64,000 bases of DNA from assembly GCA_030272155.1 (NCBI GenBank), contig CP126205.1, positions 4,080,501 to 4,144,500 of the forward strand, written 5' to 3'. Below, piece by piece: positions 1-64,000 of this stretch. The notes under the pieces were generated by a model. That model saw only the letters and a list, made by a program, of their open reading frames with translations. It did no database searches and was not told where the DNA came from. Numbering within the stretch: the first letter of the stretch is position 1; the number at the start of each line of letters is the position of its first letter. Source of the DNA: Tetradesmus obliquus. Its lineage: Eukaryota; Chlorophyta; Chlorophyceae; Sphaeropleales; Scenedesmaceae. The translations under genes and the position numbers were made by a program.

Positions 1-367
1 GAGCAGATCAGGTGCGGCCGCGCATGAATGAATGATTGACCCAAGTGTGGTTTGTTGATAGTTTACATTCGCGTAGGTTAAGGAAAGTTGTGTGTGTGAC
101 GAGCTGCAGCCAGCTGAGCTTCCTGCTGCATGCCGCCCTGCCTGTTCACTAGGAGGGGCAGTCCCGCTGGAGTGGTGCGGGGCCCCATTGGCGGCATTGC
201 TGTGGCTTGCCTGGTAACATGCTGCTGCTGGTGCAACGGAGTAGTTTGCAGCGTCGCCGTCTTCTTCCTGTTCTATGATGGCTGTCAATGATGACTGCCT
301 GTCAACGTATAGGCTCATTCTTTCAAACAGCTACATGTATGTATGTGCAATGACTGGCTGATTGCAG

Positions 368-404
368 CGTGGACATCCTGGACTGGGAGAAGCCGCGCCG
401 CGTG
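368..404 (+). repeat. Truncated upstream copy of the 492-663 meckelin exon
   Basis: After a CAG acceptor the sequence encodes VDILDWEKPRR, almost the start of the true exon (VDIFFLDWEKPRR), then diverges. It lacks the rest of the exon and a matching donor, so it looks like a non-functional exon fragment left in the intron. Confidence 0.75.
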
Positions 405-491
405 CCCAGTGGCCGCCTGCATGTGCAAAGTACAACTTCTGCAAACCAACAAAGTGTGCACACCACACATGTACTCAAACCTGACATGCAG

Positions 492-3400
492 CGTGGACAT
501 TTTCTTCCTGGACTGGGAGAAGCCGCGCCGCGTGCTGGCCAAGGGCGGGGGCCGCGAAGAGCCCGGGCCCGTGAGCGCGTGGCGCGGGCTGCTGGTGGCC
601 AACGAGTGGAACGAGCTGCAAACAGCACGCCTGACCTGCCCCAGCTTCACGCTGATCTTCATGGTGCGGCTCTTGATGGTTATTATATCACAACAGTGTT
701 ATGTAACATAACTTATGTTCGTCACTTATGTTCATCACTGCACTGCGTATATGAGCTCTATTTGCAGCGAGCGACTTGCAGTGGGATTGGATGTGGCAAA
801 AGGCCCCCACCACAAAAGCTGCGCTGTTTGATGCAAGCGCTGCCATTGCAGCTGCTGCTTTGCTCACCCGGTGATGATGATGCTGTTGGCGCATGCCGTT
901 TGCCAGGTGTTCATCCTGCAAGGCGCCAACATGCAGGCGGCAGCCTACATCAATCCAGACCAAAATGACTACTCGAGCTACGCCAACGTGCAGCAGAGCA
1001 TGCTGCTGCGGTTTGGCATTGCTGCAGTGTGGTTCCTGGTGCTGGGGGTTGCGCAGGTGAGCTGAACACACATTGCAGCTGGCAGCAAGCTGTACATGGC
1101 CCCTTCAGCCATTGCAAGTACGCCAACAGCGCACAGAGGTGCAGCAACAATCATGCTTGCAACGCGCGCAGCCACTTGGATGTGCCGCTGGAAGGTCAAC
1201 TGTGCCCCGTTCTTCGCCATGGGTTTAAAAGCTGGCAACCGCTGACGCAGGCGTGGCACAGCCCAGCAAAAAGCAGCAGCGGCTTGTGACAGCACACTGC
1301 CAAAGCTCCAACACATGCAGGCCTCATGCTGCACAGCAGCCATCGTCGACTTGCTTGTCTCGCTTACCGCCTGGGCATGCATCTGCTGCAGGTGCTGTGG
1401 AAGGTGGCTGTGGTGCACCGCTTTGCCGGCCACCCGCTGCACGGCTTCATTGACTTGCTGTTCCTGGCCAACACCAGCGCTGATAAGTTATGTTCGCTGT
1501 TGCCTGCACATGTACCGTGTGCAGGTGCTTGGGAAGGTGGCTGTGGTGCACCGCTTTGCCGGCCACCCGCTGCACGGCTTTATAGACCTGCTGTTCCTGG
1601 CCAACACCAGCGCTGATATGTTCTGTTTGCTTGTGTGCTCTTGCCTGCACACGTACCTTGTGCAGGTGCTTGGGAAGGTGGCTGTGGTGCACCGCTTTGC
1701 CGGCCACCCGCTGCGCGGCTTTATAGACCTGCTGTTCCTGGCCAACACCAGCGCTGATATGTTCTGTTTGCTTGTGTGCTGTTGCCTGCACACGTACCTT
1801 GTGCAGGTGCTTGGGAAGGTGGCTGTGGTGCACCGCTTTGCCGGCCACCCGCTGCACGGCTTTATAGACCTGCTGTTCCTGGCCAACACCAGCGCTGATA
1901 TGTTCTGTTTGCTTGTGTGCTCTTGCCTGCACACGTACCTTGTGCAGGTGCTTTGGAAGGTGGCTGTGGTGCACCGCTTTGCCGGCCACCCGCTGCACGG
2001 CTTTATAGACCTGCTGTTCCTGGCCAACACCAGCGCCATCATCCTGGATGAGCGCCACAGCGGCTACTACCTGCACGGCCGCAACCAGATGCACCACTCG
2101 GGTGCGTGGCCATGCATGCCATCATCATCATGTTTACCCATAGCATCAACGCCATCGGCCCCGCGCCATGCATGCCAGATGGTTGGTGCGCGTTCAGAAT
2201 CCGCCTGGTGGAATTGCTTTACAGCTGTGCTGATTGCGGAACCAGGCTCTTGCAATGTAGTGCTTGCCAAACACACGGCTGTCAGCTGGCAGCTAGGCAG
2301 CCATACGTATGGCTGCAAGGCGGCACTGTGTACATGCTTTTTTCCTTGCTGACACACTCTGTTGCTGTTGCTGGTGCTGCTGCTGCCCGCCTGCAGACAC
2401 ATCGCTGGCTGAACTGAATGGCGATTTGCTGCGGGAAGAAGAGGGCCTGGTGGCAGGCAGGGGGCTCATCACAGGGTACACAGGTGAGGCGCTGCTACTG
2501 CCCGGCTGTGCTGCTGCCTCGGCTGCGTTGGCTGCACAATGCACTGCTTTGCCAAACCGCTTGTTGGTGCAGTGCCCACAAGGTGACACATGCCCTGCAT
2601 CGCTGTACCCTCAGGACGCTTCTGCAGCGCTTTGCGATAGGCTACCGTAGCGGACACCTCACTGCATGTCCGCTTGCTCTTGCCTGTCATGTTCCACCAT
2701 ACACCTGCACACCGCCTGCCCCTTTCCCCCACCAGGCAGCGTGGCCAGCATCAGCGGCGGCCTGCTGGCCTCAGGGCCGGATGCAGCAGCACTGAATGAC
2801 AACCAGGTCTTCCTGATGCACGTGTCGCCCGAGCTGCGGCGGCGCTACGAGAGCACGCTGCTGAGCCAGGTGGAGCAGGTGGGCGGGGCGCGCTGGTGTT
2901 GTGGCAGCTACCTGTTTTTACAACTGCCGATGTTTCAAGCGGCACAAAGCGTGCAGCAAGCAGTCTGCTACTGGTTTGCATGCGCACCGGCGCAGCAAAC
3001 ACGTAGCCGCATGTTCAGGCAGGGAACGCTGCTGTCTCCAGCGATATAACACAGTTAAGTATACCGCTGACGTGCCAACTCTACTTGCCTGTGGCACGCA
3101 CCCCTCTGCCCCTCTGCTTACTATGCACAGGCTGCACAGGAGCAGCGGGCCAACAAGGGCGCAGTGACCAGCGCAGTGCGTGGGCCCAGCCGGCCGAGAG
3201 GCAGCAGCATGAGCGCCTCAGCATCCATTGCTGAGGCCTTCAAGGCAGCGCTGGATGAAGTGGAGAGGAACTACAGCACACAGGTTTGTTTGGTGGATGG
3301 GGAGCACACACTGCAGGGGAAGCTAAGATTGCCCAGGCCTCGCTTTGCTTGCACTGCACGGCGCGTAGTGGTGCTGCTGGTTGCTGTGTGCTCACCATTC

Positions 3401-3827
3401 ACCAGCTTCCTTGACTTGTACTGCTGCCTCTACTCCACCTGGCACTGCTGCATTTACATTGGCCGGCATACCTGCTGTACCAATGGTACTGATGTGCTCA
3501 TCATCTTCCTTTTGTTAACCACAGGTGATCATCCCCACCTACTGGCAGCGCATGTTCCGGCTGCCGCCTACAGCAGCAGCCAGCAGCACGCTGCTCACAC
3601 ACGACTTCCATGCCGGCTTCGCCTCGGTGCTGTTTTATGGCCAGGAGCTGCGCCTGTTTGTGTTTGAGGCGCTGCTGTTCTGCAGCCTGCACATGACGCT
3701 GGGCAATGCGGCTGTTGCGGGCTTTATCACGCTGCTGGTGCAGCGGCTGCTGGCAGTGGTGCGGCGGCACTGGGGCGAGAACAACCTGTCTCGCAAGACG
3801 CTTGTGGACCGGCATTTCTTGATTTGA
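492..3827 (+). CDS. TMEM67: Meckelin (TMEM67/MKS3), C-terminal ~386 residues; 5' part lies outside the window
   Basis: Meckelin is a multi-pass membrane protein of the ciliary transition zone (MKS module). Seen: exons at 492-663, 907-1056, 1948-2101, 2397-2483, 2736-2878, 3131-3283 and 3525-3827, whose phases join without a break and end in TGA. Family landmarks in order are FFLDWEKPRRV, VANEWNELQT, a hydrophobic segment near GIAAVWFLVLGVAQ, GYYLHGRNQMHHS, FASVLFYGQELRLFVFEALL and the terminal SRKTLVDRHFLI, which corresponds to the KTLVDQRFLI end of animal meckelins. The N-terminal cysteine-rich part must lie upstream of position 1. Fragments of three of these exons are duplicated nearby. The gene implies an alga that builds cilia or did so recently. 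The family call is firm; the exact start of the exon at 1948 is less so, because upstream copies could also be spliced. Confidence 0.9.
1392..2039 (+). repeat. Five tandem copies of the first ~92 bp of a meckelin exon, period mostly 141 bp
   Basis: Copies begin after CAG at 1392, 1525, 1666, 1807 and 1948 (spacings 133, 141, 141 and 141). Each encodes VAVVHRFAGHPL followed by GFIDLLFLANTSA. Only the last continues into the conserved IILDERHSGYYLHG. The 141-bp unit is 47 codons and the array stays open in one frame from about 1315 to 2352. It could therefore be translated through as a 47-residue protein repeat instead of being spliced out. By family comparison a single copy is expected. Confidence 0.85.
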
Positions 3828-3908
3828 CAGGGATGACAGTGGCAGGCACTGCCACTGGGTGTTCATGAGTGATGTTGACCAGCCATGACAGTCATTGATG
3901 TGTCTTAG

Positions 3909-4030
3909 GCGCTGCTGTTCTGCAGCCTGCACATGACGTCGGGCAGTGTAGTTTTCCTCTCTCAAAGCTGCCGTGGCGGGCTTTATCACACTGCTGGTGC
4001 AGCGGCTGCTGGCGGTGACTGCGAAGCTGG
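3909..4030 (+). repeat. Partial duplicate of the last meckelin exon, downstream of the stop
   Basis: Two blocks match the terminal exon: 3909-3940 repeats the sequence for ALLFCSLHMT, and 3968-4030 repeats AVAGFITLLVQRLLAV. They are out of register with each other and lie past the TGA, so they are exon debris or part of a 3' UTR. Confidence 0.75.
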
Positions 4031-4130
4031 GGCTCGCATCTGCTGCCTCGAAAGCAGGTGTGGCGGATGGATGTCGCATGTGTGCCTCGCTGGTCAAGGC
4101 TGGCACTGCGAGACTCTGCTTTGAGCCTAA

Positions 4131-4697
4131 GCAAGGGGGTGTTGACTCCCCTTAACTCCTGTCACACCCCTTGGGGCGGAGGGGTAAATGGTGGAAGTTA
4201 GTGGTTCTGCTTGCACAGCTGTGTTGTACGTGGTCTGAAAGGGCCAAAGCAACATAGTGAAATTTATGATTTTTTTAACCTCTGCTACCTCCCATCCTAC
4301 CTCCCAACTTCCACGAATATAGGTTGTCCCACTGATTTTTAACTGCTAACTTCCCATAGAGAGCCTCTTCTCTGGGAGTCAAGGGAAGTTAGGGCAGCAG
4401 CTAAATCTCCTAAAATCCAGGCTATCACTCATGCCTCCCCGCACGTGCCTTGCCACTAAATCCCACTAGCCCCCAACTTCCCCAATTTTCGCTTTGCCCA
4501 CTGAAATTAAACCCCCAACTTCCACTGTTTCGCCCCCCTCTTTTGTAAAATTGAGAATCTAGTGGATGTTACCATACACGCAGCCTTGTGACGCTTCTTA
4601 ATATATTTCTGCCGATTCAAAAGTACTAAATTCCACCATTTACCCTTCTGCCCCAAGGGGTGTGACAGGAGTTGAGGGGAGTCAACACCCCCTTGCG
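4131..4697. mobile_element. MITE-like non-autonomous DNA transposon, 567 bp
   Basis: The ends form long imperfect terminal inverted repeats of about 70 bp: the left end reads GCAAGGGGGTGTTGACTCCC and the right end is its near-perfect reverse complement. A TAA flanks each side (4128-4130 and 4698-4700), consistent with a 3-bp target duplication of the PIF/Harbinger type. The interior has no coding potential and holds repeated AACTTCCAC motifs. The superfamily assignment is an inference from target-site length only. Confidence 0.8.
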
Positions 4698-5358
4698 TAA
4701 GCTGGTACCTCCTAGCTAATAGCTACGATGATGAGCCTCTGGCTGCGACTTTGGCAGCACACAGCACATGGAGCAACCCACTTGTTTGTTTGAGCAGGCC
4801 TGACATGCCATGTGCCAGTGCCGAGCTCAGCTCACCTGCTGAGGGCCTCAGCAGGCTGCCGAGTCAGCAGTGTTTGATAATTCGGGCAGATCAGCACAGC
4901 AACACGATGATAAGACTGCTAGGACGTCCGTGGCGTCACGTGTTTGTAGATACGTAGTAGATAAGCTTGCAGTTCTGTTGAAACTGCTGGTGTCACCAGC
5001 AGTATGTTGCTGCTGCTCTCCACTGCTATCTGCAAGGATGGCATGTCATGCAAAATGGGTTTTTAGGCCAGGTTCTACGTGGTGTTTCAGGAAATCGTAT
5101 GTACTTACGTATTGGATTTTCAATGTCGCTCGAGCCTGGGCTGCCTGCTGCATAGTACGTTGTGCACCTGCCAGCTGACACACCACTGCTTCCATGCTCA
5201 GCGACCAGACAGGCCGGATCAGCGTGGCAATCACGTGTCTGCCATGCAAAGTACTCCTTGAAAGATCAGTACACGAGTACCAGGTCTGGTCGTTGATTTG
5301 AGAAGTGTGCGACAAGTCACTGCCCATGGGCCAGGGGACTCGCTGCCAAGTCCAACCG
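4698..5358. other. Intergenic stretch, no gene seen
   Basis: No ORF with family character is visible between the MITE and tandem-family copy 1. The promoter and 5' UTR of copy 1 must lie here, but I see no convincing core-promoter motif. Confidence 0.5.
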
Positions 5359-7419
5359 ATGCATGCTAGCGTGTATGAGCGAGGGTCGGGCAAAGATGAG
5401 CTTGTGGCCAAAAAGAAGGCGCTGAGCGGGGTTCGGAGACGAGTGGAAAAGCTGCAGGTGGGTTCAGTTTCGCGCTTCCGACATCGTCCAGCACTGTTTA
5501 CGAACGCGCTTGTATCAGTTTTGTTTCCTTGTTGGTAATTTTGTCGTTGACTGTGGCACTGTGTAGAGCACCGTGCCGCTCTAGCTGCTCATGCAGCACC
5601 CTTCCTGTGCCCTTGCCACTGTCCTGCAGGAGGAGAATGCACGCCTCACACACCAGCATCAGCTGCTCGAATAATTGTGCAAATGTTTGGATTGGTTCAG
5701 GCACATGCAGCTGCATGCACTGCTAGCAGATCATGAGCTGATGCTGGGAGACGATGCCAGCCAGCAGCTGACACCAGACAGCATGCAGCAGCAGTTCACC
5801 CACCTGTTGGAAACAGAGGTCGAGCTGCAGCTACTGCAGCAGCTGTCCAGCCTGCAAGTCTCCCAGCAAAACAGCAGCACGGCCTGTGCTGCACTGCCTG
5901 CATCAGCCCTTGACAGCAGCCAGGCTAGCAGGCAAGGGCCTCCTGCAAGCAGCAGCCATCTGGTCGCACCGCCAGGTGGTATGCTGTGGCAGATGAAGCA
6001 GGCAGTGCAGCAGCCTTGGCCGCACAGCTGCTCCAGTGCAGGCGACATCACACTACCAGAGCTGATGGAGCACTTCAGGGCAACAGTGCACACCTTGTCT
6101 GTGCAGCTGGTGCAGTTTGATGCCTGCCAGCAAGCAGCTGCGCAGGCGGAGCCGCTCCACATCTTGCGGAGCACGATACTGCAGCACAATCGTGTGATTA
6201 TTGAGATTTACGGCTGCAGCCGCGCACTACATTTGGTGACGTCTTTGCAGCTGGTGAGGCACGCCGCAGCGCCGTTGCGCACTGCAGCTGGTGGTGCCTG
6301 ATCCTGCGTGTTTGCTATTACCGGCCATAGCAACAACAGCTCGCCAGCGCTGCTTCAACCTGCAGACAGTCAAGCAGGACACCGTGCATCACTGTTGGCA
6401 GGGCGCATGTGTTTCTGGCGATTGCTATGCTGCATGCACGCGTGCTCTTTTGTGCAGCTGCTGTGCTCTGCACGAAGTACTGTCGCTCAGCAGGACTGCA
6501 ACTTGCAAGCTGTATTGACGGTCCTGCAATGCTTGCACCTCCTTCTGCTGCTGTTGCAGACCAATGCAGAGACAGGGGAGCCGCTGCTGGAGCCAGACAT
6601 TCAGCGCATTGCGCGGGTGGTTGACGGCCTGCAGCTGAGCAAGCAGCAGCAGCACAACATCGCCCAGGGTGCCATCTTGGCACACAAGCTGCTCGCACCT
6701 GTGCTGGCAGAGCTGAGGGAGCTGCAGCTGCAGCAGGGTGGCAAGTGCACAGCCGCTGCCGCTGCTGACAGCAAGGCAGCAGAGGCAGCAGATGTCGCAG
6801 CTGCAGCAGCTGGCAGGTGCGATGCCCGCGGCAGCAGCAGCAATGCTGCTGCTGCTGCCGTGTTAGATGAGGACGATGCGGCTGGTGCTGAGAAGGCTGC
6901 GGCGGGCAGCTTGGAGCGCAGGCAGTCGCTGCTGCTGCAGCAGCAGCGCTCGACCAGGATGAGGCTGCTGATGGGCAAGGTGAGGGGTGCTGTGGTGCTT
7001 TGCAATGAGGATGTGTGTGTTTCAGTCCTGCAAGTGCTCTGGTGTTGTCAGAGCGGCGCCGCGGTGTGTTTCGGTGCGCTAGGATGAGGTGACATCCTGC
7101 AAGTGTACTGGTGCTGTCACCACCTCAGAGGTGCACACCATGCATGGTGCTCTGTTGTGCGGCTGCTGTGCGTTGTGCCAGTTGCTGGCAGCATAGCGAT
7201 GTCTAAGAGTCTTGCTAGCATGGGGTTGGTCGCTAACGCTCTGGCCGCTGTGTGCGTTTGTTGGGCGGTGGCTGGATCTCGCTGCTGCTGGCCCTGCGCA
7301 TGTGCTGTTGCTGTGATCGTCACCGCCGTTGCTACTGTTTGCAGGGGGCGTCTCTGCGCGCATGCTTTGCGAACTACCTGTACGGCCAGCTGACTTGGGT
7401 GCAGCTTGCACGCTTGTTC
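5359..7419 (+). pseudogene. Tandem coiled-coil/bZIP-like family, copy 1: premature stop and missing last exon
   Basis: Four of the family's five exons are present with intact phases: 5359-5457, 5630-6253, 6560-6979 and 7345-7419. Exon 1 is 33 codons (starts MHASVYERGSG, ends RRVEKLQ). Exon 2 starts EENARLTHQHQLLE and then meets TAA at 5672-5674, where the other copies have Glu or Gly. Exons 3 and 4 carry the family blocks SKQQQHNIAQGA and NYLYGQLTWVQLARLF. The last exon (family motif LMxPxYP) was not found downstream; a transposon-like gene and 118-bp repeats occupy that place. The rest of the frame stays open, so the lesion is recent, or the stop is a sequence error. Function of the family is unknown. 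Confidence 0.7.
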
Positions 7420-7572
7420 GTAAGTACCTTGGGCTGGAGTCAGCAAGCAAAGGCATACCCGCAAGGTTGTGTTGTGTTCAGTGCTGTTGCCCTGTCGCAC
7501 TAAAGAGCACACCTCTGGGGGAAGTTGGTGCTGAGCGGCTTGCATACCCACAGATGCAGTTGCGCCTATGCT

Positions 7573-7840
7573 GAGGCAGTGATGAGCAACAGCACCACGC
7601 TGCATCATTGTGGTGCATTCCCTACGCTGGATCTGATGCAGTCCTGTTTCAACCTGTTTAACACTGCTTACACAGGCGCAACACGGTGCAGAGGCAGTGA
7701 TGAGCAACAGCACCACGCTGCATCATCGTGGTGCATTCCCTACGCTGGATCTGATGCAGTCCTGTTTCAACCTGTTTAACACTGCTTACACAGGCGCAAC
7801 ACTGTGCCGAGGCAGTGATGAGCAACAGCACCACGCTGCA
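7573..7840 (+). repeat. 118-bp tandem repeat, about 2.3 copies, spanning an exon start
   Basis: The motif GCAGTGATGAGCAACAGCAC recurs with a 118-bp spacing (copies begin near 7573, 7691 and 7809). Each of the first two full units ends in a CTTACACAG acceptor. Only the last copy runs on into the conserved downstream coding sequence. Confidence 0.85.
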
Positions 7841-10428
7841 TCATCGTCCAGCCCTGGGCAGCTGCTGTTCAGGGAGGGGGGCCCGGTGCTGAAGGCGCTG
7901 GAGCAGCTCATCCTGCTGGTGCGCGCGGGCAAGCTGTCAGGTGGGCACGCTCCTCCTGGTGGGCTTCTGGCAGTTGAGACAGGGCTGCTGGTTTCAGCCT
8001 CATCAGCACCAGCCAGCTGCACCGTGCCCAAAGTCAGCGATCCCAACAACTTGTAGTTGAGAATCGCTGCCAGCTATACCGCATTTCTCATAGTTGATCT
8101 CCTCACAGTGTAGGGGCTTGTGCACCTGTCGTTGCTGCTGTGCAGATCCGCTGCCTGTGGGCCAGATGTACCACAACGACTTTGCTGAGGTGCCCGGCAA
8201 GCTGACTGTGCCGCGCTCCAAGCGCACCACATCCCAGCTGGAGGGCTACCACGGCGCCGCGCTCAACCACGTGGTGCGCGGCTACAACACGAGCGCGGAG
8301 CTGGCCATCCCGCAGCTGACGCTGACAAACCACGCCTGGAATATAGACCGGCTGGTGAGCTTTGTGCCAGATGTCGTGCACAGCAGCAGCAGCAGCCTAC
8401 ACTGCCTGTCATCGGTAGCAGCATGCGTCAGGGGCCATCGCAGCGTGCTGCCGACAGCAACCGTCTTAAAGCAATCCTACTTTCAAACCCTTCCACAGTA
8501 GTGCATGCTGCATGCTGTTTTGTCTGACAGCAGCTTGTATGTGCACCATATTGAACAGTCTTAGGCTGGCTGCAACAGCCAATAGTAGCGTCTGTCACCA
8601 CTTGCTGCTGTCATGCTTGGATGATGTAGGTTGGTAGGAGGTTTCCTGCATGACTCACATGCTCGCCTTCTGGTGCACTGCTGCACAGGTTGTTGCTGGC
8701 AAGATGCGTCAGTACCACTGCTACGACCTGGCGCTGCTGCAGCTGCTGTCCAACAAGCTGCAGCGTCTGGGCTGCGAGCCCCTGCCCGGTGGGTGCTGCA
8801 ATGGTTGTTCATACGTGGCACATCTGTCGCCTAACCCTGTTCTGCAATGTTGGGCTACGAGTTGCTGCTTGGTGGTTTTTACCCGTGCTCTTCAAACATC
8901 CAGCAGCGATTATGTTCATGCTTCCGCAGCATGTAGCCAATGGTAGACACACATTAGAGGTGCGGCTCCGCTGTTGTGCCTGCACCGTGCTGGGAGATGG
9001 CTAAGAACGTGCAATGTGTATGTGCCGTACTGGATCTTGTTGGCAGCGGCGCAGAGCTACTATGTTACAGCTGACGCAAACTGGCCGTCTTGTCATGTGT
9101 CTGCTGCAGATGTGGGCGAGGATCTGCTGCCCTTCCTGGTCAACGACACGGTGAATGTCAGCGCGCTGCGCAGCGCAATGCAGGACATGTCCTGTGTCCA
9201 GGTGGAGCCGGGGGTGCTGCCAGAAACTCAGCAGCAAGCGGAGCAGCTGGAGGATGACATGCCTGAGGGGGAGGACGACGTGCTAGCAGCTGAGTGGTTC
9301 CAGGAGCAGCGCCTGCACCCTGAGCGGCACCCAGTGGCTGCAGCTGCAGCTGCAGCTGCGCCTCTGCAGGTCCCTGTTGCCCCGTGGCTGCAGGACGCAG
9401 GCGCTGCCAGCAGGGCAGACGCCCCAGTTGGGGCGGTGCCTATGTCAGGAGCCACAACAGGGACCGCGGCAGGTGGGGCGGCTGCTGCAGGTGCAACAGC
9501 AAGGGAGGCGGCAGCTGCAGCAGCAAGCGAGGCTGCTGCTGCTGCTGCTGCTGCTGCAGCAAGCGAGATGGCTGCTGCTGCAGCTGCAGCAGCATCTGGC
9601 CGGGTGGCAGGGCCATCATACGCACCACTGGCGGCTGGTGCTGAGCTCGGCAGCACTGCCAGCATGCTGGCACCCACAAGTGCAGCAGGCGGCTACTGCA
9701 CAATTGAGGTGGGTGGCCACAGCCGCGCAACTCTGGATGTAGCTGCAGCAACCGGCACAGGCACAGCTTTGCTTGGCAAGCGCAGCCATGCCAGCCGCCG
9801 CGGTGCTACCTATGCAGAGATGGTGCGGCCTGTGACTGGGAAGCTGGAGTGGGATGTGTTCAGGCGCCTGCTGAGGACCTGCACAACTAGAAAGGGCATC
9901 GATTTTCAGCGCTTGGGAGATTTGTGGGATGAGGAGATGGAGGAGATGCCTGCGCTGACACCCAACAGCACCACCACATTGAAAGCAGCTGAGAAAGAGT
10001 ATTCACACTACCTGGCACTGAAGCAATCTGTGTGCGCTGCGCAGGAGGCTGATGCTGCTCCAAGCGGACATGGCGGGAGCTCTGCAGCAGCTGCAGCTGC
10101 CAACAGCACAGCTGCAGTGCTCGGGGCAACCACCATAGCTGCTGGAGCAGGTGTCCTGCCCTTTGTGCAGGCAGCACAGCTTGCTGGCATCAGCCAGCTT
10201 GTCCGCACTGCCCAGGGCCAGCAGGTGGTGAGACCGCTTGCAGTGCAGCAGCGTGCGCAGGCAAGCCTAGCAGCTGCCGCTGTACCGCGCCCGGTGGTGC
10301 TGCAGCAGGCCTTGCTGGCCCAGCGTCCAACCAGGCTGCTGTACTCCTGCAGCAGCAGCAGCAGCAGCTGCTGCAGCAGGCATTGGTGCAGCAGGCGCTC
10401 GTGCAGCAGCAGCAGCAGCAGATGCTAG
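7794..10428 (+). CDS. Probable transposon-derived protein with a QLEGYH...NHAWNIDR core; 5' end unresolved
   Basis: Exons 7794-7940, 8146-8354, 8689-8788 and 9110-10428 join in phase. The first exon needs an upstream exon that I could not place. Conserved-looking blocks in order are GPVLKALEQLILLVRAGKLS, DPLPVGQMYHNDF, RTTSQLEGYHGAALNHVV, NHAWNIDRL and MRQYHCYDLALLQLL. The pattern of a Cys/Arg-rich lead, S-x-LEGYH and WNIDR resembles the C-terminal part of large eukaryotic transposon proteins as I remember them; this is inference, not a search result. The last exon adds an acidic stretch, long poly-Ala and a helical segment (WDVFRRLL...IDFQRLGDLWDEE). It ends near 10428 in one frame, while an overlapping frame (10383-10577) continues as poly-Gln, suggesting a slip in the CAG tract. 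It may be a domesticated or decaying element. Confidence 0.4.
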
Positions 10429-10516
10429 CACAAGGCCAACATCAGCATCTCCTGCAGCAGCAACAGCAGCAGCTGCTGCAACAGCAGCAGCAACAGCAGC
10501 AGCTGCTGCAACAGCT

Positions 10517-10567
<51 letters not shown>

Positions 10568-10760
10568 GCAGCCATGAAGTGCTTGTCCTTAGGTGCTGGT
10601 GCTGTTGCTTGATAAATTTTCATTGGCTGCTCTGGTCCTGCAGCAGCAGCTGCGGCTGCAGAAGACAATGGTGCAGCAGGCATGGGTGCAGCAGGCGCTT
10701 GTACACTGTACATACAGCGGCAGCAGGAAGGCAAAGGTGGTTGCGCAAGGTCAGCAGCAG
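10345..10760 (+). repeat. CAG/CTG tract with a partial downstream duplicate
   Basis: 10345-10573 is almost pure CAG-type repeat (poly-Gln in one frame). A related segment recurs at about 10630-10760: CAGGCATGGGTGCAGCAGGC matches 10379-10398 with one change. The second copy is outside any convincing reading frame. Confidence 0.8.
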
Positions 10761-11812
10761 CAGTCAGGGAGTGGGCCTTAGCTGCTGGGAGCTGCTTTGT
10801 TACTACTGAATGTCTTTTGTGCTTGGCCTCCACAGGCCTGGTGGTTGGGTTTATGCCTAGGGAATGGCATTGTTGATATTCAGGCTACAAATGGTGATGA
10901 GTTTCAACAAATGACGGCAGCGGTGATGGCAGAAACACATTTTACTGCACCGTGAGTGATAGTTGCCATGGCAGATCATCTTGTATCAATTGAGTGACTG
11001 CAAGTGCCACTTGAACGGTTCTGACAGCTCTTTCAGTTTGTGCACAGTCTCTGCTGGTTGACTTTCTGTATAACCTGCAGCTTTATCTGTGGCGCTGGAA
11101 CCGGCAATGTGTTGGTTGCGCTGGAACCGGCAGATTTCTTTACATGCTGCTGACAGGCTGCTCAGCACTGCTGTCATGTCACTGCTGGCGGCAGTGCTGG
11201 TGTGTTTTTTGCCACACATGTCATGGTGCCCATATGCAAGGTACCTTTGCAGGTTGTACGTTGTTGATGATATGTTGCCCGCAGGTGATTGCTTGAGTTC
11301 GATATATGGCTGGCTTGCGGTTCTCTGCATGCCTCTGAATGTTGTGCTGCACAACTGCCTTGGCAGTGCAGCTCAGGCTGCCTCAGTCCAGCAGCCCCAG
11401 GCTGGCAAGGCAGCAATGTCGCACGAGCGAGGTGCACACGTAATTTGCATAATGCTATTGTTCTGTTTCTCGCGTGCGGCGGGCACCAGCTTGAGCTCCC
11501 GTAAGCAGTTTTGAACGCCCGTTACGGGGGCCCTGCGGGCCCTGCGGGCTCCCGTTATCGGTTTTTCGGGGGTAGGCCTCCCGTAAAGGTACCCCAAACT
11601 CCATGACGAGAGCATAGACAATTTGCGGCTTAGGTGGTTCAAGGTTCTGTTGTTTCACTGGTATCTGATGGCCTTTCGTGTTGAACATACCGCAATGTAC
11701 AGTGCAAAGCGTGTTTAGTGTTGTACAGCAGCGGATGGTGACTTACAAGGCGTGAACAGCTTCGTGCTTTGGCAGTCCGACTCGGGTTAAACCGGTGGCA
11801 CGCGAACCGTAG
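10761..11812. other. Intergenic spacer, no gene seen
   Basis: No protein signature. A direct repeat of GCGCTGGAACCGGCA occurs at about 11092 and 11118. A G/C-rich patch at 11514-11575 contains repeated CCCTGCGGG. The start of copy 2 of the tandem family follows at 11813. Confidence 0.4.
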
Positions 11813-13096
11813 ATGTATGCAAGCGTCGTTGGTCGGAGGTCGGGTAAAAATGAGATCAAGGCTATGCGGAAGGCGCTGAGCGGGGTGCGGAGGCGGTCCG
11901 AGAAGCTGCAGGTGTGTTTCCAGTACTGTAGAGGGCCTGGTTGCTCTTGCTTTTCGTGTGAACAACGTACACGGTCTCAGTATTGATGCCGTGTTTGTTT
12001 TTTGCTTCACGTGTTTTGTGCACCCCCTCGCCGTATCCGCTCATGCAGCACATTGATGTTGCCTGCTTTCTGTCCTGCAGGAGGAGAATGAACGCTTGGC
12101 ATACCAGCACCAGCTGATCGCAGAGATGTGCAAAGGCTTTGAGTGGTTTAGGAACATGCAGCTGCATGCAGTGCTGGCAGGTCCTGAGCAACTCCTGGGA
12201 GATGATGTTAGTGAGCAGCTGACGCCAGGCTGCATGCAGCTGCAGTTCACCAGCCTGTTGGAAACAGAGGCTGAGGTGCAGCTGCTGCAGCAGCTGTCCA
12301 GCTTGCCAGTCACCCAGCAGAGCAGCAGCACGGGCGCTGCCGCACCAGCAGCGTCAGCACTAGACAGCAGCAACGCAGCGTCTCCTGCAAGCAGCAGCAA
12401 CCAGCTGGTAGCTCCGCCGGGTGATGTGCTGTGGCTGTTGAAGCAGGTGTATCGGCAGCCTTGGCCGCAAGGCTGCCCCAGTGCAGACGAAATGACGGTA
12501 GCTGCGCTGATCGACAACGTCAAAGCAACAGCAAGCGCCTTATCCATCCTCCTGGTGCAGTTTGATGCCTGCACGGATGCAGCAGAGCAGGCTGAGCTGT
12601 CCTGCAAGCTGCAGGGCACGCTGATGCAGCACTTCAGAGTGGGTCTGGAGTTAACCGGCTGCAGCCACCGCGCACACCTGATCAGATGTTTGCAGCTGGT
12701 GAGGCACGATGATAAGGGCGTCAGTTTCTGCATTGCACCTGGTGGTGCTTGGTGTATACAAGCTTGGCCAGCGACCCAACTGTTTGCTCTCGCTAGGATT
12801 TGATCCTGAGTCGCTAAGCAGGAAGCCTGCACCTGGCGGTGCTGGACTCTGCGCTGCTGCCAGCACTGCCTGACACAGGCTGGCACAGCTGGTGACGGCC
12901 TTGCAGTGGCACCCTTGTCACCAGCCATAAGCCCTAGCACGGCCACAACAGGAACACTGCTGTGCACAGACACATAACAGATGGAGGGATGCGCATGCTG
13001 GGCACTGCAGTGTGGTGGGGTGCCAGCGGCTGCACAGCCCTTGTGAAATACATTATTAATACAGCACAGCCCTTGTGAAATACATTATTTCTGCAG

Positions 13097-13134
<38 letters not shown>

Positions 13135-13906
13135 AGACTAACTGTGACACAGGGGAGCAGCTGCAAGAGCTCAACATGCAGCGCACTGCGCAGGTGGCTG
13201 ACAGCCTGCAGCTGAGCCAGCAGCAGCAGCACAACATCGCCCAGGGCTCTGTGCTGGCTCAGAAGCTGCTGACACCTGCGCTTGCAGAGCTGAGGGAACT
13301 GCAGCTGCAGCAGGGTGGCGAGAGCGAAGGGCGCACATGCGAACTCGCTGCTGCTGCCGATGGCTGCCATGACGCAGCAGGTGCAGCAGCAAGCAGCAAC
13401 CAGCCTGGTAAGGGCAGCGCTGCTGATGCTGGAAGCTGCAGCAATGCAAGTGCAGCAGCAGCAGTAGTTGCTGCTGCTGCTGCTGCTGCTGGCGCTGCTG
13501 CTGTTGCTGCTGCGGATGATGAGGATGCTGCCGGTGCTGAGCAGGACACAGCGTACCATTTGGCACGGCGGCACTCACTGCTGCAGCAGCAGCAGCGCTC
13601 TGCCAGAATGAAGCTGCTGATGGGCAAGGTGAGGGGCAAGGCAGGGGTGTGACCTGTTGTTGCGGTATTGCTGCTAATGCGGTTATTTTGGCATGTTTGT
13701 TGGTGCTGCAGCTCTAGTTTAGCAGCTCAGTACGTCACAGGTTATGCACGGCCGGCTGGGATGTCAACATTGTGCATGGTGCATGATGCATGGTGCATGG
13801 TGCACACATGCACGAGCTTTGAATGCATGTTTGAATACTGCTCACAGGTCGATATGTTATACAGATGCAAGGCAGCTGATGGGGCCCTGGCATGTCTTTG
13901 ACTTGG

Positions 13907-13937
<31 letters not shown>

Positions 13938-14259
13938 CGCGTTTCTGCGCGTCTGGTTCACCTCCTACCTCTATGGTCAGCTGACATGGATGCAGCTCGC
14001 ACGCTTGCACGTAGGTATCCTTTGCTGCTTTTGGTGCCAGCCAGCGCACTTCCTTTATGTGCTCGTGCTCAGGATACTTACATGCTTACATCAATCAATC
14101 AATCAATGACACGTTTTTATAGCAAGAGGTGAACCCAGAGGAGGGAGCCACTCCCAAACCACCTGAGGTGATTCCTAACTCTCTGTCAACAGCAGACGTG
14201 TTTACATTAACCTAGTAGGATGAGGATGTATCAATAGCCTGCTTGCATGCAACTGACTT

Positions 14260-14302
<43 letters not shown>

Positions 14303-16396
14303 TCTCTCTCTCCAGGCCAGATGCACTGGCCAGGGGCAGAGGGAGATCAAATCTAATTACATTAAATGCTTACAGGAAAGGGCAGCAGCAGCGGTAGCAG
14401 ACTGCTGCTGCTGCACCTGATGGGAATCAACATGCCACATACTGTTTATGAATATTTACAAGATTGATTATGGTTTTACCTTCAGCATATGTGACTGGTT
14501 TTACAGTTGGCTCTCTGCATGTCAAATGCTGGCTGCAGCACACTTGTTGCCTGGCAGCAGCTGCTGTCAGTGTTTGAATGCAGCAGAGATCTGCTGGTTT
14601 TACAGTCACAGGGTTTTGCAGCCATTGCTGCTGCTAAGCATATTTGGCCAGATGCACACCGCAAGGTGCTGCCATTCTACCATTATCAGCAGACGTCTGT
14701 GGTGTCAGCAAGGTGGCCACCTGGGTGAGGCAAGGGCGGAGCTCCAGCATGAGACGCTGAAATGCATGCCGGTCCCACTCTGTCGTTGCGCTGCAGCAAC
14801 AGAGTTGCCGCTTGAGCCCAGTGCCTTGTTGAATGATACATGATGGAATGTTGCAGGCCCGAGTAACTCGACCTCAGAAACTGCGCACTGCGACTGTCTC
14901 CGGTCTGCCTCCTCGATCTGATTATCAGCGGCAAGCATATATACATATATATGCTATAAAAGTAAATTGACGGGTCAGTAATGCACGAACTCCTGCGTGC
15001 ACGAATGCAAGATGCGCCCACCAGAAGCTTCCAGCAGCAGCTGGCAGTGCCGGTGCAGAGCTTCCCCAGAACAAGTGACTGGGGCAGTGAAAGCCAGCAA
15101 AGACGGACGACATGATGAAATACATTTGCAGATACGCAAAAATACAAGACTCTCTCTGCCACTCTCTCTCCAGGCCAGATGCACTGGCCAGGGGCAGAGG
15201 GAGAGCAAATCTGAGTACATTAAATGCTTGCAGGAAAGGGCAGCAGCAGCGGTAGCAGACTGCTGCTGCTGCACCTGATGTGCATCAACATGCCACATAC
15301 TGTTTATGAATATTTACAATATTGATTATGATTTTACCTTCAGCATATGTGACTGGTTTTACAGTTGACTCTCTACATGTCAAATGCTGGCTGCAGCACA
15401 CTTGTTGCCTGGCAGCAGCTGCTGTCAGTGTTTGAATGCAGCAGAGATCCGCTGGTTTTACAGTCGCAGGGTTTTGCAGCCATTGCTGCTGCTAAGCATA
15501 TTTGGCCAGATGCACACCGAAAGGTGCTGCCATTCTACCATGATCAGCAGACGTCTGTGGTGTCAGCAAGGTGGCCACCTGGGTGAGGCAAGGGCGGAGC
15601 TCCAGCATGAGACGCTGAATTGCATGCCGGTCCCACTCTGTCGTTGCACTGCAGCAACAGAGTTGCCGCTTGAACCCAGAGCCTTGTTGAATGATAAATG
15701 ATGGAATGTTGCAGGCCCGAGTAACTCGACCTCAGAAACTGCGCACTGCGACGGTCTCCGTTCTGCCTCCTCGATCTGATTATCAGCGATAAGCATATAT
15801 ACATATATATGCTATAAAAGAAAATTGATGGGTCAGTAATGCACGAACTCCTGCGTGCACGAAAGCAATATGCGCCCACCAGAAGCTTCCAGCAGCAGCT
15901 GGCAGTGCCGGTGCAGAGCTTCCCCAGAACACAGTGACTGGGGCAGTGAAAGCCAGCAAAGACTGACGACATGAGGAAATACATTTGCAGACACGCAAAA
16001 TACAAGACTCTCTCTGCCACTCTCTCTCTCTCTGCCACTCTCTCGCTCTCTCTCTCTCTCTCAACAGCTGGCGTCAAAGTGTGGTGCCTTGCACAGTGCT
16101 CTTGACTTTTCCACCTGATGGGATGTGTGCACAGTGTCTGCATGTCCTTGAGGGGTTTGAAGCAAGCAACACCAGTATGGTGCAGGGTGTACCTTTCTAT
16201 CAAGGTGTTTGCTGCACTAGTCGATTGATGTACGGTGTGGCAAGCAGGCCTTGATTGAAGCACCATGCCCACTTGACATGCCTGCTGCTGCTGCTGCTGC
16301 TGCTGCTGTCTGCAGGTGCTCATGTACCCCTTCTACCCCGTTTCTAATGACATCTTTGCACATGTGGCCGCCAAGGTGTCACTGCAGCAGCAGTGA
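11813..16396 (+). CDS. Tandem coiled-coil/bZIP-like family, copy 2: intact, ~454 residues
   Basis: Exons 11813-11911, 12081-12698, 13137-13628, 13936-14010 and 16316-16396 join in phase with no stop until TGA. Exon 1 (basic, ending RRRSEKLQ) runs into EENERLAYQHQLIAEM, a heptad pattern like the end of a bZIP basic region plus a short zipper. The canonical Asn and Arg of a bZIP basic region are not evident. Exon 2 adds a conserved helical block (WPQGCPSADEMTVAALI). Exon 3 adds SQQQQHNIAQGSVLAQKLL and a variable poly-Ala/Gln region before ARMKLLMGK. Exons 4 and 5 form YLYGQLTWMQLARLHV and LMYPFYP. Intron 4 is 2.3 kb because of an 858-bp tandem duplication. A DNA-binding regulator is plausible; I do not recognise the family. 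Confidence 0.7.
14263..14311. repeat. (CT)n microsatellite
   Basis: Nearly pure CT dinucleotide repeat at the left edge of the 858-bp duplication. Further CT-rich tracts lie at its midpoint (15150-15170) and right end (16007-16062). Confidence 0.95.
14312..16030. repeat. 858-bp tandem duplication in intron 4 of copy 2
   Basis: The unit starting CCAGGCCAGATGCACTGGCC at 14312 recurs at 15170, and the two units are nearly identical along their length. Each contains a TATA-like GCTATAAAAG (about 14953 and 15810) preceded by ATATATACATATATATG, and an open stretch of about 73 codons (14507-14728 and 15365-15586) with no recognised family. The units are bounded by CT-rich DNA. Nothing equivalent is seen in introns 4 of copies 3 and 4. 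Confidence 0.9.
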
Positions 16397-16750
16397 CAGC
16401 AGCAGCAGCAGCAGCTGCTGCTGCTGCTGCAGCAGACCAGAAGTCATGGCATGGTGTGGGTGATCAAGGCGTCAGCTCTGGCTGCAATAGTGGTGCATAG
16501 CTGCTGTGTGCTGCAAAGCGATAGCAGCAGCAGCAGAGCAAGCAGCAAGGGGTTGGTATTTGATGTTTAGGCACTGAACCGCAGCTGCGACAAACTGCTA
16601 GGGACGACTGTTCTGGGATGCATCGCTGTGATTCGGTGACACTGTCGATTGTTGTCTAACAGTGGGCAGTGTTGATGTTGGCTGTTGCAGAGGCAATATT
16701 GCGACACTCGTTGCACTGTGCTCCATGCTGAGCGAGGGAGGAAGGTTACA

Positions 16751-16771
16751 TGTGGGTCCTGGCACCATCTT
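16751..16771 (+). repeat. Dispersed element core, copy 1 (TGTGGGTCCTGGCACCATC)
   Basis: Matches almost exactly at 23489-23510, 27737-27758 and 29707-29728, with partial similarity on both sides (upstream GTTACA; downstream GATGGT and GAGCCACA in some copies). It marks a dispersed repeat family of unknown type. Confidence 0.8.
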
Positions 16772-17611
16772 GAATTTTAGTTCTGCAGGTATGAGCCACA
16801 ACAGGGTGAACACACTACTGCTGATTAGGCTACCACTTGGCGCTGTCACAGCCTTCTGAGCTATTGGGACTGGGGTGTGGCGGTCTTGGCTCATAAACTG
16901 TCAGAACATGGCTTTGAGTCATCGCACATGGCGTTGTTTGACTGCGTGCATGTTCTGCGTGAGAGTGTCAGGGGTTTGGAGGTGTGGACAGCAACACAAT
17001 ACATGTTCTGGCAAGCGATGGAACCAAACAAACGGCATGAAAGGGCTCGCCAGTGTTGCATGTCTATCTTGTGGGGTATGTTTGAGGGTGCTTGCATGTT
17101 TGCATATCAAGCTGCGCAAGGACAAGGGCTCAACTTGTTTCAGGGGTTTGCTGGGGTTTGCTGTGTTTGTCTAGGGGTACAGACCAATAGTCCCAAAGTG
17201 GCTCATGCCTGGTGATATACAATGATTGAACAAACGGGAAAGCACTACAACACATGGGCGTATGCTTGCTTATGCTGCATTTGTTTTGTTTCGTGGCTGC
17301 TGTACAGACCATGCTAGGGTGCATGGCAGTGGCATGCTGTTGCTGATGTTGCATTTGTTGTGTTGTGTTTGTGGCTGCTGCACAGCCCTTGCAAGGCAAT
17401 GGCAGCCGTAGGCATACTTGTGCTGGATCTGTTTTGTTGTGGTCTGCTGCGGAGCCTTTGCAGTGGCTGCGTGGCAACGGCAGCCAAATAGACTGCGTCT
17501 GGTGAACTTGTTTTGGTTTGTGTCCGCTGCAAACCCTTGCTGAGGATGTTTTGGCCAACTGGTGGCGCTGCGTTTCAGCAGTGCAAAAAGCCAGCAACTG
17601 ACTCGTGTTGT

Positions 17612-17659
17612 TTACATGCAGGAGTGTAGTGTGTGCGCACACTACACTCCTGCATGTAA
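17612..17659. repeat. Near-perfect 48-bp palindrome
   Basis: Arms of 22 bp (TTACATGCAGGAGTGTAGTG...) mirror each other around TGCG. The related spacer at about 31049-31080 has the same flanks (GCAGGAGTGTAGT and CGATGAAGGACAGTAAGGGC) without the right arm, so the right arm was added here by an inverted copy. Confidence 0.9.
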
Positions 17660-17764
17660 TGCATCGCATGCGATGAAGGACAGTAAGGGCACATGCCAGC
17701 CCACATGGAGCAGCCGGGTGCTGGGTGCTTTCACGTTTATGTCTCAGATTTTGGCGCTGGTCTT

Positions 17765-17862
17765 GATACCGGCTAATCATACCGGTACAGGTCCCACGGT
17801 ATCACCCGGTATAGTATGAAGAATGATAGGGGTATTGCATACCGGGGGGTATGCAGCCGGTA
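17765..17862. repeat. Cluster of ATACCGG/CCGGTAT motifs
   Basis: Six or so copies of ATACCGG in either orientation lie within about 100 bp, some paired as short inverted repeats. No function is assignable. Confidence 0.7.
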
Positions 17863-19730
17863 TGCAGTAGTACTGCCAGGGCTGGGCCACACCACTAGTG
17901 TAGTGTGTATGAGGCGTGTATCAGTCTGCCTGTTGCTCCAGGCTACTCAACGGCTTGCTGCAGCAGCTATGCGCTGCTGCTAAGAGCTAACAGGCGCTGG
18001 GGCCAGCCCCGTGCTGTGCTGAATCTGTTGGGCATATGTGTTAAGCTTGCAGAGGCGCGTGGTGACCATGTGCCTGCGAGGGACGCTCACAGACGTGTGC
18101 TTGCTAAAGCCGCATGTTGGCAGCAGCTGCGCTTTGCACCTGCGGCCACGGGTTGCAGTGCGTGCTTGCCACTGCGGTGCGGCGGGTGCTGGGCACCTCT
18201 TGTATAGGGGTGTTTGCGTGTCTTGCCGGTGACGGCAGTGCCGTAGGCCTCCGGCAGTCAGGTTTTCTTGATTGCTGTGTATGGCCAGCCAGTCGGGTTT
18301 CGCTCCCCTGGTAACACAATAATGCGGTGCAGCTGGCCTGGCACAGCGGCCTGCCGCTCACTGGGCATGTCACGGTGCCGGTGGCCGACATGATGGTGTA
18401 GTGCTCCTTCCTGTTGCCGCTCCATTGGGGCACGGGGCTATGGCTTGATGGGTGACGTGTAGATGATGATGGTGGCGGTCCGCAACGATTGGTGCTGTAG
18501 CCTATCTGCTAGTAGTGGCTACTCTGTGCTGTGATGCTTTGGGCAATGTGTCGCGGCGCTCGGCTGCATCTGTTAACTGCGGAGCTGCTGCTATCATCAG
18601 ACAGGTCTGCTCCTGCGGTTGGTGGACCTCCGCGTGTGGGATGATTGGTTGCATGTGGTTGCATGCAAGCAGGCGAGCGGCCGCCTTGTATGTTGTGCAA
18701 GCTACAATGTTGGCGTAGCACATGCCGCACCACTGGTAGCTCCAGCTGGCAATTGTGCTGGGAGGCAACGATCCAATTGCGGACTCCGGAATCAGATTTG
18801 CTTCTGTCCGCGGACAAGTCCGCTCCTGTGGTTGCTGAACACCAGCATTTTGCCAGATTGGTAGCATGCAAGCATGCGAGCGAGACGTGGTGTGGTCCAT
18901 GTCATATGCACGCTGCAATGTTGGCATCATGCTATGATGGCACATGACGCGCAACTCGCAGCTTCAGCTTGCGATTGTGCTGTTGACATGTTTAGCTGCA
19001 GGCATGTCGGACATCGGATGTCTGTGGAAGGGAGTGAGACCATCAGTATGATATTGGTGGCAGGGCTTGGCAGTCGGACGATGCATGTGCAGCCGGGTTA
19101 AAGTTGCTGATCTCACCACGGCTGGCATCTGAGGCTCGCGTGCTGATCTTCAGCCGCAGACGCCATGTAGCATCACCTCACTGAATCAGTAAGGCAGGCA
19201 AGATGATGATCAGAAGCAGGTGATCTGCTGGCTTATGACTTCTGATCAGAAGCACCCTGAAGGTGCACAGCTCGGTGTTGGCCGTTCAAGGTTTTGGAAT
19301 GTCAACGCTACTGATGGCACCGCAGCAACATGATGATGATGATGATGGCACCGCAGTGCTGTTCTGCTGCGGCTGTTGTCCAGGGTTGCTGTGGGTGGCT
19401 TGCCTGCCAGCATCATCGCCTGCTGTTGCGTGCTCCTGCCCTGCAATTGAATGTAGTAAAGCCTTGAGGCTGGGACTCAGAGCTGCAGTTCTTGCTGCTG
19501 CTCTTTCAATTGTGCTTGTATCTCGCAGCGGCCCTGTTCGAGGGGTGGCCGGGCTACCGTGGCCTCAAAACCCCGTGGGCATGCTGAGAGGTACTCGTGC
19601 TTCATAGCCCTTCGTGTTGCCACACACAGCTCCCAAGCATGATACGTACCTAGAAATTATTTTCTGCATGCCTAAAAACCCCGTGAGTGTGCACAACTCA
19701 CTGCCTTGCGTTGCCGCACACAAGCCCTAT

Positions 19731-22331
19731 ATGTTTGCGAGCGTCCCGGGAAGAAGGTCGGTCAAGGAGGACATGAAGTCTAAAAGCAAGGCGCTGAGCT
19801 GGGTTCGGAGGCGTTTGGAGAAGCTGCAGGTGAGTTTGCAGTGGAAAATCCACTTTTGAAAAGGCCACGTGAACACCACTACCCGATCATAAGTCTAGGT
19901 TTCAGTCTATTGCTGGTGTGGACTTTGCGTATTCAGTTGCCGTGAGCACAGCGTGGAGCAGCCTCTGTGTCCTTATGACAGCACCCTCCCAAAGGCAGGC
20001 CTTGTTCCCTCTCGAACTCTCCTGCAGGGGGAGAATGAGCGCTTGGCGTACCAGCACCAGCTGGTTGCAGGACTGTGCGAAGGTTTGGACTGGTTCAGGC
20101 ACATGCAGCTGCATGCACTGCAACCAAATCCTGAGCTGATGCTAGCAGATGATGCAAGCAGGCAGCTGACATCAGCCACATGCAAGCAGCAATTCACCAC
20201 CATTTTGCAGACAGAGGCTGAGGTGCAGCTGCTTCAGCAGCTGTCAAGCTTGTCAGTCTCTCAGCAGAGCAGCAGCAACAGCTCATTGGCAGCCGCAGCA
20301 GACAACAGCAGACAGGACAGCTGTAGCAACACGCCGCCTCCAGCAAGCAGCTGCCAGCTGGTTGCACCGCCAGGCGATGCAATGTGGCTGTTGAAGCAGG
20401 CCTTTCAGCAGCCTTGGCCGCACGACTGCCCCAGTATAGATCAAGTGACAGTGCCAGCGCTGGTTGAGCACTTCAGGGCAACAGTGCACGCGTTGTCTTT
20501 GCAGCTGGTGCAGCTTGATGCATGCAAAGGAGCTGCCGAGCAGGCTGAGCCTCTGCGCAAGGTGCAGACAGTGCTGCTGCCTCACTTGCGGGTGATAGTG
20601 GAGCTGTGCAGCAGCAGCCACGGCAGGCATCTGCTGGCAACAGTGTACCTGGTGAGGCTCAACGATCGGGGCTCTTATGTGCTGCCGCTGGTAGTGCTGC
20701 ATTCTGCCGAGTCGGCAGCTCCATCTGGTACACTCAGCCAGCGCTGCCACACCCTGCAGACCTGGATACAGCACTGTGCATCACTCTTGGCAGGGCACAT
20801 CTGCTGCTGAATGTGGATGTGCTTGCTGATGCGGCAGGTGCCCTTCAGCTGCTGGTTGGCAACAGCGACAGCAGCAGTGTCCTGCACTCATCACTTTTGC
20901 TTATCAGCTTGCAGGACGATCGCAGCTTGCAAGCTGAGCTGACAGTGCTGACAGTGCTGCAGTGCTGCAGCTTGTTCCACTGCTGCTGTCACAGACCAGC
21001 TGCAAAGCAGGACAGCAGCAGTGCCTTGTGTCGACTGCTGTTGTCTAGCAGGAGCGTGCCCTGCAAACCGCCCGTGGTCACAAAGCTGCCACTGCCGCTG
21101 CTGCCGCTCCTGCAGACAAATCTAGAGACAGGGGAGCAGCTTCTGGAGCCAGACATGCCACGCGTAGCGTGGGTGACAGACAGCCTGCAGCTGAGCCAGC
21201 AGCAGCAGCACAACATCGCACAGGGCTCTGTGCTGGCAGACAAGCTGCTGACACCGCTGCTGGATGAGTTGAGGGAGCTGCAGCTGCAGCAGGGCGGCGG
21301 CTGCACCTCTCCTGATGATGGCAGCTGCAGCAGGACAGCAGGTGAAGCAGCACAAACTGGCAAGTGCAATGCCAGCGCTAGCAGCGGCAGCAATGCAGCA
21401 GCAGCAGCAGCAGCAGCAGCTGCTGCTGTTGCTGTGCCGGATGAGGGCGGTGCAGCGCCTGCTGGGCAGGATGGGGCGTATGCCGTGGAGCGCATGCAGT
21501 CGCTGCTGCAGCAGCAGCAGCGCTCAGCTCGGATGAAACTGCTGATGGGCAAGGTGAGGGGCAAGGCTGTGGTGTTTTGGATGAATGCAACACTGTTTTC
21601 GGTGTGGCGCTGCATGCGGTTTCTGGTCTTGTTAGCAGCCCAAGTCATGATCTGGTCAGCTATGCGCAGCGGGCGGTCTGAAGGGTGTCGTGCGTTGTGT
21701 TCATGCCTGCAGCATGGAACTGTACTTGTCCTAGCAGCGCCTGCTTTGCTGCAACTGCTGACACCCTGAACATAGTGTGGCCGTGGTGCATGGCCTGGAG
21801 CCTGCTGCCCTTCACATTGCGCTTGTGCTGCTGCTGCTGCTTTTGCCGCCGGATGCTGCTGTCATCGCTTGCAGGCTGCGTCTCTGCGCGTATGCTTTGC
21901 CAGCTACCTATACGGCCAGCTGACCTGGGTGCAGCTCGCCCGCCTGTTTGTAAGTGCCCAGTGCTACAGCCAGCCAGCTGTTACCACATGATTGCGCTGT
22001 GTTCAGTGCTGTTGCTCGATCTATTGAATCCAATTACTTCAAATATTGTTTGAAGCTGGTTGTCAGGGGCGTCACACTTACAGGTGCAACCAGTAGCTGA
22101 GGCTGGGGTGAGCGACAACACAGCGCTGCGCTGCTGGTGCAGTGTGCAATGTCTTACCCTGTGCGCAAGACAGAGGCGGCACAGTGCCTTGCAAAGCAAC
22201 CGCAACACTGAATACCTGCCCACAAGGAATGCCTGCTTGCTGCTGCTGCTGCTGCTGCAGGTGCTGATGTTCCCGTGCTACCCCATTGCCATCTTTGTCT
22301 TAGGTGCAGTGGCTGCCCAGGCGGCACGCGC

Positions 22332-22373
<42 letters not shown>

Positions 22374-22410
22374 GCAGGCCAGAGCCGATTCACCCGATGC
22401 ATATGACTAA
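19731..22410 (+). CDS. Tandem coiled-coil/bZIP-like family, copy 3: intact, ~461 residues
   Basis: Exons 19731-19829, 20028-20651, 21116-21553, 21875-21949 and 22261-22410 keep phase 0 at every junction and end in TAA. The start MFASVPGRRSVKEDMKSK is followed by the basic, Trp-containing ALSWVRRRLEKLQ and then GENERLAYQHQLVAGL, a short zipper-like heptad run. Exon 2 carries LVAPPGDAMWLLKQAFQQPW and VPALVEHFRATVHALSLQL. Exon 3 has QLSQQQQHNIAQGSVLADKL. Exons 4 and 5 read ASYLYGQLTWVQLARLF and LMFPCYPIAIFVLGAVAA. The C-terminus is extended by poly-Gln and ADSPDAYD relative to copies 2 and 4. A CTG tract lies directly before the exon 5 acceptor. Function unknown; possibly a transcription regulator. 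Confidence 0.72.
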
Positions 22411-25843
<3,433 letters not shown>

Positions 25844-28540
25844 ATGTCTGCAAGCGTGTTGAGCCGAAAGTCGGTAAAGGAGCAGATAAAGTCTAAAGGC
25901 AAGGCGCTGAGCTGGGTTCGGAAGCGTGTGGAGAAGCTGCAGGTGAGCTTGCTGCCAAAAAAACTCATCCGAAAAGGCTGCGTGCACACCACTGCCCGGT
26001 TGCTGGTTTTGGTTTCAGTCTCGATGTTGGGTGAGATTTCAAGTGATCAGCTGTTGCGAGCACCACGTGGAGCAGCCTTTGTCTTTTCATGACAGCACCC
26101 TTCCTGTTCCCTCTCGTACTGTCCTGCAGGAGGAGAATGAGCGCTTGGCATACCAGCACCAGCTGGTCGCAGAAGTTTGCAAAGTCTTTGACTGGTCCAG
26201 GCACATGCAGCTGCATGCACTGCAACCAGATCCTGAGCTGATGGTCACAGACGATGACAGCGAGCAGCTGACACCAGGCAGCATGCAGCAGCAGTTCACC
26301 TGACATCCTGCAGACAGAAGCTGAGGTGCAGCTGCTTCAGCAGCTGTCAAGCTTATCAGTCTCCCAGCAGAGCAGCAGCAGCTGCTCTGCTTCATTGGCT
26401 GCTGCAGCAGACAACAGCAGCCAAGCCAGCAGCAATCGAGCGTGTCCTGCAAGCAGCTGCCAGCTGGTTGCACCGCCAGGTGATGCGATGTGGCTGTTAA
26501 AGCAGCCCTTTCAGCAGCCTTGGCCGCAGGACTGCCCCAGTGCAGACATAGTGACAGTGCCTGCGCTGGTTGAGCACTTCAGGGCAACAGTGCACGCGCT
26601 GTCTTTGCAGCTGGTGCAGTTGGATGCCTGCGGAGATGCAGCGCAGCAGGCTGAGCCACTGCGCAAGGTGCAGGCAGTGCTGCTGCCTCGCTTGCGGGTG
26701 ATAGTGGAGCTGTGCAGCAGCAGCCGTGGCAGGCATCTGCTTGTGTACCTGGTGAGGCGCAATCAAAAAACTTTTAAATTCAAAAAATGACAGGGGTGTT
26801 CTGCACTGCAGCTGGTGGTGCTTCAACCGCATAACTCATTGGCTGCAGGTTGCAGCGGCAATGGCTAGGGCTCATCCCCTGGTATAGTGACAGTGGTGGT
26901 CAGGTGCCTCTGATGAAAACGATGCTGCAATAGAGCACTCGAGCAGTGGTGGCATGCTGCATGCGCTGAACACGTATATGACGCATGCTGCATGTGTTCC
27001 TCAGCTGTGCTTTTTACATCAACTACAGCAACATTGCTCTGCGCTCGTGGCTGTCTCTGACTAGAATCACAGCTTGCAAGCTGTGCGCTGACAGCTCTGC
27101 TATGGTTCAACTTGTCCTTCGCTCCTGCAGACAAACATGGAAACAGGGGAGCAGCTGGTCGAGCCTGACACGCAGCGCATTGCACGGGTGACAGACAGCT
27201 TGCAGCTGAGCAAGCAGCAGCAGCACAACATCGCGCAGGGCGCCATGTTGGCATACAGGCTCAATAATACGCTGCTGGAGCAGTTGAGAGAGCTGCAGCT
27301 GCAGCAGGGCGGCGAGTGCGCACACGGTATTGGCGAGAGCTGCAGTGCGGCAACAGACGGCACAGCACGGCCGTGCCACTCTGGCACATGCAGCGCTGGC
27401 ACGGCATATGGCAGTTCCAATGCCGGCGCTAGCTGCCACAGCGAGGCAGCCGCAGCAGGTGCTGCTGCAATGGATGAAGGCACAGCAGGTGCAGCAGCAG
27501 CAGCAGCAGCAGCAAGCGATGCTGAGCGGGACGAGTCGTACAGCGAGGCGCGCCGGCAGTCGCTACTGCAGCAGGAGCAGCGCTCAGCCAAGATGAAGCG
27601 GCTCATGGGCAAGGTGGGGGGCAGCTGTCGCCAGAGAGTTAGCAGTTTGCGTGTAAGCATTCTGACCAAAGTGGGCGTCGAAATCACTCAGCTGTGCTGT
27701 GCTGTGGTGCAGATAGCAATCAGAGAGTGTAGTTACGTGTGGGTCCTGGCACCATCTTAGATGGTCTGAGCCACACCCATGTGGTGCAGTGAGCGATCAG
27801 TACTTTCAAGCAGCCATGTGCCGGGGGATGCCATCTCTAGCCATGTGAGTACTCATTTGTTGCTTATGCTTACCTGTAAGTGTCTGACCTGCATGCACAC
27901 TGTAACTCTTTATACTGATGTGGCGGCCCCGTATGCGCTCCGGTGGAGTCAGCAGCTCAGGAGATGGATAGCTACATGCAGCGTGTTGAGTGACTTGCCA
28001 TACGGCTGCCGTGTGTTGCGCGAATGCTGGCATCCCAAACCTAGTGCGGCTGTTCATCAGTAGCTGTGGCCTGTTGCTCTTCACTTTGTGCTCGTGTTGT
28101 TGCTCCGTTCGCCAATGCTTCGCTTGTTACTGTGTTGCGCCGACTGCTGCTGCCGGTGTTGCTGCTTGCAGGGGGTGTTTCTGCGCGTGTGCTTCGCTAG
28201 CTACCTGTATGGCCAGCTGACCTGGGTGCAACTGGCGCGGCTGTTTGTAAGTGCGCGGACCTGGGGTCTGCCAGCTGTTGCCCAAAGGTTGCGTTGTGTC
28301 CAGTGTTGTAGCTGTAACACATGGTTTTTGAAACCTCTGTATGAGCTTAGTTCTGAGGGGGTCGCACACAGGTTGCACAGGTAGGCGTACAATGGAGTGT
28401 TGAAGCTGCGATGAGCAACAACAGAGTGCTGTTATGTGCTTCATGGCGTTGCTTCTGATGTGCTACGGCAACAAGTTTCTGGGCAAACAAACAGCAACAA
28501 CAAAAGGTTGCTAGTGAGGACAGCCTGCTCACTCTTGCCT

Positions 28541-28605
<65 letters not shown>

Positions 28606-28697
28606 AGGCGCTGATGCTCCCGCGCTACCCCATGCCCAGCATGTTTTTCAGTGCAGTGGCTGCCAAGGTGGCCCGTGAGCAGCAGCAGCAGCAGTAG
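25844..28697 (+). pseudogene. Tandem coiled-coil/bZIP-like family, copy 4: complete but frameshifted in exon 2
   Basis: All five exons are present: 25844-25942, 26130-26751, 27131-27613, 28172-28246 and 28608-28697. Exon 2 is 622 nt, one more than a multiple of three. The extra base falls at about 26301 within TTCACCTGACATC, where copy 3 has an in-frame codon series, and it creates TGA at 26301-26303. Past it the family reading resumes (QLLQQLSSLSVSQQSS). The exon 3 donor is GTGGGG instead of GTGAGG. Exon 5 ends LMLPRYPMPSMFF then poly-Gln. Everything else is conserved, so this is a very young pseudogene or a single-base sequence error. Confidence 0.72.
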
Positions 28698-29589
28698 CAG
28701 CAGCAGCAGGCCTGAAAAACACACCACGTGACATGTGGGGCTGAGGTGGGCGGCCCTGCTTGCATGTTGACTCATGCAGCAGCTGCAGCAGCAGCGTTTA
28801 TATGTGGCTGTTCCCTGGTGCTCGTGGTGCAGCTGTTGCGCAGCCCACAACCGGTCTTGCATGCTTGCTGGCAGCTGCCGTCTGGGCAATGCCTGTTGTG
28901 ATGGAGTCCCTTGCAGGAGTAGTTGATGTGTGGATGGCAGCGCATCTTGGCCGCCTCTAGTGCTGCGAGGTACATGCGATGCACGATTCAGACCTGCCAC
29001 GCAGTACATGCAGCGTGTCTGGGTGTTGTTGGGTGTTGCCTGCACTGTCAGACCAAGAAGATATGCTGTGTGCAGGGGCATTGCTGAGGGCCCAGGCCTG
29101 GCACAGGGGATGTGTTGTAGGTGGGGGCGTACTCACAGCAGAAATGTGTTTGTGTTTGGGTCCGCTCAAACATTACAAACTGCGTGCCAATCATGACGCG
29201 TGATGTTCTGCACGCACATCTGGTCAGATGGTCAGCAGTGCAGCAGTGGTTAAAAGTTATGTTGGTGTGAAAGGATCCGCCAATGCGATTGCTTCATGGT
29301 GCATATGCGCGTCGACTCTCCAGGCAACCAAAAATTGATTGCTTTCTCACAACGTATGAATCGTCTGCATCTTTGGAAATGGTCATGTGCTGCACATGTT
29401 GAACGTTTGTTATGTTGTTTGTTGACGCTGGCAGGTGTTGGTGTCAGCCGCGTATGTTGCACAGCTTTGCCTTGAAGCAGCGTGTATCACACAAATTAAC
29501 TGTCTGCATCACATGAATTCACCGTGAACAAGTTTCATGTAGGAAGCCCGAGCAGCCTGCACTGCAGCTCAACTGCTTTGGGTGAGGTG

Positions 29590-29870
29590 GTGCTGATTGG
29601 GTTGTGCTGTGGGTGTAGCATGCTTTGGCGCCTGATACGATGCAGGCACCACACACTGCTATTTTGGTTGTGTTGTGTGTGTAGCGGGCATTGAGAGAGG
29701 AAGTTACATGTGGGTCCTGGCACCATCCTTGGATGGTAAGCATGCATGGGCGCCTGATATGGTGCAGGCACCACAGGTCGTGCTGATTGGGCTGTGCTGT
29801 GGGTGTAGCATGCATTGGCGCCTGATGCAATCATCGTATTGCATGGTGCAGGCACCACACATTGTCGAGT
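29590..29870 (+). repeat. ~190-bp tandem repeat interrupted by the dispersed element
   Basis: GTGCTGATTGGG(T/C)TGTGCTG recurs at about 29590 and 29779. TGGCGCCTGAT...GCAGGCACCACA recurs at about 29628, 29748 and 29816. The TGTGGGTCCTGGCACCATC element sits between the copies at 29707. Confidence 0.75.
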
Positions 29871-31451
29871 CAGCGGCATGGCATTGTGCGGGGTTGTGAC
29901 TTCATGTTTGGACTGGACTGAGCCACCGCTGTGACTAAAGTGCTGGGTTTTTACAAGGGCTGTTGTGTGGATCACTGCTGTGATTTGGAGGAGGCACTGC
30001 TGTGATTTGGAGGTGTTTGTCATGCACTGCTGTGTTTTTGGGTGTTTGTCATGCAGTGCTGTGATTTGGAGGCACTGCCATGATCCCGAGGTGTTTGTGG
30101 ATCCTTGCTGTGCATTGGAGGTACTGTTTGCGTTGTCTGGACACTGGGCAGTGTTGGCTTTGGCTGTGCTTGTTGCTGGAGGCATTATTGTTGCACTCGT
30201 TGCATCGTGCTCTTTTCTGCTGACTAGGCTACTAGTTGGCACTGTCACAGCCTTCTGAGCTTTTGGGACTGTGCTGTGGACGTGTTGACTTGAACAATGT
30301 CAGATCATGGATTCGAGGCATTGCACATGGCATGGTTTATCTGCACGCATGCTCTGCGCACAATGTGTCAGGGTTTGGTGGTGTGAGTTCCAACACGGTA
30401 CATGCTCTGGCAAGTGATGGATTCAAACAACAGCCAAACAACAGAAGGGAATGGCAGGCAGTGCATGTCTATCTTGCGGGGTGTCTTGAGGCTGCCTGCA
30501 CGTTATGCGCTCACAGTTGCACAAGGACAGGCGTGGAACTCGTCATTTCCAGGGTTTCTGTGTTTGTCCTGAAGTACAGATCGATGGCCCAAAGCGGCTC
30601 ATGCCTGATGACATTGATTAATGAATGGACGGCAATACACCACAACGCATGCGCCTTTGAATACTTTCTGAATCTGTTCTGTTTTTGTTTGTTTGTCTTG
30701 GTTGCTGCACAGCCTTTGCTAGGGGCGCGGTGGCAGCCGTAAGCATGCGTGTGCTGCCTTTGTGTTGTTGCCTCCTGCAGAACCTGCTGCGGGTGCGGTG
30801 CAGCGGCAGTTACATGCATGCACATGGTGAACTTGTTCTGTGTCAGCCGCAATTGTGTGTGTGTCTGCCGCAAATACTGCGCTGAAAAGGTCTGGGAGTC
30901 AACTGGTTACGCTGCCTCACAGCAGTGCCGCAAGCCAGTGATAAGCAAGTGTTGTGCGCAGTTGTTATCAACACTGCCAGGCACTGTGTTCCCATCAGGC
31001 GCTCCTTGTTGCTGCTGCAAAGCTGTCGCAGGCCTAAATCCAGGGGGCTACAGCAGGAGTGTAGTATGTGCGATGAAGGACAGTAAGGGCACATGCCAGG
31101 CCCCTCGCAGCAGCTGGGAGGCTGTGCACAGCGGCTACCAGTCTCTGTCTGTGTTGGCATGTGATGCGCGGCTTGCTGTTTCCTGCCAGTGTTGTCGGGC
31201 CTGGCCAAGCAGGGTTGCGTATACGTGGCTATTTCTGTTGTTTTGCATGCTTGGCTATTCACAGGCCCTACTTGTGTTATGTTGTCCATACTGCTAGAAT
31301 GGTCCTGCCAGCATGCATGCCTGCTCCTGGGGTAATCTCGCCCTAGTAATCGATTATTAATCGAATGTGATATCGCACTGCAGGTGGAGGTGCGGATGCT
31401 ATGGTGCAACCTGGGCCCGTCATGCAGTGATTGACCCACAATTTCAATGGT

Positions 31452-31481
31452 CATCATGACAACAGATTTGTTGTCATGATG
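31452..31481. repeat. Perfect 13-bp inverted repeat with 4-nt loop
   Basis: CATCATGACAACA, loop GATT, then TGTTGTCATGATG. Could form a small hairpin; no T-run or other sign of function. Confidence 0.9.
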
Positions 31482-32175
31482 GCTATTAGCTCATGCATAT
31501 GTCTGCAGGAGCAGCCACACGGCTGCTGTGCTGCAGGCTGACAGCAGATGCGTTGGCATTGATGGGCTGGCACGCATGAATGCTCCGTCATGTGACACAC
31601 ATCTGGACCAACATTGCTTGAACTTGAAGGTGCGCAGTTCTGCTTGTACCATGCTTGAAATCGTCTTATTTACATCTGCTGGACGGATGTGAGCATGTGC
31701 AGAGGCCCCTGCGGCTTGCAGCGCGGTGTTTGACCAGGTGTCTGCCGCAGCGTCTGTCTGCTGCATGCACGTAATAGCGTAGCTGCATGTACACACCCAT
31801 CTGTCTTAACCCATCTGTCTAAATTTGCCCGCCTTGATGTTTGGGTGAGCAGGTTTGGGTGTTTAAACCATCATTGCCACGCATAGGAGTCCAGTGCGGG
31901 CGTGCTGCATCTTCACCCTGGTCAAACCTGGGCCTGTAACCAAAGTTTGACCCGTATGCGTCATATGGTAACAAAAAAATGCGTCATATGTTGTCTTAGT
32001 GGTCAGCACCGTGCTAGTGCTTAGCAACGTGGCGTTAAGGGCAAGAGCAGCCACGCAGCAATCATTGCTGCGTGATGATTACTGCCCAGAGTCTGGGACC
32101 TTGAGTTCTTGCAACCGTCCTTTTACAGGCTGCCACAACCCTTAAATTGATAGCTGCAACTCTGCTGGCTTGCAG

Positions 32176-32272
32176 GTAATACTAGACGACGTAGGAGCAG
32201 AAGCAGGAGCTGCACATGCTAATCTGAGGTTCAGCAGCCACGGTGGCCTTTCGGGGGACCACTTCTTGCCAT
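32176..32272 (+). other. Orphan exon-like segment upstream of the DHQ synthase gene
   Basis: Bounded by a TGCAG acceptor and a GTGAGT donor, 97 nt, open in one frame. It reads VILDDVGAEAGAAHANLRF then SSHGGLSGDHFLP, which has protein-like composition unlike the surrounding spacer. I could not place it in a gene. It could be a stray duplicated exon or a remnant of a lost neighbour. Confidence 0.4.
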
Positions 32273-32556
32273 GTGAGTGCGCATTATGTTGCATGATGCT
32301 GATGCTTGTAATGAATGCAATTCGGCAAATTTCCTTATATAAAACCATGACCAAAGTGTTATGACATGCACATCCGCTGTCACACTGACAAGTCACACCC
32401 CACTGGGGGCAGATTGGAGCAGTACCGATGGCCATGGTGCCCCAGCAACTGACGTTTTGGCAGATTGAAAGAGGTTACAGCCATATACGAGTGCTTGGCT
32501 GTTTGTTTTAGCTGGTGCCGTGGAGCCTGCGCACTGCTGGTGACTCCCGCACAAAC

Positions 32557-37614
<5,058 letters not shown>

Positions 37615-37689
37615 TGTCATTTGTTGTGACAGCGGCATCCTGTAGTGCCAAGCGCGGCGAGATTTGATGCAGTTGGCCGGCTGGCTGGC

Positions 37690-37848
37690 TGGCCGGCTTC
37701 AAGGAGCTGATGGCTGTGGACAAGAAGGTGCAGGCGGGCAAGCTGCGGCTGGTGCTGCTGAAAGGACCGCTTGGCGGCTGCGTGGTGACTGGGGACTTTG
37801 ATCCAGCCAAGCTAGATGAGACCCTCGCTGCGTTCTGCAGCCACTGAC
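37690..37848 (+). repeat. Second copy of the DHQ synthase C-terminus, past the stop
   Basis: Encodes FKELMAVDKKVQAGKLRLVL through FDPAKLDETLAAFCSH and a TGA, with mostly silent differences from 37471-37614. It could serve as an alternative last segment only if an acceptor upstream of it were used. Confidence 0.88.
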
Positions 37849-38679
37849 AACCCAGAGCATGGCGGCTGCACCTGTGCTTTTGTTTGTGGTAATGTCGTGA
37901 CATGGCGAGTTGTTGAACAGTAGTGGTGCATCATTTGTGGCTGTGTTATTTGTGAAGGCAATCTGATGCGCGAGCAGCATTTGATCTGGAATGAGAGTGT
38001 GACGATTGCCAAGGTCTTGACTCAAGACCAGTTTGGAGCTGTCCATCAAGGTCCGTGGACTCTGGCCAGTGTTAACACTCAACGTTAGGTGGATTGCCTT
38101 GGACACCAGTAAGATGTTCTTGTGCTCGGGAGAAGTAGGAGCAGAAGTAGCATATCAAGAGCTGACTGGACGATGTTTACGATGGTAGTGCACAACAACT
38201 CAAAAGACACTATGTAGATTCCCTGTAGACACTATGTGAGTGAGCAATTTGTTGCGTGCAGCTATTGCAGAATGTATTGTCTTCCCTGCAATTCTTTAAC
38301 CTGCCCGCTGTACCTGCACCTGGCTGCTTGATTGCACTGGTACTGCCCGGCAGCGGCACTGCCAGTGGAACGAAGCGCCAGCCCATGACGTGTCCATGCC
38401 ACGCACGTCAGGAAACTAGTAAATGAAGATGGGCTCTTCTCATATAAAGCGTGAACGCAACCCACCAGCTGTGGTCACTGCCGGCGATGACTGCCACCTG
38501 GCAGCGTCTGCACGACTTCCTCGGGCCCAGATTATCGGACAAGTAGTGCTGACAAATTTTACAGTGAAAATTCCTTATGGTACGTTTTTGTTTGGTTGCC
38601 TGTTCTGCTGTGCTTGCTCCGCGAACGACGTGGCAGCCAACCTGCGAAGCAGCACCACTGAGCGGCCAGAACAGGGATC
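37849..38679. other. Intergenic, no gene seen
   Basis: Moderately A/T-richer than its neighbours. No open frame of interest. It must contain the DHQ synthase 3' UTR and the promoter of the Dph6-like gene. Confidence 0.5.
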
Positions 38680-40502
38680 ATGGCTGAAGCCACCACGAAG
38701 CAGAGGGTGTGGCTAAGCTGGTCCAGCGGCAAAGATTGCGTGAGTTGATTGGTGCAGCATGTGTGCAGTAACAAGCTACACCAATGGACGGCTGGTCCAG
38801 CAGCAGCAGCAGCAGTAGCAGCAGCGAGAGCAATGACAACAGCAGCAGCACACAGCGTCGCTTATGCACACGCAGTGTGGTGCAGCATGTGCTTGTGAAT
38901 GCTCAAGTGAAGAAGATGCCAACATGCCTTGGCAGGCACCCGCCTGATCACATGAGCAGCAAACTCTGATGCTGCACAGCACACCTCCTTGCTTTTCACT
39001 TGGCAGCAGGCTTCCCAAGTTAAATCATGGTGCTGCACTCACAATGCAGTGTCAGTGTTATCAGTCTGCGTCACATTCTCGCTGTACAGCTGCAGTCAAC
39101 ATAAACCTGACCTCGGGTGCTGTTGCAGGCCTACGCGCTGCACACGCTGCGCCAGCGTGATGATTTAGATGTAGTTGGGCTGCTGACCACCTCACGGCTG
39201 CAATCATGCAGTTCCTGAGTGTAAAAACACATGTAATGCTGCTGCTGCCCGCCAACACGCTGTGCTGATGTGCAGGTGTTTGGGCTGCTGACCACTACAC
39301 GGCTGCGATCCTGCAGTCATTACATTCAGATGAACCTGTTATGCTGCTGCTGCTGCTGCTGCATGCAGGCTTACGCGCTGCACACGCTGCGCCATCGTGA
39401 TGACGTGGACGTGGTGGGCCTGCTCACCACCTTCAACGGGCAGGCAGAGCGCGTGGCGATGCACGCGGTGCGGCTGCAGCTGCTGCGCATGCAGGCGGCA
39501 GCGGTAGGCCTTCCTGTGCATGAGGTGAGGCTGGCACAAGCTGATGGGTATATACATTCTTTGCTTTGCATTTTTCATGCTAGACTGTCCATCTACATTG
39601 TTTTGGTTGAACATGATGCAAATGCTGGCACGCCTGCTAGTCATGTTCAACACACCGCGTTGACTACAGCAGTGCAATTTTTTAGTATGGCTGTTGCAGG
39701 ATCAGTTGCGGCACCAAACATGTTTTAAAGCTTGCATGCATGGCTGCTCTGCTGCATGTCGGTGCTCCTACGCCGCAGCGCTGTTGCTGCGACGGTAACC
39801 AGCGTTTCGCACTTGCAGGACGTCCGAATATTAAATGCAGCAGCATTGAGGTATCAAGCATGCATGCTGTCCTCTGTCCCGCAGGTCATGCTGCCCTTTC
39901 CCTGCTCAAACGAGGACTACCAGCGCTGCATGCTGGGCGCAATTGAAGCAGCACGCGCAGCAGATGTTCAGGCAATCGCCTTTGGGGACCTCTTCCTAGC
40001 TGATGTGCGGGCGTACCGCGAGAAGAACATGGCCGGCACGGGCCTAGGGACGCTGTTCCCTCTGTGGCTCGCTGACAGCGGCAAGAGCACTGCACAGTTG
40101 GCACAGGAGATGCAGGCGGCCGGTTTGAGAGCTGTTATAACGTGCATAGACCCCAAGAAGCTGCCGAAGGGTTTTGCAGGCCGGTTTTGGGATGCGCAGC
40201 TGCTGCAGGAGATGCAGGAGCTTGGCAGTGGTATCGACCCCTGTGGGGAGAATGGGGAGTTCCACACGTTTGTGATTGATGGTCCGATGTTTAGTGCAGC
40301 ATTGGATGTTACTGTAGGGGAGGTAGTGGAGCGGGATGGCTTTGTGTTCTGTGATGTGCTGCCAGCAGGGGTGCCGGTGGATGAGCCAGCACAGCAAGCA
40401 GAGCAGCAGCAACTTGGCCAGCAGCAGCAGCAGCAGCAGCTTGCAGATGCTGTCCTAGTGGAGGCTGTAGCAAGTATGGTACAATGCCCAGGACAGCAGT
40501 AA
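38680..40502 (+). CDS. Dph6-like PP-loop ATP pyrophosphatase (DUF71 family), ~277 residues
   Basis: Exons 38680-38739, 39369-39524 and 39885-40502 join at phase 0. Exon 1 gives MAEATTKQRVWLSWSSGKDC, the PP-loop that activates a substrate by adenylation; the usual final Ser is Cys here. Exon 2 continues AYALHTLRHRDDVDVVGLLT. The C-terminal exon carries GTLFPLWLADSGKSTAQLAQ and GIDPCGENGEFHTFVIDGP, the signature of diphthine-ammonia ligase relatives. The architecture is the short one-domain form seen in bacteria; the longer eukaryotic Dph6 adds further domains. The last ~40 residues are Gln-rich and probably disordered. True diphthamide synthesis is possible but the short form may act on another substrate. 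Confidence 0.82.
39129..39318 (+). repeat. Two upstream copies of exon 2 of the Dph6-like gene
   Basis: After TTGCAG, 39129-39208 repeats AYALHTLRQRDDLDVVGLLT and then diverges at SRLQS. 39275-39318 repeats only the VFGLLTTTRLRS part. The working exon begins at 39369 after a CTG run. Confidence 0.87.
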
Positions 40503-41210
40503 GAGTGGTTGTCATTGTTGCTGACTGCCGCAAGTGTTGGTCTAAACTATTCCACCAATTGCAGAGGTGTGCCTTGCCGTGCAGGCCGTGCTGCTGCACA
40601 TAGCATGCTTTACAGCCGGGTGCTGCCAACATTGGGATGCCAGTTATGGCCAAACTAGTCAGCGCCACTGAGTTGCACCCTCTTTCAGGGGCTGAATGTT
40701 GTCGACAGCTGCATGCTTGAACATCGGCTGAGCCGCCTGACTTGAGTGAATGGACTGCGCCACATGACCTCAGGTCACAGGCTGTGTGCCAAACGGCGTG
40801 GCCCATAGTACACTGGTAACCGAGGACAGGGCTTCCCAGCCTAACCACGTGTCAAGACTTGATCCGGCAGGCCTAGGCCTAGGGCCGTACCCACGGCTAG
40901 CGCTAGCACCAGCTGCCTACACGATAGTCAGGTGGGCAATGGCTGCCCCCAATTGTAACGCCTTTCATGTCAACAGCACTGCGATGTTGGTATCGGCCCA
41001 CTGGGTACTGAGTACTCCCGGGGAGCGTGAAAAAAAGATGGCAACTCATTCCAGCGGTCCAATGCTGATGGTTGCAGCTGCACTGCCACATGGATTGCCT
41101 AGACGCTCTCCAAGAACCAACACGGCATTGCCTTACACGCCTATGATACATATATCAACATGTTGTAAAGGCCCAGCCGGCTGCATAACTGCTACACTAA
41201 GCAGCCGCGG
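40503..41210. other. Region between convergent genes, no gene seen
   Basis: Shared 3' flank of the Dph6-like gene (+) and the TPR gene (-). The frame on + from 40786 is open for 395 codons but is low complexity and runs through antisense TPR exons, so I treat it as a shadow. Confidence 0.5.
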
Positions 41211-42991
41211 TCAGTCGTCCGCCAGCAGCGCTGCCAGGTTGTCTGCTGCGCGGTCCCCGCCAGCCCCCTTACGCCCCATCAACAAGCCGCCTCCAGCAAC
41301 TGCGCCTGATCCCTCTGCTGCTGCTGCTGGACCCGCCAGGCCTGGCTGCAGGGCCACTCCCACTGGCCTGTCCTGGCTGAGCAAGTTGACTGCATCCCAG
41401 AAGCCTTGCCGCATGATTTTGTCAGTAGGGTTCAGGTCTAGACCCTGCTGGAACGCATGTGCCTGCAGGAACGCGTACAAACACACACATGAGCTGCGTC
41501 AGGTTAAGTGCATGCTGGGCACCTGTGCTGACGTCAGACTGGCCGGTGTATGTTTGTGTGTGTCGCAGCATCAGCCGTGGCTGCAAGATGCCCAACATAT
41601 TGCTCGTGGTGCAAGTGCCACCTTTGCGCATGCCTACAGTCAGGCATGGATGCCACTGCGCTGCCTGTCCTGCTGCTGTCATTTATATACAGCAGCCAAG
41701 CGTACTGTGCACACTATGCAGCATGTGCCATCAATCCTCCTGCAGCATGCAAGCCCCAGCTGCATCATATCTTTTTACTCAAAAGCATGCAGGCCGGCTG
41801 CCGCAGGCCTGTCTGCAGCCACGCACCGCGCCCGCGTAGTCATGCAGCTGGTGCAGCGCGAAGCCCTTGTGGTAGTAGCCGCAGCTCATGCTGGGCATCA
41901 GCTCAACAACCACCTCAGCATCCTCTGCAGCAGCAGCACCAGCAGCCTTGCATCAACTGTGTTGCCGCCATGACGGTTGCTTGTATAGTGTGTACCAAAC
42001 AGACTCGCAGCATGTGTGTGTCACAAGGTGTGGCTCCAGCGGCTGCTAGCTACTGCTAGCAGCAGGCACAGCCTTGCTATGTGCTGCTCTTGCTACTGCA
42101 AAGATTTGGGGTCTGGCAAAGCTGCCAACCCTGTTGCTGCTGCTGCTGAAGATGTGACGCTGCTGCTGTGACTGCTGCCAGCCCTTAGCTGCTGCTTAAA
42201 TCTGCTGTTGCTGTTGTATGCGTGTCACGCTGCTGCAGTATGTGTTACATGCGACACAGGGCTTGGCACACAACCCATGCCTCTGTTGTGCTGCTCAGCT
42301 GCTCACCTAGGGCCGCCTCATAGTCGCCAAGGCATGCAGATGCAACACATCGCAGGCGGTGCAGCTGTGGCAGCAGTAAGAGCAGCCAGGCAGGGGCGTC
42401 AGAGGTGTCTGCGACTGCTGGCATGAACAGCGCCTGTGTACGACCATGTAAAAAGCGCAGCTGCAACAGCTGCTGTACTCTGCTGGATGTTGGCGAGCTT
42501 TGCAGGAATGCCAGAATCTATTTCTAGTTCTGTTCCAGGCAGCGGCATACCTAACTGACATGGTGTAGCGCTTTGCACAGCTTCACATACGTGTGCCAGA
42601 GCCTGCGCTACCCTGCTCTGCCATGTCCTGCAGCTGCTGTGCGTCGCATGGAGCAGCACGTGCATGCTGCCCTCACCTTGTAACTGTCTGGGTGAAGAGA
42701 CACAGCCTCATCCAAGATGCGCCTGGCCTCCTGAAACTTGTGTCGCAGCAGCGCTTGCTTTGCTGCTGCCCTCAACTGCGGGCACAGCACAACATGTCAG
42801 CAGAGCTGCGTGCTTTGCACATACCCTGACCTTTTGCCGCCAATAAACTACAGCATATACAGCTCCACTTGTTCACTGCTGAGTTATCTGGCACCAGCTT
42901 GCTGTTTGCTACTGCTGAGCAGCACCTGCTGTATCCTGCTGCTTGCGTCTGTGATGTGAGCAGAAGATACGTGGGAACCGTGGGCACTCAT
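41211..42991 (-). CDS. Small tetratricopeptide-repeat protein, ~175 residues
   Basis: Exons in transcript order: 42991-42971, 42775-42677, 42364-42307, 41924-41827 and 41462-41211; total 528 nt, phases consistent. The product begins MSAHGSH LRAAAKQALLRHKFQEARRI, then EAVSLHPDSYK, ACLGDYEAAL, the block MSCGYYHKGFALHQLHDYAGA, and AHAFQQGLDLNPTDKIMRQGFWDAVNLL. The repeating A/G...F/Y...A...L spacing with P at helix ends is typical of about three TPRs, like the TPR part of Hsp70/Hsp90 co-chaperones. The C-terminus is a Gly/Ala tail. The 7-codon first exon is the weakest part. The partner is unknown. Confidence 0.75.
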
Positions 42992-43744
42992 TGTGCGGTG
43001 TAGCTGTCGCTCGGCGATGCCTTGAAGCCTGAAGCATTTGCTGTGCAGTCACTCGAGTACAGGCAGTACATGCTGCGTATGAGGTGTAGCACGACAAGCA
43101 AAAGCAACAGAGACGCTTACTGTGTTGGCAACGTACCACGTCAGCTGCACAACTAAGAGCAGTGACAGCAGACGTAACTTTCCCGCCCTTTGTTCACGTC
43201 GACATGCCCCTTTATCACCAGGGATGTGGCCTCACACTGCGGAAAAATGTTGCCAGTGATTCTGAAAATCTCCTAACAATATCGATGTACATCTCTCGTT
43301 TGTGCAGCCGGGCCAACGATCACCATGAAAGTGCCACACTTGCCCTGAGGATACAGCCTTGCGAAAGCCGTCAATCGTTCAATCAGTGTTTTACAACATT
43401 TACAGGCCTGATATCATGTTTGAACACTCATCAATCAGTGATTCACTGTAACGCTGCCTGCCCTGACACCTCTGTGTAGCCTCGTGGGGAACAAACTGCA
43501 ATCCACGCAGCGCTGCTTAAAGTTTTACGCGTGCTGCGTCTGCGGTATTGCTCAGACCTGTAGACAGAGACAGGCCGAGTGCCCAGCACACTGGTTGTGA
43601 TCCTTGTGGTTGCCTGGGCCTGCTTCTGCAGGCTCGTCTGTATATTAAGCAATCACAGTTATCATTACAGCAGCTCGTACCCCTAGAGTTCGCTGCCAGG
43701 TGTTGGGCTCTGTTGTGAAGCAGCAGCAGCAGGAGCTTCCTGGC
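42992..43744. promoter_or_regulatory. Divergent intergenic region between TPR and DGAT2-like genes
   Basis: The 753 bp separate two divergently transcribed start codons and must hold both promoters. No clear TATA box or repeated operator-like motif was seen. Confidence 0.4.
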
Positions 43745-45008
43745 ATGGGCGCTTCCCCAGACGACTGTTGTGGAGACACGCACGACGTGGTGTGCAACAG
43801 CGAAGCCATGCTTCAAACCAGCAGCAGCAGCACGGCCTTAAATATGGGGATGGGCCTGCTGAAGCGCAGTAGCTCAGCTATTGTGGCGCCTATTCTAGTT
43901 AATTGTTCGGGAACCTCTTCGGACGAAGGAGAAAGCAGCAGCACCAGTGATCCAGGTTGCGAACCGGCAAAGCGCACCTCTACTGCCAGCTCCTGCGACG
44001 CTTACAGCAGCCAGCAGGATGGCGGGCCGTGCGTGACGCGCATCAGCTTCGATGCGATGAGCAAGGGGCATTACAAGACGGGCGTGCGCTACTGCATGGA
44101 GACGTGGCCGGAGAACGTCATACTACGGGTAGGTGCAGCAGTTGCTCAGCAGTGGCTGGGAGGTACACCGGGCAGTGGCCAGGGCAGGCCTTAGCTGGCC
44201 CAAGCAGCGAGTTAAACAGCACGCGTGCCTGATTGCTGTTTGACTGTGCTTGCCCAGCAATGGCAGGGCCTTGTGCAGCGTGCTTCTGAGCTGCAGCTGA
44301 TGGCAACACTGCTGATATGTACTTCTGCTGGTGCCCTTGCCTGTCCTGCAGGCACTGGACACATTCCTTGCAATGTCATCCATGTTTGGCTACACAGCAA
44401 CACTGGTGCTGATACCAACGCTGGCCATGATAGCTTACTTGCTGCCGTGGAAGATTCCCGCCTGGGGCATAGGCCTGTTCGTCACAGGTGCGCGCAGCTG
44501 TCCAAACCCCACATGCTGCACCACCTTGGTTCACTGTTGGTGCTGGTCACTGCACCGCTGAGATTGCCTGGAGGATTGCCTTAAGAGTCTGTCATCAATG
44601 CTGGCAGCTGCCCTTTTTGGGGCCAAGGTTTTGTCCCACAGCTGCTGTGGGACACGGCAGCAGAACAGCTTCCTGCAAGCATACGAGCAGCTCCACAAGG
44701 CGTGATGTCACCCCTCAGCTTGCCTGGTGACACCAGCAATTGAATAAATATCATCAGACGCACCTGCTGCCTGTTCCTGACCTGCTGGCTGGCTGTTTGT
44801 GGCTTTCCTGCAGGCATCTGCCTGTCTGTGCTGCTGCCAGCTGAGCCGCTGCTGTGGGAGCGCTTCCAGCACAGCACGCTGGTCAGCAGCTGGCGGCGCT
44901 ACTTTGCATTCAGCCTGGCAGTGGAGCAGAAGCTGGACCCGCAGGGCAAGTACATCTTCGCAGGTGAGGCTGGCTCAGGGGAGCAAGAAGGCTTGGGGAA
45001 GGGCATTG

Positions 45009-45039
<31 letters not shown>

Positions 45040-47516
45040 CGCTGAGAGTAAAGGTCGTCGCACGCTTGCAGCCGTGTGTCAGTGCAGCCGTGTCAGTGCA
45101 AGAGCTGGCTTGTGGCGGCAGCAGCAACCAGCAGGGGTGGCAGGCGAAGGAGCAAGGGCATGCTGTGCGGCTTGTTGGAGCAAGCGAGGGGCAGAAGAAG
45201 CAGCAGCAGCAGCAGCAGATGAAATTGATTGCAGTAGTAGTAGCAGCAGCAGCAGCAGCAGCAGCAGCTCTTAATGTGGCTGTTGACGGCAACTGCTGCA
45301 GCACTCTTGGTTGGGGGCTGCGGCAGAGGCCGTGCTGCCGTACAAATGTGCTAGTTGCTTGCTATGAGTGCCTCGTGAAGCAGCAGCAGCTTGATATCGA
45401 GGAATGCTGCATCAGTGCATGTGCAACAGGGGTAACTCCAATGAACACAGTGATGCAGTGGCAGCGAGGCATCAAAAGTGCGGGTGTAGCAGTACTATGT
45501 GCCCGTTGCACCAACGGAGGCACTGCAGAAAACAGCAACATCCACAGCAGCAGCCACGATTGGCACGGCGCAAATGTATTGGGACTGTGCTGCTGTCTGC
45601 GGCTCACTATACGCCTCCATTCGTGCTGCAGGCTTCCCGCATGGCGTGTTCCCTGTGAGCGAGCTGCTGTGCATCAGCCTCATGCTCAAGGTGTGGCCGG
45701 GCCTGCGCGTGTACAGCATTGCAGCCAGCAGCGTGTTCAGCGTGCCGGTGTGGCGCCACATCATGGCGTGGACGGGCGCGCGGCCAGCCACGCGGCGCTG
45801 GTTCCGGAAGCTGCTGCAGCAGGTGGGTGTTCCAACAGCGGCTTTTGTTCAAAGCAGCAGCGCGCAGCTGTTCAAAGCAGCAGCGCGTAGCTGGAGGGCG
45901 TTATTTGGAACCTTGCTGTTACTGTCCGTCTGGTGTAGGTGTACTGTGTGCACGGCATGCAGGCACGTGCGTGTGAGTGCAGCTGTCGCTGCTGAAGTAC
46001 TGTCAGAGCAGGTGCTTGGCTGTTGCGCAATCTAGGCGTTGGTGTCATATGTAGTGTTGGCGTGTTCATCTGCGCAACCGCATGTGCTGCTGCTGCTGCT
46101 GCTGCCGTCGCAGGGCTCTGTGTCGTTGGTGCCTGGCGGCATGTCGTAGATGTCTCTGTGGTGTGCCTGCTACACTGGTATACCCACCGAAACCGCTGAA
46201 TGCGCTCCTATTGTGCTGCATGTCCTGTAGGGCTCTGTGTCGCTGGTGCCTGGCGGCATCGCGGAGATGTTCCTGTGGGAGGAGGGCCGCGAGGTGATCA
46301 AGGTGCGGGACCGCAAGGGCTTCGTGCGGCTGGCGGTGGAGCAGGGCGTGCCGCTGGTGCCCGTGTACCACTTTGGCAACAGCAAGCTGTTCAGGTGAGG
46401 CCGCAGCAGTGGGGCGAGAAGCAGTGCTTGCAGGAAGGGGTGCTGCGTGCAGGGGCCTTGCAGGAAGGGTTGCAGCTGGTGAGCACAAGCAGCGGGGCTT
46501 GCAGGAGCGGGTGCAGCTGGTGGGCAGCAAGCCGCGGGCCTTGCAGGAAGGGGTGCAGCTGGTGAGCAGCAAGCAGTGAGGAAGGGTGCGGCTGGCTGAG
46601 CAGTGAAGCTAGTAGGATTGGATGCAGCTGGTGGGCAGCTAGCACCAGGGCTTACAGGAAGGGCCGCAGCTGGAGCAGCAGTGTGTATGCCGGACAATAC
46701 ACACTGCTGCTGCTGGTTGATCAGCGAGCAGTGAGGCTTGCGAGCAGTGAGGCTTGCAGAAGCAGGTGCACCTGGATCCTGAGCGTCTGTTGCCTGTGTA
46801 CTTGTGCAGCTGTGCCATTGTGCATCTTTATCCTTATCTTTATGTCCATCCCCCACCAGCAGCATTTGTCCAGCGTTCGCGTAGAGACATTCACAATCAA
46901 GCCTGACGGTGCCTCTTCTGCTGTGTGCTGCTGTTGTCCTTGCAGTTGGGTGGCGCCGCGCAGCTGGGAGGTGCTTGCGCGGCGGGTGCGCATGGCGCTG
47001 GGCTACCCAAAGGGCCGCTGGGGCACGCTCATGCCACGCAAGTGAGTCTGAAGCAGGGCTCGGGCCGGTGCTGCTGCCTGCGACTGCGCACAGCGTGGCC
47101 GCCTGCAGCAAACTCAAGATAGTGTGGTGTGGTCTCTCTATGTGCAGCAGCGCTTCGGAAACTTTGCCCATCGTAGATTTCCTCCTGCAATTCAGCTGAC
47201 GTGTGATCCTGCACTGTTCTTGTCTTTTTTGCTCTTTTTCATATTTCGTGCAGTGAGCCGCTGTTTGTGGCAGTAGGCGCGCCAAAGCTGAGCCGTGTTT
47301 CTGCACTCCGTGCCTCTGTTTGTCCTGTTGTGCAGTGAGCCGCTGTTCATGGCGGTGGGTGCGCCCATCCCGGTGCCGCGGATCGCGCCAGGCCAGCCCG
47401 GCTATGCCGAGGCGGTGGAGGCAGCACACGCGCAGCTGGTGGATGCGCTGGTGGCGCTGTACGAGAAGTACCGTGGGCAGTACGGCTGGGACGACCGCGA
47501 GCTGGTGGTCATGTGA
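43745..47516 (+). CDS. Type-2 diacylglycerol/monoacylglycerol acyltransferase (DGAT2 family), ~433 residues
   Basis: Acyl-CoA-dependent acylation of diacylglycerol (or a related alcohol) at the ER, last step of triacylglycerol synthesis. Exons 43745-44128, 44352-44487, 44814-44963, 45632-45822, 46231-46394, 46946-47041 and 47336-47516 total 1302 nt in phase. The first ~95 residues are Ser-rich and variable. Two hydrophobic segments (LDTFLAMSSMFGYTATLVLI and WGIGLFVTGICLSVLL) precede the catalytic block YIFAGFPHGVFPVSE, where most relatives have (H/E)PH(G/S). Then come VPGGIAEMFLWE, RKGFVRLAVEQGVPLVPVYH and FGN, and the C-terminal EPLFMAVGAPIPVPRI. The start is the first ATG in frame; an earlier start is possible. 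Fragments of exons 5 and 7 are duplicated upstream of the true ones. Confidence 0.88.
46113..46170 (+). repeat. Truncated copy of DGAT2-like exon 5
   Basis: After GTCGCAG the sequence repeats GGCTCTGTGTCGTTGGTGCC (true exon at 46231) for about 30 bp, with diverging similarity after that and an early TAG. Confidence 0.85.
46430..46670 (+). repeat. Degenerate ~40-bp minisatellite in DGAT2-like intron 5
   Basis: Variants of CTTGCAGGA(A/G)(G/C)GGGTGCAGCTGG followed by TGAGCAGCAAGC recur about six times. This multiplies CAG acceptor-like and GTGAGC donor-like signals inside the intron. Confidence 0.8.
47253..47290 (+). repeat. Truncated copy of DGAT2-like exon 7
   Basis: GTGCAG then TGAGCCGCTGTTTGTGGCAG, matching the true exon start at 47336, followed by divergence after about 30 bp. 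Confidence 0.85.
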
Positions 47517-50500
47517 GCAGTACAAGCGGCAGTAGGGCTGGTGCTTGTGCTGCTGCTGCTGCGTCAGCAGCCTGGAGCTTGTGCTATAAGGAGCTTGCAG
47601 GCCTGCTGGCGCTTGCAGCAGCAGCGTGCGGGCTGCGGCTGGCTTGGTCAACATTTTGTCAAGCAGAACATTGAGACTGCTGTGTGAGCAGTGCAATGGT
47701 CTGCTGTTAGGGGAGTCACTTGACTGCTGTGCGTGCAGCGCAATTGTGCCTGCAGCTTATGTGGAAATGAGCGGTGGATCTGCTGGCAGTCGCTTGTCAA
47801 GGCTTGTGTGCGTGTGAAAGGCAGTGGCAGAGAATCTGGTGGAAACAGCAGCAGCAGCACCTTGCCGTGGTGCTGGTGTGTGACGTGATCATGTGATGGT
47901 GAGTCGCCTTGCACAAGGGGTGGCGGAATGTTTGCATGCATGCATCGTCTGTCCTGTACAACAGCAGGAGCGGTTGCTGGGATGACTGTGTGGTGCCTTC
48001 AGCTGCTATGTGTGGTGCGGTTTATGCACGAGAGCAAGGTGTCACCCGGGGATGGACTGGTATATCCGACAACGTTTGAAAGTGTAATGAGGGCTGTGTG
48101 CGGCTGCGTCTGGCAACTGCAGCAGCATGTGCCCCGCATCATCTGTGTTGCTGTGGCACACCTGATTCTTCCGTTCAGGGTGTGGCATGCGTGTCAGGTG
48201 TCAGGTGGTGGTGAGCGGCAGTGGGTGACAACAGAGTGGCGGGAGGGCGGTGCGAGGTGCTTGCACGATCGCAGTAACTTTGCTTGTGGCATCTGTGCTA
48301 TGTGGCATGAGGTTTTGGAACAGCTGCTCAAGCAGGCATTGCGGCACTACCCTATGCCTGTGGCAGCTGCAATAGGATGCTGCTGGATGTGCTTGCAGTA
48401 TCATGTGCTTTGGATTAGCGACCAGGCATGCTTTAGCACAGTACAACAGTGTGCTTTGGTAGGTGGTAGCATCTAGTCGTCAGCGCGTTCAGACGCCTAT
48501 CTCTGCCGGCCACTTCAACCAGGCCTGGTCCGGGCGGCACTTTGTTAGCTAGGTCTTGACTGCGCTCCCCGTCAGCTGCAACAGGCTGGCATGCATTGCC
48601 ATGTGTGCGTGTTTGCTTGGTGTGGGCATCCGTATGACGGTGGGTGACGCCGTGCTCGCTTGTTGTCGAGCTCTGGTCTAGGATATGAGTGTAGGCTTAG
48701 GCTTGGGCGCGCCTCCCTCCCTGCGCATGATGGTGGCAGGGGTGTGTGGCTGAAAGAAGTGTCCTGTTGCTAGGTGTGCATGTGTGCGTGTGTCGCTAGT
48801 CAGGTCTTTGTTGGCAGGTGTGTTATGTGATACATGCGCTGAGCAGCGCAGGGGTGTGTGATGACTGCAATATGGACCTTAGGTGTGCTGTAAGCAGCGT
48901 GTGCGGAGGCTGAGGCCTGAGGGGCCTGTTACACATGCAGATGTGCTGCACAACTTGGCGCAGGGAGCGGGTCTTTCAGCAGTGCTTGCAGCAGCAGCAG
49001 CATATCGGTGCAACATAAAACAGTCATACAGCAGTCTATGTGTACTTTTAAAGAGTATGCTCTTGGCAATGATGCAAGGCAAGGCAAGGATTTGCCGCCA
49101 GGCTGGGGCGCTGATTTCTGGTTGGTGATGGGTCCTGCGACGGCCCCACATTGGGTGCCTGGGGCGCTGTGGTTTTGGCTTCACCTCTGTTTTGTGTTTG
49201 CGTAGCTCGTCCAGCATGGAAAGGACTGCCTTGCATTGGTGTGTGTTAGGCTTTTGGTTTTGATTTTTAGCATGTGGGGCTCTGCCTGGTCTGGCTGAGG
49301 CCCGTCATGGTTGCTTACTCTTACCCAAATCAGCAGCTCAGGTGGCAGCTTATGTCAGGTAGCATGCTATGGCGGATGAAAGCGGGGGACTTGGCCTGGA
49401 TATGGCTGGCTCGTCTTGTCTGTATGCTTGCGTGTTGCACTCAGCCGTACACTGGTATGATGAGCACCAGTGTATTGCTGTGGCTGCAAGCCTAAGCCAG
49501 GGTCTGGCGCTGACCTGGCATTGAGTGCAGCATCTGCCAGGGCTGTCCTGCGTGCTGCAGCAGGTGAAGCAGCACCTTACAACGTGACTACATGTACATA
49601 TCACACATTCAAGGCTGTTACGCGTCTCAGTGATGTTGGTTGGCTACAAGCATTGGCATCAGCGGCTGCAGCGTACTCGGCTGCCGTGCTGCTTGCTGCC
49701 AGGGGTGCCAGTTTCACAAACGAGGCGCAGCCACCAACATGAACGTCTTGCTGCGTGGCTGGGTTTGCAGCGCTTCTGCTTCTGTTTGGCTCACTGCAGG
49801 GCGCAAGCATGTACATGGCACAGCCCGCTGCGCACATGTGTTGTCAGTTACTTGCCTTGATCCTGTGTTGCGCCAGTCGGCGATCCTGCCTTGTTGCGCA
49901 GGGTGGCATGTGGGCCTGAGTATCTGCATAGACAGTCGTAGCGGCTTGGCAAAGCACCTATGCGTGTTGTCCTTGTACAATTCTGCATGGGCTTCTGGCC
50001 ACCGTGGCACCTGCCTGTGACAGCTGTGGCAGGTTGGATGATTTTTTTCAACACCCGTTTGTACATGCAAACTTTCTGGGGAGCAGCTCCAGGCTCGCCA
50101 TCCTCACCATGTACGGTGTTGGGAATTGCAGTACAGGCAGCTGGCGTGATATGCAGCATGGTGTGTGGCTGACTGCCATTTATTGCATGTATGGTGTTAT
50201 CTCTAGTGCTGCACAGGTTTTCGCTGCTGTCCCTGTATCCTTGTGTGTGCATGCGTCGTTCTTGTGTGGGAATATGTTTGGGAACGGGGTGGCATGGCTG
50301 GTGTGGCCTGCTGCTGTGTGTTTCAGCTGCTTCAGCTTGTGGGTTGAGGGCTTACGGTGCTACATGCTTTGCTGCAATGCACTCGTCTACACACTGACAG
50401 CTGCTAGGAGTGGATTTATCGTGCTTTTCAGATAAATGTAAATGAATCTTTTTATTAACATATAAAGTACCAGCAGATTGTGTGCATGCGCTGCTTGCTC

Positions 50501-50819
50501 AACTTTCACTTTGTTTTTGCTGACCTGTTTGTCAGCATCACCATCACATGCCTGCAGATGCCCCTGCAGTATCGATACGATCCAAAATATCAACAACATC
50601 AGCATGTTTGCTGCTTACATGTGATACGCTCGATTAGTGAGCCAGAGTACAAGCACAACAAGTGGCAGCTGAGCAGTCAAGGACAGGTCTTGCGTGTCAC
50701 CTCGTTCTTCCTATCAGCTTGTGGACGCTCTCGTTGCACAGAATCAACTTTCTTCGCTACTTTGACTACTTCCACCATCCTTTACCCTTCACGTCAGCAC
50801 AGCAGCAGCAAACGCAACC
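47517..50819. other. 3.3-kb intergenic stretch, no gene recognised
   Basis: Several open frames of 60-180 codons exist on both strands, but none shows a family motif, sensible composition or exon structure that I can support. The region has no obvious repeats in common with spacers A-C. Confidence 0.5.
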
Positions 50820-52673
50820 ATGTTGTGCGCAATGCCTCAGAGGGCTGGCCTGGCTGCACGTGTATCGCAGAAGCAGCACAGCAGGTGACAATGGGTCACA
50901 ATGGTGCATCTTGACCAATGCATCTGTGCTGGGCAAACAGCTGACCAGATCGTGTGAACATCACCCAGGTGTGTGCGGCCAGCCATGAGCAGACGGCAAC
51001 TGAAGGCCCAGGCTCTCTTCGGTGGCGGAAACAAGGAGGTGAGCGTGCCAGCAGCGCGGCAGCGACTCGAGGACCACCGTACTGTGTGATTGTTCTGCTG
51101 CATGCATATCTGTCCCAGGACTGAGGTCAAGCAGGCCTGGCGTTTTATACGCTCATATAGCTTGTGACTTTGCATCTTATTTTTCAACGTATCATCTGTC
51201 TGGCTGTTTGGTTGCTGCAGGGTGGCGGTGGTGGCATGCCCAACCCCTTTGACATGGGCAAGCTGATGGAGAGTGTGAAGAAGGCGCAGCAGCTGGTGCA
51301 GGTGGAGACGCAGCGGGTGCAGGCAGAGCTCGATGCGTGAGTAGCTGTAGTTGGAGCAATATGTGCTGGTTCCTGCAAGTGCTGGGCAGGCTGTGGCACT
51401 GCAGTGATGTGTGTGGGGCTGGGCGTGCTGCAGCGGAGAGAACTTGCAGGACAGCACATGGTGTTGCATGCATTGCTGCACAAATGCGCAGCATGCTGTT
51501 TGCAGCTTGATACTTCGGTTGCTATGCCTTGCTGTGCTGCCTGTTTGACCTGGTCTGCTGCTTGATGACCTGACTGCACCTGCACAACCAGCACTGACCC
51601 CTGGTGCACCGCAGTTCATACTGCTAAGCAGTTTGCGCTTTCTCCTGCCGCTGCTCAATTGTTTGTGCATGTTTATGCGTGCAGCACCGAGTTTGATGGC
51701 TACGATGAGGATGAGACTGTCAAGGTGAGCTCCTGCAGGTTCATGCAAGTCCCTGCAAGCGCCTGCTGCATGTGTTCTGATGATGATGCCTTACTATACT
51801 GCATCAAGCATCCAACATAACACCAGCTGTCTGCAGAGTTCACGCTGTTCCGTGTTGTTGCTCAGGCTCTTGACACCATGTTGCAACGTCCAATGTCACA
51901 CCATTGCTTATTTCGCCCAAAACTTCGCCCAAATCGCTGTGTGTTTTGCACAGCAAACTATTCCGACGGCTTTTGCCTGCATGTATGGGTGATGTTCTGA
52001 GCTGCAGGTGGTGATGAACGGCAACCAGGTGCCCAAGTCAGTGGAGATCACCCAGGAGGCCATCGACACAGGCGCAGAGGTGCGGCAGCGGCAGCAGCAG
52101 CAGCAGCAGCAGGAGATGTGCAGCGGCAGGGCAGAGGCCCGGCCTGCTGGCAGCGGCGCGGCTGCAACCTACACAAACAACAATGTTGCTATGTTGCTCA
52201 AAAAAAAAAAGCAACATAGCAACATTGTTGTTTGTGTAGGTTGCAGCCGCGCCGCTGCCAGCCTGTGAAATCAGCAAATCCAGCAGCAGCCCCTGATGAT
52301 TTCGATTTTGTACGGGTATACTCACACCAGCTGCGGCTGCACCTGCGTATTCACTTCCATTGCTGATTTTTTCTTGTCTGCTTCTGCATGCTGGTATCCT
52401 GCCCTGCAGGAGCTGTCGCGCCGGCTGACGCTGGCCATGCAGGAGGCTTTCACCACCGTGTATGCCTCGCACCTGCCTGCATTCCTGCCCGCACATTCCT
52501 CACTGCCTGTTACGTTAATGTGTTTCTTGCAGGAGCTGTCGCGCCGGCTGACGCTGGCCATGCAGGAGGCGCACGGCAAGAGCGTGACAGGCATGAAGTC
52601 TAAGATGCAGGACCTGGCCAAGTCGCTGGGCCTGCCGAACCCGGCAGCACTCACGGGAGGCGGCGGCATGTAA
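50820..52673 (+). CDS. YbaB/EbfC-family nucleoid-associated protein, probably plastid, ~167 residues
   Basis: Small homodimeric DNA-binding proteins of bacteria and plastids. Exons 50820-50884, 50969-51038, 51221-51336, 51685-51724, 52008-52079 and 52533-52673 total 504 nt in phase. The N-terminus (MLCAMPQRAGLAARVSQKQ, then RRQLKAQALFGGG) is basic and Ser/Ala/Arg-rich like a transit peptide. The family core follows: PNPFDMGKLMESVKKAQQLV, VETQRVQAELDA, the strand EFDGYDEDETVKVVMNG, and the C-terminal helix LSRRLTLAMQEAHGKSVTGM ending GLPNPAAL and a Gly-rich tail. The first exon and its 84-nt intron are the least certain parts. Intron 5 contains a long perfect hairpin and a truncated copy of exon 6. 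Confidence 0.83.
52146..52262. repeat. Perfect 53-bp inverted repeat with an 11-nt A-rich loop
   Basis: Left arm 52146-52198 starts GCTGGCAGCGGCGCGGCTGC and ends ATGTTGCT; right arm 52210-52262 is its exact reverse complement; the loop is C then a run of A. It lies in intron 5 of the YbaB-family gene and would form a very stable hairpin in RNA or cruciform in DNA. Confidence 0.95.
52411..52448 (+). repeat. Truncated upstream copy of YbaB-family exon 6
   Basis: CTGCAG then ELSRRLTLAMQEA coding sequence identical to the true exon start at 52533, diverging at the next codon. Confidence 0.9.
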
Positions 52674-52864
52674 AGTGCTTTGCGGTGGCAGCAGCAGCAG
52701 CAGCAGCAGAGGATTTGGCCAAGTCCCTGGGCGTGCTGTCGCGCCGGCGGCGGCGCATGTAAAGGGCTTTCAAGCGGCAACGGCAGCAGCAGCAGAGCAG
52801 GATGTGGCCAAGCTTCTTGGCCTACCCACCCAAGCGGATTTCTGCAAGTGGCCCCAGTTTGCAG

Positions 52865-52895
<31 letters not shown>

Positions 52896-54366
52896 TGCTG
52901 CAAGGCTGCAGGAGCGCAGGAGCGCAGCAGGGTTCGAACTGGTGGGCTAGTGTGTGCGGCGCGCTGAGCAGCTAAGCATCAAATGCAAAACCCCATTCGA
53001 TTGGTGGGTGGGCAGTTGCACAGGGTGGTCTGATACATGCACGCTTAAGCTTGTGCTGTAGTGATTAGCAGCTGTGCTGGCGTTACTAGGCGACAGCCAT
53101 GGCTGGCAAGCAGGAACACCGCACCATACTGTGCATGTGGTCAGCAGCGGCAGGCAAAAGACCGTGTTTGTGTTGTTGACATCCAAATGTTGACTGCTGA
53201 CACCCTATCAGAGGCAAAGACGCTTGCCTATGCAGCGCCTGCACAGCTGTTAGGGCATTGACATCGACTCGAGGCCACGTGTCGCTTTTGATGTGTTGAT
53301 GTTGCGTTTTGTGCTGCAGCTGGCAGTTTGTGCATGTGTTGCTGTGCATGTTTCCACGGACCATTGAGTTGCTTTCCTGATGTTTTCAAGCCCAGAAGCA
53401 AGCAGCAAGTTGTGCTGCAGCAAGCCTGCTGCATGACGCCAGCAGGAGCTGATGTACATGTTTGTTTCTCATGGTATCGTAGAACCAAAGACAGCTGTCA
53501 TTGCATTTTTGCATTTGGGCACAAAAGTCATCGTTTTTGCAGGGGTTGTTTGAGCAGCATACCCGCGGGCACGGTAGGCTACCCTACTCTCAGGCTGGCT
53601 TGAAGCCACGTTGCTTTGGTTCAGGGAGCGTGCCTAAGCAGCGGCTGCTTGCAGCGGCTGCAGTAGCACTTGCTAGCAACAAGCTGCAACTGCATGGCCT
53701 GGTATTGAAAAGTGTAATTCATCACTGAGCATGTTTCACGCGCGTGCGGCTTCACTGCCTTCACTGTCCAAGGCTTGACAGTCTAAGCCAGCCTCAGGCA
53801 GGGATATCTGCCTGCGTAGCACATATGATCATGCATGTTGCTGTACAGCTGGACAGCCGCTTGACAGCTCACTGCCAACTCCACAGTCGTAGCCAACATG
53901 AAAAGGCTGTTGCCCGTGCAAATCATCACCACTTAATGTGACAGATCTGCTACACCCTGCCAGATCCACACCGGCAACAAAAACACAGTGCATCAGCCAA
54001 GCATGCATATAAAGAGATATGCCGAATGCATACATTACAAGCATAAGCATAATGCAACATCGTGCACACTCACATAGCTAGACGGTCCCCCCGGGCTATC
54101 ATGCAGCAGCAAACACTGTTTGTACGGCGTACACTGTATGCCTGCCAGGCAAGAACACAGGTCTACACTGTACACCCTGAGGGTAAACTGTCTATAAAAA
54201 GGAACAAAAGTAACATAGGAAGCTCCGCATCCGCAGCTGATTTCATCGCTGCTGCTCAGCTTTCAAGCTGACTGTGATGCCCGGTTGATGTGCTGCTGCA
54301 TGCTCGCTGCATTCATGGTCCACCACCAGTCGCCAATGCCTGCTGCTGCAGCGCCCAGCCCTACTC
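52674..54366. other. Region between convergent genes; exon fragments near its left end
   Basis: 52706-52762 and 52800-52835 repeat the DLAKSLG(L) part of the YbaB-family last exon, the first with its own ATGTAA end. The rest (52900-54366) shows no gene. It must include the 3' UTR of the minus-strand papain-LysM-LRR gene. Confidence 0.6.
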
Positions 54367-57300
54367 CTACCCATGCACATCACACAGCCTGTCTGCCGCA
54401 TCATCTACCACCAACTGAGCAGGAGGAGAGCTTGCTTGCGCCCTCCGCTTCAACTCAGCTGCTTTTGCTGCGTCAAGCAGCACGCCGCTGTTGTTGGCCA
54501 CACATAGGCACTGCAGCTTCAAGCCATCCCCAACCAGGTACTCGAAAAACTCAGGAGTACCATTGGCAGCTGGCACCAGCTGATTATCATGCACCTTGAG
54601 CACTGCTAGTTGCAGCATGCTGGCATACCATTCTGGCAGGCTGCCTGTCAGGCTGTTGCGTGACACGTCCAATACCCGCAGCTGCTTGAGGCGCGTCCAG
54701 GCTGGCGGCAGTGACTCGTTGAAATTGTGGCCAGACAGAACCAGCATCTGCAATCAAAGCACCACTGTAACCGTTAAGGCAGAGCCGTTGCAGTAGAGAA
54801 CCGGTTGCTGGCTTATCATAAACCAAGGGTGCCGGCATTCTTATGTTCAGCTCTGCCATGCTGTCCCATGGTTTGTTGTCATCAACGCCAGCAGCTTGGC
54901 TGGTGTACATGCAGCCGGTGGAGCAGTGCAGCAACCCCTGCAGGTCTGTGCAACCCGCACACACCGTCACCACTTGCTGGAGATGTTGTCTACATGTGTG
55001 TCAGCTGGCTGTAGCCACAGCACAGCATGCCATGATGCTACTATGCTTCATAGGGACTCCCTCCTTATGGAGATCCCCACTCACCTGCAGCTGCTCAAGC
55101 TGCGCAAAGGCGGCAGGCAGCGATCCAGTGCGTGTGCAACTCCAACATGTGTAGCAACGCTGTTGCTGGCATGCTTTTGTCATGAAACAGAGCGCTAGTA
55201 GATACACGACACCCCTGGCTGCTTCCTATCTCTAAAGGGTCGAGTTGCAACCCACCTGCAGCTGCCCCAGCTGTGCAAAGGCGGCAGGCAGCGCCCCGCT
55301 CAGCCCTCCCGTGCCAGGCGCTGCCACAGACAGGTCCAGCACACGCAGCCGCTGCAGGCCCAGCACAGCAGGCTGCGCTGAGGCAGTTGGCGGGCTGGTC
55401 TGTTTGGCTCCTGATGCTCCTGAAGCTGCTGCTGCTGGTGCTGCTGCTTGAGCCTCCATGGATGCTGCAAGTGCTGCCGCTGCTTGTTGCAACGCTGCTG
55501 CGTCTGCCCATTCTGGCGGCAGCCCTCCTGTCAGGGCAGCATTAGTCATCTCCAACACCTCAAGCTGCAACAGGCCCCAGGCGGGCGGCAAGATGCCAGT
55601 GATGCCTGGACAGTCAACAGCCCTGAATTCCCGCAGCTCCTGAAAAGCAGCAAACTTCTCTGGCAGAGTCCCGCCAATGCCTGTGGCTGAGATGTCCAAG
55701 GTAGTCAGGGCACGCATGGCAAACCAGCTGCTGGGCAGGTCACCAGTAAGCGCTGGGTTGCCGCTGATGTCCAAGTGGTGCAGCTTGGTGAAGGATTCAA
55801 GGCCAGGCCAGCTTGGGTCCTGCACAGCGCCAGACAGGCCTATGTTGGCTAGCACCAGGGTTTGCAGTTGTGTGAGGTTGCTGATGGCAGCCACAACGTC
55901 AAGCAGTGGGAGTGTTGCTGGCGGCTGGACGCTGACAGTCAGTGCGGTCAGGTTGAGGCCGGTCACAGCGCTGAGCCCTTCGCAGGTGACGCCTGCCCAG
56001 GAGCCTCCACAATAGTTGCTGCCTGCAAGCAACACGCCAAACATCAGAACAAGGAGACTATGTTGGTTGCGTCTAGCGCTCAAAACTTGACAGTAACTGG
56101 GCGACAAGAAGCCGCTCGTTCACGTCCTTGCTTCTTCCTGATGTCAAGGCTGGTCACACTGTAGTTGCATCATAACTTGGCTTGTTGGTTGCTGTTGCAA
56201 GGACCCCCCCTGAGACCTTGATTGCTATTGCATCATCATCTGGCAAGTGGATGTACGCTTTGTCCATTCCCAATGACACCCAAGGTCATAGTGCAGTTTG
56301 ATGCATGGCTCTAACCTTCCAGGCAGGGCAGTTTGCTCACCTGCAATCCAGTTGGACAGCCCCGGCCCTACACTGATGCCTGGGGCTTGAAGCAGCAGCT
56401 TGAGTTGGACAAATGCTGTAGCCTCCGCACGTTCATTGTAGCACGGCTTCAATGGACGGTCGTGGACAATGCGGTTTTCAAGGCCGTCAGGCACGCACCC
56501 AACAATACCTGTCCCATTCAGAGTGATCGTCCCCAAGCCAAAGTGTGCCCAAGATGAAGGAATGCTTCCTGTCAACTGGATGTTGTTGCGGACACCAAGC
56601 GTCAAGGTCTTGGGCATGATCGCGCGCTGGCCCCAACTGTCTGGCAATGAACCTTGAAGATTGTTATTCCTCAAGTACACTTTTGAAAGGTTCAACAAGG
56701 CTGCCCAGCTAGATGGCAGCACGCCCGTTAGCTCGTTGTCATTCAGATCAATGGTGTGCACACCCTGCCAGGCACTCCACTGCAGTGGCAGCCTCCCAGT
56801 CAAACCACATTCTGGCAAAACAAGTGAATGAAGGCTTGTCGCTGAAAGGCCTGACAGCAGCTGCAGATTCTCAGGAGCCAGATTGCCATCACACACATCG
56901 CATTCAAATGATGCGATACGGGGAAGTGCTGCCACCAATTTGACCAAGGCCGCAAGGTGGATGGCGGGATGCAGGTGTGCCACTTCCTTATAGTGGAAGT
57001 GGTAAAACATAATGTCTGTCACGTACTCCTCATCGTTGATGGCTGTCACCGTGGCTGCCAAAAAATGCTCTGCAAAAGTAGTTGTGAAGGTTGTGGATGT
57101 CTCTCCGTCGCCAACCAGCCGACCAAGCCGTGATAGTCCTTTCAGCAAGTCCTGCACCATTTGATTAAACCCTTTTGCTTGTTCACCCGTACCAACAAGT
57201 ACTCTTGGGAGCAGGGATCGCAATGCTCGCCATTGTTGCAGCGCCTTGGCTGCCGCTGTGCCCGCAAAAGAGCACATCCCAGATATCTGTGTGTTGTTGA

Positions 57301-60300
57301 TTGTCTTTTCCAAAAGCTCTGGCTTACCAGTTGACAAAGGGACACAACCATCAAGTCCTGGGTTGTTTTGCACATACAGCTGTGTGATCTTGCCTGCTGC
57401 TATGCGCCAACTTCGTGGGAAATGACCCTGCACACAAGAAAACATAGTGATTCACAGACAACTCTTTTTTTATGAGGCCCGCTGGGCCTAGTTTTCTGCC
57501 AGGAAAAAAAAACGCTTTTGGAAAACAGATGTATTGTCAGCAACCTACTGTACGCTTGCCACCCGCTTGTGCCAGTACTGCTCGTCAAACTACCGTGGCC
57601 TATGGAGGCAGCCTTTGAGGCGCTCTGAATCTAAACTCCCAGGCCAACCATGTACATCAATGCAAAAACTTTGCACTGCACTGCACCTGCAAGAGCAGAC
57701 TTTGCTTTCGTCATTGCGTATAGCGCATCATGCTGGGAGGCCATGTTGACTGAATATCACACGGAAAGTTTTTCACATGCCAGCTGCAACTGCGTGTGTT
57801 CACGGCTCACCTCTAGTTTGTTGTTGGACAGGTCAATGGCTTCAGCAACAACCTTGCTGGACATGTTCGCCCCTGGGATGGACCCGCTGATCTTGTTGTT
57901 TGATAGGTCAATGTGTTTTGCCAGCGACAATAGCTGGGTTGGCAGTTGACCTGTGATCTGGTTGTGTGATAGTTGCAACTGATACAGGGGTGGATAACTC
58001 CTTGGGCGAGTATGGTTGTTCAGGGTCCCGCTCAGCCCGCACAAACCACCAGCCGGATTGCTTGCTCCAACTGCGCGCAATTTAGGCACAACTTCAAGCA
58101 TCGAGAGGTTGTATAGGCTGGCCAATAGGTTGTCAGGAAGGGCGCCATGAAGGCAGTAGTATTGAATGTATATTATTTCAAGATGCTTAAGAGCTGCTAG
58201 CTGAAGAGCCAGTGCGCCCTTCCCAATGTCCAGACTCAAGAACTCCAACTTGGGTAAGCTGAGAAGTGCAGCTGTCAAATCCGTGTTCATGTCTGGAAGA
58301 ATATATATTCCTTCAACAAATGTCAATGCAGCAGACTGCGCTTCTCCAAGGCTGAGGGACTGGACATTGAACACTGGTTTGATGGAGTTGCTGGTTGATG
58401 TGCTGCACCCAACATACCATTCCAGACTTTTCTTGTTGGGTGTGTGGATGGGGATGGGGATGCCAGTGGACATAGAGCACACAAAGTACTGCAGCGCCCA
58501 GCTGGCGGTGATGGTGCTGTCCACAGCCCGCAGCACCTGCAGCAACCCCATGGCCTGAGCCTCCTGCATGGGGGCCTGGGCCAGAATGCTGCCATTGATG
58601 AAAGCCACCCTGTCAAACTCTGCAAATGACGACCAGCCTTGATTGCACACCCTGACTTGCTGTCCAGCTTTTAGAGCAGATGTCACATTGACATCTTGGT
58701 AGGTGAGTGAGCACCCCACCACACCTGTCAGAAACATAGCAAACACAGCAAACACAGCAAACGTGCATGGTGTTCCACGTGACGCCAGTGTTCAGAGTAC
58801 ACTTCCAGCTGGTTATGTTGTCAACATCACCCAAACCGAGAACATTCAACTCTGTGCACGGCATGACTGGCGTGTTTGCAGATGCCAGCAGCTGCGGCAC
58901 CACACTACATGCATGGACTTTGAGAGGCTCTCACCTGGCTGTGCGCAGGCAGCATAGTTTGCCATGGTGCACCTGACATCCGTCCTGTCGCCAGCCGCAT
59001 CATACTGCGAGCAATGCACGTATGGCTTGACGGCGCTGTAGACAGAGGTCACGGTTTCTGCTGTGTCCAAGGCAATGCGCAGCTGATCCTCCTTGAGGGT
59101 GGAGCCAAAAGCATACTTGAAGCTTGTCACGGCACCCACGGCGCCTGACCGAAGGTTGGCCTTGTCCTGCACAAACTGTAGAAAAGAAAGAAAAACGAGA
59201 ATGAGTTTGACAAAGGAGAGCGTTGCGCACAAGATGTACACTTCATAGCTGCACGACGCTGCTCTGCAACTGCCCACAAATGAGTAAAACAAGTACTCAC
59301 AAATGGCAGGCAGCTCAGCTGATCAAGCTTGTCGCTGCTCACCTGCCGCATGCCCAGGCCAAAATGGTCAACGATTGACGCCACAGTGTCCCCTTCCTGT
59401 ACTGTGTACCTGTAGCAGGTGTTGCTCAGCAGCACTTCCCTGCTCTCAGGGGTCAGCGGCCTCCTCCTGCTGCGGGCCCAGGGTTGCTCATGGTTGGGGT
59501 GCAGGGGCGTGCCCTCAGCAGGGTAGCAGCTCACTGCGAACGCATTGAACCCCCATGTTAGTTGGCTGCAGCAGGTAGTCGGCAAGGCAACTACAGCCCA
59601 GCATGTAGGCTAAACTTTTTGATTTTATAATTCGTATTTTTTTTGAGCGTTTCAAATAATTGAGAAAATTTAAATTAGATAAGAAAATAATTAAAATAAA
59701 TTTGTTAGGGTTTAGATATCAATGGTTTCAGAAGCATATGCCTTGCCAGGGCACCCACCTGCGTAGGTGGCGTCGGGCGTGCCCACTCCTGCCAGGCCCA
59801 TCTGCATCCTGAACAGGCCGTCACCAGTGACGCCGCTGGACCGCAGCTGGCCAGGGTCGCCGCCCCTGCCCCAGCTGTTCAGCACAGACCTATGTGCAGA
59901 AAAATTTGCGGCGGGTACACATTACGACAGGAATTGGATCAACCACCCAAGTTATCAAAGTATCTGTGCAATTTCATACAGCAGCAAGGCTGTACTAGGC
60001 TGCGTGAGTGTCAGCCGTAGCTGTGCGTTGCCAGCAGCTCAAACTGCGTGCAGCGCACAGTCAGCTGCGCCGTTGGTCACGAGCACGCATACATGAGCAC
60101 AGCATGATGGCACATGCGCCAACTCATTATTTGCGTGCATTGAGTCTGGCTTTGCCCCCACCATGTGAAGTTGCTGTTGTCATAGCCGGTGATGAGTGCG
60201 GCATGAGCAAAGCTGCAGGCAGGCAGGCGAGGCAGGTGGACAGTCAGGCAGGCGAACATGCATTCTGCTTCAGGCAAGCAAAGCTGCAACACACAGGCGA

Positions 60301-63133
60301 CAGCCCTTTGGCAGCATCGTCGTTGCTTGGTCCATTTAGCAATCCACACTTGCTGGCAGCATCTGCAATCTGCAACAAATTGCTCTGCATAATACAGCTG
60401 GATCACTGCATCATGATTGCCTTACAACAACACGTACGCACATGCCACAGTATGTCATATTGTGTAGCTTCCATTCATATACCAGCACACCTGGGCTTAG
60501 CTGTGATGTTGTAACGGTAGGGTAGCAGCAGCAGCCCACGCTTGTTTCTGGCGCTGGCGTTGAACTGCACCTCAAAGTCATTGTTGACCAGCATCCTGGT
60601 AGGAGGCGGCAGCAGCAGCGGCAGCAGCAGCGGCAGCAGCAGCAGCAGCTTGGAGTCCACCCGCTGCAACACCGCATTACGTTAAAAGGCAACATATAGC
60701 ACACGCATCCATGTGCCAGCTTGGTTGCTGGCTGTCGCATGCCAAGGTGTCACATTACAATGTATGCTTAGCCACCCAGGCAAGCCATATGCAGGAAACA
60801 AGGCAGTTGCTAGGCACCAATGAAGAAAAAGGTTGAGCAACAAAAGGTCACCCAGTCAGTACCAGGCTGCGCAACTTTTTTACATGGCCGCACCTTGTCA
60901 CCACTGCGCCGTGTGCGCGGATGTGCTGCTGAATCTGGTAGAAGGAGCTCAGCGACTTGAAGGAGCAGCGGAACAGCGGCTGCTCCCTGGTTATATCCTT
61001 GCAAGTTGGTGTTGCTGCTGCTGCTGCAGCTGCCGCGCATATGCTGGACCACTCGCCCACATCCGCCTCGTCTTGGCCCTTCAGCAGCTTAGCGGTGTTG
61101 AAGCAGCTGCTGGGCAGCACCCACTGAGGGTTCTCAGTCTGCAGGCGTGCGGGGCGATGAGGTGGCAGGGGTTCATGCCATTGAGGCAATGCTGTGAGTT
61201 GATGCGTAGGGCTGCTGAGCCTGCAGCAGTGAACAGCTGCTTTTAAAGTTGCCAATAACAGCCAGCAGCCGGCGGCAACTGCATCATCTGTCAACCAGCT
61301 GGCCCATTGAAAGATGGCGGCAACTGCATCATCTGTCAACCAGCTGGCCCATTGAAAGATGGCGGCAACTGCATCATCTGTCAACCAGCTGGCCCATTGA
61401 AAGATGGCGGCAACTGCATCATCTGTCAACCAGCTGGCCCATTGAAAGAAGTGTTGAGCGCTGCATCAGGTGCATGCACTGCAACTGCCTGGCTAGCGCT
61501 TTCAGAGAGCTGGCTCAGCACTTACCAATGCTCTGTGACACAGGATCAACAAGCACAGTGGCGGCAGCAGGCAGTGGCAGCAGCAGCTGCTTCAGGGGTT
61601 GCAAGCAAGAGGGTATGTGGCAAATGAAGAGCATGAAAGTTGCGCACAGTGCATGCCTGGCTAAACAAAGGCTGTGAAGATTGCTGCAATCGAGTGTCTT
61701 GGTGGAGAGGGAACAGCAGTGCAATCCTGCAGTTAGGAGCTGTGGAATCATCTTGCCGTTCATTGTAGCGGACAGTTGTTGCTGCTCACTTGAGGGCTTC
61801 AGGAATGTCCCACCTGCAACAGAAGCACACACAGAACACGTCGTGAAGATTGCCATCTGTGGTAGGGTACCAACTTACAAGGCCATCCATGGCACTGGCA
61901 TGGTGACCTCTGCCTGCTGACATTTTTGTTGGGTGGTTATCCTCTCTCAAAGCCAGCAGCAGCAGCAGCGGCAGCAGTGACATTGCCTACAGAAGCAGTA
62001 GCAGCTGTCAAGCTGAATCATGTATCTAAGGATGGTGTCCTCGCCTCAAGCACGCACCCGGTCTTGCAGCTGCGGCCGCCTGGTGGTGCGCAGTAGTAGA
62101 AGGCCTGCGGGCTGACGGCAAACTGGCCGCTGCTGTTGCGCAGCGTGGCTGCCAGGGATATCTGCACAGCCTTGGTGATGGCCTCGGACACACTGCAGCA
62201 GCAGCAGCAGCAGCAGCACAAAGCGTTCTTGACACAGCATGTCTGCAGCTGATGGCATGCTGCATGGCGCAAGAGCTAGCATTAGATATTCAAGCGCGTG
62301 AACCATGTCCGTGGCTATGGGGTAGCTGACAGCCCGGCATGCCTGCATTTGCTTTGTGCGTTGACAAGGTGGCACATGGACTACCACAACACCAACAGCA
62401 CCAACAGCAGCAGCAACAGCAACAGCAGCAGCAGTCGCCGCACTGGCCCATCCACACCCACCAGGTGGAGCACAGCTTCTGGTCGTTGACTGCGCCTATA
62501 TAATTGAGCCCGCCTGGCGTGTGGCGCGGGTTGCTGCTGTCATACACCTGGGGCGAGCCAGCGATGTAGTACATGGCTGTCTGCATGGTGGCGAAGGACT
62601 TGGGGTTGGCAAAGCCGCCAAGGTTGTTGCTGCCGCCCCTGGCGCCCCTGCAGCAGCATAATACAGACAAATTGACCTAGTTTTGAGCAAGCAACAGACC
62701 CTGTGCTGCCTGAATGTGATGCTTGCTGTGCTGCTGCTATCGCTGCTGCTAGTGTGCTGCGGCGGTTGCCACTTCACAATAGTGCCACGGAACGCAGCAG
62801 TACTGCTAGTAAAGCCACACGCTGCAGTTATTGTAGCCAACAGCGTGCAACCTGAGCGCAGCTACACGCATCGCACTCTTAGCAGTTGCTACACTTTTAG
62901 TTGCTCACCTACCCGCTGCCTCCTGTTGTGCCAGCATCTACTGCACAGACACAGTATGAGTGCAAGCCACAGCACTGTTCAAGCAAAGGCGCCGCCCCAC
63001 CTGCCCCTGCCTCCTGTGGTGGCCAGCTCCAGTGCCGACTCAAACTGCTCAAACTCGTTGGCTGTGGCCTCAGCGCCCGCCCCCAGGTTGTCCGCTGACA
63101 CAGACAGGCCCTGCCCTGAGGCCAGCCTGATGC

Positions 63134-63166
<33 letters not shown>

Positions 63167-63242
63167 GCGGGCCTTGAAACGGAGCTACTGCTACGATAAT
63201 TGCCAGTAGATAGGCGAAAAGTCGTTTCTTGTTGGCAGGCAT
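54367..63242 (-). CDS. Secreted papain-like protease - LysM - leucine-rich-repeat fusion, ~1582 residues
   Basis: Fifteen exons in transcript order: 63242-63001, 62647-62462, 62192-62058, 61813-61790, 61532-61526, 61138-60894, 60595-60491, 60212-60162, 59889-59759, 59533-59301, 59175-58935, 58724-57811, 57427-56341, 56022-55256 and 54747-54367; total 4749 nt, every junction in phase. Residues 1-25 (MPANKKRLFAYLLAIIVAVA) look like a signal peptide. A C1-papain domain follows: VNDQKLCSTC (oxyanion Gln137, nucleophile Cys143), CKTGWDIPEAL, HAALITGYDNSNFTW (His318), VLNSWG (Asn336). The usual Trp after the catalytic Cys is Val. A LysM domain (CYRYTVQEGDTVASIVDHFG, from ~415) comes next, then a ~1000-residue region of plant-type LRRs (LxGxLPxxW, such as LTGVLPSSWAALLNLSKVYL), including NYCGGSWAGVTCE. 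No C-terminal membrane segment. Likely acts at the cell wall or outside. Neighbours give no functional clue. Confidence 0.8.
55084..55130 (-). repeat. Truncated copy of an LRR exon end in the last intron
   Basis: On the minus strand it reads TGSLPAAFAQLEQLQ followed by a GTGAGTGG donor, matching the end of the 56022-55256 exon (GALPAAFAQLGQLQ). It could act as an alternative cassette only if an acceptor precedes it, and none is clear. Confidence 0.8.
59612..59735. other. A/T-rich island inside intron 9 of the papain-LysM-LRR gene
   Basis: About 120 bp of poly-A/T-rich sequence (for example AAATTTAAATTAGATAAG) in otherwise G/C-rich DNA, unlike every other intron here. Organellar or transposon insertion is possible. 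Confidence 0.7.
61271..61450. repeat. 45-bp minisatellite, four almost perfect copies
   Basis: Unit begins GGCGGCAACTGCATCATCTG; copies start at 61271, 61316, 61361 and 61406. It lies between the 7-nt microexon and the next exon of the minus-strand gene. On that strand it is open (WLTDDAVAAIFQWAS repeated), but including it is not needed to keep phase. Confidence 0.95.
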
Positions 63243-63884
63243 CACGCCTGGCTGCAGCTTAGCTAGCAGCACGAAACTGCTGCTGGTGCTGGTGCAGCTG
63301 CTGCTGATTTTTGTTGAGGAACGGCCGCTTGTGCACCCTTACTGCTTGCAGCCTTGACCTTTCAGTCTATTGGATGTTTGAAATGTTTTGGAGTCAAACG
63401 TGCGTTGGAGAACCTGCTGCATGAGCATGTCGGAATTGCCATTATAAACGGGTGTTGTCTTAGCGTCACGCGTGGATCTAGAGCAAAACATATGCTGATG
63501 TGTAGATGCAGAACAAACAAACATGCTGTAACGCTGGGTTCGTCTGTTCTCTATCCACGTCGTGCGAGCGGGATTTGCTAATTTCTGGGCACTTACGTGA
63601 CATATCTCTGACATACGCGTACCTAGCTTTATGATCGACTTGAGCAATTGTAACGATCAGATATACTATTTCGAGTTCCCAGTTCAGTACGAGCCTCCTC
63701 ATCATGTGCAAAGTATTTATAATAACACTCTCAACGCATCACTGCTTAAAATTGCACACTGCAACTGAGCACAGCGCCAGAAAGCTATTGATATGGCCTA
63801 TAAAAACTTAAAACGATAAACTGTACGATTGTGATTGGCGAGCAGCTATGGTCTGTGCAAGATACACACCTCAGGTGCAGTGCA
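63243..63884. promoter_or_regulatory. Upstream region of the papain-LysM-LRR gene
   Basis: Contains the promoter by position. No core element was confidently identified. TATAAAAAC occurs at about 63800, far from the start codon. Confidence 0.35.
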
Positions 63885-63985
63885 CAACTGTGTGTCACTG
63901 ACACTGTCAGTGTCACAGTATTGACACAGTGCAGTGCAGGTGGGCCTTCAAATTTGGCACTGACAGTGTCAGTGCCACACAGTTG
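63885..63985. repeat. Small foldback element: 28-bp inverted arms around a 45-bp centre
   Basis: CAACTGTGTGTCACTGACAC... (63885-63912) is mirrored at 63958-63985 with a single mismatch. Each arm is itself palindromic (TGACACTG-T-CAGTGTCA; GGCACTGACA-G-TGTCAGTGCC). It may be a tiny MITE or the edge of a larger element. Confidence 0.85.
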
Positions 63986-64000
63986 CATGTCCGCCGCTCG

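Follow-up and report, generated by a model that had tools for sequence, protein, structure and literature searches.

A predicted papain–LysM–LRR protein of Tetradesmus obliquus whose LysM domain is split by a cysteine-rich insert

The window, i.e. the whole 64,000-nucleotide stretch of DNA analysed here, carries a papain–LysM–LRR gene of Tetradesmus obliquus on its minus strand (63242–54367), which comprises 15 exons and encodes a predicted protein of 1568 aa (~166 kDa). Profile matches indicate that the LysM domain of this protein is split by an insert, and the sequence together with structure models of homologues assigns its long LRR tail to the plant-receptor type, arranged in three modules. 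A fusion with the domain order papain, LysM and LRR had been proposed in a sequence-only reading of this DNA, and Pfam analysis of the spliced protein supports both the fusion and the order, with the LysM taken as a split domain.

Gene model and splice junctions

The gene starts with an ATG at 63242 and ends with a TAG at 54369–54367 (minus strand), which are the same ends that the sequence-only reading had given. Its exons, all on the minus strand, are located at 63242–63001, 62647–62462, 62192–62058, 61813–61790 and 61532–61526 (exons 1–5), at 61138–60894, 60595–60491, 60212–60162, 59889–59759 and 59533–59343 (exons 6–10) and at 59175–58935, 58724–57811, 57427–56341, 56022–55256 and 54747–54367 (exons 11–15). 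Introns are of the GT..AG type throughout, and a single frame is kept over 1568 codons. To check the model over its whole length (54367..63242), we compared its junctions with public homologues (designated P0001–P0025). All 14 exon junctions fall within BLASTP alignments to these proteins. When alignments are counted, so that some homologues appear twice and P0015, which is this same gene, is included, 13 of the 14 junctions are covered by 8 to 25 alignments that are ungapped within six residues of the junction. Of the 14 alignments at the junction between the LysM and the LRRs (E11/E12), 8 run without gaps, or 7 if P0015 is set aside. The E13/E14 junction is weak: two ungapped alignments cover it with a poor match (1/13 and 3/13 residues identical), and 12 more cross it with gaps. 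This join lies inside the LRRNT, and the Pfam match (residues 1159–1200) spans it. Exon 5 is a microexon of 7 nt (61532–61526, minus strand), which is backed by P0015, reading EALK-AL-TENPQ. A first model of 1593 aa, in which exon 4 was joined to an exon starting at 61220, was dropped in favour of the microexon version because P0015 and the homologues read ALKA(L/M)TENPQ. Taken together, the 15 exons, the one frame over 1568 codons and the homologue alignments across the junctions bear out the earlier claim of a single phase-consistent gene. Separate protease and LRR genes are also unlikely because an LRR exon holds the second half of the LysM as well.

In public records, part of this gene is annotated as P0015 (T. 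obliquus), which is identical to our model over residues 80–448 and 504–621. P0015 lacks residues 449–503, which belong to the LysM insert, and departs from the frame beyond residue 621, within exon 12, the first LRR exon. Its start ATG sits in an exon-like segment that resembles the end of exon 1 and is skipped in our model (62913..62940, minus strand), which is why P0015 lacks a signal peptide. A further optional exon-like segment (55085..55132, minus strand) duplicates the end of exon 14, reading TGSLPAAFAQLEQLQ before GTGAGT. Both duplicates were excluded from the model, since homologue alignments that cross the exon 1/2 and 14/15 junctions contain neither. P0014, a close relative, ends before the LRRs as publicly modelled. 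The introns contain a minisatellite of 45 bp in four copies (100% match) at 61271–61449 (minus strand), which is open in one frame and intronic in the final model, as well as an AT-rich block at 59620–59720 that is unlike its flanking sequence.

Repeated exons were also observed elsewhere in the window. At 34000–36720 (plus strand), a putative gene, which from its motifs we take to encode 3-dehydroquinate synthase, carries several additional, degenerate copies of three consecutive exons together with their splice sites. The exon cores are present in four exact copies for the first exon, three plus one variant for the next and five for the third, in units of 125, 184 and 232–262 bp, respectively; the copies that appear intact are the last one for each of the first two exons and the first one for the third. 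At 1387–2036 (plus strand), a Meckelin/TMEM67-like ORF (PF09773, E 1.3e-14) contains 4.7 copies of a 141-bp unit (95% match), each unit apparently comprising one exon. A 118-bp unit in 2.4 copies (97% match) at 7569–7847 represents a tandem duplication at exon scale. Along with the exon-end duplicates in the protease gene, these cases may reflect frequent tandem exon duplication in the T. obliquus genome. In addition, two plus-strand ORFs at 6302–7087 and 20549–21769, which match no Pfam family at E 0.01, have a common stretch (...ETGE.LLEPD...QQQHNIAQG...) and are perhaps dispersed paralogues, and an ORF at 39729–40502 (plus strand) matches diphthamide synthase (PF01902, E 8.3e-20).

Domain architecture of the predicted protein

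Exon 1 (63001..63242, minus strand) encodes a hydrophobic N-terminus and a conserved region (ATANEFEQFE...TGGRGRG) without a Pfam match. The hydrophobic stretch at about residues 7–26 is a probable signal peptide, as judged from hydropathy rather than a dedicated predictor, and the protein is thus probably secreted, in line with the secreted molecule envisaged earlier. Hydropathy windows above 1.5 occur at residues 7–26 and 978–998 only, the latter inside the LRR tail; no transmembrane segment was found by hydropathy in the 1568-aa protein, nor a kinase match by Pfam. No propeptide family was detected in the full protein by Pfam at E values up to 10, and in the AF2 model of P0001, a homologue, the N-terminal region (residues 1–80) is predicted with low confidence.

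The papain-like (C1A) domain spans residues ~108–381 and is encoded by exons 2–10 (59517..62568, minus strand). A C1 model indeed matches the spliced protein: Peptidase_C1 (PF00112) scores 23.9 bits against a cut-off of 20.7, covering residues 130–340 and profile positions 13–192 of 220. The active site is complete, as had been claimed, with the oxyanion-hole Gln137 (62479..62481), the nucleophile Cys143 (62192..62463, its codon being split by an intron into 62463–62462 and 62192), His318 (60203..60205) and Asn336 within NSWG (59877..59879), all on the minus strand, and these four residues are invariant in 10 aligned sequences. The papain fold is present in structure models, which were made for the homologues P0001 and P0022, and two structure comparisons gave only LRR-type and papain-type chains among the 50 matches listed, which carries no weight for or against the LysM or the insert. 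P0015 alone found no match in the PDB at E 0.001. The residue following the nucleophile is Val (CSTCV); in C1A enzymes this position is usually Trp, and the usual motif is CGSCW. Besides this motif, the window protein differs from C1A papains such as cathepsins B, C, K and L (PF00112) by its own N-terminal region and its long C-terminal extension. A PF00112 profile search of the genome yielded 49 exon-level matches, none of which lies on the contig of the window and hence none in the window gene, whose exons are each too weak alone. On sequence grounds, cysteine-protease activity is predicted.

The sequence-only reading had placed a LysM domain after the protease. As a contiguous domain this did not hold, since the match to PF01476 reaches 13.5 bits only, compared to a cut-off of 20.9, and covers profile positions 1–24 of 43. 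The match stays below threshold because an 82-residue Cys-rich insert splits the domain. The first half (β-α-α; residues 415–447, exons 10–11, 59152..59417, minus strand) is followed by the insert (residues 448–529, 58696..59151, minus strand) and by a second half, DVNVTSALKAGQQVRVCN, which starts 82 residues after the first (residues 530–547, 58642..58695, minus strand), shares an exon with the first LRRs and has a counterpart of similar type in those homologues that extend this far. With the insert left out, the joined halves, the second of which was picked by eye ahead of the test, score 26.3 bits over positions 1–42 of 43. In 11 controls on the window gene, the first half was joined to a mid-insert stretch (one control) or to other stretches of the protein (10 controls), which gave 18.9–19.2 bits and matches ending at position 24 or 25. 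The same joining produced a match in 6 of 10 family members, which extends to position 41 or 42 in five (P0001–P0004 and the window gene) and to position 31 in P0005, while P0006, P0021, P0022 and P0010 gave no LysM match after joining. Only the window gene and P0005 pass the cut-off. Family controls matched in 3 of 10 cases, none past position 27; as the P0005 control also passes the cut-off (22.3 bits), P0005 provides no evidence for a second LysM half. In the P0001 model, a strand (401–405) and two helices (412–418 and 423–429) precede the insert, and a strand at 537–541 coincides with the second segment. Allowing for the insert, the β-α-α-β elements of a LysM are found for the window gene, with weaker support in other members. 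As a LysM, this domain may bind a GlcNAc-containing glycan, and its split form illustrates how routine domain searches can overlook proteins of this kind.

Within the insert, four cysteines are conserved in all nine aligned sequences. Its 3' border is approximate because, in the P0001 model, the last insert strand continues into the beginning of the second LysM segment. The predicted order of elements is β-α-β-β-β in the P0022 model; the P0001 model adds one short helix to this order. This order resembles that of cystatins, which are inhibitors of papain-like enzymes and have the QxVxG loop motif as a hallmark; a pattern search found this motif absent from residues 448–529. When the insert was used for a profile search of the PDB, dihydroorotate dehydrogenase was the best match (E 0.0097), followed by viral-glycoprotein matches at E 0.16 and worse, which were taken as chance.

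The remaining residues, 569–1568, agree with the earlier estimate of about 1000 residues of LRRs. Pfam matches to LRR_1 (73.2 bits), LRR_8 (51.5 bits) and LRRNT_2 (22.6 bits at residues 1159–1200, cut-off 20.7) are all above cut-off. Modules 1 (residues ~569–878, 57266..58578) and 2 (residues ~886–1158, 56426..57244) were mapped from the P0001 model, where they correspond to residues 564–885 and 893–1160, module 2 being ended where the following LRRNT begins. Module 3 (residues 1159–1568, 54370..56425; all minus strand) begins with the LRRNT_2 cap (1159–1200) and was delimited by Pfam and by homologue alignment near its end. The best matches in the PDB, by sequence and by fold, include GSO1, FLS2, MIK2, HAESA, PRK6 and PGIP. 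The window LRRs share the plant-type sequence and the solenoid with these ectodomains, but the protein lacks their transmembrane segment or kinase and carries three modules on a protease instead. NCBIfam searches with P0001 and P0005 gave below-cut-off matches only, mainly to LRR effector models. By analogy of sequence, the tail would bind proteins.

A multi-copy family in Scenedesmaceae

Two protein searches with the protease half, which scored the 7986 and 7994 candidates with the most shared words, identified the 25 public homologues. The second search covered only proteins of ~300–950 aa, so that its 12 members could not show the full tail. Nineteen homologues are from T. obliquus (one by its JGI label Sobl393 only), one is from Scenedesmus sp. 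PABB004, two are from Scenedesmus sp. NREL 46B-D3 and three are unlabelled; all 22 with a species label thus belong to Scenedesmaceae. They are named hypothetical protein, uncharacterized protein or after the papain domain, except for one MSL1 (Scenedesmus sp. PABB004), which represents the family along with records such as OEZ86_008070 and OEZ85_011462. PF00112 matches 25 of 25 homologues and LRR_8 matches 13 (E up to 10), so that papain and LRR occur together in 13 of 25; precomputed Pfam data list PF00112 for 10 of these 13 LRR_8-carrying proteins. Several homologue models are truncated or contain unrelated domains. A search with the LRR part alone, which scored the 7996 candidates with the most shared words, gave 167 matches; PF00112 was present in none of the 120 that were listed (precomputed Pfam), many of which are plant receptors; the known papain–LRR homologues were not among the matches listed, and the search accordingly says little on further ones. 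No tandem family copy was detected by tblastn (E 1e-4) elsewhere within the 64-kb window. Judged from these sequences, the gene is one member of a multi-copy family and not unique.

Three long homologues, which public annotation in two species gives as single genes, align with the window protein over most of its length and reach close to its C-terminus: P0006 to residue 1564 (in two pieces), P0012 to 1534 and P0005 to 1497. P0001–P0004 form one clade (100/100) and end at residues 1140–1155 of the window protein, without module 3; this short form may reflect later loss or a limit of annotation. P0005, from PABB004, groups with three of the other copies (94/90, unstarred) and is marked as a long branch whose position is uncertain; this grouping hints that the papain–LRR fusion predates the split of T. 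obliquus and PABB004. In the tree, the branch of the window gene measures 0.11 as compared to 0.019 for its nearest relative P0014. P0022 presumably is a transcriptome record, given its name with the GHRQ prefix, with its ORF called on assembled transcripts. Inspected by eye, it reads through papain and LysM into the first LRR, which indirectly backs the junction at the RNA level for this homologue, as distinct from the window gene.

Possible roles and relation to known systems

We favour, with moderate confidence, the view that the protein is the product of one nuclear gene and a secreted, surface-targeted C1A protease whose LysM and LRRs provide the targeting and whose likeliest setting is interaction with microbes. 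The LysM and LRRs would hold the protease on a particular glycan or protein surface and thereby choose its substrates, and the protease would cut proteins at or outside the algal cell surface. Sugar recognition, protein recognition and proteolysis may thus be coupled in one molecule. We lean towards biotic defence because the family is multi-copy and its LRRs are of receptor type, with wall turnover as a serious rival. We count against this explanation the frame exit of P0015 and its skipping of part of the insert, the stop of P0014, the lack of a Pfam match to an inhibitory propeptide, the Val after the nucleophile, the four of 10 members without a LysM match after joining, the passing of the LysM cut-off by two members only, one of which (P0005) passes it in its control too, and the weak E13/E14 junction.

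Less probable, though deserving attention, is a self-directed wall protease, in which the LysM and LRRs dock on the alga's own wall glycoproteins to loosen or open the mother wall when cells divide or mate. Its secreted-protease anatomy fits this role, as do precedents in algae. According to the part of a lectin survey considered here, a C1A–LysM fusion is known in algae and not retained in vascular plants, other lectin–peptidase fusions have been reported in algae, and a Chlamydomonas M11 peptidase is said to degrade the cell wall (PMC6362431). This agrees with the expectation that papain–LysM combinations may exist in other algae. However, several divergent copies with long receptor-type LRRs would seem to exceed the needs of a housekeeping wall enzyme, and no paper on Tetradesmus autospores and a protease was found in the open-licence literature.

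A doubtful alternative, proposed by analogy, is a guarded bait in one chain, in which microbial protease inhibitors would bind the protease as their target or as a decoy, and the attached LRRs would sense its inhibitor-bound state. In tomato, the papain-like protease Rcr3 and the LRR receptor-like protein Cf-2 cooperate in extracellular immunity, as described in the part of the source consulted (PMC11371160), and the window LRRs are of the plant-receptor type. Without a transmembrane segment or kinase match, however, signalling would need a further partner, and a decoy could dispense with catalysis, whereas every sequence that covers the active-site stretch retains the site. In tomato these two domain types occupy separate proteins, and here one chain joins them; a LysM is not mentioned in the part of that source consulted (PMC11371160). 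More speculative still, and improbable in our estimate, would be a self-contained extracellular surveillance protease, in which the LysM reads a glycan, the insert clamps the papain site and the LRRs detect a microbial ligand or the inhibitor-bound protease, recognition then freeing or reporting the protease. If true, this would be a one-chain counterpart of tomato Rcr3/Cf-2 that evolved independently in green algae.

It is very unlikely that two or more adjoining genes (protease–LysM and LRR) were read as one, as the public models P0015 and P0014, whose reading frames end or are lost ahead of the LRR part or near its beginning, could suggest, since domain borders lie inside exons, an LRR exon completes the LysM, homologue alignments cross the junctions and long homologues in two species have been annotated as one gene each. 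Similarly remote is a decaying copy or inactive pseudo-protease, to which the branch longer than that of P0014 and the partial exon duplicates in the introns could point, but which is countered by 1568 open codons, intact splice sites and all four catalytic residues.

Returning to the favoured surface-targeted protease, the algal C1A–LysM proteins resemble the window protein in joining C1A to LysM; the LRR tail and the split LysM are not mentioned in the part of the survey considered (PMC6362431). We found no description of a papain–LRR fusion, or of a split LysM in one, in the open-licence literature. Thus, papain–LysM is known in algae, and what appears to be added here, as read from sequence, is the LRR tail and the split LysM. 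A chlorophyte family with protease and LRRs in one chain and a lectin fold between them would offer a direct test of protease-based surface recognition in algae. It may also represent an independent evolutionary case beside the protease/LRR-receptor pair of tomato, as far as the latter is described in the part of the source consulted (PMC11371160).
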